64,000 bases of DNA from an uncultured Verrucomicrobiota bacterium (lineage in GTDB: Bacteria; Verrucomicrobiota; Kiritimatiellia; CAIQIC01; Lenti-01). Location of the stretch: NCBI GenBank assembly GCA_937860055.1, contig CALMBO010000013.1, positions 1 to 64,000 of the forward strand, read 5' to 3'. A program made the position numbers and the translations under genes. Positions 1-64,000 of the stretch are shown here, one piece after another. Each line of letters starts with the position of its first letter. The stretch's first letter is position 1. A model generated the notes under the pieces. The model did no database searches and was not told the origin of the DNA. It saw only the letters and a list, made by a program, of their open reading frames with translations.

Positions 1-1871
1 CCGCCCCCGCCGCCCCGGGCGAGCCCGCCCCCGCCGCCGCTCCGGCGCCGGCTCCCGCGGCCGCCCCCGAGGAACCGGCCGCCCCCAAGGTCGTCGCCAT
101 CAAGGGCCATGTGGTCGTCAAGGAATTCGCCGAACTGCTCGGCATCAAGCCCAACGTGCTGATCGCCAAGCTGATGAAGCAGGGCATCTTCGCCTCCATC
201 GGCATGAAGATCGATTTCAAGGCGGCCGAACAGATCGCCAAGGATCTCGGGTTCGTCCTCGAACACGAGAAGAAGGCCGCCCCGCCGCCGCCGCCGGTCA
301 AGGCGGAACCCAAGCCGGAAGGCGCGGCCGAGGATGCCAAGGATGATCTGCAGCCGCGGCCGCCCGTCGTCACCTTCATGGGCCACGTCGACCACGGCAA
401 AACCTCCCTCCTCGACTACATCCGCAAGGCGCACGTCGCCGCGGGCGAGGACGGCGGCATCACCCAGCACATCGGCGCCTACCAGGTCGAGCACCAGGGC
501 CGCCTGATCACCTTCCTCGACACCCCCGGCCACGAGGCCTTCACCGCCATGCGCGCGCGCGGCGCCAACCTGACGGACATCGCCGTCATCGTCATCGCCG
601 CCGACGACGGCATCATGCCGCAGACCAAGGAGGCCATCCAGCACGCGCAGGCCGCCAAGGTCGCCATGATCATCGCCATCAACAAGTGCGACCTGCGCAC
701 CGCCAACCCCGACCGCGTGAAGCGCCAGCTCCAGCAGATGGGCCTCGCCCCCGAAGACTGGGGCGGCGACCTCATCTGCTGCCCCGTCAGCGCCGCCAAG
801 GGCGACGGCATGGACCATCTGCTCGAAATGATCCTGCTGCAGGCGGACGTCCTCGAACTCCGGGCCAACCCCCGCCGCAAGGCGCAGGGCTACGTGATCG
901 AATCGCGCCTCGAGGCCGGCATGGGCCCGACCGCCAACGTGCTGATCACCAACGGCACCCTCCAGCTCAACGACGCCATCGTCTCCGGCTCCTGCTGGGG
1001 CCGCGTGAAGGCCATGATCAACGACCAGGGCAACAAGGTCCGCACCGCGGGCCCTTCCGCCGCCGTCAAGATCCTCGGCCTCACCAGCGTGCCGTCGCCC
1101 GGCAGCGAATTCCACGTCTACAAGAACGACCGCGAAGCCCGCCAGATCGCCGAGGAGCGCGCCGCCGCCGAACGCCTGAAGGATCTCGGGGGCAGCGCCG
1201 AGCCCAAGGCGCCGCTCACCCTCGAAGAACTGCTACAGGAAAAGACCGGCAGCGACAAGCGCACGCTCAACGTCATTCTCAAGACCGACGTGCTCGGCTC
1301 CCTCGAGGCCATCCGCGGCTCCCTCGAAGGCATCAAGAGCGAGAAGGTCGACCTGGCCATCATCGGCACCGGCGCCGGCAACATCTCCGTCAACGACGTG
1401 CTGCTCGCCTCCGCCTCCAAGGCCGTCATCCTCGGCTTCCACGTCGCCAAGGACAGCGGCGCGGGCGCCGAAGCCAAGCGCAAGGGCGTCGAAATCCGCC
1501 TCTATTCCATCATCTACGAGATGCTCGACGACGTGAAGAACCTGATGACCGGCCTCCTGGAGCCGATCGTCAAGGAGCACGTCAACGGCCAGGCCGCCAT
1601 CCGCCAGATCTTCGACATGGGCAAGCGCGGCAAGGTCGCCGGCTGCATGTGCCTGAAGGGCAAGGTCACCGTCAAGGGCCGCGCCCGCGTCAAGCGCAAG
1701 GACGAGGTCCTCTACGAGGGAAAGATCCAGACCCTCCGCCGCTTCCAGAACGAGGCGTCCGAGGTCCGCGAAGGCCAGGAGTGCGGCATTGTCCTCGACC
1801 GCTTCACCAACTTCGCCGAAGGCGACATCATCGAATCCTACGAACTCGAGAAGGTCGCCCAGGAGCTTTGA
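1..1871 (+). CDS. infB: translation initiation factor IF-2 (5' truncated by window edge)
   Basis: [24 protein letters not shown]1 motif, [12 protein letters not shown]; Ala/Pro-rich frame stays open to the window start. Confidence 0.97.
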
Positions 1872-1894
1872 TCCGCCTCCGGACGGGCCGCCCC

Positions 1895-2320
1895 ATGAAA
1901 GCCGACCGAATCACGCGCGTCAACGAGCTCATCCGCCGCGAACTGGGCATCCAGCTCTACCGCGTCGTGAACCGGCCGGATTTCGACTCCGCCGCCGTCA
2001 CCTTCACGCACGCGATCACGTCGGTGGACCTGCGCAGCTGCCGTGTCCTCGTCTCCATCCGCGGCGAACCCGCCGGGCAGGAGCGCATGCTTTCCATCCT
2101 GAGGAGGCACCGCGCGGATTTCCAGGAAGCCATCCACAAGAATGTCGTCCTGCGCTACACCCCGCAGCTCCATTTCGTCCTCGACCATTCCGTCGAGGAG
2201 GGCGACCACGTCCTCCAGATCCTCGGCCGGATGGAAGCCGCCGGCGAAGTCGAACCTGATACCGGCGAAGACGCCCTCGGCAGCGAGGACGCCCCCGACA
2301 CCGACACCCCTCCCGCCTGA
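1895..2320 (+). CDS. rbfA: 30S ribosome-binding factor A
   Basis: MKADRITRVNELIRRELGIQLYRVVNRPDF...; position between infB and truB. Confidence 0.9.
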   Translation: MKADRITRVNELIRRELGIQLYRVVNRPDFDSAAVTFTHAITSVDLRSCRVLVSIRGEPAGQERMLSILRRHRADFQEAIHKNVVLRYTPQLHFVLDHSVEEGDHVLQILGRMEAAGEVEPDTGEDALGSEDAPDTDTPPA

Positions 2321-2325
2321 CCCCC

Positions 2326-3054
2326 ATGGCCGCCCCCTCCCTCGCCTCCCTCGGTCCGAACGACGGCCTCCTGCTCGTCGACAAGCCCTCCGGCCCCACT
2401 TCGCACGACATCGTCGCCCAGATCCGCCGCCATTTCCGGATTCCCAAGGTCGGCCACGGCGGCACCCTCGACCCCATGGCCACCGGCCTGCTGGTCATCC
2501 TGCTCGGCAAGGGCACCAAGATCTCCGAACGCGTCATGGGCCACGACAAGACCTACGAGGGCACGCTCCGCCTAGGCATCGAAACCGATTCGCAGGACGC
2601 TGACGGGCGGGTCGTCGCCGAAAAGGACGCCTCGGCCATCGCGGCCGGACAGGTCGTGGCGCAGATGAAGGCGCGCCTCGGCGACCAGATGCAGATGCCG
2701 CCCATGGTCTCCGCCATCAAGCTCAACGGCGTTCCGCTCTACAAGCTCGCGCGCAAGGGCGAAACGGTCGAGCGCACGCCCAAGCTCATCCATGTCTACC
2801 GCTTCGAACTCCTCGAGTTCGCGCCGCCCGATGTCCGCTTCGTCGTCGAATGCACCAAGGGAACCTACGTCCGCACCCTCGCGCACGACATCGGCCAATC
2901 CCTCGGCGTCGGCGCCCACCTCGTGCAGCTCCGCCGCACGAAGATCGGCCGGCTCGACGTCGCCAACGCCTCGACCCTCGACGATCTGCTCGCCCGGCCC
3001 TCCCTCGGCGGCAAGGTCATCCCCCTCGCCGCCGCTTTGCCCCTTTTGACCTGA
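2326..3054 (+). CDS. truB: tRNA pseudouridine(55) synthase
   Basis: GLLLVDKPSGPTSHDIV, GHGGTLDPMATGLL, GTYVRTLAHDIG motifs. Confidence 0.96.
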   Translation: MAAPSLASLGPNDGLLLVDKPSGPTSHDIVAQIRRHFRIPKVGHGGTLDPMATGLLVILLGKGTKISERVMGHDKTYEGTLRLGIETDSQDADGRVVAEKDASAIAAGQVVAQMKARLGDQMQMPPMVSAIKLNGVPLYKLARKGETVERTPKLIHVYRFELLEFAPPDVRFVVECTKGTYVRTLAHDIGQSLGVGAHLVQLRRTKIGRLDVANASTLDDLLARPSLGGKVIPLAAALPLLT

Positions 3055-3095
3055 TTCCCTTTTCTCCCCGTTGAGGGAGTGCTAGGATGTTCCCC

Positions 3096-4025
3096 ATGCC
3101 ATCCTCTTCGCATAGTTCCGCGCCGGCCGCACCCCTTGTGCTGGCCCTCGGCCAGTTCGACGGCGTGCATCGCGGCCACCAGGCCGTGTTCCGCGCCGCC
3201 GTCGAATCCGCGCGGAAGCACAAGGGGGTCCCCGGCTGCCTCACCTTCTCCCCCCACGTCGCGCAGCTCCTGGATCCTTCCCGCGCCCCCCTCCTGCTGG
3301 CGACCCCCGAACAGAACCAGGCGCTCATCTGCGCCTGCGGCATCCAGCAGATCCACACCTTCCCTTTCACCCGCGAATTCGCCGCGGTGGGCCCCGACGA
3401 ATTCCTCTCCCTGCTGAAAATGGAATTCCCAGCCCTCGCCGGAATCGTCGTCGGGGAAAATTTCACCTTCGGCAAGGACCGCGCGGGGAACCGGGACACG
3501 CTGCCGCGCCTCGCGCAGGCGCTGGGGCTCCGCGCGCAGATCGTCCCGCATGTGGAGCTGGACGGCGCCCCCATCTCCAGCACGCGCATCCGCGCCGCCG
3601 TCGCGGCCGGCGACATGCCGCTGGCCAAGGCCATGTTGGGCCGGCCCTTTTCTCTCGTCGGCACGGTCGTCCATGGCCGCGCGGCCGGCCGGGCCATCGG
3701 CTTCCCCACCGCGAACATCCGGCCCGTCCTGCCCATCCGGCCGGCTCCCGGCATCTATGCCGCCCGCCTCCTTCTCCACGACGGCCCCCGCCCCGGCGCG
3801 GCGTTCGTGCCCGATCCGGCCGATCCCGCCCAGGCGCATTTCGGCAAGGTCGTCGAAATCCATGTCCCCGGCCTGTCCCGCAACCTCTACGACATCGAGG
3901 TCGGGATTTCCTTCACGCGGCGCCTTCGCGGCCATGTGCCTTTTCCCGATGCCGCGGCCGCTTCCGCGCAGATCGCCCGCGACGTCCAGGCCGCCCTGCG
4001 GGCCGACGCCGAGGAAAACCCATGA
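3096..4025 (+). CDS. ribF: bifunctional riboflavin kinase/FAD synthetase (alternative start 3087)
   Basis: LALGQFDGVHRGHQAVF, GENFTFGKDRAG, SSTRIRAAVAAGD, GRAIGFPTANI; follows truB. Confidence 0.94.
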   Translation: MPSSSHSSAPAAPLVLALGQFDGVHRGHQAVFRAAVESARKHKGVPGCLTFSPHVAQLLDPSRAPLLLATPEQNQALICACGIQQIHTFPFTREFAAVGPDEFLSLLKMEFPALAGIVVGENFTFGKDRAGNRDTLPRLAQALGLRAQIVPHVELDGAPISSTRIRAAVAAGDMPLAKAMLGRPFSLVGTVVHGRAAGRAIGFPTANIRPVLPIRPAPGIYAARLLLHDGPRPGAAFVPDPADPAQAHFGKVVEIHVPGLSRNLYDIEVGISFTRRLRGHVPFPDAAAASAQIARDVQAALRADAEENP

Positions 4026-6406
4026 GCCGGCCCGCCCCCGCCACGGAACTCCTGGCTCCCGCCGGCGAAAAGGCCGCCGCCTACGCCGCCTTCGCGTTCG
4101 GCGCCGATGCCGTCTACACCGGCCTGCCTCGCTTCTCCGCCCGCGCCGAGGCCGTCAACCTCTCCCCGCGCGAGCTCGAGGAGATCGCCGCCTGCGCCCA
4201 TTCCCTCCCGCGCCCGCGCCGCGTCTACGTCACGCTCAACACCCTCGTCCGCGAGGCCGAACTGCCCGAGCTTGTCCGCTCCCTCGCCCTCTGCGCCGAG
4301 GCCGGCGCCGATGCGGTCATCGTGCAGGATTTCGGCGTCGCCCGCCTCGCGCGCCGGCATTTTCCCGCCCTCCGCCTCCACGCCTCCACCCAGATGGCCC
4401 TCCACAACCTCGAAGGCGTCCGCGCCGCCGCCCGCCTCGGCTTCAAGCGCGTCACGCTCGCCCGCGAACTCACCCTCGACGAAATCCGTTCCATCGCGAA
4501 GCAGGCGCCGGCCGAGATCGAGACCTTCCTGCACGGCGCGCTGTGCTATTCCTACTCCGGCCTCTGCCTCTACTCCGCGCTCCTGCGCGACCGCTCGGGG
4601 AACCGCGGCGCCTGCGCCTATCCCTGCCGCGACGCCTTCGAACCCGTTTTCTCCGCAGGCGCCGCCCCGGCCGCCGCGGGCCTCGTCTTCTCCATGAAGG
4701 ATCTCGCCGCCGGCGCCTCCATCCACGACCTGGCCGCCGCCGGAGTCGCCTCGCTCAAGATCGAAGGCCGCAAGAAATCCCCCCTCTACGTCGCCGCCGC
4801 CGTCCACTACCACCGCAAGCTCCTCGACCGCGCCTTCCAGCCCGGCGAGCAGGAACAGTGCGCCAACGACCTGCGCACCATCTTCTCGCGGCCGTGGACC
4901 GGCCTCTATCTCCAGTCCAAGGCCCGCCGCGACGTGATCGATCCCGATGCCACCGGCCACCGCGGGACGCCGGTCGGCCGCGTCGAAAATTCCGGCCGCG
5001 ATTTCATCCAGTTCCGGACCTCCCTCCCGCTCGAAGTCCACGACGGCCTCCAGATCGAATTGCCCGGCGAAACGCGCCCCTTCGGCTTCGCCGTCGAGGA
5101 GATCCTGCTGTCCAACGGCCGCCGCGTCTTCGAGGCGCCGGCCCGGACCCTCGTCCAGGTTCCGTTGCCGCCCGAATCGCCCGGCATTCCCCGGGGCACC
5201 GAGCTCTTCCTGGCGTCCTCGCAGGCCGTCAAGCGCCGCTACCGCTTCGACATCCCCAATCCGCGCGATTTGCGCCGGCGGTTCAACATGGATGTGCGGC
5301 TCGCGCTGTCGGAATCCCGCGCCGAAGCCGCCGCCACCGCCGAAGCCGATGGGTACTCGCTCTCCGCCTCCGCCGCGATCGACGGCCCCTTCGCCGCCGC
5401 CAGGAACCCGGCGGCCATGGACGCTGCGCTCCGGACGGCCTTTTCCAAGCTCGGCGACACTCCCTTCGAGCTCAAGGATCTCGCCTGCGAAGGCCCCGCC
5501 CTGTTCATCCCCGCCTCGCAACTCAACGCCCTCCGCCGCAACCTCACCACCGCCCTCGAACAATCCCTCCGCGATGCCCGCGAAAAGCACGTCGAACAAG
5601 CCATTTCCTCCCTCTCCCTCCTGACCTCCGACCTCTGCACTCCGACCTCTTCACCCAAAGCGCCCGCGTTCCTGCTAAAGACCGACCAGCCTTCCTCCCT
5701 CCTCGCCGCCTTCCCCGGCGGCGACCTCCCGCGCGTCACCGAACTCATCGTCGAACTCGGGCGGGAGCCCGTCGAGAAGATCGAATCGGCGCTGGCGCAG
5801 CTTCCGGACCGGATCGCCGTCCGCCTCGCCCTGCCAATGATCACCCGCTCGTGGGACCGCGAGGAGCTGCTGGCCCAGATCCGCCGATTCCTCGACGCCG
5901 GCCACCGCCGCTGGGAGGCCGCGAACCTCTCCGCGATCGATTTCCTCCCCCGCGCCGGCGACCTCGATCTCTCCGCCGACTGGCCGCTCTACACCCTCAA
6001 CTCCGCCGCCTTCGCCGAACTGCGCGAACGCGGCGTCTCGCGCTTCACCGCCTCGCCCGAGGACACCGCCGAAAACATCGCCGCCCTTGCCGCGCGCCAT
6101 CCGTTCTCCCTGGTCTGGACCATTCACCGCGATCCGCCGCTGTTCATTTCCGAATCCTGCCCGCATGCCGCGCGCCTCGGCCGCTGCCCGGGACCCGCAA
6201 ACTGCGATTTCACCGAACAATCCTTTGTCTCGAAGGCCGGAGAAGCCGTCAGGACCGTCAACCGCCGCTGCCGCTTCTACACCCTTCTCGAAAAACCCGC
6301 CGCCCTCCCCCTCCCCCCCGGAGTGCCGCTTCTTCCCCGCGCCGATTTCCTCTACCGCGCCTGGACTCCCGACGCCCTCCGCCACGCGCTTTTCCATCTC
6401 GTTTAA
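4022..6406 (+). CDS. peptidase U32 family protein
   Basis: ELLAPAGEKAAAYAAFAFGADAVYTGL...; ETFLHGALCYSYSGLCLYSALLRDRSGNRGACAYPCR signature. Confidence 0.92.
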   Translation: MSRPAPATELLAPAGEKAAAYAAFAFGADAVYTGLPRFSARAEAVNLSPRELEEIAACAHSLPRPRRVYVTLNTLVREAELPELVRSLALCAEAGADAVIVQDFGVARLARRHFPALRLHASTQMALHNLEGVRAAARLGFKRVTLARELTLDEIRSIAKQAPAEIETFLHGALCYSYSGLCLYSALLRDRSGNRGACAYPCRDAFEPVFSAGAAPAAAGLVFSMKDLAAGASIHDLAAAGVASLKIEGRKKSPLYVAAAVHYHRKLLDRAFQPGEQEQCANDLRTIFSRPWTGLYLQSKARRDVIDPDATGHRGTPVGRVENSGRDFIQFRTSLPLEVHDGLQIELPGETRPFGFAVEEILLSNGRRVFEAPARTLVQVPLPPESPGIPRGTELFLASSQAVKRRYRFDIPNPRDLRRRFNMDVRLALSESRAEAAATAEADGYSLSASAAIDGPFAAARNPAAMDAALRTAFSKLGDTPFELKDLACEGPALFIPASQLNALRRNLTTALEQSLRDAREKHVEQAISSLSLLTSDLCTPTSSPKAPAFLLKTDQPSSLLAAFPGGDLPRVTELIVELGREPVEKIESALAQLPDRIAVRLALPMITRSWDREELLAQIRRFLDAGHRRWEAANLSAIDFLPRAGDLDLSADWPLYTLNSAAFAELRERGVSRFTASPEDTAENIAALAARHPFSLVWTIHRDPPLFISESCPHAARLGRCPGPANCDFTEQSFVSKAGEAVRTVNRRCRFYTLLEKPAALPLPPGVPLLPRADFLYRAWTPDALRHALFHLV
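5621..5655. repeat. 7-bp-period repeat inside peptidase U32 CDS
   Basis: CTGACCT CCGACCT CTGCACT CCGACCT CTTCACC. Confidence 0.85.
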
Positions 6407-6481
6407 CCTCCGACTCCGGCCTTGCCAAGCGGCGCCGGACGCGCCATCATGGCGGCAGTTGACAGCAGCGAGGTGCGCCCC

Positions 6482-7321
6482 ATGATCAAGAACATCCTCT
6501 TCGGCGTCGATGGTTCGCCCGGCGGCGAGATCGCCGGAGACTACGCCATCCATCTGGCCCTGCGGCTCGACGCCCGCCTTGAAGCCGTCCACATCGTCGA
6601 TTCCCGCATGCTCGAATTCCCCCTCGTCGCCCCGCAGGCGGGCGTGATCACCTGGAGCCCCGGCGCGGTCAACGGCCTCCAGCAGGCCCTGCGCGCGCGC
6701 GGCGAAACCCTCCTGAAGGAAACCGCCGCCCGCGCCGAAAAGGCCGGCATCCATCTCGTCACCGCCATCGAGTTCGGCCATCCCGCGCAGGTCTTGGCCG
6801 ACATCCAGTCCCGCACCGAGCTCGTCGTCCTCGGCCGGCAGGGGGAGCATTCGAAGACCGCGCCCGACATCACCGGCTCGACCATGGAGCGCTTCATCCG
6901 CCGCGCCGACCGCCCCTGCCTCGTCACCCCCGCCGCCTTCAAGCCCATCGGCAAGATCCTGGTCGGCGTGGATGGCTCCCCCTCCGCCGGCCACGCCCTG
7001 CGCGAAGCCATCGGGCTCGCCAACGCCCTGAAGGTCCCGCTCGTCATCCTCTCCGTGGCCGAGACGGAGGGCGATCTCGTCCGCGCGCAGCAGACCAATC
7101 TCGAAGCCCACAGCATCGCCCGCGCCCACAATTGCGCCGCGGCGGCCATCACCGCCGTCGGCGCGCCGGCCACCCGCGTCATGGAGCAGGCCGCCGCGGC
7201 GGCCTGCGACCTGATCGTGCTCGGCTCCCACGGCCATGGCTGGATCTACGACCACCTCATCGGCAGCGTCGCCGCCCATGTCGTCTCCAGCGGCCAGATG
7301 CCCGTCCTGCTCGTGCGCTGA
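6482..7321 (+). CDS. universal stress protein, tandem UspA domains
   Basis: [26 protein letters not shown] and second copy [21 protein letters not shown]-terminal [22 protein letters not shown]. Confidence 0.93.
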
Positions 7322-7360
7322 ACCCCCTCTCCCCCACGCGGTTAATCGCGGCCCGCGATT

Positions 7361-7401
7361 TTTTCCACACCGTGGAAAAAACTTTTCCACGCCGTGGAAA
7401 A
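7361..7401. repeat. two copies of palindrome TTTTCCAC-N3-GTGGAAAA
   Basis: 7361-7379 TTTTCCACACCGTGGAAAA; 7383-7401 TTTTCCACGCCGTGGAAAA. Confidence 0.95.
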
Positions 7402-7467
7402 CCCGCGGCCGGCCTTCCGGCGGCGCCGAAACGGCGGATTCTCCGCCCCGGAAGGTCTCCGAAAAAG

Positions 7468-7496
7468 GTTTGCGCGCCGCCGCCGGCCGCTATAAT
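7468..7496 (+). promoter_or_regulatory. promoter of parA-like gene
   Basis: Perfect -10 TATAAT (7491-7496) in a GC-rich context, SD GGAAGGA before ATG 7528; -35 poorly defined. Confidence 0.55.
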
Positions 7497-7527
7497 GCCC
7501 CCAACCATTTCACGGAAGGATCCGAGC

Positions 7528-8376
7528 ATGCCCACACCCATCATCGCCATCGCCAACCAGAAGGGGGGCGTCGGCAAGACCACCACCGCCGTCAATCTCG
7601 CCGCCTGCCTCGCCGAGCGGCGCAAAAAGGTGCTCTTGATCGACCTCGATCCGCAGGCCAACGCCACCAGCGGCCTCGGCCTCGCCAAAACCGAGGGCGC
7701 CAGCATCTACGACATCCTCCTCAGCGACAAGCCCCTCGCCGACATCATCCAGAAAACCTCCAACGACCGCCTCGATCTTGTCGCCTCCGAGGTGGACCTC
7801 GCCGGCGCCGAAATCGACGTGGCGCGCGCCGACCACTACCTCCAGCGCCTGACCATGTCCCTCGAACCCCTCGCGGCGCAGGAAATCTACGACTTCATCC
7901 TCGTGGACTGCCCCCCCTCCCTCGGCATCCTCACCATGAACGCCCTGTGCGCCGCCGACGGCCTCCTCATCCCCATGCAGTGCGAGTACTACGCCCTCGA
8001 GGGCATCAGCGTCATCCTCAACCTCGTCAACAAGCTGCACGATTCCGGCGCCGCCCCCCGCCTTGCCGTCGAAGGCATCGTGATGACCATGTACGACCTG
8101 CGCACCAACCTTTCCCAGCAGGTCGTCGGCGAAATCCGGGGCCATTTTCCCGACAAGATCTACGAATCGCTCATCCCCCGCTCCGTGCGCCTCGCCGAGG
8201 CCCCCTCCCACGGGCTGCCTATCATCGCCTACGACGCCAACTGCACCGGCGCCGCCGCCTATCGCCAGCTCGCCCGCGAATTCCTCAAGCGGCGCAAGGC
8301 CGGCGAAGCCCCCGCCGAAACCGAAGCCGCGGCCGGGGAAGAAGCCTCCGCCACGCCCGTGCCCTCCCCCTCCTGA
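7528..8376 (+). CDS. ParA/Soj-family ATPase
   Basis: [25 protein letters not shown] deviant Walker [20 protein letters not shown]; no ParB gene adjacent in the window. Confidence 0.94.
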
Positions 8377-8385
8377 CCGTTTCCG

Positions 8386-9174
8386 ATGTCCCTGGCTCCT
8401 TCACAGTTGCGCGTTTGCGTGCTGGCGTCCGGCAGCAGCGGGAACTGCATCCACGTCGAAAGCGCCGCCACGGCCCTCCTCGTGGATGCCGGCCTCTCCG
8501 CCCGCGAGACCCTGCGCCGCATGGAAGCCGCCGGGCTCGATCCCGCCCGGCTCCGCGCCATCTGCGTCTCGCACGAGCACACCGACCATGTCGCCGGCAT
8601 CGCCCAGCTCCACAAGAAGCTCGGCCTGGAGCTCTATGCCAACGGCGATACCGCCCGCAATGTCCGCGGCGCCGAACATCTTCCCTGGAAGCTGTTCTCC
8701 GACGGCTCCCCCTTCCCCGTCGGCGACATCGAAGTCCTGCCCTTCCCCCTGCCCCACGACGCCTACGCGCCCGTCGGATTCGTCCTTTCCTGCGGCGGCG
8801 CCCGCCTCGGCATCGCCACCGACCTCGGCATGCCCACCCAGCTCGCCCGCGAGCGCCTGCGCGGATGCCAGACCGTCGTGCTCGAAGCCAACCACGACGA
8901 GATGCTCGTGCACAGCTCCTTCCGCCCGTGGTCCCTCAAGCAGCGCATCCTCGGCCGCCAGGGCCACCTCTCCAACGAAACCGCCGCCGCCCTCCTCGCC
9001 GACATCGCCGGCGACACCCTCCGGCAGGTCTTCCTCGCCCATCTCAGCCGGGAATGCAACAAGCTCGACCTGGCCCTCCACATCGTCCGCACCCACCTGG
9101 CCTCCGCCGGACTCGGCCATGTCCGCGTCCTCGCCACCCATCCCGACCGCCCCAGCGAATTCGCCGAGTGGTGA
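8386..9174 (+). CDS. MBL-fold metallo-hydrolase (YycJ/WalJ-like)
   Basis: VLASGSSGNCIHVES...SHEHTDHVAGI...ATDLGMPTQ...LEANHDEMLV...HLSRECN. Confidence 0.9.
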   Translation: MSLAPSQLRVCVLASGSSGNCIHVESAATALLVDAGLSARETLRRMEAAGLDPARLRAICVSHEHTDHVAGIAQLHKKLGLELYANGDTARNVRGAEHLPWKLFSDGSPFPVGDIEVLPFPLPHDAYAPVGFVLSCGGARLGIATDLGMPTQLARERLRGCQTVVLEANHDEMLVHSSFRPWSLKQRILGRQGHLSNETAAALLADIAGDTLRQVFLAHLSRECNKLDLALHIVRTHLASAGLGHVRVLATHPDRPSEFAEW

Positions 9175-9644
9175 ACAGCCGGAAGACAAACTACGAATGG
9201 CGCGAATCGCACGAATGAAAACCGGAATCGTCTTCAAGGAAGAAAGCTTCAAAATCGTTGGCGCTTGTTTTGAAGTCTACAACGGCATGGGGCAGGGATT
9301 CCTGGAGGCGGTCTATCAGGAATGCCTGGCGCTGGAATTCGCCGAACAGGGCATCCCCTTTGTCGAGCAACCTCACCTGAAGCTGAAATATAAAGCCAAG
9401 CCGCTGAAACAGGCCTATCAGCCGGATTTCCTTTGTTTCGATGAAATCATTCTCGAGATCAAATCGGCAAGGAACCTGGCCGATGAACACCGCGCGCAAG
9501 TGATCAACTATCTCAAGGCCACTGGCAAGCCGCTGGCTTTATTGGTGAACTTCGGGCATTATCCCAAATTGGAATCCGAGCGCTTTCTGGCTCCACCCCA
9601 TTCGTGCCATTCGTGTGATTCGTAGTTAAAGGTTTTCGGCTGTT
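9174..9644. mobile_element. candidate GxxExxY mobile element 1 (~471 bp)
   Basis: Inverted repeats AACTACGAATGGCGCGAATCGCACGAATG (9189-9217) and, reverse-complemented, AACTACGAATCACACGAATGGCACGAATG (9599-9627); similarity extends outward to AACAGCC (9174) / GGCTGTT (9644). Confidence 0.7.
9215..9625 (+). CDS. GxxExxY protein (PD-(D/E)XK nuclease-like family), copy 1
   Basis: GACFEVYNGMGQGFLEAVYQECLALEF...YQPDFLCFDEIILEIKSARNLADEHRAQVINYLKATGKPLALLVNFG; last residues are encoded by the right inverted repeat. Confidence 0.9.
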   Translation: MKTGIVFKEESFKIVGACFEVYNGMGQGFLEAVYQECLALEFAEQGIPFVEQPHLKLKYKAKPLKQAYQPDFLCFDEIILEIKSARNLADEHRAQVINYLKATGKPLALLVNFGHYPKLESERFLAPPHSCHSCDS

Positions 9645-11366
9645 ATGCAAACCATCCAAGAGATGTTGTCCGCCCAGATCCGCAGCGCCTTCGCCGCCGC
9701 CTTCCCCGGCGCCGATCTTTCCACCCTCCCCCTCGACGCCACCCCCGCCGGCGACGAATCCTTCGGCGACTACCAGTGCAACGCCGCCATGGCCGCGTCC
9801 AAGATCCTGCGCCAGCCGCCGCGCGCGATCGCCGAAAAGGCCGTCGCGCAGCTGCCGGCCGGCGGCCTGATCGCCAAGGCCGAGATCGCCGGCCCCGGTT
9901 TCATTAATCTCACCTTGTCCGACGCCGCCCTCGCCCGCCACCTCGAGGCCGCCCAGGCCGACACCCTCCTCGGCGTCCCGCAGCCCGGCGCCGGCAAGAC
10001 GCTCATCATCGACTACTCCTCCCCGAACGTCGCCAAACCGATGCACGTCGCCCACATCCGCTCGACCGTCATCGGCGACGCCCTCAAGCGCATCCACCGC
10101 GCCCTGGGCTATTCCGTCCTCGGCGACAACCACCTCGGCGACTGGGGCACCCAGTTCGGCATCCTCATCATGGGCTACCGGAACTTCCTCGATTCCGCCG
10201 CGCTCGAGGCGGCGCCGGTCGACGAGCTCCAGCGCGTCTACGTCCTGTCCCACCAGAAATGCGAGGAAGACCCCGCGTGGAAGGACCAGGCCCGCGCCGA
10301 GCTCGTCAAGCTGCAGGCGGGCGATCCCGCCAACCGCGCCCTCTGGCAGAAATTCATCGACCTCTCGATGGCCGAATTCAACCGCATCTATTCCCGCCTC
10401 GGCGTCTCCTTCGAGCTCGTCCGCGGCGAGTCGTTCTACAACGACGCCCTCCCCGGCGTCGTCGAAAAGCTCCAGGCCCTCGGCCTCGTCCGCGAGAGCG
10501 AAGGCGCCCTCGTCGCCTTCCTCGAGGACGAGAAGCTCCCGCCCTGCATCGTCCGCAAGTCCGACGGCGGCTTCAACTACGCCACCACCGACCTCGCCAC
10601 CGTCTTTTCCAGGGAAAACGAATTCCATCCCGACGCGATCATCTATGTGACCGACGAGCGCCAGCAGCTCCACTTCCGCCAGTTCTTCGCCCTCGCGAAG
10701 AAGGCCGGCGCGAAAACGCACCTGCGCCACATCTGGTTCGGCCTGATGCGCCTCCCCGAAGGGCTCCTCTCCACGCGCAAGGGCACCGCCATCAAGCTCG
10801 ACCTCCTCCTCGACGAGGCCGAAAAGCACGCCCTCGACCTTGTGAAGCAGGCCTCCCCCGAGATGCCCGCCGACCAGCAGCAGGCCGTCGCCCGCGCCGT
10901 CGGCATCGGCGCCGTCAAATACGCCGACCTCTCGCAGAACCCGCAATCCGCCGTCACGTTCACGTGGGAAAAGGCCCTCGCCATGGACGGCAACTCCGCG
11001 CCGTATCTCCAGTACGCCTATGCCCGCATCGCCTCCGTCATCGACAAGCATGCGGAGCGGTTTCCGGAATGCGACTGGCGCCGCGCCCCCATCGCCCTCG
11101 ATTCCCCCCATGCGCGCCGCCTGGCCCTGCGCCTCGCCCGCTACCCCGACGCCGTCCTCGATGCCGCCCGCCAGGAAAAACCCTCCCTCCTCGCCGACGC
11201 GCTCTACGACCTCTCGCAGGTCTATTCCAGCTTCTACCAGAACGTCCCCTTCCTGAAAGCCGATGCCGGCATCCGCGAAAGCCGCGTGCGCCTCTGCGAC
11301 CTCGTCGCCAGGGTCCTCCGCCACGGGCTCTCGCTGCTCGGCATCGACACCCCCGAACGCATCTGA
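9645..11366 (+). CDS. argS: arginyl-tRNA synthetase
   Basis: TLIIDYSSPNVAKPMHVAHIRSTVIGDALKRI; GDWGTQFGILI; RKGTAIKLDLLLDEA. Confidence 0.97.
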   Translation: MQTIQEMLSAQIRSAFAAAFPGADLSTLPLDATPAGDESFGDYQCNAAMAASKILRQPPRAIAEKAVAQLPAGGLIAKAEIAGPGFINLTLSDAALARHLEAAQADTLLGVPQPGAGKTLIIDYSSPNVAKPMHVAHIRSTVIGDALKRIHRALGYSVLGDNHLGDWGTQFGILIMGYRNFLDSAALEAAPVDELQRVYVLSHQKCEEDPAWKDQARAELVKLQAGDPANRALWQKFIDLSMAEFNRIYSRLGVSFELVRGESFYNDALPGVVEKLQALGLVRESEGALVAFLEDEKLPPCIVRKSDGGFNYATTDLATVFSRENEFHPDAIIYVTDERQQLHFRQFFALAKKAGAKTHLRHIWFGLMRLPEGLLSTRKGTAIKLDLLLDEAEKHALDLVKQASPEMPADQQQAVARAVGIGAVKYADLSQNPQSAVTFTWEKALAMDGNSAPYLQYAYARIASVIDKHAERFPECDWRRAPIALDSPHARRLALRLARYPDAVLDAARQEKPSLLADALYDLSQVYSSFYQNVPFLKADAGIRESRVRLCDLVARVLRHGLSLLGIDTPERI

Positions 11367-11380
11367 CCGGAGAAACTCCC

Positions 11381-12652
11381 ATGAACAACACCCGCCGCCC
11401 GCTTCTCTTCGGAATCCTTCTCGCCCTCGGGATCGCCTCTCCCGGCGCGGCCTGGGCGCAAGACCCGTCCCCGGCCGCCCCCTTCTTCGTGGCCAACTGG
11501 AACGTCGAGAACCTCTACGACGCCGTGGACGACCCCGACAACGACGGCGACGACGAGTTCTTGCCCAACAACCCCACCACCCGCTGGACGCAAGTCCGCT
11601 ACGAAACCAAGCTCGACAACCTCGCGCAAGTCATCTCCGGCATGAACAACGGCCAGGGACCGGACATCCTCGGCGTCGAGGAAGTCGAGAACGAAGACGT
11701 CCTCCGCGACCTGGCCGATCGTCTTCCGCTCAAGCCCTACGGCATCGCGCACGTGGATTCGCCCGATCCCCGGGGCATCGACACGGCCATGCTGTTCAAC
11801 CGCGACCGCTTCGCCCTGCTGGAATTCCATGCCTACAAGATCCCCCTGAAATGGGGCGAGACGCGCGACATCCTCCACGCCGTCCTCGAAGACCGGGGCG
11901 GCGACAAGCTCCATGTGCTGGTCAACCACTGGCCCTCCCGCGGCGGCGGCATCGAGGCCTCCGAACCCAAGCGGGTCGTGGCCGCCCGGACGCTCGCCAA
12001 GTCCATCGGCCGCATCTTCCAGCGCGAACCCGCCGCCCGCATCGTCATCCTCGGCGACTTCAACGACGAACCCTCCGACCGCTCCATCCGCGATGTCCTC
12101 GACGTGGAATTCTTCCCTTCCCCCTCCGGCGAATACGAAACGGCCAAGATCTACAACCTCGCCTCCGGCAAAGCCAAGCAAGGCATGGGCTCCTTCTACC
12201 ATTCCTTCGAGGGCAAGGTGGAATGGCGCATGTACGACCAGATCATGGCCTCCGGAGCCCTCCTCCGGAACACCGGCGGGCGCCGCAGCGAAGTGTCGCT
12301 CTGGGTCGACAAGCCGGCGTTCATGGTCGAGGAGCACGGCCAGGACAAAGGCGCTCCGGTCCCCACCTTCGAAAACATGGAGGATTACGAAGGCGGCTAC
12401 AGCGACCACTTCCCCGTCGGCGTCCATTTTGCCTATTTGACTGCGGCCGAAACCGCGGAAACAGTCCCGGAAACCGATGGGAAGGCGGCGGAAGAAAAGC
12501 CCGCCGGAGAACCGACGGCAGCCGCCGCCAAGCCCTCCGCCGCCCCCCCGGCGCAGAAACATCCGGATGTCGCCCGCGACAGGCCTGCGCCCCCGCCCCG
12601 GAAACAATCCCGCGACGCAGAGCCGGACATCTACGCCCCCGTCGCCTGGTAG
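11381..12652 (+). CDS. endonuclease/exonuclease/phosphatase family protein, secreted
   Basis: Signal peptide; FFVANWNVENLYDAVDDP..., GVEEVEN, LVNHWPSRGGG, VILGDFNDEPSD, YSDHFPV motifs. Confidence 0.9.
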   Translation: MNNTRRPLLFGILLALGIASPGAAWAQDPSPAAPFFVANWNVENLYDAVDDPDNDGDDEFLPNNPTTRWTQVRYETKLDNLAQVISGMNNGQGPDILGVEEVENEDVLRDLADRLPLKPYGIAHVDSPDPRGIDTAMLFNRDRFALLEFHAYKIPLKWGETRDILHAVLEDRGGDKLHVLVNHWPSRGGGIEASEPKRVVAARTLAKSIGRIFQREPAARIVILGDFNDEPSDRSIRDVLDVEFFPSPSGEYETAKIYNLASGKAKQGMGSFYHSFEGKVEWRMYDQIMASGALLRNTGGRRSEVSLWVDKPAFMVEEHGQDKGAPVPTFENMEDYEGGYSDHFPVGVHFAYLTAAETAETVPETDGKAAEEKPAGEPTAAAAKPSAAPPAQKHPDVARDRPAPPPRKQSRDAEPDIYAPVAW

Positions 12653-12666
12653 GCGCCTCCCCGGCG

Positions 12667-13734
12667 CTAGAAATCCAGCGCCAGCGAGGTCGTTGTCAGC
12701 AGGTCGTTGCCTTCCTTGTCCTCCGCAGGCTGGCTGTCGTAGCGGTCCTCGACCGTGAAGCGCAGGCTCCAGTCCGCCAGCAGCACGGTGTCCAGGCCCA
12801 CCTTGGCATTCACGTAGTACACCGCCGAATCCTCGAGGTTGGGCACGAACTCCACCGACTCCCACACCTGCAGCGTGGGCGTCACCAGGAATTCCAGGTA
12901 TTGCGCCGCGCGTCCCGCCATGAATCCTTCGATCTCCCCTCCCTTTTTCTCCGCCACGTAGCCGGGACCGATCTCCGCGCTCAGCGCCGTCCGACCCGTC
13001 CGGATGAAATGCCGGCCCAGGGAAAGGCTCCCCTGCGCCCGGTAGGACAAATCGGCGATCGCGTCATGATAGATATTCCCGTCCACCGCCGCATACATCC
13101 GCCCGGACAGCCGGTGCTGGATCTTCGCCTCGCCCGAGGCGTTCTCCGTGTCCTTTTCCCCATCGCTCTCGCCATGGCGCCCCCCGGCCTTCAGGAAGAA
13201 TGTGTTTTCCTCCGTCTCCTTGCTCCCGCTGATCGAACCATCGAACCGCAGCATTTCGCTGTTTCCCTGCGACGTGTTGATCCCCAGCTCGAGGTTCCGG
13301 CGCCAGGCCCCGTCCGGCCGCTCCTTGCCCGGCTTGCGGGCGATCGTGTTCACCCGGCCGGAAACGCCGAAGCGCGAACTCCCGGCGCCGCCAAACGCGT
13401 TGCGCATGTCGGAACCGCGATAGACCGGGGCGGGCTTGGAGGGCATCTCCACCGGCTCCTCCTCGACAGTTTCGGCCCCGTTGGTGGAAATCCCGTCCCC
13501 CGAGGGCACCTCGTTGGTTGAAGCAACGGAGACCACGGCCTCCATTTCATTCGTTGCCGCCGGCAGATCCTCTCCCCCCGGAAGGACGACTTCGTTGGTC
13601 GCGGCGGGAATCGCCGACTCCTCCCCCGCGGACGTTTCATTCGTCCCGGCGGCAAGGACGGTCCCGCCCCCCGCCAGCAACAGGGCGGCGCAGGAAAACC
13701 GGGTCCAAAACAAGGCGGAAAACATGGGTTTCAT
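12667..13734 (-). CDS. DUF481-like outer-membrane beta-barrel protein
   Basis: Signal peptide; TNE-rich linker; LELGINTSQGNSEMLRFDGSISGSKETEENTFFLKAGGRHGES... C-terminal aromatic ...LALDF. Confidence 0.75.
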   Translation of the reverse strand: MKPMFSALFWTRFSCAALLLAGGGTVLAAGTNETSAGEESAIPAATNEVVLPGGEDLPAATNEMEAVVSVASTNEVPSGDGISTNGAETVEEEPVEMPSKPAPVYRGSDMRNAFGGAGSSRFGVSGRVNTIARKPGKERPDGAWRRNLELGINTSQGNSEMLRFDGSISGSKETEENTFFLKAGGRHGESDGEKDTENASGEAKIQHRLSGRMYAAVDGNIYHDAIADLSYRAQGSLSLGRHFIRTGRTALSAEIGPGYVAEKKGGEIEGFMAGRAAQYLEFLVTPTLQVWESVEFVPNLEDSAVYYVNAKVGLDTVLLADWSLRFTVEDRYDSQPAEDKEGNDLLTTTSLALDF

Positions 13735-13741
13735 GGGCCGC

Positions 13742-13771
13742 AGACTAGGCCGGCAACGGGAGCGGAGTCAA
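13742..13771 (-). promoter_or_regulatory. promoter of DUF481-like gene, leaderless geometry
   Basis: Reverse strand TTGACT (13766-13771) - 18 bp - TAGTCT (13742-13747) - 7 nt - ATG. Confidence 0.65.
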
Positions 13772-13790
13772 ATCCGAAGAGGTCCACCCG

Positions 13791-15485
13791 TCAAGGATGG
13801 ATGGCCTCGTCGTAGGGATTGGTGTCGGCGTTGAATTCGTTCGTGTTGGTCACGCCGTCGCCGTCCAGATCGTCGCCCGCCGCCGTGCCCGGATCCCCCG
13901 GAGTCACGTTGTACTTCAGCAGGAAGGCGTCGTAGGCCGAATAGCTCGGCGCCGAATAGGGGGAGATCGTGATGTTGTCGAAGTTGGCGCTCTTCCCCGT
14001 GACGCCGCTCTTGCCCCGGATGCGCACATAGATCGGCGTGCTCACATAGACGTCCGCCGAATAATAGGTCAGGTTCGATACGCCGCCGGCATAGACCTCC
14101 CCGACCTCGACCCAGCCCGAGGAAAGGCTTTCGCTGATTTCGATCGCCAGCGTCGGCGCTTCGGCCCCATGGGTGCCATACGGGCCATACCAGAGCGAAA
14201 TCGTCGAAATCCCGTTCGCCAGCACGTTGGTCTGGATGGTCATCGTCTCTTCCCCGTCGGTGGGGTCGTATTTCAGGCGTGCCGCCTTCGTGCCGATCTT
14301 CAGGTCCAGCGCATCGGTGCCGATCAGGATGCCCGTCAGGTTCCACACCTTGTTGCTCAGCGTCACGTCCGCGGAGGCATAGCTCGTCTTGGTCCCGTCC
14401 TCGAAGCTGACCGTGTAGGCCCCCGGCGGCGGCGGCGCCACATATTCCGTCACCGCGATGGAGGCCGTCCCCGTCGATGGCCCGAAGCTGTTGGTGGCGA
14501 TGACCGTCAACGTGTAGTCGCCGGGCCCGTCGGCCTGGGCCGACACATAGGTGAAGTTGGTCCCCGCCAGCGTGGCCGAACCGGAATAATTCGACGGCAG
14601 GAAGGTCCAGCTCGCGATGCCGCTGCCCGCCGGCGACACGCCGATGCCCAGCCGCTGTGTATAGGTCGCCATGATGCTGTAGGGCGCCGCCGGACTGAAC
14701 GAAATCACCGGCACCGGTGGCACATAGCCCGTCACGGAGATCGAAACCGTCCCCGTGCTCGTTCCAACCGAGTTCGTCGCAATGACCGACAGCGTGAAGG
14801 TCTTGTTGCTGTCGCTGTTGGCCGGCGTGAAGGAGAACGTCCCGCCGCTCAGGCTTGCCGATCCCGCATAGGCCGGCAGCAGGCTCCAGCTCTGCATCCC
14901 CGCCCCCGAAGGCGCGATCGACACCGCCAGCGTCAGCGTGTTGCTCGCCGCGATGCTCTGGCTCCCCGAGGGGTTGAAGGTGACGGATGGCACCCCCGGC
15001 CCCGCGACCCGGACGCCGTCCAGCCCCACGTTGCCCGCCACCTTGGTCACATAGAGGAATTTCACGTAGCGGGAAGCGGACTGGAGGTTGTTCGTATATT
15101 GAACCGCCACGCTGTTGTTGAGAAGGTTGGTGGAGTCGAACGTGGCCACATCCGTCCAGGTCGACCCGTTCACGGACTCCTGGACCTTGTAGACATAGGC
15201 CCCGGACAAGCTGTTCCCCTTGGCCCAATAGGACACCGTGGCCGGCGCGCTGTTGAAATAGATCTGGATCGAATCGCCGGAGCTGTCGAACTTGGCCGCC
15301 GTTCCGTCCACCCCGTCATAGTTGGAGGAATAATCGGTCCCGAGACCGACCTTCGTCCATCCCGTCGGCAGCACGTTGGTCCCGCCCCATGCCCCGGAAT
15401 AGAAGGTCGGCAACGTCGCCTGTCCAAGCGCGGCGGTCCCCGCCCACAGCAGGCCCATCATGCCCAGAATCGTCGGTTTTCTCAT
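13791..15485 (-). CDS. secreted protein with tandem Ig-like repeats and C-terminal DxDxDG calcium-binding tail
   Basis: Signal peptide; repeated VISFSPAAPYSIMATYTQRLGIGVSPAGSGIASWTFLP / VTFNPSGSQSIAASNTLTLAVSIAPSGAGMQSWSLLP units; DDLDGDGVTNTNEFNADTNP. Confidence 0.75.
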   Translation of the reverse strand: MRKPTILGMMGLLWAGTAALGQATLPTFYSGAWGGTNVLPTGWTKVGLGTDYSSNYDGVDGTAAKFDSSGDSIQIYFNSAPATVSYWAKGNSLSGAYVYKVQESVNGSTWTDVATFDSTNLLNNSVAVQYTNNLQSASRYVKFLYVTKVAGNVGLDGVRVAGPGVPSVTFNPSGSQSIAASNTLTLAVSIAPSGAGMQSWSLLPAYAGSASLSGGTFSFTPANSDSNKTFTLSVIATNSVGTSTGTVSISVTGYVPPVPVISFSPAAPYSIMATYTQRLGIGVSPAGSGIASWTFLPSNYSGSATLAGTNFTYVSAQADGPGDYTLTVIATNSFGPSTGTASIAVTEYVAPPPPGAYTVSFEDGTKTSYASADVTLSNKVWNLTGILIGTDALDLKIGTKAARLKYDPTDGEETMTIQTNVLANGISTISLWYGPYGTHGAEAPTLAIEISESLSSGWVEVGEVYAGGVSNLTYYSADVYVSTPIYVRIRGKSGVTGKSANFDNITISPYSAPSYSAYDAFLLKYNVTPGDPGTAAGDDLDGDGVTNTNEFNADTNPYDEAIHP

Positions 15486-15692
15486 CGCTGCGCTCCCGGT
15501 ACAGACCTCATCGCTTGAAACCTACCGTTTCCCGGCGAAACCAGCCAGTCCAAATGTTCGATTTTCCCTTGCCCGTTCTTCCGAAAAAGAAGGCCCGCAA
15601 GGGGTTTTGCCCCCTTGCCAGCCCCTCCCGGACGCGGTATGTTTTCGTTGGGCCGGAGTCGGTATCCTTCTCCCCCGTAACTTGAGGTGGCC

Positions 15693-18600
15693 ATGAGGAT
15701 GAAAGCCGTAATCGTCGGAGCGGGCTTGGCAGGGTGGGTGTTGTCCGCCCATGCCTATACGTCTCCCTATTCCTCGATGGCCGTTCCGGGAGACCACAAC
15801 GGGTGGAGCACCACCCCGACCATGGTTCTCGTCGCCGACAATACGTGGGTCTGCACCCAGACCCTCTCCTCCGCCAGCGGCGGCTTCAAATTCGCCGCCA
15901 ACAACGGATGGACGGTCAATTGGGGGGGAAGTGCCTCCTTCATCCGTGTCCCCGCCAAGGGCTCCGCCCCCGATTTGGGGGGCGGCAACCTCGGGTATTC
16001 CGGCTTTTCCAACGGCCTCTATCGATTCACGTTCAACGATTCCACCCTGGAATGCCGCCTGGAATGGGCCGGCGCCTCCCCCCTGCCCCTCCCGTCCATC
16101 GCCACCCTGTACCTCGTCGGGGATTTCAATGGCTGGACCCCCTCCGCCGCCGGCCAGTTGACCAACAGCCCGGGCAACACCAATCTCTGGAGCAGATCCA
16201 TCGATCTGGAAAGCGCCACCACCTTCCAGTTTTATCCCGACGGCACCTGGAGCAACCAGTTCGGCGCCCCCGTCGCTTCAACCATTGTCATCACCAACCT
16301 CAACGCCCCCGTCACCAACAGCGCCTGCGGAAGGTCCGATTTCACCCTCTCCGGCTTCGATCCCGGCACGTTCCGGTTCGAGCTCGACACCAGCAACAAC
16401 CTCTTCACCGTTACCCAGACCGCCACCCAGTCCTTCACCATCGGCACCATGACGGTCCAGGGCAATTTCATCGGCACCAACAATCCCCTTCCCAACATGG
16501 TGCAGGTGGGCGACACCACCATCTGGGAGTCCGACCACCACATCACCAACAACGGCACCATCACCTTCCGCTTCTCCGCCAACAGCGGGGTCCGCCGCTG
16601 GGGCACCACCAACGGCGCGGCCGCCCTCTCCTTCCCCGCCTCCGGAACCCTGGCCGCCGCCCTCACCAACTATGTGCAGATCCTGAACGTGAGCACGGGG
16701 CGCTACCGCATCACCTTCAACCACATCACGGGCGAATTCAACTTCCTGCGAAGCTATACCGACGCCTCCGGCATCAATCTCCTGAAAAACCCCGGCTTCG
16801 AGCAGACCACCGACCCCTCCGGCGGCGACGCCGTCGATTGGGGCAGCTGGCAGGCCTGGCCCAAGCGCGTGGCGGATGGATATTCCCCCCATTCCGGCAA
16901 CTGGTGCGGCGCCATCCATGGCCAGCTGTTCCCTGAATGGACGGATTACGGCTCCTTTGCCCAGGATGTCCTCGTCACCTCCGGCAAAACCTACCAGGCT
17001 TCCGCCTGGTTCAAGGCCTCCGCCGATTGGTCCGCCAGCACGATGCAGATCAAGATCGAATGGCTGGATGCCACCAACGGCTCCCTCGGCCTGGAAGACA
17101 CCGTCGACATCCCCCCCCTGACCAACCGCTGGATCAAGTATTCCGTCGAAGGCGCCGCCCCCCTCAATGCGGCCAAGGCCCACGTGGTCTTCCTCTGCTC
17201 CGGCGCCGGCACCACCGGCACCATGCAGATCGACGATGCGGAAATGCGCGCCGTCGCCGGCCGCACCCAGAACTTCGACACCTGGGGCGCCCTCTCCTCC
17301 TTCGGCTCCTTCGCCCCCGATTGGTCCGTCACCAGCGGCAAGACGGTCTGGAACGTCCCCCCCGGACGCCCCGAAGGCGGCGTCCTCATCTCCCAGATGG
17401 TCGAGGGAACCGGCAACAACAAGGCGGTCGAAATCTTCAATGGAACCCTGTCCAACCTCGATCTCTCCGCGCAAAACTACGTCCTCCAGCAATATGACAA
17501 CGGCTCGCTGACGGCCTCCGTCACCATGGCCCTTTCGGGCGAAATCGCCGCCGGCGCCTGCCTCGTCGTCGCGCGGCCCGGCACTCCCACCAACTACGCC
17601 CCCGACACCTCCATCTCCGGCCTCGCCAACCTGTCGACCAATAAATATGTCACCTTCAACGGCGACGATGTCCTCGTCCTCCGCCAAGGCGGCGCGGCGG
17701 GCACCGTCAAGGACCGCATCGGGCAGGTTTCCACCAATGCCACCGGCTCCATCTGGAGCCGTAGCGCCAAGAACCACACGCTCACTCGCAAGTCCAACAT
17801 CTTCACCGGGCGCCTTGATGCCGTCACCACCCCTTTCTCCCTGTCGAACGAGTGGACGATCTCCGACAGCGACACCTTCGACGGCCTCGGCATCCACGAC
17901 CTTTCCTACCTCGACCCCAACGAACCCTACACCCCCGCCGGCTACAGCCTCGTCATGAATACCAACGCCTCCCTCATAAGCGGCGAAATGTCGGGCGGCA
18001 TCGGCGATGTCAGCTTCTGGTACCGCACGGAATCCATGTCCCCCGCCGTCACCATGGTCATCGAAACCGCCGCCACCGATGTGGGTCCGTGGACGACCAA
18101 CGCCACCCTCTCCGGCGTCGCCTCCAGCAATTTCGCCTACTATGTCGTCGCCATCAACCGCGCCGACCACTCCTACCTGCGGATCCGCCAGACCGGCGGC
18201 GCCACCAACCGCTTCCGCATCGACGAGGTCACCGTCACCGAGGTCTCCTCCACCCAGCGCATCGAGGACTTCAACGAATGGACGGATCCCTCCTTTACCA
18301 TCCCCGGCGACTATTCCCGCTTCGGCTGGTCCATCCAGGACGGCAACATCGCGACCACCAGCGGGGTTTTGAACACCCGTGCCGCCCTCATTTCGCCGCC
18401 GTCGGGAGCCGTCCTTTCCCCCGCCTTCGAGGGCGGCGTCGGCGAAGTCACCTTCTGGGCCAAGGCCAACGACGCCGAAGAGCCGGCCTACCTGCTCCTC
18501 CAGACCTCCATCGACGGCGGCTCCAACTGGACCAGCCAGGCGTCCATCACCGCCACCACCGGCGCCACTTCTTCCGTCTGGCTCTATCTCACCAACAGCA

Positions 18601-20786
18601 ACGCCAAGGCCAGAATCGTCTTCGATCCCGCGCAGAGCTCCGGCGATGCCCTCGTCGACAACATCGAGATCGCCCTCCCCGCCCTCTACCGGAACCAGAA
18701 CTTCGATTCCTGGCCGACCAAGACCCAGTACACGACGGGCACCGCTTCCCACCAGGGCTGGACCGTCACCAACTGCATCGTGGACTCCCAGCTGGCCTAC
18801 GCCGGCCAAGTCGCCCGCTTCAACACCACCGTCGGCAACTTTGTCCTGAGCCCCGACCTGCCGGGCGGCATCGGCAACCTCAGCTTCCGGATCGCCAAAT
18901 GGTCCGCCAGCGACGCCGCCTACACCCTCCAGGTCCAGGTCTCTCCCAACGGCGTCGGCTGGACCACCCTAACCAACGTCTCGGCGACTTCCACCAACTA
19001 TGACCTGATTTCCTTCTATCTCTACGACACCACCAACCGGTTCGTCCGCTTCTACCACAGCGCCGGCTCCGCCCGCGTCCTGATCGACGACATCCGCATC
19101 GGCGTCCCCCAGCCCCGGCCCGAGATCATCGCCGCGCCCGGCCTCGACCCGGCCAACCCCGTCGTCGACGACCCCATGACCCTCCTCGCCGACGTGGTCG
19201 CCCGATATGGCGCCTCGGTCCTTTCCGTCACCGGCTACTACCGCATCGCCACCGGCTCGACCAACGCCTTGCCCATGGCCAGCGTCGGATTCGGCTCCTA
19301 CGCCTCGGTCTCCAACATCCCCGCCCAGGCCGCCGGCACCATGATCCGCTATTTCGTCCGGGTCCAGTACGCCGGCATCGGCGCCGCCTCCAATTCCACC
19401 TCCTACACCACCAACACCTACGTTTCCGCCATCTTCACCAACTACGTCTCCACCGTCCCCCTCGGCAACGTCTGGATCAATGAAATCTTCTACGCCCCCT
19501 ACGGCGAGGAATGGTTCGACGGCTATAACCACGAATTCATCGAACTCTGCGGCCTCGCCGGCTCCGATGTCAGCGGCTGGACCATCCAGCTCGCCTTCGG
19601 CTCCTCCGCCGACATCGCCGCCAATTCCAACCAGCCCGTCTACGCCTCCTACAAGATCCCCACCAACACCGTCTTCACCAACCAGACCAACGGCTTCAGC
19701 TTCTATGTCCTGGGTGACCAGGAACTCGCCACCAACGGGCTCGTCGACCAATACCTCACCGTCTATGTCCCCACCAATGTCCAGCCCTTCTCCATCACCG
19801 ACAAGGACCATATCTACGACGGCAGCTCCGGGGCCGGCGTCGTCCGCCTCCTGAACCAGTACAGCAACCTCGTCTACTCCCTCTCCTACAACGGATACGC
19901 CTCCGGCTCCGACCGCATCCCCCAGAGCCAGTCTTCCTTCGGCGAAACCAACAGCATCGGCCTCTCCGGAAGCAACTACACCTACGTTGGTTTCACCTGG
20001 GCCATGGACGACCTCACCATCGGCACCGTCAACAGCGGCCAGATCCTCGTCGAACCGCCGGAAGACACGAACATCTACGCCTATGCCTGGCACCTCCAAA
20101 CCAGCCGGATCATGCCCCTCAACACCAACGACGTCCCGCCCTTCTACATGCTCGACCCCGCCCAGGCCGGCCACTTCGAGGACATCGATATCTATTACGG
20201 CTACACCAACGGGATCTATCCGAACCCCAGCGGCACCCTCTACCACCGCGAAGGCGGTATCGCCGCCGTCTGGTCCTCCGAATCCATGGATATCCGCGAC
20301 GGCTCCCTCGATGCCGATGGCCACACCTACGTTTTTGGCACCATTCCGGCCTACACCTACCGCCGCCTCCAGAGCGTGGAATACGTCATCCTGGTCAACC
20401 CCAACACGACCGGCATCGACGCCGTCTACCTCGGCTCCGATTCCAACGACCTGAACATCAGCACCATCTACACGAATTTCGCCGCCGCCGAAGCACACCC
20501 CTTCACCTATCTCGTCCCCATCGCCGACCCGATCGTCATCACCAACTTCGTGGTCAGCTCCAGCAATGTCGTCTTCCAGACGGATGGCAACGACCCCATC
20601 GATCCCCTCACCCACTTCGCCATCCGCACCTCCACCAATCTCCTCACCCCCACCCAGGAATGGCGGACCAACAGCGGCACCGTCACCGCCGTCTCGAACA
20701 TCTACGGCCAATTCACCTTCACCATCCCGCAGGCCCCCACCAACCGGCCCAAGCTCTACTACCGCATCAATCCCCTCTGGCCGTAG
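15693..20786 (+). CDS. very large modular secreted protein (lamin-tail-like and beta-sandwich modules)
   Basis: Signal peptide; DHNGWSTTPTM / VGDFNGWTPSA modules; three GGIG-V/L-SF modules; GNVWINEIFYAPYGEEWFDGYNHEFIELCGLAGSDVSGWTIQ lamin-tail-like segment. Start may be GTG 15687. Confidence 0.8.
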   Translation: MRMKAVIVGAGLAGWVLSAHAYTSPYSSMAVPGDHNGWSTTPTMVLVADNTWVCTQTLSSASGGFKFAANNGWTVNWGGSASFIRVPAKGSAPDLGGGNLGYSGFSNGLYRFTFNDSTLECRLEWAGASPLPLPSIATLYLVGDFNGWTPSAAGQLTNSPGNTNLWSRSIDLESATTFQFYPDGTWSNQFGAPVASTIVITNLNAPVTNSACGRSDFTLSGFDPGTFRFELDTSNNLFTVTQTATQSFTIGTMTVQGNFIGTNNPLPNMVQVGDTTIWESDHHITNNGTITFRFSANSGVRRWGTTNGAAALSFPASGTLAAALTNYVQILNVSTGRYRITFNHITGEFNFLRSYTDASGINLLKNPGFEQTTDPSGGDAVDWGSWQAWPKRVADGYSPHSGNWCGAIHGQLFPEWTDYGSFAQDVLVTSGKTYQASAWFKASADWSASTMQIKIEWLDATNGSLGLEDTVDIPPLTNRWIKYSVEGAAPLNAAKAHVVFLCSGAGTTGTMQIDDAEMRAVAGRTQNFDTWGALSSFGSFAPDWSVTSGKTVWNVPPGRPEGGVLISQMVEGTGNNKAVEIFNGTLSNLDLSAQNYVLQQYDNGSLTASVTMALSGEIAAGACLVVARPGTPTNYAPDTSISGLANLSTNKYVTFNGDDVLVLRQGGAAGTVKDRIGQVSTNATGSIWSRSAKNHTLTRKSNIFTGRLDAVTTPFSLSNEWTISDSDTFDGLGIHDLSYLDPNEPYTPAGYSLVMNTNASLISGEMSGGIGDVSFWYRTESMSPAVTMVIETAATDVGPWTTNATLSGVASSNFAYYVVAINRADHSYLRIRQTGGATNRFRIDEVTVTEVSSTQRIEDFNEWTDPSFTIPGDYSRFGWSIQDGNIATTSGVLNTRAALISPPSGAVLSPAFEGGVGEVTFWAKANDAEEPAYLLLQTSIDGGSNWTSQASITATTGATSSVWLYLTNSNAKARIVFDPAQSSGDALVDNIEIALPALYRNQNFDSWPTKTQYTTGTASHQGWTVTNCIVDSQLAYAGQVARFNTTVGNFVLSPDLPGGIGNLSFRIAKWSASDAAYTLQVQVSPNGVGWTTLTNVSATSTNYDLISFYLYDTTNRFVRFYHSAGSARVLIDDIRIGVPQPRPEIIAAPGLDPANPVVDDPMTLLADVVARYGASVLSVTGYYRIATGSTNALPMASVGFGSYASVSNIPAQAAGTMIRYFVRVQYAGIGAASNSTSYTTNTYVSAIFTNYVSTVPLGNVWINEIFYAPYGEEWFDGYNHEFIELCGLAGSDVSGWTIQLAFGSSADIAANSNQPVYASYKIPTNTVFTNQTNGFSFYVLGDQELATNGLVDQYLTVYVPTNVQPFSITDKDHIYDGSSGAGVVRLLNQYSNLVYSLSYNGYASGSDRIPQSQSSFGETNSIGLSGSNYTYVGFTWAMDDLTIGTVNSGQILVEPPEDTNIYAYAWHLQTSRIMPLNTNDVPPFYMLDPAQAGHFEDIDIYYGYTNGIYPNPSGTLYHREGGIAAVWSSESMDIRDGSLDADGHTYVFGTIPAYTYRRLQSVEYVILVNPNTTGIDAVYLGSDSNDLNISTIYTNFAAAEAHPFTYLVPIADPIVITNFVVSSSNVVFQTDGNDPIDPLTHFAIRTSTNLLTPTQEWRTNSGTVTAVSNIYGQFTFTIPQAPTNRPKLYYRINPLWP

Positions 20787-20801
20787 ACGACCGGGCAGCC
20801 C

Positions 20802-21391
20802 TTCACCACAGAGACACTGAGTTCACAGAGGAAGGCTTTTTCTCGGGGCGAACATCCAGCAGCCGGGAAATATCTACTCGGAAGCCCGGAGGCCATGGAT
20901 TCGTGCGGGAAAGGAAGATCAGAATCGGCCTGTTGTCAGAGCCGGAAGCGCTTGATTCCGTTGACCAGTTTGCCCGAATTGAAATTGATCAGCAGACCTG
21001 TCCGAATGCCCATCAACTTCATATAGGTCAGCAATTGGGCCTCATGGATGCCCGTGATCGCATCCACGGATTTCAACTCCAGGATCAGCTGGCCATCGAC
21101 CAAGATGTCGATCCGATAACCGCAGTCCAACCGGATTCCTTTGTATTCGACCGGAACCGGATATTCAAATTGGAAGGAGATCCCGTTGAGCTTGAGCTCG
21201 CGAGCCAGACACTGTTGATACGCTGATTCGAGCAGGCCCGGCCCCAGAGCGCGGTGGACCTCGATCGCACAGCCGATGGCCTTTTCCGTCAACGGACCCC
21301 TGCCTTTATCCATTTCCGACTTCCGATGGCTTTGGGCTGATGCCCCCCAAGAAATCCTGCCCCCTCTGTGGACTCTGTGCCTCTGTGGTAA
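20802..21391. mobile_element. candidate GxxExxY mobile element 2 (~590 bp)
   Basis: Inverted repeats TTCACCACAGAGACACTGAGTTCACAGAGG (20802-20831) and, reverse-complemented, TTTACCACAGAGGCACAGAGTCCACAGAGG (21363-21391/2). Confidence 0.7.
20936..21313 (-). CDS. GxxExxY protein (PD-(D/E)XK nuclease-like family), copy 2
   Basis: IGCAIEVHRALGPGLLESAYQQCLARELKLNGISFQFEYPVPVEYKGIRLDCGYRIDILVDGQLILELKSVDAITGIHEAQLLTYMKLMGIRTGLLINFNSGKLVNGIKRFRL. Confidence 0.95.
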   Translation of the reverse strand: MDKGRGPLTEKAIGCAIEVHRALGPGLLESAYQQCLARELKLNGISFQFEYPVPVEYKGIRLDCGYRIDILVDGQLILELKSVDAITGIHEAQLLTYMKLMGIRTGLLINFNSGKLVNGIKRFRL

Positions 21392-21407
21392 ACGATTCCC
21401 CGCCGGC

Positions 21408-23918
21408 CTAGTCGTTCAGGTACCGGAACATCCGGATGAACATCTCGTGGTGCAGGTTGCTGCCCGTCTTGAACGGATCGCGCCACACCAGCGCCACCGC
21501 CCGGCGCTCGCCGGTGATGGCATCGTCGTCTTCGTCCCAGATGCCTACGCCGCTTGGACCTTCCTTGATCGCCTGCCCCACCACCACCACCGTGAACAGG
21601 CTGTTGTCGGGGCTGAACAGTCCCCATGTGTTCCGGAGCAACTGCTCGCGCTGGTTGTTGTTGAACCCGACGCCCGAATTATCAAGATCCATCACCGACA
21701 AGGCGCCGCCTTGATCCATGCACGGGATGCGCACCCAATCGCTTCCCGCCTGGAATGCCGTGGAAAAGGTCCCCTCCTCCGTCTCATCCAATATTTCCCC
21801 TACGATGCGGGAAATGATGTCCATGCCCCCCACCGTGTCGTCGTTCAGCGGATTGGCCGCGATGTTGTAATTGGAATAGACATTGGGCACCTCGTGGGTC
21901 GCCAGATCGATGAAGGCCGACGTCAGCACGTTCGAGCTGCGCGTGTTCGGATTGATGGTCCCGTTCGTGTAGAACACATTGGTGACCGTCCAGGTGTGGG
22001 AACCATGCGTCGCCGAATAGAAAAGGTTCGAGTCCGCCACCAGGCTGGCCAGCATGTCCACGGCGTCATCCGAAAACAGATCGATCGTCTCCCATTCCGC
22101 CCCTCCCGTGCTGATGAAGCCCAGCTCCGCCGGCGTCTCCATGGGGCCGTTCCGGCAATAGAGATTGGTCCCTTCCGCGAGGAAGCGCCTTCTGGCCGCG
22201 GCATTGTTGATCCACTCGTTCATGCCGTTCAAGCTTCCGTTGCCGCCCCCCTCGTTGGCCACCCACTGCCCGACTTCATGGTTCATCCGGGGATCCGTCA
22301 CCGCGCTGGCAAACATCTTGGGCTGCGAATCCTTGGTCAGATTCGCGCCGGGGAAGCTCAGGTCGACGGGCACCATGTCCGCATTGCCGCCCGGGCCTTT
22401 CAGGTAGACGGGAGCCAGCACCTTCAAGCCCTGGACCCGCAGCGTCATCCCCGAAGGCAGCGCATTGGTGTTCCCCGGAGGCCGCCGCAGGGGGATGGTG
22501 TAGATGAAATTGGTTCGCGGATCCGTCGGCACATAGGGAGTTCCGCCGCTCCAGCTCGCGGCAACCGTCAGATTGCTCGAAGCCGGAGCGATGGACTGGT
22601 CGGCGGGAGAAGCCATTTCCACTTGTTCCGTCCCCATCCCCTGCAGCACGAGGCGGAACCAGAGCTGCGCATCCCCGCTCGTGGCAAAACTCCCGCCTAC
22701 CGTCGGAGCCGGCAGCTGGAACGTATCAACCACAATCCGGTTGGTGGCCGAAGGGAAGGGATACCAAAACTCGAATCCCAGCGTCAGCCGCAGACTGTAG
22801 GTGCTGAAACCGGGATTCGAGGCGTCTTCGGTCTCGACCAGCCGGTAGCTCCCCGCGATCTCGTTGAACATCGGGACGTTCTTCGGCGAGGGATAGTCCA
22901 GATCCTGCCGATACGGCACCACATTGTCGTGGGTGTAGTCGTAGAGGGCATCGTTGATCCAGTCCGGCAGTTCCCCATGCGGAAATTGGGTTTTGATCGG
23001 ACTCAAAAGGGTCGCCCAGGGCAGGGCGCCGCCGCAAAGCGATGGCGCCGTCCATTTGCCGGAACCGCGGTCATACCTTCCGCCGCGATACGCCGACAAG
23101 CTGAAGGGCGTCAGTTCGCTCACCAGATTGGAGGCCAGCGCCGCCCCGGGCGCGCATTCCTTCCGCTCGTCCTGCCAGCGGGCGCAGGAATTCTCGTTTC
23201 CATCGTTGGGCACCCCGTCTGTCAGCTTGATCAGGGCGTACAGGCTGTCGAATCCCTTCCACCCGCTCCGGTAGGACTTGAACTGCCCCGCATCCAGCAC
23301 TTCCGGAAGCATCCGGATCGGCACCTGCCGCACGCTCCGCCTCACCCGGTTCGAAGCCGACCGCGCATCGTGCCCGGCCACTTCGCTCTCCCGCGCCGCG
23401 AGATTGGCGTCCATGCCCCCGCTCATGTCGAAGCACACATAGGCGTATCGCCCCAGGATCCGGCTGCTGCCGCTGTTCGGATTCTCCCGCACCACCACCC
23501 ACTCCGCATCCTCCACCATGTTGCTCACCGCGACCGTCATGTACGCCCGCGGGATCCAGTCCTCCACCTCGCCCAGCAGCAGCTGGATGTCGTCGTCCCC
23601 GATGGTCCTCCCCCCCATGCTCTGCGCCCCCGAGGAATCCGACACGAACACCTTCTCCCCGTTTGTCGCGATGGGCATGACCAGGTTTTCCTCCCACAGG
23701 AAGCGGCTGTAGTCGTTCATCGCCGCGTGCACCGCGGTCCTCGTGATCTGCCGCCCGCGCATGGCCTCCAACGTCGATCCCGCCACCATCCGCTCCATCC
23801 GGGCCTGCGTCAGAAACGCCACCGCCATCAGCAGCATGATGCTCAGGAAGCCCAGCACCACGATCAGCGCCACGCCCTGGCGCCCGTCGCCCCGCCCCCT
23901 GTCTTGTACCCGTTTCAT
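21408..23918 (-). CDS. pilus/type II secretion minor-component protein (GspK/PilX-like N-terminus)
   Basis: RQGVALIVVLGFLSIMLLMAVAFLTQARMERMVAGS transmembrane start; last gene of pseudopilin cluster. Confidence 0.65.
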   Translation of the reverse strand: MKRVQDRGRGDGRQGVALIVVLGFLSIMLLMAVAFLTQARMERMVAGSTLEAMRGRQITRTAVHAAMNDYSRFLWEENLVMPIATNGEKVFVSDSSGAQSMGGRTIGDDDIQLLLGEVEDWIPRAYMTVAVSNMVEDAEWVVVRENPNSGSSRILGRYAYVCFDMSGGMDANLAARESEVAGHDARSASNRVRRSVRQVPIRMLPEVLDAGQFKSYRSGWKGFDSLYALIKLTDGVPNDGNENSCARWQDERKECAPGAALASNLVSELTPFSLSAYRGGRYDRGSGKWTAPSLCGGALPWATLLSPIKTQFPHGELPDWINDALYDYTHDNVVPYRQDLDYPSPKNVPMFNEIAGSYRLVETEDASNPGFSTYSLRLTLGFEFWYPFPSATNRIVVDTFQLPAPTVGGSFATSGDAQLWFRLVLQGMGTEQVEMASPADQSIAPASSNLTVAASWSGGTPYVPTDPRTNFIYTIPLRRPPGNTNALPSGMTLRVQGLKVLAPVYLKGPGGNADMVPVDLSFPGANLTKDSQPKMFASAVTDPRMNHEVGQWVANEGGGNGSLNGMNEWINNAAARRRFLAEGTNLYCRNGPMETPAELGFISTGGAEWETIDLFSDDAVDMLASLVADSNLFYSATHGSHTWTVTNVFYTNGTINPNTRSSNVLTSAFIDLATHEVPNVYSNYNIAANPLNDDTVGGMDIISRIVGEILDETEEGTFSTAFQAGSDWVRIPCMDQGGALSVMDLDNSGVGFNNNQREQLLRNTWGLFSPDNSLFTVVVVGQAIKEGPSGVGIWDEDDDAITGERRAVALVWRDPFKTGSNLHHEMFIRMFRYLND

Positions 23919-23943
23919 GCGATCCACTCCTGGCCCGAGGCCC

Positions 23944-24918
23944 CTAGTCCGTGTAATAAGCCGTGTTGTTTGTGCCATAGACCGTGACGGCGTTGTATCG
24001 CGCCGCCCCCGTGATGGGCACCGCCCGCCCGAACAGCGACGACGATTCCCGGATCATCATCTCCCGCGCCTTCAGCTGCGTCCCGGAATCCACGCCGTCC
24101 ACCAGTCCCATCCCCGCTTCCATCGCCACATCCGGACTGGTGATCTGCAGGTAGATGTCGAAGGCCGCCGGCGACACGTTCTTGGGATCCGCCCCGTTCG
24201 GCCCCCGCGTACTGTCGAACTGGTGGATGCCCGAATAACCGCCCATCCATCCGGAACCATCCCAGCCCGTGCAGTAGATGTCGAACCGTACCACGTGGTC
24301 CGCCAGCACCTGCCGGTCCCAGGTGGTGCCCGAAAAGAGGGAGGCGTTCTCCCACCAGCGGGTGTAGTTCGTATCCATCGCGTAGAACCGGTACGGCCGG
24401 GTCCGGCCATCGTCCCCCACCGCGAAAATCATGCGCTCCTTGGTCAGGTCGAACCGCTTGTAGGGCGCCCCCTGCGCGTTGGTCATCGTGCTCTCGCTGA
24501 CGAAGTAGTGGAAATATTCGTAGGGCATGTCGTCGTCCTGGTCGCCCGAGGTCGAAATGAACCACACGTCGTCGAACCCGAATCCGTTGGCCCCGCTGTC
24601 CACGGTGTCCGCCTCCACATAGCAGGCCAGCCGCTCGTTCACCGTCATCCCCTCGGCGTCCTGCAGCAGGGTCTCCATCGCCGTCTCCGCCGTGCTGTTG
24701 CGCATCAGCGACGTCGTCCCGCCCCGCGTGATCGAGCTCGCCTGCACGAACATCCGCGTCAGCGCCAGCACCAGCACCACCAGCACCGCCATCGCCGCCA
24801 GCACCTCCACCAGCGTGAAACCGCAAACTCTCCGCGGCACGCCGAGACGACCGGGCGGTTCCTCCCCCCGCCTCCATTCCGACTCCTGAATCCTGAACTC
24901 TGGCTCCTGAATTCTCAT
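23944..24918 (-). CDS. prepilin-type N-terminal cleavage/methylation protein (GspJ/PilW-like)
   Basis: CGFTLVEVLAAMAVLVVLVLALTRMFVQAS. Confidence 0.85.
   Translation of the reverse strand: MRIQEPEFRIQESEWRRGEEPPGRLGVPRRVCGFTLVEVLAAMAVLVVLVLALTRMFVQASSITRGGTTSLMRNSTAETAMETLLQDAEGMTVNERLACYVEADTVDSGANGFGFDDVWFISTSGDQDDDMPYEYFHYFVSESTMTNAQGAPYKRFDLTKERMIFAVGDDGRTRPYRFYAMDTNYTRWWENASLFSGTTWDRQVLADHVVRFDIYCTGWDGSGWMGGYSGIHQFDSTRGPNGADPKNVSPAAFDIYLQITSPDVAMEAGMGLVDGVDSGTQLKAREMMIRESSSLFGRAVPITGAARYNAVTVYGTNNTAYYTD
24881..24915. repeat. 7-bp-period repeat at 5' end of GspJ-like gene
   Basis: GACTCCT GAATCCT GAACTCT GGCTCCT GAATTCT. Confidence 0.88.
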
Positions 24919-24929
24919 GACATTCCCCT

Positions 24930-25493
24930 TCACCGGATCGGCAGGATTTCCCGGTAGAAGATCCGCGCATCTTCGTCCCGGCCCTTGTGTTCGCCCGGCC
25001 ACACTTTCAGCACCGCATAGGTCGGCACGCCGCCGCTCCCCGCCAACGCCAGATCCAGCGTATAGGTGAACGCCGACGTCCAGAAGTCGCTGAAATTGCC
25101 CGAAGCATAGTCCCCCGAACTCAGGCCGTAATAGTCCGGAATCCAGTAGAAATGCTCCTCCCCCCCGCCGGCCCGGAGCTGGAAATTGCTGTCCGACGCC
25201 GAACTCGACAGCATCAGCGAAATGAAATCGTCTGTGTCGTTGATGTTCCAGCCCGGCCCGTAGTTGCCGCCGTATTTTCCGGCCGTCAGGTCCAGCGTGG
25301 TGAAGACATATTCGGCGAACATCGCGATTTCCGAGTCGTCCACCGCCGCCCGCGTCGCCCGCAACCCTTCCGGGAACAGCGCGAACGTCGCCGTCAGCCC
25401 CACGGCCACCACCAGCAGCGCCAGCGTTACCTCCACCAGCGAGTATCCCGCCCGGCGCCCGTCCGGCCTTCTCTCCTGCCGACTCCGCATCAT
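24930..25493 (-). CDS. prepilin-type N-terminal cleavage/methylation protein (GspI/PilV-like)
   Basis: AGYSLVEVTLALLVVAVGLTATFALFPEGLRATRAA. Confidence 0.8.
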   Translation of the reverse strand: MMRSRQERRPDGRRAGYSLVEVTLALLVVAVGLTATFALFPEGLRATRAAVDDSEIAMFAEYVFTTLDLTAGKYGGNYGPGWNINDTDDFISLMLSSSASDSNFQLRAGGGEEHFYWIPDYYGLSSGDYASGNFSDFWTSAFTYTLDLALAGSGGVPTYAVLKVWPGEHKGRDEDARIFYREILPIR

Positions 25494-25503
25494 GCCCGTC
25501 TCC

Positions 25504-26262
25504 CTAGTTCGCCCCGCTCCAGATCTGCACCTGGCCGGTCTTGTTCCGGATCTCCACCACCGTGTTCGTCCCCGGCACCTCCGTCGGCCCCGTCAACGTC
25601 CCGCCCGACGGCTCGTAGTACTTCGTCGAAGTCATGTAGATCTTCGAATAGTCCGCGTCCTGCCAGTACTTTCCGGTCGCCTGGCTGTCGTGCATCACAT
25701 ACGCCCGCCCGTTGGGCTTGAACAGCACCGCCCCCATGGGCCGGATCGATCCGTCGGGATCCGCCGGATCCAGCGGGAACCGGAACGCCCCCGTATAGGT
25801 GGCCTGCGATCCGTTCAGCGCCCCGAACACGTAGTTCCCCGACAACGTGACGTCGTCGTCGAAATAAATTCCCTCCGGCAGGTATTTCCAGTCGGAAACG
25901 AACACCAGGTCCATGTCGCTGACCGACGGATCCCGCTTCGAGGAATCGAAGCGGTATTGCCCGTCGAGGTTGTTCCGCGCCGCCACCACCGCATAGCCCC
26001 TCAGGCACTTGCCGATATCCGTATCCGAATAGGCGCCCCCGTCCGTCGTCGGAAACACCACCATCGTCCACTGCCGCTTGGCGATCGCGTTCTGCCGCGC
26101 GAGGCGCAGCGTCGACATCAGCTGGAATGCCGCCCGGTCCGTGTCCTTCCGCCCCGCGTTCTCGAACACCGGCAGCGCCACCGCGAACAGCACGCCGATG
26201 ATGGTGATCACCACCAGCAGCTCGATCAGCGTGAATCCGCCTATCCTGCTTTTCCAGCCCAT
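25504..26262 (-). CDS. prepilin-type N-terminal cleavage/methylation protein (GspH-like)
   Basis: IGGFTLIELLVVITIIGVLFAVALPVFENAGRKDTDRAAFQLMSTLRLARQNAIAKRQ. Confidence 0.87.
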   Translation of the reverse strand: MGWKSRIGGFTLIELLVVITIIGVLFAVALPVFENAGRKDTDRAAFQLMSTLRLARQNAIAKRQWTMVVFPTTDGGAYSDTDIGKCLRGYAVVAARNNLDGQYRFDSSKRDPSVSDMDLVFVSDWKYLPEGIYFDDDVTLSGNYVFGALNGSQATYTGAFRFPLDPADPDGSIRPMGAVLFKPNGRAYVMHDSQATGKYWQDADYSKIYMTSTKYYEPSGGTLTGPTEVPGTNTVVEIRNKTGQVQIWSGAN

Positions 26263-26264
26263 GG

Positions 26265-26783
26265 TCACTCCCAGCTCTTCACGTTGTCCGCCCACGTCTC
26301 GTAGTCGCCGTCCTCGCCGGCCGACCACGCCACCACGCGTCCCCGGAGCATCCCGCCCCTGTCCGCGTCCGGATTCGCCACCTCCCCCGTCCCCGTCTCG
26401 TCCACGCGGAACCGGAACGCATGGCCCCACGTGTCCACGAAGGCGCCGTCCGCGTTCAGCGCCCCGCCGCCCGGCTCGAAGAACACGATGCGCTTCGGAT
26501 TCGTCGGCACCACGTCCCCCGGCTTCGGCGCCATCATGTCCACCCAGTCCCCGTCCGTCGTGTCGCGCCCCGACGCATAGGTCGACGGCCACCGGTTGTA
26601 TTCGGTCTGGTACTTCATCATCACCGACGCCACCACCCCCGCGTCGCTCTTCGTGTTCGAAATCTTCGCCCGCTTCATGATCAGCCCCGCCGCCGGCACC
26701 ATCATCGCCATCAGGATGCCCAGGATCGCGATCACCACCAGCATTTCCACCAGCGTGAATCCACCCGTCTCGCTTCTCTTCAT
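26265..26783 (-). CDS. prepilin-type N-terminal cleavage/methylation protein (GspG-like)
   Basis: TGGFTLVEMLVVIAILGILMAMMVPAAGLIMKRAKISNTKSD. Confidence 0.85.
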   Translation of the reverse strand: MKRSETGGFTLVEMLVVIAILGILMAMMVPAAGLIMKRAKISNTKSDAGVVASVMMKYQTEYNRWPSTYASGRDTTDGDWVDMMAPKPGDVVPTNPKRIVFFEPGGGALNADGAFVDTWGHAFRFRVDETGTGEVANPDADRGGMLRGRVVAWSAGEDGDYETWADNVKSWE

Positions 26784-26799
26784 GGTCGCCTCTCCTCGG

Positions 26800-27336
26800 T
26801 CACTTGATGTCGAACGTCTTCATCGGCTTCCCCTTGCCCGGAGGCCCCGGACAGAACACCAGCACCCGCTCCACCACCGTGTTCCCGTCCCACGTCCCCG
26901 TGCCCTGCACCTGCACCACGCCGTCCATGTTCCGGTCCATCCCGATCTGGTACGGCTGCCCCCACGGATCGTTGAACACCACCTGCCCCCCGGAACCCCG
27001 CGACTTCTCCGGAATCTGCAGGTACAGCTTCTTCATCGGATTCGCCCCCGTCAGCAGATCCATCACCTGCGCCTGGTCCGCCGTCCCGCTCGTCCACTTG
27101 TCCTCGCCCACCTTCACCGCGTCCGGCCACGGCATGTAGCGGTGGTCCTCGTAGAACTGCAGCGCCGCCACCTTGATGCTCTGCATCTCCGTCGCCGCCC
27201 GCCGCTTCAGCGCCGTCTCCTTCGCCCCGCCCGCCACCGGCACGATGATCGCCGCCAGGATCCCCACGATCGCAATCACCGCCAGGATCTCGATCAGCGT
27301 GAAGCCGTTGGGTTTCGCCTTGGATATCGCTTTCAT
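26800..27336 (-). CDS. prepilin-type N-terminal cleavage/methylation protein (GspG-like)
   Basis: NGFTLIEILAVIAIVGILAAIIVPVAGGAKETALKRRAATEMQSIK; WGQPYQIGMD. Confidence 0.87.
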   Translation of the reverse strand: MKAISKAKPNGFTLIEILAVIAIVGILAAIIVPVAGGAKETALKRRAATEMQSIKVAALQFYEDHRYMPWPDAVKVGEDKWTSGTADQAQVMDLLTGANPMKKLYLQIPEKSRGSGGQVVFNDPWGQPYQIGMDRNMDGVVQVQGTGTWDGNTVVERVLVFCPGPPGKGKPMKTFDIK

Positions 27337-27339
27337 TCT

Positions 27340-27360
27340 GGCTCCTGACTCCTGGATGCT
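27340..27360. repeat. short 7-bp-period repeat upstream of GspG-like gene, overlapping its ribosome-binding site
   Basis: GGCTCCT GACTCCT GGATGCT (reverse strand AGGAGTC AGGAGCC). Confidence 0.7.
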
Positions 27361-27370
27361 TGCCGCCCGG

Positions 27371-27925
27371 CTACCACGTCTTGTACGGCGGATCGCCCGT
27401 GTTGCCATGCTCGCCGCCCGAATAGACCGCCACCTTCGCCTGGAGCTCCCCGTAGGGCGTCCCCGTGATCTTCTCGTCGAAATTCAGGTCCATCATGATC
27501 CCGTAGTCGTTCCCCCACGGGTCTGGATAGGCCGTTCCGCTCGCCAGCTTCGTCAGCATCTCCGTCGTCGTCTTCACCTCGAACGCCGAAGGATCGATGT
27601 CCAGGAACACCATCTGCTTCGGGTTCAGCGTCGTGTTCACCGCCAGCAGGATCTCGATCACCTGCGCCTGGTCCGCCCCCGTGTAGTGCCGGTCCGCCCC
27701 CCCGTTGTGCCCGGCCGGCACCGGCATCTTCCCGTACTCCGCGAAATACCTCTTCACCGCCCCGTCCAGATCCTTGATCTGCGACATCGCCCGCGCCTTC
27801 TTCGCCCCGTTCAGCGCCCCCGCAATCGACGGCACCAGGATCGCCGCCAGCAATCCGATGATCGTGATCACCACCAGCAGCTCGATCAAGGTGAAACCCC
27901 GTGCAGACCTGTCCATTCTTTTCAT
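27371..27925 (-). CDS. prepilin-type N-terminal cleavage/methylation protein (GspG-like)
   Basis: RGFTLIELLVVITIIGLLAAILVPSIAGALNGAKKARAMSQIKDLDGAVKRYFAEYG. Confidence 0.88.
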   Translation of the reverse strand: MKRMDRSARGFTLIELLVVITIIGLLAAILVPSIAGALNGAKKARAMSQIKDLDGAVKRYFAEYGKMPVPAGHNGGADRHYTGADQAQVIEILLAVNTTLNPKQMVFLDIDPSAFEVKTTTEMLTKLASGTAYPDPWGNDYGIMMDLNFDEKITGTPYGELQAKVAVYSGGEHGNTGDPPYKTW

Positions 27926-28083
27926 TGCCGTCCGTCCAGTTGCGCTCTTTGGCAAAGGCACACGCCTCTACGTGATAAACCTACCCTCCACCCCCCTTGA
28001 AGTCGAACGAAATCTGAACAGGAATCCCCTTAAAATCAATAAAGCAGTTTTCGATTTGCTATAGCCACGGGATCCCGATGGTG

Positions 28084-28131
28084 GCCGGGTGCCCTCACCC
28101 GGCGAAATCCCGCCCGGTCAGAGGACCGGGC
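28084..28131. repeat. tandem pair of perfect hairpins (REP/BIME-like)
   Basis: GCCGGGTG-CCCT-CACCCGGC (28084-28103) and GCCCGGTC-AGAG-GACCGGGC (28112-28131). Confidence 0.85.
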
Positions 28132-28331
28132 CTGCAACCCGAAATCCAACCGCCAGGATGAATGGCTTCAGAATATCCCAATCCGCTCTAAGGCATTCCC
28201 CTCTATCCAAGCGGGATGCGGTTCCTCACAACATCGCCCCCAAAAAGACGGCGGAACGGAAAATCACGCCCGGCCGTCTCGCCGCCCCGTGTATCCAAAT
28301 CCGTGCTTCTTCCAGCCCCCCCCAGCCGTCC

Positions 28332-29591
28332 TCAGCCCAGCCCCTCCGTCGCCGCCAGAGCCGCCTCCACGCTGTTCTCCAGCGGTATCGGATCCCCCGC
28401 CACCTTCCGTGCACTGGCCACGTCCTTCAATCCATTCCCCGTACACATGCAAACCACTGTCTCGTCAGAGCTTACAACTCCGTCCGCCGCCGCTTTCTTC
28501 AGCCCCGCCCAGGCGCAGGCCGCCGCCGGCTCCGCAAACACCCCCGCCCCCCGCGCCATCTCCGGAATCGCCGCCAGGATGTCCGCGTCCGGCACCGCCA
28601 CCGCCGCTCCTCCCGACTCGATCACCGCCCGCACCGCCGCCAAACCGTCCCGCGGAATGTCCACCGATATCGAATCCGCCACCGTCGTCGCCGCCACCGG
28701 CGCGATCTCGACCGCCTTCCAGTCGTCCGGCGCACCCCCCGCCTTCTGAAGCTTCCAGGCCGCCTCGCTGATCGCCCGGCTCTCCGCCGACTGCGCGCAC
28801 AGCATCTTCGGCAGATGGTTCGTAATCCTCGCCTCCTTCAGGTCGCAGAAACCCTTCCAGATGCCGCCGATGATGTTCCCGTCCCCCGTCGGCACCACCA
28901 CCCAGTCCGGGACCTTCCCCAGCTGCTCGAAGATCTCGAACGCCGCGGTTTTCTTCCCCTCCCGCGTGAACGGGTTGTGCCCCGTGTTGCGGTTGAACCA
29001 TCCGCGCTTCGCGCACACCTCCATGCACAGGTCGAACGCATCGTCGTACGTCCCCTTCACCGCGAACACCTTCGCGCCGAAAACCAGCAGCTGCGCGATC
29101 TTCGCCGCCGGCGCCTTCTCCGGCACGAAGATCACGCACGGCATCCCGACGCTCGCCGCCAGGCACGCCATCGAGCTGCCCGCGTTCCCCGTGCTCGCCC
29201 CGCACAGCACCTTCGCCCCCGTCTCCCGCGCCCGCACCAGCGCCACCGCCCCCGCCCGGTCCTTGAACGACGCGCTCGGATTCTGCCCGTCGTCCTTCAG
29301 CCGCAGGTTCTTCAGCCCCGCCTTCGCCCCCAGCCGCGGCGCCTCGTACAACGGCGTCATCCCCACCCGCAGCGGCGACGCCAGCTCCATCTTCGACACC
29401 GGCAGCAGCGCCCGGTAGCGGAAGATGTCCTTCCGCGCGTCGTCGAACCACCACTTCTCCACCCCCCACTTCGGCCACGCATAGCGCACCTCCAGGTTCC
29501 CGCCACACGCCGGGCACACGTACCCGCCAAAATCCACGCCCTGCTCCGCGCCGCAGCGGAAACACCGGAATCCCTTGAAATGTGTCTTCAT
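28332..29591 (-). CDS. thrC: threonine synthase
   Basis: CxxC zinc-ribbon-like N-terminus (CFRCGAE...CPACGG); LKDDGQNPSASFKDRAGAVALVRARETGAKVLCGASTGNAGSSMACLAAS PLP motif. Confidence 0.92.
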   Translation of the reverse strand: MKTHFKGFRCFRCGAEQGVDFGGYVCPACGGNLEVRYAWPKWGVEKWWFDDARKDIFRYRALLPVSKMELASPLRVGMTPLYEAPRLGAKAGLKNLRLKDDGQNPSASFKDRAGAVALVRARETGAKVLCGASTGNAGSSMACLAASVGMPCVIFVPEKAPAAKIAQLLVFGAKVFAVKGTYDDAFDLCMEVCAKRGWFNRNTGHNPFTREGKKTAAFEIFEQLGKVPDWVVVPTGDGNIIGGIWKGFCDLKEARITNHLPKMLCAQSAESRAISEAAWKLQKAGGAPDDWKAVEIAPVAATTVADSISVDIPRDGLAAVRAVIESGGAAVAVPDADILAAIPEMARGAGVFAEPAAACAWAGLKKAAADGVVSSDETVVCMCTGNGLKDVASARKVAGDPIPLENSVEAALAATEGLG

Positions 29592-29600
29592 AATCCCCGG

Positions 29601-29630
29601 ATTATGCTCCAACCCGCCCCCGCCGCGCAA
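29601..29630 (-). promoter_or_regulatory. threonine synthase promoter, near-leaderless geometry
   Basis: Reverse strand TTGCGC (29625-29630) - 18 bp - CATAAT (29601-29606) - 9 nt - ATG. Confidence 0.5.
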
Positions 29631-29691
29631 CCTTCCGTTCCGCTTTCCCGTTGCCCCCTCCCGCCTTTTGGTCTATTTTCCATCCCGTTAG

Positions 29692-30642
<951 letters not shown>

Positions 30643-30683
30643 CCCCCTCCTCTACGCGGCGGGAAGGCGCCGGACAAAGCAAA

Positions 30684-30717
30684 ACGCGCGGAACAAAAGT
30701 TCCGCGCGTCTTTTTCC
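30684..30717. terminator. bidirectional terminator between epimerase gene and rplT
   Basis: ACGCGCGGAAC-AAAA-GTTCCGCGCGT followed by CTTTTT; A-rich on the other side; convergent genes. Confidence 0.88.
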
Positions 30718-30729
30718 TGCCGCTGGAAG

Positions 30730-31104
30730 CTACTTCTTCTTCGCGGACAGCGTGGCCTTGGCCTTGGCGATCTTGGCGATGGAGGCAAAGCCTTCGGCGT
30801 CGTGGATCGCGATCTCGGACAGCATCTTGCGGTTCAGCTCGATGCCGGCCTTGCGCAGGCCTTCGATGAACCGGCTGTAGCTGATGTCGTTGAGCTTGCA
30901 GGCCGCCGCCAGGCGCGTGATCCACAGGCCGCGGTAATCGCGCTTCTTGTCCTTGCGGTGCGTGTAGCTGAGGACCATCGAGCGGTCCACGGCCTCCGTG
31001 GCCAGGCGGAATTGCTTGCTGCGGGCCCCGTAGAAGCCCTTGGCGAGTTCAAGACGGCGTTTGCGGCGCTTGCGGCTCGCCACGGCATTGGTGGTTCTGG
31101 GCAT
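30730..31104 (-). CDS. rplT: 50S ribosomal protein L20
   Basis: MPRTTNAVASRKRRKRRLELAKGFYGARSKQFRLATEAVDRSMVLSYTHRKDKKRDYRGLWITRLAAA. Confidence 0.98.
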   Translation of the reverse strand: MPRTTNAVASRKRRKRRLELAKGFYGARSKQFRLATEAVDRSMVLSYTHRKDKKRDYRGLWITRLAAACKLNDISYSRFIEGLRKAGIELNRKMLSEIAIHDAEGFASIAKIAKAKATLSAKKK

Positions 31105-31129
31105 GGGTTTCTCCTATATCCGTGGGGGG

Positions 31130-31333
31130 TTAGACGCCCAACTCGAGCGAGAGGGACTTGGCGAACTTGCCACCCGCCTGCACGCTCTGGCGCAGGCGCC
31201 GCTTCTGCTTGCGGGTCTTGCTGGCGGCCAGATGGCGCCGCCCCGGCTTCTTGTGCAAGATCTTGCCGGATGCCGAACTCTTGAAGCGCTTGGCAACCGC
31301 CTTGCGCGTTTTCTTCTTCACTTTCGTAGCCAT
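31130..31333 (-). CDS. rpmI: 50S ribosomal protein L35
   Basis: KKTRKAVAKRFKSSASGKILHKKPGRRHLAASKTRKQKRRLRQ; between infC and rplT. Confidence 0.96.
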   Translation of the reverse strand: MATKVKKKTRKAVAKRFKSSASGKILHKKPGRRHLAASKTRKQKRRLRQSVQAGGKFAKSLSLELGV

Positions 31334-31465
31334 GGTTCCCTTGTCCTCGCGTCCGGAAACGGGCGGAATCGCCCGCTCCTCTTTCCAACCTTTTCAAAAC
31401 AGACGGCGACTTGTACGGGATTTGCCCCCTCCCGTCCAGCCAAATCCGCCGCCTTCCTCCGTTTT

Positions 31466-32056
31466 TCAGGCCGGCGGGGTCGCCGCCCCCGGCTTGGCGG
31501 CGTGCTGCCGGGCCTTCGGATTGGGCATCACCACCATCAGGATGTTCTTGCCCAGCAGCTTCGGAGCCTGCTCCACGACGCCGATCTCGCGGACGTCCGC
31601 CAGCACGCGGTTCATCAGTTCGAACCCCAGCTCCTTGTGCGCGTTCTCCCGCCCGCGGAAGAACAGGGAAACCTTCACCCGGTGCCCGTCCTCCAGGAAT
31701 TCCTTCATGTGGCGCATCTTGACCTGGTAGTCGTTGTCGCCCACGCTGGGATGCAGCTGGATTTCCTTCACCCGCGTCGCCGACGCGTTCCGCCGGTTCT
31801 GCTTCTCTTTCTTGCTCTTGTCGTACTGGAACTTGCCGTAGTCCATGATCCGGCAGACCGGAGGACGCGCCGTCGGCGAAATTTCCACCAGGTCCAGCCC
31901 CGCCGCGCGGGCCTGGTTCTGCGCCTCGTAGGTCGCCACGACCCCGAGCTGTTCGCCGCCCGGACCGATCAGGAAAACTTCGGGAACCCGGATTCTCTGG
32001 TTGATGCGCGTGGGGAATCCGCCGCGCGGATCCCGGGGATTTGTCGGTAGGGCCAT
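31466..32056 (-). CDS. infC: translation initiation factor IF-3
   Basis: RINQRIRVPEVFLIGPGGEQLGVV...CRIMDYGKFQYDKSKKEKQNRR...KEIQLHPSVGDNDYQVK. Confidence 0.97.
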   Translation of the reverse strand: MALPTNPRDPRGGFPTRINQRIRVPEVFLIGPGGEQLGVVATYEAQNQARAAGLDLVEISPTARPPVCRIMDYGKFQYDKSKKEKQNRRNASATRVKEIQLHPSVGDNDYQVKMRHMKEFLEDGHRVKVSLFFRGRENAHKELGFELMNRVLADVREIGVVEQAPKLLGKNILMVVMPNPKARQHAAKPGAATPPA

Positions 32057-32102
32057 TCGTTCCTTGGGGGTTGGGAGCTCTGCGCCGCTCCGCCTGGCGT
32101 TC

Positions 32103-33839
<1,737 letters not shown>

Positions 33840-33871
33840 GAAACGGGACAGAATCCTTCCTAAAGCGTGAA

Positions 33872-33900
33872 AACCTACCCTCTCGCCGCCCCAAAGTCAA
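33872..33900 (-). promoter_or_regulatory. thrS promoter
   Basis: Reverse strand TTGACT (33895-33900) - 17 bp - TAGGTT (33872-33877). Confidence 0.65.
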
Positions 33901-33990
33901 TGCGCCACAGGCCGCCCGCCCCCCTTGCCCCGGTTCTCCATTCCGTCCCCCCATGCCTTGCGCTTTTCGCCCCCCATGGCCTAGTCGTCC

Positions 33991-34114
33991 TTCCGGGACC
34001 CCCATGGCCTTGCGCCATGGGTGAACAAGGTTGCTTCCCCTCCTCCGTCCCCCTGACCTTGCCTCGGTTTTCCATTCCGGGACCCCCATGGCCTTGCGCC
34101 ATGGGTGAACAAGG
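33991..34114. repeat. 40-bp perfect direct repeat, each containing an 8-bp-stem hairpin
   Basis: TTCCGGGACCCCCATGGCCTTGCGCCATGGGTGAACAAGG at 33991-34030 and 34075-34114; stem CCCATGGC-CTTGC... pairs with GCCATGGG. Confidence 0.93.
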
Positions 34115-34190
34115 CCCTCTCCCCTCCGCCGACTCCCCTCCCTTTCCACATCCGCATTTTCCGGCGCTCGAAAATTTTTCCTTCCGGCAC

Positions 34191-34219
34191 TTGACAATCC
34201 CCGGAAAAGGTGTTTCTAT
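34191..34219 (+). promoter_or_regulatory. trpE promoter candidate
   Basis: TTGACA (34191-34196) - 17 bp - TTCTAT. Confidence 0.5.
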
Positions 34220-34248
34220 ATGCAGAAACGCTGTCCAAAGAAGATCCG

Positions 34249-35766
34249 ATGACCCAAGGAAAACACATGCTGCTCGAGACTTTCCCCTCCCGCGAGGAGT
34301 TCCGCGCCCTCCTGGGCTCCTCCTCCGTGGTGCCCGTCGGCGCGCGCATCCTGGCCGATACCGAAACGCCCGTCTCCGTCCTCGCCCGCTTCGCCCCCCG
34401 CCACCCCCACCTCTTCCTCCTCGAAAGCGCGGAAGGCGGCGAACGCTGGGGCCGCTACTCCTTCATGGGCGTCTCCGCCCGCGCCACCGTCACCGTCTAC
34501 CGCAACGATGTCGTCGTCCGCCAGGGCATCGAGGAAAAGCGCATTCCCCACCAGGGTGCCCCCCTTGCCGTCCTCCGCGGCCTCATGAAACCCTACAAGC
34601 TGGCGCACCTGCCCGGCCTGCCCCGCTTCTGCGGCGGCCTCGTCGGCTACTTCGCCTACGAAATGATCCATTTCTTCGAGCCGCGCGTCCCCAACAAGCT
34701 CCCCCCCGAACGCCCCATGGCCGAGTTCGTCATCCCCGACACCCTCCTCATCTTCGACAACGTGAACCACACCCTCACCGCCGTCGCCCTGGCCTTCAAG
34801 GAGGACGGCGATCCCGATGCCCTCTTCGACGCCGCCTCCGCCCGCGTGCAGGACCTGCTCGCCACGCTCGCCCAGCCGGTTCCCCAAGGCTCGCCCACCG
34901 GCAAAACCCCCATCCGCAAGCCCCAGGCCATCCATCCGCCCGAACATTTCAAGGACATGGTCACGAAGGTCAAGGAACACATCACCGAGGGCGACATCAT
35001 TCAGTGCGTCATCTCGCAAAGCTTCGTCGGCCCCGCCCCGGACGACCTCGTCAGCCTCTACCGCGCCCAGCGGCACGTGAACCCCTCGCCCTACCTGTTC
35101 TTCCTCAAGGCGCAGGGATGCACCCTCATCGGCTCCTCCCCCGAAACCATGATCCGCCTCGACAACCGCACCGCCACCCTCCGCCCCATCGCCGGCACCC
35201 GCCCCCGCGGCGCCACCGAGCAGGAGGACCGCAAGAACGCCGACAGCCTCCTGCAGGACGATAAGGAACGCGCCGAACACCTCATGCTCGTGGACCTCGG
35301 CCGCAACGAGCTCGGCCGCGTCGCCATCCCCGGCACCGTCCAGGTCACCGACCTGATGATCGTCGAGCGCTACTCCCACGTCATGCACCTCGTCTCCAAC
35401 ATCACCGCCGACCTCGAGCCCGGCCACGACGCCTTCGATGTCTTCGCCTCCTCGTTCCCCGCCGGCACCCTCTCCGGCGCCCCCAAGATCCGCGCCATGG
35501 AAATCATCGCCGGCCTCGAGGACGAACCCCGCGGCCCCTACGGCGGCGCCGTCGGCTACGTCTCCTTCGACGGCAACATGGACTTCTGCATCTGCATCCG
35601 CACCGCCGTCGCCGAACACGGACGCCTCACCATCCGCGCCGGCGCCGGCATCGTGGCCGACTCCGACCCGGACTATGAACTGCGCGAAACCCAGAACAAG
35701 GCCGGCGCCATGGCCCGCTCCATCGAACTGCTCCAGACCGCCCAGAAAGCCGAACTGAAACCCTGA
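34249..35766 (+). CDS. trpE: anthranilate synthase component I
   Basis: FIRLDNRTATLRPIAGTRPRGAT-type region; PAGTLSGAPKIRAMEII; first trp gene. Confidence 0.96.
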   Translation: MTQGKHMLLETFPSREEFRALLGSSSVVPVGARILADTETPVSVLARFAPRHPHLFLLESAEGGERWGRYSFMGVSARATVTVYRNDVVVRQGIEEKRIPHQGAPLAVLRGLMKPYKLAHLPGLPRFCGGLVGYFAYEMIHFFEPRVPNKLPPERPMAEFVIPDTLLIFDNVNHTLTAVALAFKEDGDPDALFDAASARVQDLLATLAQPVPQGSPTGKTPIRKPQAIHPPEHFKDMVTKVKEHITEGDIIQCVISQSFVGPAPDDLVSLYRAQRHVNPSPYLFFLKAQGCTLIGSSPETMIRLDNRTATLRPIAGTRPRGATEQEDRKNADSLLQDDKERAEHLMLVDLGRNELGRVAIPGTVQVTDLMIVERYSHVMHLVSNITADLEPGHDAFDVFASSFPAGTLSGAPKIRAMEIIAGLEDEPRGPYGGAVGYVSFDGNMDFCICIRTAVAEHGRLTIRAGAGIVADSDPDYELRETQNKAGAMARSIELLQTAQKAELKP

Positions 35767-35787
35767 ACTCTGAACCCTGAACCCTGG
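35761..35787. repeat. 7-bp-period repeat, trpE/trpG junction
   Basis: CCCTGAA CTCTGAA CCCTGAA CCCTGG. Confidence 0.9.
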
Positions 35788-35794
35788 CCCTCCC

Positions 35795-36415
35795 ATGATC
35801 CTCATGATCGACAACTACGACTCCTTCACCTACAACCTCGTCCAGTACCTGCGCGAGATGTCCGCCGACGTGAAGGTCTTCCGCAACGACGCCCTCTCCG
35901 TCGCCGACATTGAAAAACTCGCCCCCGCCGCCATCGTCATCTCCCCCGGCCCCGGCCGCCCCGAGGACGCCGGCATCTCCTGCGACGTCCTCCGCGCCTT
36001 CGCCGGCAGGGTCCCGATGCTCGGCGTCTGCCTCGGCCACCAGGCCATGGGCCTCGTCTTCGGCGGCAAGGTCGTCCACGCGCAGAAGCTCATGCACGGC
36101 AAGGTCTCCGAGGTCGCCTGCGACGGCAAGGGCATCTTCAAGGGCCTCGACTCCCGCCCCTTCAAGGCCATGCGCTACCACTCCCTCGCCCTCGAACGCG
36201 CCTCCCTCCCCGACTGCCTCGAAATCTCCGCCACCGCCACCGACGACGGCGAAATCATGGGCATCCGCCACAGGCAGTTCGCCGTCGAAGGCATCCAGTT
36301 CCACCCCGAATCCATCATGACCCCCGTCGGCAAGCGCATCCTGCGGAATTTCCTCAAGAATTCCCTGCCTGCGGCAGAGGGTTCAGAGGACCGGATTCAG
36401 GGTTCAGAAAAATGA
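35795..36415 (+). CDS. trpG: anthranilate synthase glutamine amidotransferase
   Basis: MILMIDNYDSFTYNLVQYL; GVCLGHQAMGLVFGG; FHPESIMT; C-terminal ~10 residues are read from a repeat. Confidence 0.95.
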   Translation: MILMIDNYDSFTYNLVQYLREMSADVKVFRNDALSVADIEKLAPAAIVISPGPGRPEDAGISCDVLRAFAGRVPMLGVCLGHQAMGLVFGGKVVHAQKLMHGKVSEVACDGKGIFKGLDSRPFKAMRYHSLALERASLPDCLEISATATDDGEIMGIRHRQFAVEGIQFHPESIMTPVGKRILRNFLKNSLPAAEGSEDRIQGSEK

Positions 36416-36465
36416 AATCCCGACCTCCAAGCCTGCCGATCCTGAACCCCGAACCCTGAACCCTA
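36378..36465. repeat. inverted pair of 7-bp-period repeats, trpG/trpD junction
   Basis: Left GGGTTCAGAGGACCGGATTCAGGGTTCAG (to 36407); right CCTGAACCCCGAACCCTGAACCCT (36440-36465). Confidence 0.85.
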
Positions 36466-36477
36466 TCGAGGCCCCCC

Positions 36478-37494
36478 ATGAACATCCCCGCCCTGCTGAA
36501 AAAACTCATCGCCCGCAAGGACCTCACCGAAGACGAGGCCTTCGAATCCATCCACGGCATCCTCTCCGGCGAATTCACCGAAGGCCAGATCGGCGCCTTC
36601 CTCGGCACGATGTCCGCCAAGGGAGAGACCATCGACGAAATCGCCGGCGCCGCCCGCGCCATGCGCGCCGCCGCCACCCGCCTCCAGTCGCTCGCGCCCG
36701 ACACGCTGGACACCGTCGGCACCGGCGGCGACGGCGGCATGACCTTCAACATCTCCACCACCGTCGCCTTCGTCGCCGCCGGCGCGGGCGCCGTCGTCGC
36801 CAAGCACGGCAACCGCGCCAGCTCCGGCAAGAGCGGCAGCGCCGACTGCCTCGAATGCCTCGGCTTCAACCTCTCCGCCGCGCCCGAAATCATGGAGCAG
36901 GCCCTCAACGAAATCGGCATCACCTTCATGTTCGCCCCCTCCTTCCACAAGGCCATGCGCTTCGCCGGCCCCGTCCGCAAGCAGATGGGCGTGCGCACCC
37001 TCTTCAACCTGCTCGGCCCCCTCACCAACCCCGCCGGCGCCCCCTGCCAGCTCCTCGGCGTCTTCGCCCCGGAACTCACCGAAACCTTCGCCGAAGTGCT
37101 CAAGAAGCTCGGCTCCCGCCGCGTGCTCGTCGTCCACGGTCACGACGGCATGGATGAAATCACCCTCACCACCACCACCCGCTGCTCGGAGCTCAAGGAC
37201 GGCCGGATCAAAACCTACGACATCGACCCCGCCGCCTACTTCGAGAGCTATTGCGCCAACGAGGAGCTCGAAGGCGGCGCCCCCGCCGACAATGCGAAGA
37301 TCACGCGCGGCATCCTCGAGGGCAAAATCACCGGTCCCAAGCGCGACATCGTCCTGATCAATTCCGCCGCCTCCCTCCTCGCCGCCAACCGCTGCGCCGA
37401 CCTTGCCGACGGCATCCGCCAGTCTGCCCGCTCCATCGACTCGGGCGCCGCGCTCGACAAACTGGAGCGGCTGGTGGCATTCTCCAAGACCTGA
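36478..37494 (+). CDS. trpD: anthranilate phosphoribosyltransferase
   Basis: DTVGTGGDGGMTFNIST; KHGNRASSGKSGSADCLECLG; FNLLGPLTNPA. Confidence 0.96.
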   Translation: MNIPALLKKLIARKDLTEDEAFESIHGILSGEFTEGQIGAFLGTMSAKGETIDEIAGAARAMRAAATRLQSLAPDTLDTVGTGGDGGMTFNISTTVAFVAAGAGAVVAKHGNRASSGKSGSADCLECLGFNLSAAPEIMEQALNEIGITFMFAPSFHKAMRFAGPVRKQMGVRTLFNLLGPLTNPAGAPCQLLGVFAPELTETFAEVLKKLGSRRVLVVHGHDGMDEITLTTTTRCSELKDGRIKTYDIDPAAYFESYCANEELEGGAPADNAKITRGILEGKITGPKRDIVLINSAASLLAANRCADLADGIRQSARSIDSGAALDKLERLVAFSKT

Positions 37495-37497
37495 GGA

Positions 37498-37602
37498 GAG
37501 GTCAGACGTCAGACAACAGAGGTCAGGCCGAACCTTCGCCCGGAATGAACCATGCAACATGCCGCTGCCATCCAACCATCCGAACCCTGACCTCTGAACT
37601 CT
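37498..37602. repeat. inverted pair of 7-bp-period repeats, trpD/trpC junction
   Basis: Left GAGGTCA GACGTCA GACAACA GAGGTCA GG (37498-37527); right CGAACCCTGACCTCTGAACTCT (37581-37602). Confidence 0.85.
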
Positions 37603-38403
37603 ATGTCCTTTTTAGACCAAATCCTGGCCGCCAAGCAGGCGGAGATCGCCGCCGCCCGGAACCTCAAGCCGCAGGCCGAGCTGGAGAAGCTCGCCGCCGC
37701 CCGCGAGGATTTCCGCGGCTTCGCCGCTTCCCTCGCCCGCCCCGGCGTGCGCGTCATCGCCGAAATCAAGCGAGCCTCGCCCTCCCTCGGCGACATCCGC
37801 CCCGACCTGCATCCCGGCGACCTTGCGCTGGCCTACCAGGACGGCGGAGCCGCTGCCATCTCCGTCCTGACCGAACCCGCCTTCTTCAAGGGCTCCGCCA
37901 AGGACCTCAAGCGCGCGCGCGATGTCGTCGAACTCCCCGTCCTGCGCAAGGATTTCATCCTCGACCCCTACCAGGTCTATGAAACCGCCGCGATGGGCGC
38001 CGACGCCATGCTGCTCATTGTGCGCATCCTCGACGACGAACAGCTGCAATCCCTCCTCGCCCTGGCCCATGGCATCGGCCTCGAAACGCTCGTCGAAATC
38101 CACGACGAGGAAGACGCCAAGCGCATCGCCGGCCTCGATGTCCCCGTCGTCGGCATCAACAACCGCGACCTCGCCCGTTTCCAGATCGACACGGACCGGG
38201 CCGCCCGCATCGCCGCCCTTCTGCCCCGCGGCGCCGCCGCCGTCGCCGCCAGCGGCATCCGCGGCGAATCCGATATCCAGCGCTCCCTCGCCGCCGGCAT
38301 CCGCCGCTTCCTCGTCGGCGAAACCCTGGTCAAAGCCCCCGATCCCGCCGCCCTGTTGCGCCAATGGATTGCTCTTCCGGTACCCCAAATTCTTAATTCT
38401 TAA
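37603..38403 (+). CDS. trpC: indole-3-glycerol phosphate synthase
   Basis: VIAEIKRASPSLGDIRPDL; VLRKDFILDPYQVYE; GINNRDLARFQID. Confidence 0.96.
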   Translation: MSFLDQILAAKQAEIAAARNLKPQAELEKLAAAREDFRGFAASLARPGVRVIAEIKRASPSLGDIRPDLHPGDLALAYQDGGAAAISVLTEPAFFKGSAKDLKRARDVVELPVLRKDFILDPYQVYETAAMGADAMLLIVRILDDEQLQSLLALAHGIGLETLVEIHDEEDAKRIAGLDVPVVGINNRDLARFQIDTDRAARIAALLPRGAAAVAASGIRGESDIQRSLAAGIRRFLVGETLVKAPDPAALLRQWIALPVPQILNS

Positions 38404-38419
38404 TTCTTCATTCTTAATT
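38389..38419. repeat. 7-bp-period repeat (ATTCTTA)n, trpC/trpF junction
   Basis: ATTCTTA ATTCTTA ATTCTTC ATTCTTA ATT. Confidence 0.92.
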
Positions 38420-38426
38420 GGACCCC

Positions 38427-39098
38427 ATGTTCCTCCCCCACGTCAAAATCTGCGGCATCACCCGGCGGCAGGACGCGCTGTTCTGCGCCGAAGCCGGCGC
38501 CGGCGCGCTCGGCGCCGTCTTCTATGAGAAAAGCCCCCGGAATGTCACGTCGTTCCAGGCCCACGACCTCTTCAAGGGCCTCCCCGGCGACATCGCCCGC
38601 GTCGGCGTTTTCGTCAACGCCTCCGTCGACACCATGCTCCGGACCGCCCGCCAGGCCGGCCTCGACACGGTCCAGATGCATGGCGAGGAAACGGCGGAGA
38701 AGATCGAATCCGTCCTCCGCGAAGGCTTCCACGTCGTGCAGGCCATCAAGCGCACCGGGCCGGCGCTGCTGGAAGCCGCCCGCGCCCTGCCTCCGAAGGC
38801 CGGCATCCTCGTCGAATGCGGCCGGGGCGCCCTGCCCGGCGGCAATGGCGCCGCCTGGAACTGGGGCAACGCCGCGCCGCTCGCGCAGTTCCGCGCCTTC
38901 GCCATCGCCGGCGGCCTGAACGCGGAGAATCTGGCCGCCGCCGCGCGCGAAAGCGGCGCCGCGGGATTTGATGCCAGTTCCGGCGTCGAATCCGAACCCG
39001 GCGTCAAGGACGAGGCCGCCGTCCGCGCCTTCCTCCGCGTCGCGCGGGAACTCCCCGTCCCCGCCCGGCCCTTCGCCTGGAAAGGAACCCCGTCGTGA
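38427..39098 (+). CDS. trpF: phosphoribosylanthranilate isomerase
   Basis: VKICGITRRQDALFCAEAGAGALGAVFYEKSPRNV; AIAGGLNAENLAAA; FDASSGVESEPGVKD. Confidence 0.95.
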   Translation: MFLPHVKICGITRRQDALFCAEAGAGALGAVFYEKSPRNVTSFQAHDLFKGLPGDIARVGVFVNASVDTMLRTARQAGLDTVQMHGEETAEKIESVLREGFHVVQAIKRTGPALLEAARALPPKAGILVECGRGALPGGNGAAWNWGNAAPLAQFRAFAIAGGLNAENLAAAARESGAAGFDASSGVESEPGVKDEAAVRAFLRVARELPVPARPFAWKGTPS

Positions 39099-40168
39099 GC
39101 CATCCCCGCCTCGAAAACATCAATATCGAATCCGTCATCCCGCTCGCCACGCCGCGCGAGATGAAGAAGGCCATCCCCCTGACCAGCGCCACCATCGCCA
39201 CCGTCGCGCGCGGCCGCGAAACCCTCGAACGCATCCTCGATGGCGAAGATCCGCGCCTCTTCGCCGTCGTCGGCCCCTGCTCCATCCACAACCTCGGCGC
39301 CGCCGAGGAATATGCGCACCGGCTCAAGGCCCTCGCCGATGAAATCGCCGGCTCCATCTACGTCGTCATGCGCGTCTACTTCGAGAAGCCCCGCTCCGCC
39401 CTCGGCTGGAAGGGGCTCATCAACGACCCCTACATGAACGACACCTTCCACATCGAGGAAGGCATCCGCATGGCGCGGCATTTCCTGTTCCGCGTGGCCG
39501 AACTCGGCCTGCCCGCGGGCACGGAACTGCTCGACGTCCTCATGCCGCAGTACATCGGCGACCTCGTCTCCTGGAACGTCATCGGCGCGCGCACCGCCGA
39601 AGCCCAGACCCACCGGGAAATCTCCAGCGGCATCTCCACGCCCATCGGCTTCAAGAACGGAACCGACGGCTCCCTCGACGCCGCCATCAACGGCGTGCGC
39701 TCCGCCATGGGCCCCCACCATTTCCTCGGTGTCACCGAGGACGGCCTGCCCGCCGTATTCTCCACCACCGGCAATTCCTATCCCCACGTCGTCCTCCGCG
39801 GCGGAAAGAAGCCCAACTACGACGCCGAAAGCGTCGCCGCCTGCGAAAAGGCCCTTCGCGAAGCCCATCTGCCGCCGAACATCGTCGTGGACTGCTCCCA
39901 TGGCAACTCCGGCAAGAAGCCGGAGCGCCAGGGCCCCGTCCTCCGCGACGTCCTCTCCCAGATCGAGGCCGGCAACCGCTCCATCCGCGGCTTCATGCTC
40001 GAAAGCAACCTCGAGGGCGGCAGCCAGCCCATGCTCGCCAACCCCGCCCTCCTCAATCCCCGCTGCTCCGTCACCGATGCCTGCATCGACTGGCCCACCA
40101 CCGAATCCCTCCTCCGCGAAGCGCATGCGCGCCTCAAGAACGTAATCGGATCCTCCCGCTCGGCCTGA
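39095..40168 (+). CDS. 3-deoxy-7-phosphoheptulonate synthase (AroG/F/H type)
   Basis: VVGPCSIHN; VYFEKPRSALGWKGLINDPYMNDTFHIEEGIRMAR; GARTAEAQTHREISSGISTPIGFKNGTDG; DCSHGNSGK. Confidence 0.96.
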   Translation: MSHPRLENINIESVIPLATPREMKKAIPLTSATIATVARGRETLERILDGEDPRLFAVVGPCSIHNLGAAEEYAHRLKALADEIAGSIYVVMRVYFEKPRSALGWKGLINDPYMNDTFHIEEGIRMARHFLFRVAELGLPAGTELLDVLMPQYIGDLVSWNVIGARTAEAQTHREISSGISTPIGFKNGTDGSLDAAINGVRSAMGPHHFLGVTEDGLPAVFSTTGNSYPHVVLRGGKKPNYDAESVAACEKALREAHLPPNIVVDCSHGNSGKKPERQGPVLRDVLSQIEAGNRSIRGFMLESNLEGGSQPMLANPALLNPRCSVTDACIDWPTTESLLREAHARLKNVIGSSRSA

Positions 40169-40199
40169 CCCCTGAACCCCGAACCCTGAACCCTCTCCC
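40165..40199. repeat. 7-bp-period repeat, DAHP synthase/trpB junction
   Basis: CTGACCC CTGAACC CCGAACC CTGAACC CTCTCCC. Confidence 0.9.
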
Positions 40200-40202
40200 C
40201 CT

Positions 40203-41411
40203 ATGAAAAAACTCATCGGCCAGTACCCCGACGCCACCGGCCACTTCGGCCCCTACGGCGGACGCTTCGTCGGCGAAACCCTCATGTCCGCCCTCCTCGA
40301 CGTCGAAGCCGCGTGGCACTCGGCCAAGAACGACCCCGCCTTCATGGCCTCCTTCCGCGCCATGCTCCGCGACTATGCCGGCCGCCCCACCCCCCTCGAC
40401 TGCGCCGAACGCCTCTCCGCCCACGCCGGCGGCGCCCGCCTCTGGCTCAAGCGCGAGGACTGCACCCACACCGGCGCACACAAGATCAACAACGTCGTCG
40501 GCCAGGGCCTCCTTGCCCGCCGCATGGGCAAGAAGCGCGTCATCGCCGAGACCGGCGCCGGACAGCACGGCGTCGCCACCGCCACCATCGCCGCCCGCTT
40601 CGGCTTCGACTGCAAGGTCTTCATGGGCGCGGAGGACATCCGCCGCCAGGCCCCCAACGTCCGCCGCATGGAACTCCTCGGCGCGCAGGTCGTCCCCGTC
40701 ACCTCCGGCACCTCCACCCTCAAGGACGCCATGAACGAAGCCCTCCGCTACTGGTCCGGCGCCAGCGAGGACACCTTCTACGTCATCGGCACCGTCTCCG
40801 GCCCCCACCCCTATCCCGAAATGGTCCGCGACTTCCAGCGCGTCATCGGCGACGAAGCCCGCGCGCAGTTCCTGGAGAAATGCGGGAAGTTGCCCGACTT
40901 GCTCGTCGCCTGCGTCGGCGGCGGCTCGAACGCCATGGGTCTCTTCTATCCCTTCCTCGACGATCCGTGCGAGATGATCGGCGCCGAAGCCGCCGGCGAC
41001 GGACTCGACACGCCCCGCCACGCCGCCTCGCTCTGCGGCGGCTCCCCCGGCGAACTCCACGGCGCCCTGACCTACCTCCTCCAAAGCGACGAAGGCCAGA
41101 TCCACGAGGCCTGGTCCATTTCCGCCGGCCTCGACTACCCCGGCGTCGGCCCCGAACATGCCCTCCTGCACGACCTGAAGCGCGTGCGCTACGAAGGCGT
41201 CACCGATGTGGAAGCCGTCGCCGCCTTCCAGCTCCTCTGCCAATACGAGGGCATCATCCCCGCCCTCGAAAGCTCCCACGCCCTCGCCGCCGCCCTCCGC
41301 GAAGCGAAAAAACGCCCCGCCGCCCAGAACATCCTCGTCAACCTCTCCGGCCGCGGCGACAAGGACCTCGACCACGTCACCCGCTGGATGAAAGAGCACG
41401 GTGCACCCTAG
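40203..41411 (+). CDS. trpB: tryptophan synthase beta chain
   Basis: [77 protein letters not shown]. Confidence 0.97.
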
Positions 41412-41422
41412 CCCCGCCAGAG

Positions 41423-41472
41423 TTTTCCACACCGTGGAAAAAAGTGCCGCGATTTTTCCACACTGTGGAAAA
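41423..41472. repeat. two copies of palindrome TTTTCCAC-N3-GTGGAAAA between trpB and trpA
   Basis: 41423-41441 spacer ACC; 41454-41472 spacer ACT. Confidence 0.95.
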
Positions 41473-41491
41473 CTTTCAATCGTCTGCTTCC

Positions 41492-41519
41492 CCCTGAACC
41501 CCGAACCCTGAACCCTGCC
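41492..41519. repeat. 7-bp-period repeat, trpB/trpA junction
   Basis: CCCTGAA CCCCGAA CCCTGAA CCCTGCC. Confidence 0.9.
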
Positions 41520-41528
41520 CCCTAACCT

Positions 41529-42326
41529 ATGAACCGAATCACCGCCACCTTCCAACGCCTCGCCGCCGCCAAGAAAAAGGCCCTCGTCGGCTATCTCACC
41601 GCCGGCGACCCCACCCCCGAGACGAGCTTCGAAATCCTTCGCGCCGCCTGCGCCGCCGGCATCGACATCCTCGAGCTCGGCGTGCCCTTCTCCGACCCCA
41701 CCGCCGACGGCCCCGTCATCCAGGAGGCCTCCCAGCGCGCCCTCAAGGCCGGCATGACGCTCACCCAGACCCTCGACTTCGCCGCCCGTCTGCGCCGCGA
41801 GTCGGACATCCCCATCATGCTCTTCGGCTACTACAATCCGCTCTTCAAATACGGCCTGGTCCGACTCGCAAAGGCGGCGCACAAGGCCGGCGTCGACGGC
41901 CTCCTCGTCGTCGACCTCCCGCCCGAGGAAGCCGGCCCCCTGCGCGCCGCGCTCCAAGGCACCGATATCCAGATCATCTTCCTCGTCGCGCCCACCACGC
42001 GCCCCGACCGCGTGCAGAAGATCGCGCATGAAACCGGCGGATTCCTGTACTTGATCACGAAGGCCGGAACCACCGGCGAAGGCGGCCTCGACGTCGAAGC
42101 CATCCGCCGCCATGCCGCCGAGGTGAAGAAAATCAGCCCCCTGCCCGTCTGCCTCGGCTTCGGCATCCGCAACGGCGCCGACGCGCACCAGCTCGCCCCC
42201 ATGGCCGACGGCGTCATCGTCGGTTCCGCCCTCTGCCGCGTCATCGGCGACGCCCCCGGCGCCTCCGACCTCCCCGCGCGCATGGCCGCCAAGATCCGCG
42301 ACCTCCGCCAGGGCCTCGACTCCTGA
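41529..42326 (+). CDS. trpA: tryptophan synthase alpha chain
   Basis: KKALVGYLTAGDPTPETS; ILELGVPFSDPTADGPVIQ; GLLVVDLPPEEA; VCLGFGIRN. Confidence 0.96.
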   Translation: MNRITATFQRLAAAKKKALVGYLTAGDPTPETSFEILRAACAAGIDILELGVPFSDPTADGPVIQEASQRALKAGMTLTQTLDFAARLRRESDIPIMLFGYYNPLFKYGLVRLAKAAHKAGVDGLLVVDLPPEEAGPLRAALQGTDIQIIFLVAPTTRPDRVQKIAHETGGFLYLITKAGTTGEGGLDVEAIRRHAAEVKKISPLPVCLGFGIRNGADAHQLAPMADGVIVGSALCRVIGDAPGASDLPARMAAKIRDLRQGLDS

Positions 42327-42359
42327 CCCGCCGCCTCCCCCGCCGCGGGCCGGGATTCT

Positions 42360-45300
42360 TCAGCCCCCGCTGCGCTTCCAGCGGGGTTCCGGCGCGGCGC
42401 GCAGCCCCGCCTCCTTGCGGACGGCGACGTAGAGGCTGTCCACGATCTTCTCGCAATCCTTCACCAGCGCCTCGGAGATGCGCACGGTCAGGTGGCTGCC
42501 GGCGCGCAGGTGGACCTTAGCGTTGTCGGGATAGAGCAGGCAGATGTTCAGCGGCGTCTGGCCCGGATGGCGGCGGATCACGTCCCTCAGCTCGTTCATC
42601 CGCTCTTCCGTCCAGGTGCCGACGTTCACATGCAGGGTCAGGCCCTGCGTGAAGCGCGCGGGGACTTCGTCGATGGGATAGATTTCATCCACGGTCAGGG
42701 TGTTCGCGCCGCCGCCGTTGTCCTTGCGCACGGCGCCGCACAGCATCACCGCGGCGTCGGGCTGCAGGTGGATGCCGTACTGGGCGTAGGCTTCTGGAAA
42801 GGCCACGGCGGAAATCGAGCCGTCCAGCGTGTCGAGCCGGAACGACATCATCGCCCGAGGCACCTCGTCGGGCTTCTTCGGCTTCGTGAACCGCTTCTGG
42901 GCGTTGACGACGAGCCCGCCGAGGCGCGTGCGCGTGCGCTCGGGCAGCTTCGCGAAGCCCTCCGCGTCGCATTGGTTGTATTTCTCCAGGGTCCACGTGC
43001 AGGCCAGCAGCGGATGCCCCGAGATGTAGAAGCCGATCAGCTCCTTTTCGAACGCGAGCATCTGCTTCTGCGGCCACGGCTCCCCGGCCGGCAGGTCCGC
43101 GTCCTTCATGTGCACGCCTGCGGTCCCCTCGCCGCCCAGCAGGTCGAACAGGGAGGACTGCCCGGCGGCCCGGTCCTTGCGGACCGACGCGGCATAGCCC
43201 ATCGCCGTCTCGATCCCCTCGAACAGGCGGCCGCGCATCAGCCCCGTGAAATCGAACGCGCCGCACTTCACCAGCGCCTCGATGGTCTTCTTGTTCACGT
43301 CGCCGTTCTCGATGCGCTCGCAGAAATCCACCAGCCCCTTGAACGGGCCGTTCGCCTCGCGCTCCTTCACGAGCGCCTCCACCGCCCCCGCGCCGACGCC
43401 CTTGATGCCGGCAAGGCCGTACCGGATCGCCCCCTTCACCGGCGTGAAGCGGAGCCCGCTCTCGTTCACGTCCGGCGGCAGCACCTGGATGCCCATCTTC
43501 TGCGCCTCGGCCACCAGCACCGGCAGCTTGTCCGTGTTGCCGATTTCCGACGACAGCATCGCCGCCATGAACTCGACCGGATGGTTCGCCTTCAGGTAGG
43601 CCGTCTGGAAGGTCACGATCCCGTACGCCGCCGAATGCGACTTGTTGAAGCCGTACGACGCGAACTCCGCGATCTGGTCGAAGATCTGCCCCGCCTTGGC
43701 GGCGGTGCACGTCTTCTTCTTCACGCAGCCGTCGACGAAGGCCTGGCGCTGCTTGGCCATCTCCTCGGGCTTCTTCTTGCCCATCGCGCGGCGCAGGATG
43801 TCGCCCTGCCCCATGCTGAAGCCCGCGAGGATGCCGGCGGCCTGCTGCACCTGCTCCTGGTACACCATGATCCCGTAGGTTTCCTTCAGGACCGGCTCCA
43901 GCAGCGGATGCGGATACTCGATCGGCTCGCGCCCGTGCTTGCGCGCGATGAACGACGGAATCATGCCCATCGGCCCCGGCCGGTAGAGCGCGATCATGGC
44001 GATCAGCTCCTCGATCCGGTTGATCTGGAGCTGCCGCAGCAGGTCGCGCATGCCTTCGGATTCGACCTGGAACACGCCCACGGTGTCGCCGCGCGCCAGC
44101 AGCTCGTAGGTCTTCGGGTCGTCCAGCGGCAGGTTGTCCGGGTCCGGCTCGGCGCCCGTCGTGCGCTTCACGTTCTCGCAGGCTTCGCGCACCACCGTGA
44201 GGGTCTTGAGCCCCAGGAAGTCCATCTTCAGCAGGCCCGATTCCTCCAGCGGAACCGCCTCCCACTGCGAAATGACGTTGCCGTCCTTGTCCTTCGTCAG
44301 AGGAATCAGCTCGATCAGCGGCCGCTCGCCGATGACGACGCCCGCCGCATGCGTGCCGGTCTGGCGCGGCATGTCCTCCAGCGGCGGCGCGAACTTCATG
44401 ATCTCCTTCGCGAACGGCTCGCGCTTGCACGCCTGCGCGAAATCGACGCTTTCCTTGAAGGCCTTTTCCAGCGTGGTGCCCGGCACCTCGGGAACCATCT
44501 TCGCGAGCCGGTCGCAGTCCGGCAGCGGGATTTCCAGCGCGCGCCCGATGTCGCGGATGAGCGTCTTGGCGCCCAGCGTGCCGTAGGTCACGATCTGCGC
44601 CACGCTGTCCGCGCCGTACTTGCGCCGCACGTATTCGATCACCTCGCCGCGCCGCATCTGGCAGAAGTCGATGTCGAAGTCCGGCGGCGACACGCGCTCC
44701 GGGTTCAGGAAGCGCTCGAAGATCAGTCCGTAGCGCAGCGGATCGATGCCCGTGATGCCCACCGCGTAGGCGACGAGGCTGCCGGCGCCGGATCCGCGCC
44801 CCGGGCCCACCGGCACGCCCATCTGCTTGGCCGCGTGGATGAAATCCCACACCACGAGGAAATAGTTCAGGAAGCCCGTCTTCTCGATCACGCCCAGCTC
44901 GTGCCGGAACCGGTCGGCGATCGTCTTCTCGCGGGCGTCCTTCGGGTGCTCGAGGTCCTCCACGCCGTAGAGGCGGCGGATGCCCTCCGCCGCGATCTTC
45001 GTCAGGTACTGCTTGTGCGTCAGCCCGTCGGGGCACTGGTAGTTCGGGAAATGCGGATTCTTCTGCCCGCCCAGCGCCAGCTCCACGTTGCAGCGCCCGG
45101 CGATCTTCCACGTGTTCTCGATCGCGTCCGGCAGGTCCTTGAACAGCTTGCGCATCTCCGCTTCGCTCTTCAGGTAGAACTGGTCGGAGCCGTACTTCAT
45201 GCGGTCCGGCTCGCTCCACTTCGCCTGCGTCTGCAGGCACAGCAGCATCTCGTGCGGCTCCGCGTGCTCCGGCGCGAGGTAGTGCACGTCGTTCGTCGCC

Positions 45301-45929
45301 ACCAGCGGCAGCCCCAGCTTCCGCGCCAGCGCGACCATTTTCCGGTTCACGTCCCGCTGCTCCGGCAGCCCGTGGTCCTGCACCTCGAGGTAGAAGCGGT
45401 CCTTCCCCAGGATCTCCGCGTATTCGCCCGCGAGCGTCCGCGCCTTGTCCTCGAGCCCGTCCAGGAGCGCCTCGGCCACTTCCCCCTTTAGGCACGCGGA
45501 CAGCCCGATGAGCCCCTCGTGGTGCTGCGCGAGCAGCGCCCGGTCGATGCGCGGCTTGTAGTAGTAGCCGTCGAGGTGCGCGAGGCTCACCAGCCGCTTC
45601 AGGTTCTCGAAGCCCCGGTTGTCCTCCGCCAGCAGCACCAGGTGGTTCGCCTGGCGCCCGTTCACCAGCACCTTCTCGCGGTGGTCGCCGGGGGTGACAT
45701 AGATCTCGCAGCCCAGCAGCGGCTTGATGCCGTGCTTGCGCGCCGCCTTGTAGAAATGCACCGTGCCGAAAAGGTTCCCGTGGTCGGTGATCGCCAGCGC
45801 CACCTGCCCCTGCTCCTGCGCCCGCTCCATGATCGGGCTGCGGTGCTTTTCGCCCCGGTCCAGCGCGCACAGCCCGTCCAGCAGGCTGTATTCGGTGTGC
45901 ACATGCAAATGGGCGAATTTCGGTTCCAA
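42360..45929 (-). CDS. dnaE: DNA polymerase III subunit alpha (TTG start)
   Basis: FAHLHVHTEYSLLDG PHP motif; GRGSGAGSLVAYAVGITGIDPL; PDFDIDFCQMRRGEVIEYVRRKYG; YQEQVQQAAGILAGFSMGQGDILRRAMGKK. Confidence 0.97.
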   Translation of the reverse strand: MEPKFAHLHVHTEYSLLDGLCALDRGEKHRSPIMERAQEQGQVALAITDHGNLFGTVHFYKAARKHGIKPLLGCEIYVTPGDHREKVLVNGRQANHLVLLAEDNRGFENLKRLVSLAHLDGYYYKPRIDRALLAQHHEGLIGLSACLKGEVAEALLDGLEDKARTLAGEYAEILGKDRFYLEVQDHGLPEQRDVNRKMVALARKLGLPLVATNDVHYLAPEHAEPHEMLLCLQTQAKWSEPDRMKYGSDQFYLKSEAEMRKLFKDLPDAIENTWKIAGRCNVELALGGQKNPHFPNYQCPDGLTHKQYLTKIAAEGIRRLYGVEDLEHPKDAREKTIADRFRHELGVIEKTGFLNYFLVVWDFIHAAKQMGVPVGPGRGSGAGSLVAYAVGITGIDPLRYGLIFERFLNPERVSPPDFDIDFCQMRRGEVIEYVRRKYGADSVAQIVTYGTLGAKTLIRDIGRALEIPLPDCDRLAKMVPEVPGTTLEKAFKESVDFAQACKREPFAKEIMKFAPPLEDMPRQTGTHAAGVVIGERPLIELIPLTKDKDGNVISQWEAVPLEESGLLKMDFLGLKTLTVVREACENVKRTTGAEPDPDNLPLDDPKTYELLARGDTVGVFQVESEGMRDLLRQLQINRIEELIAMIALYRPGPMGMIPSFIARKHGREPIEYPHPLLEPVLKETYGIMVYQEQVQQAAGILAGFSMGQGDILRRAMGKKKPEEMAKQRQAFVDGCVKKKTCTAAKAGQIFDQIAEFASYGFNKSHSAAYGIVTFQTAYLKANHPVEFMAAMLSSEIGNTDKLPVLVAEAQKMGIQVLPPDVNESGLRFTPVKGAIRYGLAGIKGVGAGAVEALVKEREANGPFKGLVDFCERIENGDVNKKTIEALVKCGAFDFTGLMRGRLFEGIETAMGYAASVRKDRAAGQSSLFDLLGGEGTAGVHMKDADLPAGEPWPQKQMLAFEKELIGFYISGHPLLACTWTLEKYNQCDAEGFAKLPERTRTRLGGLVVNAQKRFTKPKKPDEVPRAMMSFRLDTLDGSISAVAFPEAYAQYGIHLQPDAAVMLCGAVRKDNGGGANTLTVDEIYPIDEVPARFTQGLTLHVNVGTWTEERMNELRDVIRRHPGQTPLNICLLYPDNAKVHLRAGSHLTVRISEALVKDCEKIVDSLYVAVRKEAGLRAAPEPRWKRSGG

Positions 45930-46072
45930 GGTCGTCTCTTTCCGGAAAAAGCGTACCCGATTCTTCTAGCCCATCGCCCCCGTGAATCCAAGCGGATTCC
46001 ATCCCGTTTTCCCGCCCGCAAAACCCCTTGTTCCCCATGCGGTTAGGCGCCCCGCGGGCCGTTTTTCCTCGG

Positions 46073-46091
46073 TTTTCCACACCGTGGAAAA
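46073..46091. repeat. single copy of palindrome TTTTCCAC-N3-GTGGAAAA upstream of dnaE
   Basis: TTTTCCACACCGTGGAAAA. Confidence 0.95.
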
Positions 46092-46150
46092 ATCGGCCCC
46101 GGAAAGCAGGCGGCGCCTTCCCTCGCCGGAGGCGGAGGACCGGCCGGGAC

Positions 46151-46969
46151 TCAGTACACTTCGCGCCGGAGGCCGCGCACGGCCATCCGGAAGCCCATCC
46201 ACATCAGCAGGAGCCAGACGCCCGCGCCATAGAGCGGCACCCAGACGCCCCAGTCCATGTAGGTGACCGCCGCCCCGCTGCCGCGCATGGTCATCCAGAT
46301 CTGCGGCGCCAGCGGATGGTGCAGGAAGAATCCGCAGAAGATGGCCCGCGTCATCGCCAGCGTCGGATTCTGGGCGCCCTCGACCAGGCCCATCGTCAGC
46401 CCGCCGATCATCGGCAGCGCGAGGCACCAGAGGAAAAGCACCGCGCCGGAGGCCAGATAGGCGCTCAGCGACCGCCCGAACAGGCCCGACAGCCCCAGCG
46501 CGAGGGACGACAGCGCCAGGCCGGCCAGCAGGTTCAGCCCGAAGCAGACGAGCGGCACCCACGGCGCCAGCCCGCCCCAGAGCGCCGCGACCGCCATGAA
46601 CGGGAAGGTCAGCAGGCCCAGCCACAGCGTGAAGGTCCACGCGCCCAGCAGCTTTCCGCGCGCGATCGCCCCCGGCCCGAGCGGCGAATTCACCAGCGCC
46701 GCGTAGGTCCGCTGCTCGCGCTCCTGCGAGATGCGCTGCGCCGCCGCCAGCGGCGACAGGATCACCAGCAGGCCCGCCTGGCAGTAGATCGCGCACATCG
46801 CCACCATCGCGCCCACATCGCCCGGATCCACGACCTCCCGCCCCTGCAGGGCCGACATCAGGCTCAGCCCGCAGATCAGCAGAGGCATCGCCAGGAAGAA
46901 GGCCGCGATGACCCACAGCCGGCGCTCGCGCACCCGCACCCGCAAATCCAGCCAGAACAGCGCGTTCAT
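46151..46969 (-). CDS. ABC-2-type transporter permease
   Basis: Multiple hydrophobic segments; MNALFWLDLRVRVRERRLWVIAAFFLAMPLL; RISQEREQRTYAALVNSPL; 4-bp overlap with ATPase gene. Confidence 0.82.
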   Translation of the reverse strand: MNALFWLDLRVRVRERRLWVIAAFFLAMPLLICGLSLMSALQGREVVDPGDVGAMVAMCAIYCQAGLLVILSPLAAAQRISQEREQRTYAALVNSPLGPGAIARGKLLGAWTFTLWLGLLTFPFMAVAALWGGLAPWVPLVCFGLNLLAGLALSSLALGLSGLFGRSLSAYLASGAVLFLWCLALPMIGGLTMGLVEGAQNPTLAMTRAIFCGFFLHHPLAPQIWMTMRGSGAAVTYMDWGVWVPLYGAGVWLLLMWMGFRMAVRGLRREVY

Positions 46970-47943
46970 CGCGAGCTCCCTTCTTCCAGCACCCGCAGCA
47001 CCACGTCCGCCAGCCCCGTATCCATGCGGCGGAAATCCACCACCGCCGCGCCGGCCCGCACCGCCGCGCCCAGGCAGGCCGAGGCCTCCTCGTCGGTGCG
47101 CGCCGCGAATTCCACGCCGCCTTCCACCGGGACCGGAGAGGCGCCGGCCGCGGCCAGCGCCTCGCGCGCGAGGGCCGCGTGCGCGCAGAGCACGCGCCAG
47201 CGGCAGCTCCCCAGCCCGTCCTTCAGTTCGCGGCGGTCGAAGAACGTCCTCCCCGCCGAAACCTCCACCCAGCGCCCCTGGTCCATGATGCCGAACCGGT
47301 CCGCCAGCTCCTCCAGCTCGGGCAGGATGTGCGACGAAATCACCACCGTGCGCCCCATCCCCGACAGGCCGCGCACGATCTCCAGCAGCTCCGCGCGCGC
47401 CTTCACGTCGAGCCCCGCCGCCGGCTCGTCCAGCAGCAGCAGCGGCGCATCCAGCATCAACATCCGCCCCAGCGCGAGGCGCCGCTGCCAGCCGGCGGAG
47501 AGCGATTCCACCTCCGCCTCCAGCCACGGCCCCAGGCCCAGCACTTCCACCGCCCGCTCGAGCTGCTCGGCGAATCGCGGCCCTTCCAGCCCGTGGACCA
47601 TCGCGAAGAACCGCAGGTATTCGCGGCAGCTGATGTCCGTATAGACGCCCAGCGGATCGGGCATCAGGCCGATGGCCAGCGCCGCCTCCGTCGGATTCCC
47701 CGTCAGGTCGCGCCCGTCCAGGTGCACGGTCCCCGCCTCCGGCCGCAGCAGGCCCGCGATCAATTTCAGCAGCGTGGATTTTCCCGCGCCGTTGGGCCCC
47801 ACCAGGCCGAACACCTCGCCCGGATGGACGTCCAGCGATATCGACTTCACCGCCTCCACCCCGTTGGGGTAGCGCTTCCTCAGTCCTTCCAGGCGCAGCA
47901 GCGCCGGTCCCGGATGGGCTTTCACGGACATTGCATCACCCAT
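46966..47943 (-). CDS. ABC transporter ATP-binding protein (alternative start 47931)
   Basis: GLVGPNGAGKSTLLKLIAGLLRP Walker A; LSAGWQRRLALGRMLMLDAPLLLLDEPAAGLD. Confidence 0.95.
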   Translation of the reverse strand: MGDAMSVKAHPGPALLRLEGLRKRYPNGVEAVKSISLDVHPGEVFGLVGPNGAGKSTLLKLIAGLLRPEAGTVHLDGRDLTGNPTEAALAIGLMPDPLGVYTDISCREYLRFFAMVHGLEGPRFAEQLERAVEVLGLGPWLEAEVESLSAGWQRRLALGRMLMLDAPLLLLDEPAAGLDVKARAELLEIVRGLSGMGRTVVISSHILPELEELADRFGIMDQGRWVEVSAGRTFFDRRELKDGLGSCRWRVLCAHAALAREALAAAGASPVPVEGGVEFAARTDEEASACLGAAVRAGAAVVDFRRMDTGLADVVLRVLEEGSSR

Positions 47944-49802
47944 ATCACGCGCCCTTTCGTCAGCGAATCCTCCCACATCGGCGCCACCCGCGGCGGCACG
48001 TCGCGCTTCAGCGCCACCACCACCCAGTCGTGGCGGGGCGGCGGCGATTCCGCCTCCACCGGATGGTGGTGGGCCGGATTCCTGCACGGGTTGCTCTTTT
48101 CCCATTGCGACAGTTCGTCGTCCAGCGCCGAGGGAAGGCCCGACAGGACGTTGCCCTCGACCTTCTTCGCCGCCAGCGGATCGATCCGGTCGCCGGCCTT
48201 CAGCGCCCCGAGTTCCCGCCATTCGCCCTCGGCCAGCACATACGCGGCATCCACATCCGCCACCGCGACCAGCCGGCGGCCGGGCGCGTCCACCGTGCCA
48301 TCCTCCGGCACCAGCGGCAACGAGGCCGGCTCGAACCAGCCCGCCTCCAGTTCCAGCGCCGAACCCGTCGGCCGGCGGGGCAGCCGGAGCCGGATGCCCT
48401 CCGCCGCGATCTTCGCGTCGTCGCGCATCCACCAGCCGTCGAGACGCTCGTATCTCCGGCCATGCACGGCCGCGCCGGCCGGCAACGTCCATTCGGGACG
48501 GCCGGACTCGAAGGTCATCGCCGTGGCGACCGCGCGGCAATGCATCTCGGGCCAGCCCGCCATGGCCAGCCGGTATTCCGTCACGTCCACGCGGGGCTTC
48601 CTTTCCAGCACCCGCGTCCCGCCCGCCCAGATCGAGGCGAAGCACAGCACCGTCCAGGCCGGCAGGGTCCACCAGATCGCCACGCGCCGCTCGCCCTTGA
48701 GGCGGATGAACACCACGCCGAGGATCGCCGCCACGCCCGCCGTGAACACCAGCAGTCCCGCCAGCGTCCAGACCAGATAGGAATCCAGGTCGTCCTTGAA
48801 GAGATTCACCTGGTTGTCCAGCACGCTCTTCTTGGGGCCGGACCGTTCGTGCTCCTCCAGGTCCGCTTCCGCCTTCGAGGGATACAGGTCCAGCTCGCGC
48901 AGGCTGAATTCGCCCTTGGAACACCAGTTCCCCGGTTCGACGGATTCGGAAACCGCCTGGCCGTCCTTGCCCGTGCCCAGCGCCCCCCGGATGCGCTCCA
49001 CCAGCGCCGTCTCCCCGGACAGGCGCACGCCGCTCAGCAGAAGGCGGCGCAGCAGCGCCTCGCGGCCTTCCATCTTCTTCCACAGCGATTCGGTGAACCA
49101 GATGCCCCGGACCTGCCGGTAGGCCGCCATCTCATCGGGCAGGTCGCCGACGCGCGCGAGCGAACCCAGGTCCTTCGCCACCTGCTCCAGCGCCTCGTCG
49201 GCATTGGCCATGCCGGCCAGCGAACGCGAGTCTTCGGACAGCTTGCGCGCGGGCAGCATGCCGCGGCACAGCCGGTGCCCCGCCGCATCAAGCACCTCGT
49301 AGCGGGTGAACAGCGCGGCCGGCTTGCGGTTCCGGAACGACATCGGCGCCTGGCAGTTCCGGGGCAGGATCACCGGAACCCGCAGCGGAAACTCCGCCGG
49401 CAGCGTCCAGGTCTCCTCCGACACCGCGCGGCGCGGCACCGCCTGCGGCAGGACTCCCGGGATGAAATTCGTCGGGATGTCGTCCCCCTCGGGCCAGTTC
49501 ATGTCGCCGGGCGGCGCCACCGAATGGAGCAGACGGACCGTCAACGGCCCCTTCGGCGCCTCCACGCCGGACGTCACCCAGAACACCAGCGCCCCTTCGT
49601 AGCCGCGGTTGGGCTCGACGTAATCCTCCGCCTCGGAATAGGTGCTGCGCTGTTCAGGCTCCACCACCCAGTCCGGCTGGAACTCCGCCCGCACCGGCGC
49701 GTTCTCCGGCGCCCCCTGCCAGTCCGCCCAGGTCTCCCCGCGCACCGGCGACGTGGCGACGCCCCACACCAGCGCCGCTCCAATCCATTTCCATCCCTTC
49801 AC
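47922..49802 (-). CDS. hypothetical secreted/membrane-anchored protein, first gene of ABC exporter operon
   Basis: GTG start with AAAGGAG upstream; signal peptide; internal TM LVWTLAGLLVFTAGVAAILGVVFIRL; overlaps ATPase gene start. Confidence 0.7.
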   Translation of the reverse strand: MKGWKWIGAALVWGVATSPVRGETWADWQGAPENAPVRAEFQPDWVVEPEQRSTYSEAEDYVEPNRGYEGALVFWVTSGVEAPKGPLTVRLLHSVAPPGDMNWPEGDDIPTNFIPGVLPQAVPRRAVSEETWTLPAEFPLRVPVILPRNCQAPMSFRNRKPAALFTRYEVLDAAGHRLCRGMLPARKLSEDSRSLAGMANADEALEQVAKDLGSLARVGDLPDEMAAYRQVRGIWFTESLWKKMEGREALLRRLLLSGVRLSGETALVERIRGALGTGKDGQAVSESVEPGNWCSKGEFSLRELDLYPSKAEADLEEHERSGPKKSVLDNQVNLFKDDLDSYLVWTLAGLLVFTAGVAAILGVVFIRLKGERRVAIWWTLPAWTVLCFASIWAGGTRVLERKPRVDVTEYRLAMAGWPEMHCRAVATAMTFESGRPEWTLPAGAAVHGRRYERLDGWWMRDDAKIAAEGIRLRLPRRPTGSALELEAGWFEPASLPLVPEDGTVDAPGRRLVAVADVDAAYVLAEGEWRELGALKAGDRIDPLAAKKVEGNVLSGLPSALDDELSQWEKSNPCRNPAHHHPVEAESPPPRHDWVVVALKRDVPPRVAPMWEDSLTKGRVIWVMQCP

Positions 49803-49897
49803 CGTTCCGGCTCCTTTGCAAACGCCATGACTTGTGCGCCCAGTCTAGGCCAGCGCCCCCTTTTCGGCCAGTTCGTTTTCGATGTGGATCGCCCGGC

Positions 49898-49925
49898 TTG
49901 TGTTTGCGCGGATTTGCCGTATTCT
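49898..49925 (+). promoter_or_regulatory. promoter of secreted PD-(D/E)XK-like gene, leaderless geometry
   Basis: TTGTGT (49898-49903) - 16 bp - TATTCT (49920-49925) - 7 nt - ATG. Confidence 0.5.
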
Positions 49926-49932
49926 CTCTTCC

Positions 49933-50388
49933 ATGTTGGCAAACTTTAGGCGATGGATCCTTCTGGCCGCCGTCCTCCTGCCCGCTCCCCGCGTCCTGGC
50001 GTGGGACAGCCTAACGTTCGATCTGCCTTCGGGCGGCCGGGAAAGCCTCTGGCGCGACGCGCTCGCCAAGCGATGGGATGGCCAGATCGAGCAGAAGATC
50101 GAAGGCGGCCGCGTTGATGTCGTGACCGACCGGTACGCCATTGAAGTGGAGTTTCCCCACAAATGGCACGAAGGCCTCGGGCAGGCCCTCCACTACGCGG
50201 ATGCCACCGGGAAGAAGGGCCTTCTCGCCGTCATTTCCTATGCCCGCGGCGAAGCCCGCCTCCAGGAAAACAGCCGCCGCCAGCTCGAGATGATCGAAAA
50301 GCTCTGCGTTTCCAACCGCATCAAGATGGTCGTGCTCTATCCCCGCCGGCCGGAAGCGTTCAAGCACCGCCCGGCGTCCCGGAAATAG
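49933..50388 (+). CDS. secreted small protein with PD-(D/E)XK-like core
   Basis: Signal peptide; GRVDVVTDRYAIEVEFPHKWHEGLGQALHYADATGKKGLLAVISY. Confidence 0.7.
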   Translation: MLANFRRWILLAAVLLPAPRVLAWDSLTFDLPSGGRESLWRDALAKRWDGQIEQKIEGGRVDVVTDRYAIEVEFPHKWHEGLGQALHYADATGKKGLLAVISYARGEARLQENSRRQLEMIEKLCVSNRIKMVVLYPRRPEAFKHRPASRK

Positions 50389-50401
50389 GGACCGGCGTCC
50401 G

Positions 50402-51376
50402 TCAGTACAAGTGGCACCAGACCCGGTGCCCGTCCACCTCGCGGCAGGCGGGCGCTTCCGCGCGGCAGATCGCCATCGCCTTCGGACAGCGCGGATGGAA
50501 CGGGCAACCCGGCGGCGGATTCGCGGCGGAGGGCGGTTCGCCCGGCAGCGCCTTCCGCTGCCGCTTCGCGCCCGGCACGGGAACGGCCTCCACCAGCGCC
50601 TGCGCGTAGGGATGCTTCGCCCCCTCCACCATCGAATCCGCCGGGCCGACTTCCGCCAGCCGCCCGAGATACATCACCGCCAGGCGGTGGGACACATGCC
50701 GCAGCACGCTCAGATCGTGCCCGATCACCAGATAGGCCAGGCCGTGCCTTTGCCGGAGCTCCATCAGCAGGTTGATCACCTGCGCCTGCACGCTGACGTC
50801 CAGCGCGCTGACGATCTCGTCGCACACCACGATGTCCGGGCGCAGCGACAGGGCGCGGGCGATGCAGATGCGCTGCCGCTGGCCGCCCGAGAATTCAAAG
50901 GGATATTTCCACAACGCGGATTCGTCCAGCCCCACCTCGGCCAGCAGGCGCGCCGCCGCCGCCTCGCGCGGCTCTCCCCCCAGCAGGCGGTGTTCCGCCA
51001 TCCCTTCCGTCAGGAGGTCGCAGATCGCCATGCGCGGATTCAGCGCCGCCATCGGATCCTGGAAGACCATCTGGATCCGGCGCCGCTGGTCCTTGGCCAG
51101 GGCCTTCCGGCGCGCGGGCGAAAACAGGATCTTGCCGTCCATCTTCACCGCGCCGGCGGTGGGCCGCTCCAGCCCTGCCAGCACGCGTCCCAGCGTGGTC
51201 TTGCCGCAGCCGGACTCCCCCGCCAGCCCCAGCGTCTCGCCGCGCGCGATCTCCAGCGAGACGCCATCGACCGCGCGCACATGCCCCGTCGTCCGCGCCA
51301 GCACCCCGCGCCGGATCGGGAAACGGACCTCCACCGATTCCAGCGAAATCCAGGGCGTTGCCGGTGCCGAACTCAC
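50402..51376 (-). CDS. oligopeptide/dipeptide ABC transporter ATP-binding protein (OppF/DppF-like, GTG start)
   Basis: LGLAGESGCGKTTLGRVLAGLERPTAG; FEFSGGQRQRICIARALSLRPDIVVCDEIVSALDVSVQAQVINLL; C-terminal GCPFHPRCPKA. Confidence 0.93.
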   Translation of the reverse strand: MSSAPATPWISLESVEVRFPIRRGVLARTTGHVRAVDGVSLEIARGETLGLAGESGCGKTTLGRVLAGLERPTAGAVKMDGKILFSPARRKALAKDQRRRIQMVFQDPMAALNPRMAICDLLTEGMAEHRLLGGEPREAAAARLLAEVGLDESALWKYPFEFSGGQRQRICIARALSLRPDIVVCDEIVSALDVSVQAQVINLLMELRQRHGLAYLVIGHDLSVLRHVSHRLAVMYLGRLAEVGPADSMVEGAKHPYAQALVEAVPVPGAKRQRKALPGEPPSAANPPPGCPFHPRCPKAMAICRAEAPACREVDGHRVWCHLY

Positions 51377-51395
51377 GCGGACATCCTACCCGGAT

Positions 51396-52265
51396 TCATG
51401 GCGAAAGGAAATCGCGCAGTTGGTCCGCGCAGGCGGCCGCGTCGGCATGGCCGTTCTGGTAGAGGCATTCGAGTTCCGCGCGGTCCTGGCTGTAGCGCCC
51501 CACCGCCAGCGGCTTCGAAGGCCGGATGACCATCAGCCGGCCGCCGACCTCCTCCGCCTCCAGTTCGTCGAGCTGGCGGTTGTAGGTCTCGTGCTGGCGC
51601 CGCACCGCCTCGGCCAGCCCGGGAAAATGCCGGTATTTCAGGCGGATCGCCGCGCGCATCGCCGGACCCGGCGCCGGCTTGCGGAACCCCTGGTTGCGGG
51701 TCAGCACCACGACGCGCCGCGGGAACCCGTCCGCCGCCGCCTGCGCGAAGGGAATGGGATCGGCGATGCCGCCATCCAGATACAGCCGGCCGTTCACCCG
51801 CGCCATCCGCCCCACCATCGGCAGCGACGAACTCGCCAGCAGCGCCTCCGTCAAGGGTGCGTCGCCCTTGTCGAAATACACCGCCCGGCCCGTCTCGCAA
51901 TCCGTCGCCCCCACCCGGAACCGCGTCGGCGCCGACTCGAACGCCGCGAATTCGAAAGGCAGATGGTTCGGCAGTTCGCGATAGATGAAATCCATGCCGA
52001 ACGGATTCCCCTCCCGGAACCAGTTCCACCACGAAAAATAGCGCGGGTCCCCCGCGAACCGCGTGAAGACCTGGCGGTTCCGCCCGAACTGCCCCGACAC
52101 ATAGGACGCCGCGTTGCTGATGCCCGCCGACACCCCGATCACATACGGGAAGCGGATGCCCGCCTCCAGGAAGAAATCCATCGCCCCCGAGGCGTAGTGC
52201 GCGCGCATGCCGCCGCCTTCCAGCACCAGCGCGGCGTCCCCCCTCACCGGAAATGCCGTTGTCAT
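51396..52265 (-). CDS. patatin-like phospholipase family protein
   Basis: ALVLEGGGMRAHYASGAMDFF; GVSAGISNAASYVSGQ; DGGIADPIPF. Confidence 0.9.
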   Translation of the reverse strand: MTTAFPVRGDAALVLEGGGMRAHYASGAMDFFLEAGIRFPYVIGVSAGISNAASYVSGQFGRNRQVFTRFAGDPRYFSWWNWFREGNPFGMDFIYRELPNHLPFEFAAFESAPTRFRVGATDCETGRAVYFDKGDAPLTEALLASSSLPMVGRMARVNGRLYLDGGIADPIPFAQAAADGFPRRVVVLTRNQGFRKPAPGPAMRAAIRLKYRHFPGLAEAVRRQHETYNRQLDELEAEEVGGRLMVIRPSKPLAVGRYSQDRAELECLYQNGHADAAACADQLRDFLSP

Positions 52266-52272
52266 TCCCGCC

Positions 52273-52902
52273 TCATAGCGCGTTCACGAATCCGCCGGCC
52301 TTGCCTTCCTCGCGGACAAACCCGTTCTTCGAAAAATAGCGGGGGTGCGAGGGGTGCCGCGCCACCGCATGGAACCGCTTGATCCCCTGCTCCTTGAAGA
52401 ACATCCGCTTCGTCCGGTAGAGATAGCGCCCCGCCTTGAAATCGCGGTATTCCGGAATCAGGAAATCGATCACGATGTCCGCATCCGCTCCCGCCTGCCG
52501 GTAGGAGAACAGGCCCACCGGCAGCATGTTGCGGAACAGGATGCAGGTATGCGCCTCCTGCAGGTCCTCGAGCGTCAGCCCCGGCGCGAACTCCATCAGC
52601 TCCCGCTCGTGGAACAGGAAGAAGCGCCGGAGATATTCCGCGCCCAGGCTCGTCGCCGGCGCCAGGTCGAAATAGGCGCTGTATCGCATCGATTGCAGCA
52701 GATACCACCCGTCGATCCCCGCGATCACCAGGTTGATCGCGCATACCGGCCACGACCCGATCAGCCAGCCGTACGCCCCGAACAGCACCGAGCCGATCCC
52801 GTTGATCAGCCGCAGCCGGAACACGTTGGTCATCAGCAGCGAAACCAGAATGATCAGCGACGCCGCGTAGCCGATCGCTTCCTTCATCCAATCGAAATTC
52901 AT
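52273..52902 (-). CDS. YgjV-like inner membrane protein with extra C-terminal region
   Basis: EAIGYAASLIILVSLLMTNVFRLRLINGIGSVLFGAYGWLIGSWPVCAINLVIAGIDGWYLL. Confidence 0.75.
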   Translation of the reverse strand: MNFDWMKEAIGYAASLIILVSLLMTNVFRLRLINGIGSVLFGAYGWLIGSWPVCAINLVIAGIDGWYLLQSMRYSAYFDLAPATSLGAEYLRRFFLFHERELMEFAPGLTLEDLQEAHTCILFRNMLPVGLFSYRQAGADADIVIDFLIPEYRDFKAGRYLYRTKRMFFKEQGIKRFHAVARHPSHPRYFSKNGFVREEGKAGGFVNAL

Positions 52903-52918
52903 GTCGTTCCCTTCCGGC

Positions 52919-53863
52919 TCAAGCGCCCAACCGCGCGCCGGGCGCCAGCTTGTAGCCGCATAAAAAAGCCGCGCCGGGCATCGGTTTCTTTCCGGCCGGC
53001 TGCACCTGCGTCAGCCGCAGCGCGCCCCGGCCCGTGGCAACCAGCGGTCCCGCGCCCGCCGCCTCCAGGACCGTTCCGGGCGGCGCGGAAGCGCCTGCTT
53101 CCACTTTCACTTCGTGGATCTTCAGCAGGAGGCCGCCCGGCAGGAACGTGTATGCGCCGGGCCATGGCGAAAATCCCCGCAGCTGGTTCCGGATCGCCTC
53201 CGCCGGCAGGCTCCAATCCACGAGGCCGTCCTCCTTCGACAGCTTGCGCGCCAGCGTCACCCGCGATTCGTCCTGCGGCACCCCCTGCGTCCGGCCCGCG
53301 CGGAATCCATCCAGCACCCGCACCAGCAGCTCCGCGCCTTGCGCGGCCAGCTTCGGCTCCAGCGAGCAAAAATCGTCGTCCGGCGAGATCGGGAACCTCT
53401 CCTGCGCCAGGACATCCCCCGCATCCATCTTCGGCGTCACATAAAGCACGCTCACGCCTGTCTCGGGGTCGCCGTTCGCCAGCGCCCACTGGATGGGGCT
53501 CGCGCCGCGGTACTTCGGCAGCAGCGAGGGATGCACATTGATCGTCCCGATCCGCGGCACCGCCAGCAGCTTCTTCTTCAGGAACTGCCCGTAGGACGCC
53601 ACCACGATCACGTCCGGCTCCAGCGCCGCCAGCTGCGCGACGAATCCTTCTTCGCCCGCATCCGCCGGGTCGAACACCGGCAGGCCGCGCCCCACAGCCA
53701 GCGGTTTCAGCGCGCACGGTTGGCAATGCATTCCGCGCCCCCCCGCGCGGTCCGGCTGCGTCACGACGGCGACGAGATCGTCGCGTCCCGCCGCGAGGAT
53801 GCCCTCCAGCAGGGGACACGCCAGCGCGCCCGATCCCATCAAGATGACCTTCAGCCTGTCCAT
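52919..53863 (-). CDS. fmt: methionyl-tRNA formyltransferase
   Basis: TINVHPSLLPKYRGASPIQWALANGDPETGVSVLYVTPKMDAGDVLAQ; DGLVDWSLPAEAIRNQLRGFSPWPGAYT. Confidence 0.96.
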   Translation of the reverse strand: MDRLKVILMGSGALACPLLEGILAAGRDDLVAVVTQPDRAGGRGMHCQPCALKPLAVGRGLPVFDPADAGEEGFVAQLAALEPDVIVVASYGQFLKKKLLAVPRIGTINVHPSLLPKYRGASPIQWALANGDPETGVSVLYVTPKMDAGDVLAQERFPISPDDDFCSLEPKLAAQGAELLVRVLDGFRAGRTQGVPQDESRVTLARKLSKEDGLVDWSLPAEAIRNQLRGFSPWPGAYTFLPGGLLLKIHEVKVEAGASAPPGTVLEAAGAGPLVATGRGALRLTQVQPAGKKPMPGAAFLCGYKLAPGARLGA

Positions 53864-53870
53864 GCCCCGT

Positions 53871-53899
53871 ACGCTAGAGGCCCCCGCCCCCGCCGGCAA
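53871..53899 (-). promoter_or_regulatory. fmt promoter, leaderless geometry
   Basis: Reverse strand TTGCCG (53894-53899) - 17 bp - TAGCGT (53871-53876) - 7 nt - ATG. Confidence 0.5.
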
Positions 53900-53913
53900 G
53901 GCAAAACCCGCCG

Positions 53914-54609
53914 TCACGCCTTCGTGCAGTAGTAGTTCGCCAGGACGCCGCCTTTGGAATCCGCGGAATCGATGCGGAACCCGGCGCGTTCCAGCAGGCC
54001 CTCCATGATCCAGGCATAGGTGGAAAATTCCCGGCCCACGTGGGAGCGGATGCTGTTCCCGACCTCCGGCCCGCCCTGGGCCGCCGTTTGCGCGATCCAC
54101 GCCTCGATGTTTGCGTCGATGTTTTCCGTCCGGAACACCACGTCCATCAAGTGGAACTGGCCGCCCGGCTTGAGCCACCCGGCCAGCCGGTCCAGCGCCT
54201 TCTGCTTCCAGAAATCGGGCAGGTGGTGCAGCGCCAGGCTCGAATGGATGGCGTCGAAGGGCGGTCCGTCGTGGACATAGGTCAGGAAGCCGCCCTGCCG
54301 GCAGACGACGTTCGCCAGCCCTTCTTCCCGGGCCTTCCACTGCACGAAATCCAGCATCGCGGCCGACACGTCGATCGCATAGACCGTGCCGCAGCGCCGC
54401 GCGAAGGCGCGCGCGAAGGCGCCGGTCCCGCAGCCGAAATCCCCCACGACCGCGTCGGGCGGCAGGTCCAGCCGCGCCAAAATCGCCGCGTTCTCGCCGT
54501 CGACATCCCGGAACCGCCGGTGCTGCTCGTCGTAGGCCGCCACCACCGCGCGGTCGCCGAAATCGCGCCCGGCCGGTACCGATTCGTCCCATTGCACATT
54601 CGTTTTCAT
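53914..54609 (-). CDS. class I SAM-dependent methyltransferase
   Basis: VVGDFGCGTGAFARAFARRCGTVYAIDVSAAMLDF; PPFDAIHSSLALHHLPDFW; LKPGGQFHLMDVVF. Confidence 0.88.
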   Translation of the reverse strand: MKTNVQWDESVPAGRDFGDRAVVAAYDEQHRRFRDVDGENAAILARLDLPPDAVVGDFGCGTGAFARAFARRCGTVYAIDVSAAMLDFVQWKAREEGLANVVCRQGGFLTYVHDGPPFDAIHSSLALHHLPDFWKQKALDRLAGWLKPGGQFHLMDVVFRTENIDANIEAWIAQTAAQGGPEVGNSIRSHVGREFSTYAWIMEGLLERAGFRIDSADSKGGVLANYYCTKA

Positions 54610-54625
54610 TCCGTTCCGTCCTCTT

Positions 54626-55276
54626 TCAGCGCTTGCGGAGCACGCTGACGCGCGGGTTGCTCAAGTCCAGCGCCTCGAATCCAAAGGTGCCGAGGATCCA
54701 ATCCAGCGTTTTCCGGTGGTAGAAAACCACGTGGGTCTCGTCGCTGGCATAGCCCCATGTGCGGAAGGATTCCAGATCCTCCCACGGCGCCGTCATCACC
54801 GTCAGGATGCCGCCGGGCTTGAGCAGGGACGACATGCGCCCCCATTCCACCGCGGGGCGGAAGAAATGCTCGACCACCTCGGTGGCGAACAGATAGTCAA
54901 ACAGCCCCTCGGGCCATTCGGGGAAGAAGAAGGGATCGTAGTTCTCGCAGCGAAACCCTTCCGCAAACAGCAGCCGGAACAGCGTGGGCGTGTGCCCGCA
55001 GCCAAAGTCCAGCCCGCGCATCCGGGGATCCAGGCGCGGGAGGACGGGGTCGATGGCCTGCCGCAGGAAAGCCACGTAGCCGGCATCCCCCGGCCCGTCA
55101 TGGTGCTTGGCATACCGTTCCCGCTCGGCCGCCTCCGACGGCAGGAAGCCGGATTCCACGAAGATCAGCCGGCACCGCCCGCACACGAGGTGCCGCCGCT
55201 TCCGCACGTCGACGACGGTTTCGAACGGCCCCGGCGTCCCGCACAGGGGGCAGATCGAATCGCCGCCCGGCCTCAC
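54626..55276 (-). CDS. class I SAM-dependent methyltransferase with N-terminal zinc-ribbon (GTG start)
   Basis: ICPLCGTPGPFETVVDVRKRRHLVCGRCRLIFV; RGLDFGCGHTPTLFRLL; FDYLFATEVVEHFF; GTGA overlap with preceding gene. Confidence 0.85.
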   Translation of the reverse strand: MRPGGDSICPLCGTPGPFETVVDVRKRRHLVCGRCRLIFVESGFLPSEAAERERYAKHHDGPGDAGYVAFLRQAIDPVLPRLDPRMRGLDFGCGHTPTLFRLLFAEGFRCENYDPFFFPEWPEGLFDYLFATEVVEHFFRPAVEWGRMSSLLKPGGILTVMTAPWEDLESFRTWGYASDETHVVFYHRKTLDWILGTFGFEALDLSNPRVSVLRKR

Positions 55277-56004
55277 GCCCGCGCCTCCTCCGGCATCCGC
55301 GCCAGATAGATTCCGTTGGACGACGTCCCCTGCGTGAGCGGATTTTCGAAAAGGGAGATGTGGCCCTCCGCCCTTCCAAACACCTTCCGCAACAGGCCCA
55401 GGAACGCCTCGCCCGGCTCGTCGTTGGACCACATCGCGAACACGCCGCCCGGCTTGAGGAACCGCCCCAGCCGCCGCAGCCCCTCCTCCGAATAGAAATC
55501 CGCATGCGCGCCGTTGAGCAGCTGCGACGGCGTGTGGTCGATGTCCAGCAGCACCGCATCCCAGCGGTGCCCCGGACGCGCCGGATCGAAGCCGTCGCCG
55601 CGCGCCAGCGCGAAGAAATCGGCGTTCAGGAAGGAGCACCGCGGATCGCCGGACAGCTGGCGCCCGTTGGGTACGAGGCCCTGCCGATGCCAGTCGATCA
55701 CCGGTTCCAATGCCTCGACGACGACCAGCCGCGCCACCTGCGGAAACGCAAGCGCCGCCGCCGCCGTGTAGCCGAGCCCCAGCCCGCCCACCACGATTTC
55801 CCAGTCCCGGCCCGCCAAAGGGGCCAGCCCCCGGTTTGCCAGATCCTCTTCGGCCACATGGAACAGGCTCGACATCAGGTATTCGCCGTTCAGCTTGACC
55901 TCGACCGCCTCCGCCCCGTCGAGGGCCAGAACGCTCCGGCGCTGCAGCACCAGCTCGCCCAGGCGGGTTTTGCGATAATCCAGTTCTTCGAATGGTCTGG
56001 CCAT
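55273..56004 (-). CDS. spermidine synthase-like methyltransferase-fold protein
   Basis: WEIVVGGLGLGYTAAAALAFPQVARLVVVEALEPVIDWH; WDAVLLDIDHTPSQLL. Confidence 0.78.
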   Translation of the reverse strand: MARPFEELDYRKTRLGELVLQRRSVLALDGAEAVEVKLNGEYLMSSLFHVAEEDLANRGLAPLAGRDWEIVVGGLGLGYTAAAALAFPQVARLVVVEALEPVIDWHRQGLVPNGRQLSGDPRCSFLNADFFALARGDGFDPARPGHRWDAVLLDIDHTPSQLLNGAHADFYSEEGLRRLGRFLKPGGVFAMWSNDEPGEAFLGLLRKVFGRAEGHISLFENPLTQGTSSNGIYLARMPEEARA

Positions 56005-56102
56005 GATTCGCCCCGACCTTAGCACTCCCTCTCCCCGAAAGCCATATTCCAAATCCTCGGGGCTTGCCTTGCGCCGGGCGATTCTGCGATTTTCCACCCG
56101 GC

Positions 56103-56585
56103 ATGAACGACGACGGCTACACTTCCCTGCCCGGCGGCCTGCGCCTGGAAAAATCCGATGCGCTCATCTGCGCGGTCGGCAGCCTGGACGAGCTCAACGC
56201 GGCGCTGGGGCTCCTGCGGGTCCTGCCCGCCGGACGACCGGACGCCGCGCGGATCGAAGCCGTCCAGCGCGACCTGCTGCGCATCGGCAGCGAACTGGCT
56301 ACGGGGAAGCCGGCGCTCGGGACGGAAGACGTCGCCAGGATCGAGGCCGAACTCGCCCGGCAAAACGCCGCCCTGCCCCCTCTCCACGGATTCGTCCTGC
56401 CGGGAGCCGATGAACGTTCCGCCCGGGCGCATGCGGCGCGCACGGCATGCCGCCGCGCGGAGCGCGAACTGGTCCGTGCGCGAAAATCCCATCCGGAACG
56501 GATCTTCCCGCCGGCCCTGGCCTACCTCAACCGGCTCTCCGGCCTGCTGTTCGCGATGGCCCGGTCCCATCCGGAAATTCCCTGA
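56103..56585 (+). CDS. cob(I)alamin adenosyltransferase, PduO type
   Basis: DDGYTSLPGGLRLEKSDALICAVGSLDELNAALGLLR; FVLPGADERSARAHAARTACRRAERELVR; YLNRLSGLLFAMAR. Confidence 0.85.
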   Translation: MNDDGYTSLPGGLRLEKSDALICAVGSLDELNAALGLLRVLPAGRPDAARIEAVQRDLLRIGSELATGKPALGTEDVARIEAELARQNAALPPLHGFVLPGADERSARAHAARTACRRAERELVRARKSHPERIFPPALAYLNRLSGLLFAMARSHPEIP

Positions 56586-56590
56586 AAGAA

Positions 56591-56620
56591 AAGGGCTGCC
56601 CGGAGTCCCGGACAGCCCTT
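56591..56620 (-). terminator. terminator of porin gene (convergent junction)
   Basis: AAGGGCTGCCCGG...CCGGACAGCCCTT stem (one mismatch); reverse strand followed by TTTTCTTTC. Confidence 0.75.
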
Positions 56621-56641
56621 CTGCACGGCGCGTTCCGCGCT

Positions 56642-57820
56642 TTAGAACGTGTATTTCGCGGAAAGCTGGATGCGGTCGTTGGTCGCATCTTCGCCTTCCA
56701 GGTAGTCGGTGGTCATCTGGCTGTATTCCACCATCCCCGTCAGGGCGGCGGTGAACTTGTAGGCGGCGTTGATCCAGGCCAGCGTGTTCTTGGAGCGCAT
56801 GCCGGCGTTCAGATCCTCGTCCTCCGGATCGTCGATGGAGTAGCCCAGGCCGAAGGCCAGCTTCTCGGTGGGATCGTAGAGGAGCTGGGCGAAGCCGCCG
56901 ACGGCCTCGATCTCCTCGCCCAGGACCGTGTTCACGCCCTGGCCGATGGCGCCATAATAGGTGTCGAGGTTCGCGCCCTGCCAGAGGTTGGCCTGCACCG
57001 CCAGGCACTTGGTCAGCGGCAGGAAGACGGATCCCTGGACGGACCAGGTGTCGTAGTCCGTGGCATCCTCCGCCGTGATGACCTTGTTGCTGTTGACGCC
57101 GTCGAGGGTTTCCTGCCCGTAGTGGCCGGACACGCCGATGCGGGCCATCTTCTCGGTCCACAGCTTCTGGTGCAGCGCGACATTGAACTGGGCGGTCGGG
57201 AAATCGGCATCGGCTCCGTCGTCAAAGCCGCCGCCGTCGAGGTCTTCGCCGACGGTCTGCGCCGCCGCGACCTTGAGCACGAGCTTGGTGTTGTCGGTGA
57301 ACTTCAGTTCCTGCGTCGCGCGGGCCTGGGGCCGGCGCAGGCCGAGGGCGCCGGCATCCGCCAGATAGGCGAAGTTGACGATGCGGGCCGTCAGTTCGCA
57401 GAAGGTGTCCCAGTCCTGGCCGAAGCGCAGGGACAGGCCCGAGGAATGGGCGGCGTCGATGTAGGCGAGGCGCATGCGCGGATTGTAGGAATTGGCCTTG
57501 TCGCCGCCATAGAAGTCCATTTCGATCTTGCCCATGGTTTTCCAGTTTCCGACATCCGGACCGAAGGCGTTCAGACCGAGGCGGCTTTCCCGGGCGCCCA
57601 TGTGCGTCTGGCCATCCTTCTCGCCATCCCTCTCCGGAAGGACGTAGAAGGTGAAATCCCCCTTCGGGGCGGCTTCCTGGGTATCATAGGAGTAGTCGGC
57701 CTTGATATAGCCGTAGAGCTGCAGCCGCAGATCGCCGGCATCCTTGAGGGTTACCTCGATGGCGAGGGCGGGAACAGCGAAACCAATGGCAAGGGCAAGG
57801 GCTATCCAACTTTTTCTCAC
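56642..57820 (-). CDS. outer-membrane porin-like protein (DcaP-like, GTG start)
   Basis: Signal peptide; LRLQLYGYIKADYSYDTQEAAPKGDF; SRLGLNAFG; C-terminal ...DRIQLSAKYTF; SD AAGGAGG. Confidence 0.75.
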   Translation of the reverse strand: MRKSWIALALAIGFAVPALAIEVTLKDAGDLRLQLYGYIKADYSYDTQEAAPKGDFTFYVLPERDGEKDGQTHMGARESRLGLNAFGPDVGNWKTMGKIEMDFYGGDKANSYNPRMRLAYIDAAHSSGLSLRFGQDWDTFCELTARIVNFAYLADAGALGLRRPQARATQELKFTDNTKLVLKVAAAQTVGEDLDGGGFDDGADADFPTAQFNVALHQKLWTEKMARIGVSGHYGQETLDGVNSNKVITAEDATDYDTWSVQGSVFLPLTKCLAVQANLWQGANLDTYYGAIGQGVNTVLGEEIEAVGGFAQLLYDPTEKLAFGLGYSIDDPEDEDLNAGMRSKNTLAWINAAYKFTAALTGMVEYSQMTTDYLEGEDATNDRIQLSAKYTF

Positions 57821-57990
57821 TCAGGGCCTCCTTGGGTGTGTTTCTTTTGTTTGATGGGCAGATTCTTTCAGAAGAAACAACGGAGGGTCAACCCCCTTTC
57901 CTTTCCAAATGCATCTTTTTCGCCTCGCCGGCTGGCGGTTCCGTCCCGGACGTGCTAAAGTAGGCCCGCAACCCCAAACAGGAGAATCAC

Positions 57991-58386
57991 ATGTCTGAAT
58001 TCAGCAGCACCATCCAGCAGGCCGATTGGAAAACCGAAAAGCACGCCCCCGTCATCGAGGCGCCTGATTCCGTCAAGGCCGGAGAGTTCTTCACGGTCTC
58101 GGCCAGCCTGGGCAAGGCCATCGCCCATCCGAACACCCCCCAGCATCACATCGCCTGGATGTCGCTCTACTTCCTTCCCGAAGGCGCCAAGCTGGCCATC
58201 CAGCTCGCGCACGCCGAATTCTCCGCTCATGCCGACTCCACAACGGAGGTCCCCGGCCCCGCGCTGACCAACCCGAACATGATCGCCAACCTCAAGCTGT
58301 CCAAGCCGGGCACGTTGCAGGCGGTGGCCTACTGCAACATCCACGGTGTCTGGCAGTCCTCCAAGGCCATCCAGGTCCAGGCGTAG
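57991..58386 (+). CDS. superoxide reductase / neelaredoxin-like
   Basis: EKHAPVIEAPDSVKAGEFFTVSASLGKAIAHPNTPQHHIAWMSLYF...CNIHGVW: His/His/Cys ligands and Glu-Lys motif. Confidence 0.88.
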   Translation: MSEFSSTIQQADWKTEKHAPVIEAPDSVKAGEFFTVSASLGKAIAHPNTPQHHIAWMSLYFLPEGAKLAIQLAHAEFSAHADSTTEVPGPALTNPNMIANLKLSKPGTLQAVAYCNIHGVWQSSKAIQVQA

Positions 58387-58427
58387 CCAACCACCAGCCG
58401 CCGGAACCTGTGTCCCGGCCCGCGACG

Positions 58428-58469
58428 GCGGACGGAAGGGGTTTGCCCTTTCCGTCCGCTTCTGTTTTT
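58428..58469 (+). terminator. terminator downstream of superoxide reductase gene
   Basis: GCGGACGGAAGGG-GTTTG-CCCTTTCCGTCCGC then TTCTGTTTTT. Confidence 0.85.
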
Positions 58470-58487
58470 GCTAGGGGTCGTTCCACC

Positions 58488-58961
58488 ATGACCCAAATCC
58501 GCATCATCGATTCCCCCTTCCTGGACCGGCTCGCGGCCGAAGCCGCCGCCACGACGCGCCGCCGCAAGAATTTCAACCTGCACGCCGCGCCGGAGTATCC
58601 CTGCCAGCGCTTCTTCAACGCCATGTGCGCGGACACCTATGTCCAGCCGCACCGCCATTCCGAACCGTCCAAGGACGAGACGGTCGTGCTGCTGCGCGGC
58701 AGGATGGGCGTCGTGGAATTCGATGATGCGGGAAACGTTGTTTCCGCCGCCGCCATCCGGCCGGGCATGGTCGTGGATGTGCCTTGGAACACGTTCCATG
58801 CCTGGTGCGCGCTGGAGGACGGAACCCTCTTCTTCGAGGCCAAGTCCGGCCCCTACCGGGCGCTGGCGCCCGCCGAAAAAGCCTCTTTCGCCCCTCCCGA
58901 GGGCGATCCGCGCGTGCCCGAATACCTCGCCTGGCTCAAATCCCTGTGCACCGCAACATGA
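58488..58961 (+). CDS. WbuC-like cupin-fold protein
   Basis: RFFNAMCADTYVQPHRHSEPSKDETVVLLRGRMGVVEFDDAG...IRPGMVVDVPWNTFHAWCAL. Confidence 0.82.
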   Translation: MTQIRIIDSPFLDRLAAEAAATTRRRKNFNLHAAPEYPCQRFFNAMCADTYVQPHRHSEPSKDETVVLLRGRMGVVEFDDAGNVVSAAAIRPGMVVDVPWNTFHAWCALEDGTLFFEAKSGPYRALAPAEKASFAPPEGDPRVPEYLAWLKSLCTAT

Positions 58962-60703
58962 GCATGCCTCCCCCTCCCCCGGCCATCGCCATGGAACAGC
59001 AGAATCCCGCCGCCACGCCCGACTGGGCCAAGGACGCCATCTGGTACCAGATCTTTCCCGAGCGCTTCCGCAACGGCGCGCCGCAGTCCGATCCGCGCCC
59101 CGAGGATTTCGCCGGACGCATCCCCGGCTGGCGGGTCTCGCCCTGGGGCATGGAGTGGTACGGCCGCGATGAGTGGGAAAAACCGCACGCGGACGATTTC
59201 TGGGCCACCGTCTTCAACCGCCGCTTTGGCGGCGATCTCGTCGGCCTGCGCGGACAACTGCCTTATCTGCAGAAGCTCGGCGTCAACGCGATCTACCTCA
59301 ATCCGGTCTTCCAGGCCGCCTCGCTGCACAAGTACGACGCCACCGCCTACCACCACATCGACCCGGCGTTCGGCCCCGACCGCGAAGGCGACCTGCGCGC
59401 ACTGGCCGCCGCGAACGAAACCGAGGATCCCTCCACCTGGATCTGGACCTCCGCCGACCGCTGTTTCCTCGACCTCGTCGCCGACCTCCATTCCCGCGGC
59501 ATGCGCGTGATCCTCGACGGCGTCTTCAACCATTCCGGCACCCGCTGCTTCGCCTTCCAGGACCTGAAGAAGCGCGGGAAGGCCTCGAAATACGCCGACT
59601 GGTACCAGATCACCAAGTGGAACGGCGACGGCACCTTCGACTACGCCAGCTGGGACGGGACCGGCAGCCTGCCCAATTTCGGCCGCAACGGCGACACGCT
59701 CAACCCCGGCATCAAAAAATACATTTTCGACTGCACGCGCCGCTGGATGGATCCCTCCGGCCAGGGCCGGCCGGCCGAAGGCATCGACGGCTGGCGGCTC
59801 GACGTCGCCTTCTGCGTGCCGCACGGCTTCTGGCGCGAATGGCACGCCCTCATCCGCTCGATCAACCCCGAGGCCTATACGACCGGCGAAATCGTCACCC
59901 CCGCCCAGGACTGGATCAAACCCGACGAATTCTCCGCCGTGATGAACTACGAGTGGACCTATCCGACGATCGCGTTCTTCACCACCAACCCCGCCTCCAT
60001 CGGCGCGGCGGAATTCCGCGCCCGCATCGATGTCCTCCACGCGCGGCACGATCCCGGCAGCACGCTGATCATGCAGAACCTGCTCGATTCGCACGACACG
60101 GGCCGCATCCTCACCCTGTTCGAAAGCGCCTGCCCCCCGTTCACGGAATGGAATCCCTATTTCAACTGGCCCAAGGCGGCGGACAACCCCGGCCTGCAAA
60201 CGCACCGCCCCGGGCCCGAAGCCAAGCGGGCGCTGGCCATGGCCGCCGCGTGGCAGTTCGCCGGCCCCGGCGCGCCGATGATCTACTACGGCACCGAAGT
60301 CGGCATGTGGGGTGGAAACGATCCCTGCGACCGCCAGCCCATGCTGTGGGGCGACCTCGCCTACGATGACGAAACCATGGGCTTCCGCTCGCCCCTCCCC
60401 GTCCCGCTCCCCCGCGCGCCGGACATGGACCTGTTTTCGCTCTACCAGCGCCTCATCGCCATCCGGAAATCCGAACCCGCCCTGCGGCGCGGCTCGTTCC
60501 GCTGGCGGCCCTCCCCCGACGATTCCACCCTCGTCTTCGAACGCGGCCTCGCCGGAACAACCATCCTCTGCGCCATCCACAAGGGAAGCAAGGAAGCGGA
60601 AATCGACCTGCCGCAAGCCGCCCGCGACCTCTGGACCGGCAAGGACGTTCCGGCCGGCCCCCTCCGGATCCTGGCCAACGGATTCCGAATCCTCCGGCTA
60701 TGA
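58958..60703 (+). CDS. alpha-amylase family glycoside hydrolase (GH13, neopullulanase-like)
   Basis: AIWYQIFPERFRNG; VILDGVFNHSG; GWRLDVAF; TTGEIV; LLDSHDTGR; ATGA overlap with cupin gene. Confidence 0.95.
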   Translation: MSMPPPPPAIAMEQQNPAATPDWAKDAIWYQIFPERFRNGAPQSDPRPEDFAGRIPGWRVSPWGMEWYGRDEWEKPHADDFWATVFNRRFGGDLVGLRGQLPYLQKLGVNAIYLNPVFQAASLHKYDATAYHHIDPAFGPDREGDLRALAAANETEDPSTWIWTSADRCFLDLVADLHSRGMRVILDGVFNHSGTRCFAFQDLKKRGKASKYADWYQITKWNGDGTFDYASWDGTGSLPNFGRNGDTLNPGIKKYIFDCTRRWMDPSGQGRPAEGIDGWRLDVAFCVPHGFWREWHALIRSINPEAYTTGEIVTPAQDWIKPDEFSAVMNYEWTYPTIAFFTTNPASIGAAEFRARIDVLHARHDPGSTLIMQNLLDSHDTGRILTLFESACPPFTEWNPYFNWPKAADNPGLQTHRPGPEAKRALAMAAAWQFAGPGAPMIYYGTEVGMWGGNDPCDRQPMLWGDLAYDDETMGFRSPLPVPLPRAPDMDLFSLYQRLIAIRKSEPALRRGSFRWRPSPDDSTLVFERGLAGTTILCAIHKGSKEAEIDLPQAARDLWTGKDVPAGPLRILANGFRILRL

Positions 60704-61396
60704 CGCCGCGGAGGCGGCGCTTTCCACCAGCTGGGTCTTGCGGGGCTCGGCGTCGGGGAACACCACCTGCACGGACCGGGCGCCGAAGCCCTTCGCCAGC
60801 ATTTCCATCGTCTGCCGCGCGGAGGTCTGCACCTCGGAGCTAAGGCGGTGGGCCAGGTTCTGCGCGAGCTTCTCGGCCTGCGCCTTGGCCTCGTCCATCA
60901 GCTTGTTGCGGTCCTCCTCGTTGAAGCCGCCGCCCAGGATCTTGTTGACCACGTCGGGCAGGATGATGGGCAGCAGCTTTCCTCCCTGCTCGTCGTAGAA
61001 CGTCACGTTGCGCACATGGACCACGTAGTCGCAGCGCGGCATCTGCAGGCGGAAGCGGCCGGGCCCCTCCTCCTGCACCGCGAACGAGGGATCCCGCAGG
61101 TCGTACTGGAAATCGATGTCGAACTCGAAGATCATCGCCATCTTCTTCGATGTGATGAGCCATTCGAGATAGCGCCTGCCCAGGTCGCCGAGCGAATGGT
61201 CCCGTGCCGTCACGATTTCCTTCGTCACGGCCTTGAACACCGACAGCACGCCGATCGCCTTCAGTTCCTCGATGGCGGCCGTGGCGCGGATCGCCATCCC
61301 TCCGCCTCCCCCCTTCTTCCGGAGCAGCAGCAGGAGACCCGCGAACAAGGCGCCGCAGAGCAGGCTCAACAACACAATGGTCAGGGATTGGCTCAT
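60698..61396 (-). CDS. DUF4230-like membrane-anchored protein
   Basis: N-terminal TM; EELKAIGVLSVFKAVTKEIVTARDHS...FEFDIDFQYDLRDPSFAV. Confidence 0.6.
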   Translation of the reverse strand: MSQSLTIVLLSLLCGALFAGLLLLLRKKGGGGGMAIRATAAIEELKAIGVLSVFKAVTKEIVTARDHSLGDLGRRYLEWLITSKKMAMIFEFDIDFQYDLRDPSFAVQEEGPGRFRLQMPRCDYVVHVRNVTFYDEQGGKLLPIILPDVVNKILGGGFNEEDRNKLMDEAKAQAEKLAQNLAHRLSSEVQTSARQTMEMLAKGFGARSVQVVFPDAEPRKTQLVESAASAAS

Positions 61397-61400
61397 CGGT

Positions 61401-62516
61401 TCACCTCGCCACCTGTTTCAGAACATACCACAGCTTTTCCGCGCTGGCGGCCCAGGTGAAACCTGCGGCGCGCCGCTTCGCCGCTTCCGCCAGCCGGTCC
61501 CGCTCCATCCGCGGCAAGACGATCGCCTCCCGCAGCGCCGCCGCCAGGACGGCCTCGTCCCGCCCGTCCGCATAGCGCACGGCGTCCCCGCCGATCTCGG
61601 GGATCGAGGCCTCCCGCGTCGTCAGCACCGGCGTCCCCGCGCACATGGCCTCCAGCACCGGCAGGCCGAAGCCTTCGTAGAGGGACGGAAACACAAACCA
61701 GTCCGCGTGCTGGTACAGCGCGATCAGCCCGTGCCACGGAACGCCCGGGAACCGGACCACGCGGCCGGGCGGGGATTCCTCCAGCGCGGCGGCGACTTCC
61801 GCCTCTCCCAGGCGCGCCTTGCCCACCAGCACCAGCCGGTGCGGGATTTCCGCCGCGATCCGGTTGAACGCACGCACCAGCCGCGCCACGTTCTTGTGCG
61901 GATAGGTATGCGCCACGCACAGCAGATAGGGGGCGCCTTCCACCTCCCGGGGAGGCGCCCCGTCCGGCACGCCGAAGGCCGGATCGGCCGCCAGCAGCGT
62001 CACCGCCACCTTTTCCGGCGGCACGCCGAGGAAATGGACGATCTCCGACTTGGCGAACTCCGAAATGGCCACGATGGCCCTGCTCCGGCGCGCGGCGGCG
62101 GGATACAGCACATCCATCGTGCGCGCCGCAAGCCAGGAGACATCCTGCGGAAACCGCTTGTACTGCATGTCGAGGATGGAGACCACCTGCGGACACGCGC
62201 ACGCCGCCGGCGCCGTGTAGCCCGGCGACCACAGCGCATCCACCCGCGCCCGCTTCGCCAGCCGCGGCAGCTGGATCTGCTCGGCCAGGATGCGCGCGAA
62301 ACGGTTCGTGGCGGCGATTCCCGTCTCCACCACTTCCGCGCCGGGGAGCTCCCCGCGAAGCGGCCCGTCGTTTTCCACGTTGGAGAACAGCACCAGATCC
62401 GGCCGGTCCGGGAAGCGCAAGAGCGCGCGGAGGGTCTCCCGCAAATAGGTTTCCGATCCCCCCACCTCGCCGGGAAGATAGAAGAGCGCGTTAACGCCCA
62501 GCCGCAGGGCGGTCAT
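61401..62516 (-). CDS. glycosyltransferase family 4/1
   Basis: LPGEVGGSETYLRETLRAL; YLLCVAHTYPHKNVARLVRAFNRI; PSLYEGFGLPVLEAMCAGTPVLTT. Confidence 0.93.
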   Translation of the reverse strand: MTALRLGVNALFYLPGEVGGSETYLRETLRALLRFPDRPDLVLFSNVENDGPLRGELPGAEVVETGIAATNRFARILAEQIQLPRLAKRARVDALWSPGYTAPAACACPQVVSILDMQYKRFPQDVSWLAARTMDVLYPAAARRSRAIVAISEFAKSEIVHFLGVPPEKVAVTLLAADPAFGVPDGAPPREVEGAPYLLCVAHTYPHKNVARLVRAFNRIAAEIPHRLVLVGKARLGEAEVAAALEESPPGRVVRFPGVPWHGLIALYQHADWFVFPSLYEGFGLPVLEAMCAGTPVLTTREASIPEIGGDAVRYADGRDEAVLAAALREAIVLPRMERDRLAEAAKRRAAGFTWAASAEKLWYVLKQVAR

Positions 62517-62985
62517 CGGCCCTCTCCTTGGACGCCGGCGGCAGCGAACCGAGCCGGCGCTCCAGCTCGTGGATCCGCGCCTCCAGGATCGCGCACCGGG
62601 AGGCCGTCGCCGCCGCCTTGTCGTTCAAAGCCGACAGCGCAATCGAGAAATGGAACGACACGAGGACCAGGAAGACGAACACCACGGCGACCACGGAGGT
62701 GACGTATTGCATGCCGAACCATTCGCGGGCCGCGTCCATCACCTGCGGGAAGAAGGCGGCCAGCGTGATCATCGCCGCCGTCGCCAGCCACAGCACGGCG
62801 TATTTTTCCCGCAGCTTGTATCCGCGGATCGCCAGCAGCGTGATCAGGAAGACCCCCACGCTGACGATGCCCATCAGCGCGCGGATGCGCATCATCTGGG
62901 TCGCGCCCGCCAGCCAGGGGGCGGCCGCCAGGCCCGCCCCGGCCAGAACCAGCAACGCCGCCAGCGCCAGGAAGAATCTTTTCAT
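62491..62985 (-). CDS. DUF2304-like membrane protein
   Basis: MGIVSVGVFLITLLAIRGYKLREKYAVLWLATAAMITLAAFFPQVMDAAREWFGMQYVTSVVAVVFVFLVLVSFHFSIALSAL; between two glycosyltransferases. Confidence 0.8.
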   Translation of the reverse strand: MKRFFLALAALLVLAGAGLAAAPWLAGATQMMRIRALMGIVSVGVFLITLLAIRGYKLREKYAVLWLATAAMITLAAFFPQVMDAAREWFGMQYVTSVVAVVFVFLVLVSFHFSIALSALNDKAAATASRCAILEARIHELERRLGSLPPASKERADDRPAAGR

Positions 62986-63761
62986 CGGCCCGCGCCTCCC
63001 TTCTTGATGAAGGCCGCCGAGCCCCGCGGATCCACCGAACGGAGCCGGTCCACGAACAGCGCCAGGAAGACCTTCGCCGCGAAATTCACCGTCCCCCACG
63101 CGCGCAGGGAGGAATGGCCCGCCTGCCGCGGCTTGAAGGCCACCGGCACCTCCTCCAGCGAGAACCCCTGCCGCCGCAGCAGCGCAATGGCCTCGGCCTC
63201 CGGATAATCCGATGGATAATGGAGGGCGAAGCATTGCAGCAGCGGCCGCGACACCAGCCAGAATCCCGAGGTGGGATCCGTGATCCGCTTCCGGCAGATG
63301 ATCGACACGAAAAGCGCGAGCCCCTTCAGCACCCGGCGCCGGAGCCAGTTGCCATGGTAGGTGCTGCCTTCCCCGTAGCGCGTGCCCACGACCAGGTCGG
63401 TGGGATGGCGCAGCATCGCCTCGACCAGCTTGCGCGCCTCGGCCGGCGGATGCTGGCCATCCGCATCCAGCCGGAGCAGGTAGTCGTAGCCGCTTTCCAG
63501 CGCATCCTTGAACCCCGTCTGGACCGCCGGCCCCACCCCCAGGTTGCACGGCAGGCGGAGCACGCGCGCACCGCAGGCCCGGGCCGCCGCGGCGGTGCCG
63601 TCGGCCGAGCCGTCGTCCACCACCGCCACCGCGGCGCCCGGCAGATGTTCGCGGACCTCCGCCAGCAGCCCCGGCAAGGCTTCTTCCTCGTTGTAGGCGG
63701 GAATCAGGACCAGCGTTCGCGCAAGGAAGGACTGGATGGAGTTGTCCATAGCACCGGTCAC
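62982..63761 (-). CDS. glycosyltransferase family 2 (dolichol-phosphate mannosyltransferase-like; alternative ATG start 63749)
   Basis: TLVLIPAYNEEEALPGLLAEV; AVVDDGSADGTAAAA; YDYLLRLDADGQHPP; VVGTRYGEGSTYHGN. Confidence 0.94.
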   Translation of the reverse strand: MTGAMDNSIQSFLARTLVLIPAYNEEEALPGLLAEVREHLPGAAVAVVDDGSADGTAAAARACGARVLRLPCNLGVGPAVQTGFKDALESGYDYLLRLDADGQHPPAEARKLVEAMLRHPTDLVVGTRYGEGSTYHGNWLRRRVLKGLALFVSIICRKRITDPTSGFWLVSRPLLQCFALHYPSDYPEAEAIALLRRQGFSLEEVPVAFKPRQAGHSSLRAWGTVNFAAKVFLALFVDRLRSVDPRGSAAFIKKGGAGR

Positions 63762-64000
63762 TGTGGCACGGAACCGCCGTCCGGTTCAATTCGAATGATG
63801 ATCTGCCGCACCAGGACCCCGAGGTCGGCGGAGTAGCCGCGCAACCCCTGCGACGCCGGATCGTAGGGCCGCTTTACGCTCAAGGTGTAGATGCCGGTCC
63901 CGGCACGCGGCCCATCCTCCGCCGGACGGTGCAGGACTCCCCGGACCGCCTGGGTTCCCTCCGCCACTTCCAGCCGCAGCGGTTCGCCGCCCCATGGCGG
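63758..64000 (-). CDS. C-terminal part of an unidentified protein (truncated by window edge)
   Basis: Frame open to the window end: PPWGGEPLRLEVAEGTQAVRGVLHRPAEDGPRAGTGIYTLSVKRPYDP...; GTGA overlap with next gene. Confidence 0.6.
   Translation of the reverse strand, partial: PPWGGEPLRLEVAEGTQAVRGVLHRPAEDGPRAGTGIYTLSVKRPYDPASQGLRGYSADLGVLVRQIIIRIEPDGGSVPQ

Follow-up and report, generated by a model that had tools for sequence, protein, structure and literature searches.

The window, a stretch of 64,000 nucleotides from an uncultured bacterium of the Verrucomicrobiota, carries five exact copies of a 19-bp palindrome, TTTTCCAC-N3-GTGGAAAA, at the positions and with the spacers claimed for them in the initial annotation (Table 1). 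Two of these copies lie between a universal stress protein gene and a gene for a ParA-family ATPase, and the 22-bp step reported for this pair is borne out, with the two dyads 22 bp (~2 helical turns) apart and separated by the 3-bp linker AAC. The dyads of the copies that start at 41423 and 41454 are 31 bp (~3 turns) apart, with a 12-bp linker. A weak sixth match appears at 62371 once three mismatches are allowed, a tolerance at which dinucleotide shuffles of the window (n = 100) gave a mean of 0.10 matches. The further palindrome that had been noted beside the parA-side pair, AATCGCG-GCC-CGCGATT at 7344-7360, is present, but it does not belong to the family, the sequence being unique in 857 kb of its own genome. 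An Rfam scan of the window returned no match.

Table 1. Palindrome copies of the window and the genes and promoter next to the parA-side pair
Feature	Coordinates	Strand	Basis
Universal stress protein gene, upstream of the 7361/7383 pair	6482..7321	+	Pfam Usp 4.7e-40
Palindrome copy, spacer ACC	7361..7379	.	exact match
Palindrome copy, spacer GCC	7383..7401	.	exact match and array geometry
parA promoter, TTTGCG ... TATAAT	7469..7496	+	sequence comparison; kept in relatives without palindromes
ParA-family ATPase gene, downstream of the 7361/7383 pair	7528..8376	+	Pfam AAA_31 6.9e-60; NCBIfam
Palindrome copy, spacer ACC, trpB-trpA gap	41423..41441	.	exact match
Palindrome copy, spacer ACT	41454..41472	.	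exact match and array geometry
Palindrome copy, spacer ACC, ~160 bp upstream of dnaE (minus strand)	46073..46091	.	exact match

Size, range and geometry of the palindrome family

The genome from which the window derives (G000; 3.05 Mb in 29 contigs) holds 83 exact copies of the palindrome and none of a reversed control pattern. For the general form TTTTCCA-N5-TGGAAAA, in which the arms are shorter, the count rises to 234, and the palindrome is a dispersed family, as had been proposed, and no local oddity. The initial annotation understated the feature, both in this number of general-form copies and in their organization into arrays whose members are spaced at constant steps of 22 or 31 bp. Among 146 genomes of the window's class, 62 contain at least one copy of the general form, with a maximum of 718 and control counts of 0 or 1, while genomes from other classes of the same phylum contain 0-7 copies each. 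Copy number within a single genus ranges from 14 to 234. Named records with arrays are nearly all labelled as Kiritimatiellae, Lentisphaerae or Verrucomicrobia MAGs, and the family is restricted to the window's class, which these records identify as the Kiritimatiellia. A search of the open-access literature on the motif and on palindromes of the Kiritimatiellia found nothing relevant. Among 2.9 million viral contigs, one carries an array. It lies in frame within a small gene (L390:3188-3580) that has a helix-turn-helix-like start and no Pfam match; the same contig has a gene that resembles, by eye, a phage transposase.

Arrays consist of one to seven copies, the centers of which are 22 or 31±1 bp apart, equal to two or three helical turns. 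In all stretches read, pooled over many genomes, neighboring copies were spaced 22 bp apart in 76 cases and 30, 31 or 32 bp apart in 41, 225 and 46 cases, with few other values; dyads separated by whole helical turns, the arrangement expected of cooperative dimers, account for almost all neighbors. Linkers measure 2-3 or 11-13 bp and are mostly variable in sequence, with some local resemblances, for example GAAAGT ahead of one subtype, and no conserved tag is found in the flanks past ~1 base.

Every one of the 186 exact copies examined has a C or a G at its center. Lineages differ in the inner bases of their half-sites, with CG, CA or TT in G000, AG in family f2 (G017), AT in families f3 and f4 as well as in G011 of the window's own family (f1, of which G012 is also a member), and AA or AT in G102. 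At positions 8/12 and 9/11 bases combine as they would for independent half-sites, and self-complementary inner pairs in G000 (49 of 90) compare with 53.5 expected under independence. A hairpin or cruciform would favor complementary pairs and a protein dimer would not, so that the independence of the half-sites argues against a hairpin and fits a dimer. A transcription terminator or RNA hairpin was rejected because runs of T precede the stem on both strands and the arms lack co-variation. The orientation of an asymmetric TTGYG subtype relative to transcription, judged by eye, was inconsistent.

Placement and persistence of the arrays

Based on gene positions from a simple codon-model caller that was seeded with parA, trpA, trpB and dnaE and checked by plausibility alone, the exact copies are intergenic in 85 of 90 cases in 857 kb of G000, 59 of 64 in G017 and 15 of 32 in G102. 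Across these three genomes arrays occupy 78 of the 404 gaps between co-directional genes, 18 of the 84 convergent gaps and 21 of the 142 divergent ones, so that promoters do not attract them. In G000 alone, arrays lie mainly in co-directional and convergent gaps and divergent gaps are array-poor (3 of 74). The listed sites of G102 are spread uniformly along its complete 3.88-Mb chromosome (15, 11, 13, 15, 12 and 11 per bin; KS p = 0.84), with no surplus near dnaA. When the genes that flank arrays were clustered, neither a common function nor an autoregulated DNA-binding gene stood out.

Persistence differs between loci. Within f1 the array upstream of parA is present in G000 only and absent from all 13 relatives (in one, the readable sequence covers only 124 bp); in f2, G020 has a degenerate pair at parA, in a lineage where about one-third of gaps hold arrays. 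Relatives without the array keep the parA promoter. Given the absence of the array from the 13 relatives, the ParA gene next to the 7361/7383 pair is best regarded as an incidental neighbor. Upstream of trpA, an array occurs in 8 of the 10 f1 genomes with a readable upstream region, its palindromes intact in strongly diverged surroundings. A site -160 to -162 upstream of dnaE is found in G000, G006, G016 and G002, has decayed in G004 and is missing elsewhere; G006, G016 and G002 have an intact pair, at -160 and at -184 or -191. Some array sites are thus old and retained, and others turn over. From species to species the dnaE and parA arrays appear and disappear, so individual sites are dispensable.

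Arrays also persist inside coding sequence. Between the NGD and GRYG motifs of a nucleotidyltransferase gene (Pfam NTP_transferase) lie one to seven palindromes, at the same place in 11 of 13 f1 genomes as well as in f2, f3 and f4 members, in a lineage-specific spelling and with steps of 22 or 30-32 bp. These palindromes are read in all three frames (20, 14 and 16 cases), encoding FSTxWK, FHxxEK or FPxxGK, so that what is kept is the DNA and not the peptide. The same in-gene place across four families, each with its own spelling, points to recognition at the DNA level by a protein that would have co-evolved with its sites. In aroB of G017 two copies are 32 bp apart and in frame, a pair common to G020; the aroB genes of G021 and G025, congeners of G020, are without exact copies, and the corresponding loop in f3, f4 and f1 is shorter. 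Four copies lie in a transporter permease gene of G000, and 17 of the 32 exact copies in G102 lie within genes, 11 of them in one frame. In G102 sulfatase-like genes an exact palindrome encodes IFQTLEK or LFQTLEK at the same protein position (L285:12532, L288:17670, L290:4798 and L290:7221).

Candidate functions of the arrays

The location of one pair between usp and parA and the DnaA-box-like half-site TTTTCCACA had led to the suggestion of a parS-like centromere of the neighboring ParA, or of DnaA boxes involved in replication control. Both are highly improbable. The parS idea is contradicted by the 13 f1 relatives that have no array at parA and by copies that extend over the whole chromosome without bias toward dnaA; the sites of matS/MatP, NBS/Noc and parS/ParB are likewise short palindromic chromosomal protein sites, but either keep to certain chromosome regions or are excluded from them, whereas this family is uniform. 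As for DnaA, canonical boxes (TTATTCACA and TTATCCACA) precede dnaA in G000, and in 857 kb of this genome TTATCCACA occurs once and TTTTCCACA 71 times. No TTATNCACA-type core matching the organism's DnaA is maintained: the spelling varies (CAY, CAAG, CAAT), extending to palindromes without CACA, despite a DnaA recognition segment, GRNHATV, that is identical in G000, G003, G004, G011, G018, G019 and G102. Operators of a conventional global transcription factor at ~100 promoters would account for the phased pairs of dyad-symmetric sites, which are typical of operators, for the intergenic enrichment in G000 and for the arrays kept upstream of trpA and, in several species, ~160 bp ahead of dnaE. 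However, arrays are as frequent in convergent as in divergent gaps, lie inside coding sequence and adjoin genes without shared function, and the parA promoter is retained without its array, so that this function is unlikely. The DNA uptake sequences (DUS) of the Neisseriaceae come in dialects that follow phylogeny and occur both in genes and between them (PMC3630211). A comparable signal for uptake or self-recognition, maintained by molecular drive, would be consistent with the lineage dialects, the genic and intergenic copies, the uniform distribution and the many in-gene copies of G102 with their reading-frame bias. Yet uptake sequences are short, are not defined by palindromes or helically phased arrays, and reach thousands of copies, more than the palindromes do, and lone half-sites are only mildly over-represented in G000 (TTTTCCAC, 51 observed vs 39 expected), though more so in G017 (TTTTCCAA, 114 vs 13). 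Such an origin is possible, but at a low probability.

Palindromic repeats that lie in frame within coding genes also include the Rickettsia palindromic elements, although the present family differs from these in its phased 19-bp units, its use of three frames and its positions that persist across families. A selfish or domesticated dispersed repeat of that kind, or of the REP/REPIN kind, copied by a transposase and without host function, is a possible but rather unlikely origin. The REP-like repeat suggested in the initial annotation agrees only loosely with the data. Copies are indeed numerous, and REP (GTAG/CGTC) and REPIN-RAYT elements are likewise small dispersed palindromes present in the hundreds, mostly intergenic, some in genes, and clustered. 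Strong copy-number differences between close species, in-frame copies inside genes and a palindrome with no stop codon in any frame are consistent with such a repeat, as is a weakly positive correlation, uncorrected for kinship, between copies and Y1 transposase genes over the 146 genomes (Spearman 0.28, p = 0.0005). Copy-number variability and the gap preference in G000, which matches the preference of REP elements for co-directional and convergent gaps (PMC3733652), favor this origin. Conversely, there is no GTAG/CGTC tag, the information content of the flanks being close to zero in G017 and G102 and G000 showing no tag, and the half-sites show neither a surplus of complementary arms nor the co-variation expected of hairpin arms. 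Y1 genes do exist, Y1_Tnp being present in 125 of the 146 genomes, but a RAYT-type transposase beside the arrays was not found, as none of the eight Y1 genes examined adjoins an array (in three cases, imperfect single matches are scattered within 1.5 kb), and two palindrome-rich genomes, G010 and G070, hold 72 and 63 copies without a Y1 match. Nor does repeated insertion explain a position within a gene that is kept in four families while the spelling changes. The dyad spacing fixed at 22 or 31 bp, even within genes, is a further difference from REP elements.

The palindromes are probably docking arrays for a putative dimeric, chromosome-wide DNA-binding protein, a reading based on copy numbers, spacing, symmetry statistics, distribution, kept positions and lineage spellings. 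The two half-sites (TTTTCCA..), with a dyad on a C/G base pair, would form the site of a dimeric sequence-specific protein peculiar to part of the class Kiritimatiellia, and dyads two or three turns apart would place several dimers on one face of the helix, where they may bind cooperatively. A dimer that loads cooperatively on arrays and works chromosome-wide is the simplest model for the dyad symmetry, the odd C/G center, the independent half-sites, the whole-turn spacing, the lineage spelling and the indifference to genes. As arrays occur in convergent gaps, operons and coding sequence and are evenly spread, the putative binder would most likely be a chromosome-wide organizer, nucleoid-associated or architectural, and not a regulator of individual promoters. 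The specificity of this protein may have shifted between lineages, with the sites following. Counting against docking arrays are the range of copy number within one genus, from 14 to 234, the dispensability of individual sites, and the paucity of arrays in the divergent gaps of G000, which resembles REP elements.

CdbA of Myxococcus xanthus, a nucleoid-associated RHH protein, binds many sites genome-wide with sequence specificity and has little direct transcriptional effect (PMC7156744). The proposed binder would be similar in these respects, a likeness drawn by description, but the specificity of CdbA is reported to be only moderate and its sites do not form phased arrays of 19-bp palindromes. 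A more far-reaching version, in which the dimer docks on hundreds of phased arrays, within genes and outside them, as a class-wide organizing system, and so strongly that the sites reshape protein sequences and change their spelling together in each lineage, is conceivable and is put forward tentatively.

Should a protein bind the arrays, a little-studied class would possess a sequence-specific chromosome protein with hundreds of recognizable sites, and the sites alone would suffice to trace the evolution of this binder. Arrays within genes, with helical spacing kept across three frames, would represent an unusually clear case of a DNA-level constraint overriding protein sequence. The family also makes it testable whether dispersed bacterial palindromes are kept by a host function or by self-copying.

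Other repeats in the window

A second dispersed intergenic repeat, (C)CCTGAACCCCGAACCCTGAACCCT, lies between the trp genes at 35760-35791, 36439-36470, 40169-40200 and 41491-41522; the sequence GAACCCTGAACCCT occurs 11 times in 857 kb of G000, always in intergenic sequence. At 33991-34147 lie two tandem copies of a 73-nt repeat built around CCATGGCCTTGCGCCATGG, a sequence found three times in the same 857 kb, each time intergenic, with a similar element upstream of trpA in G001. The element GGCGCCTTCC/GGAAGGCGCC, located at 46091-46150 and in the flanks of many G000 arrays, is no more than 120 bp away from 13 of 37 arrays, as compared to 26 of 318 gaps generally, and is a companion element of the arrays in the lineage of G000.
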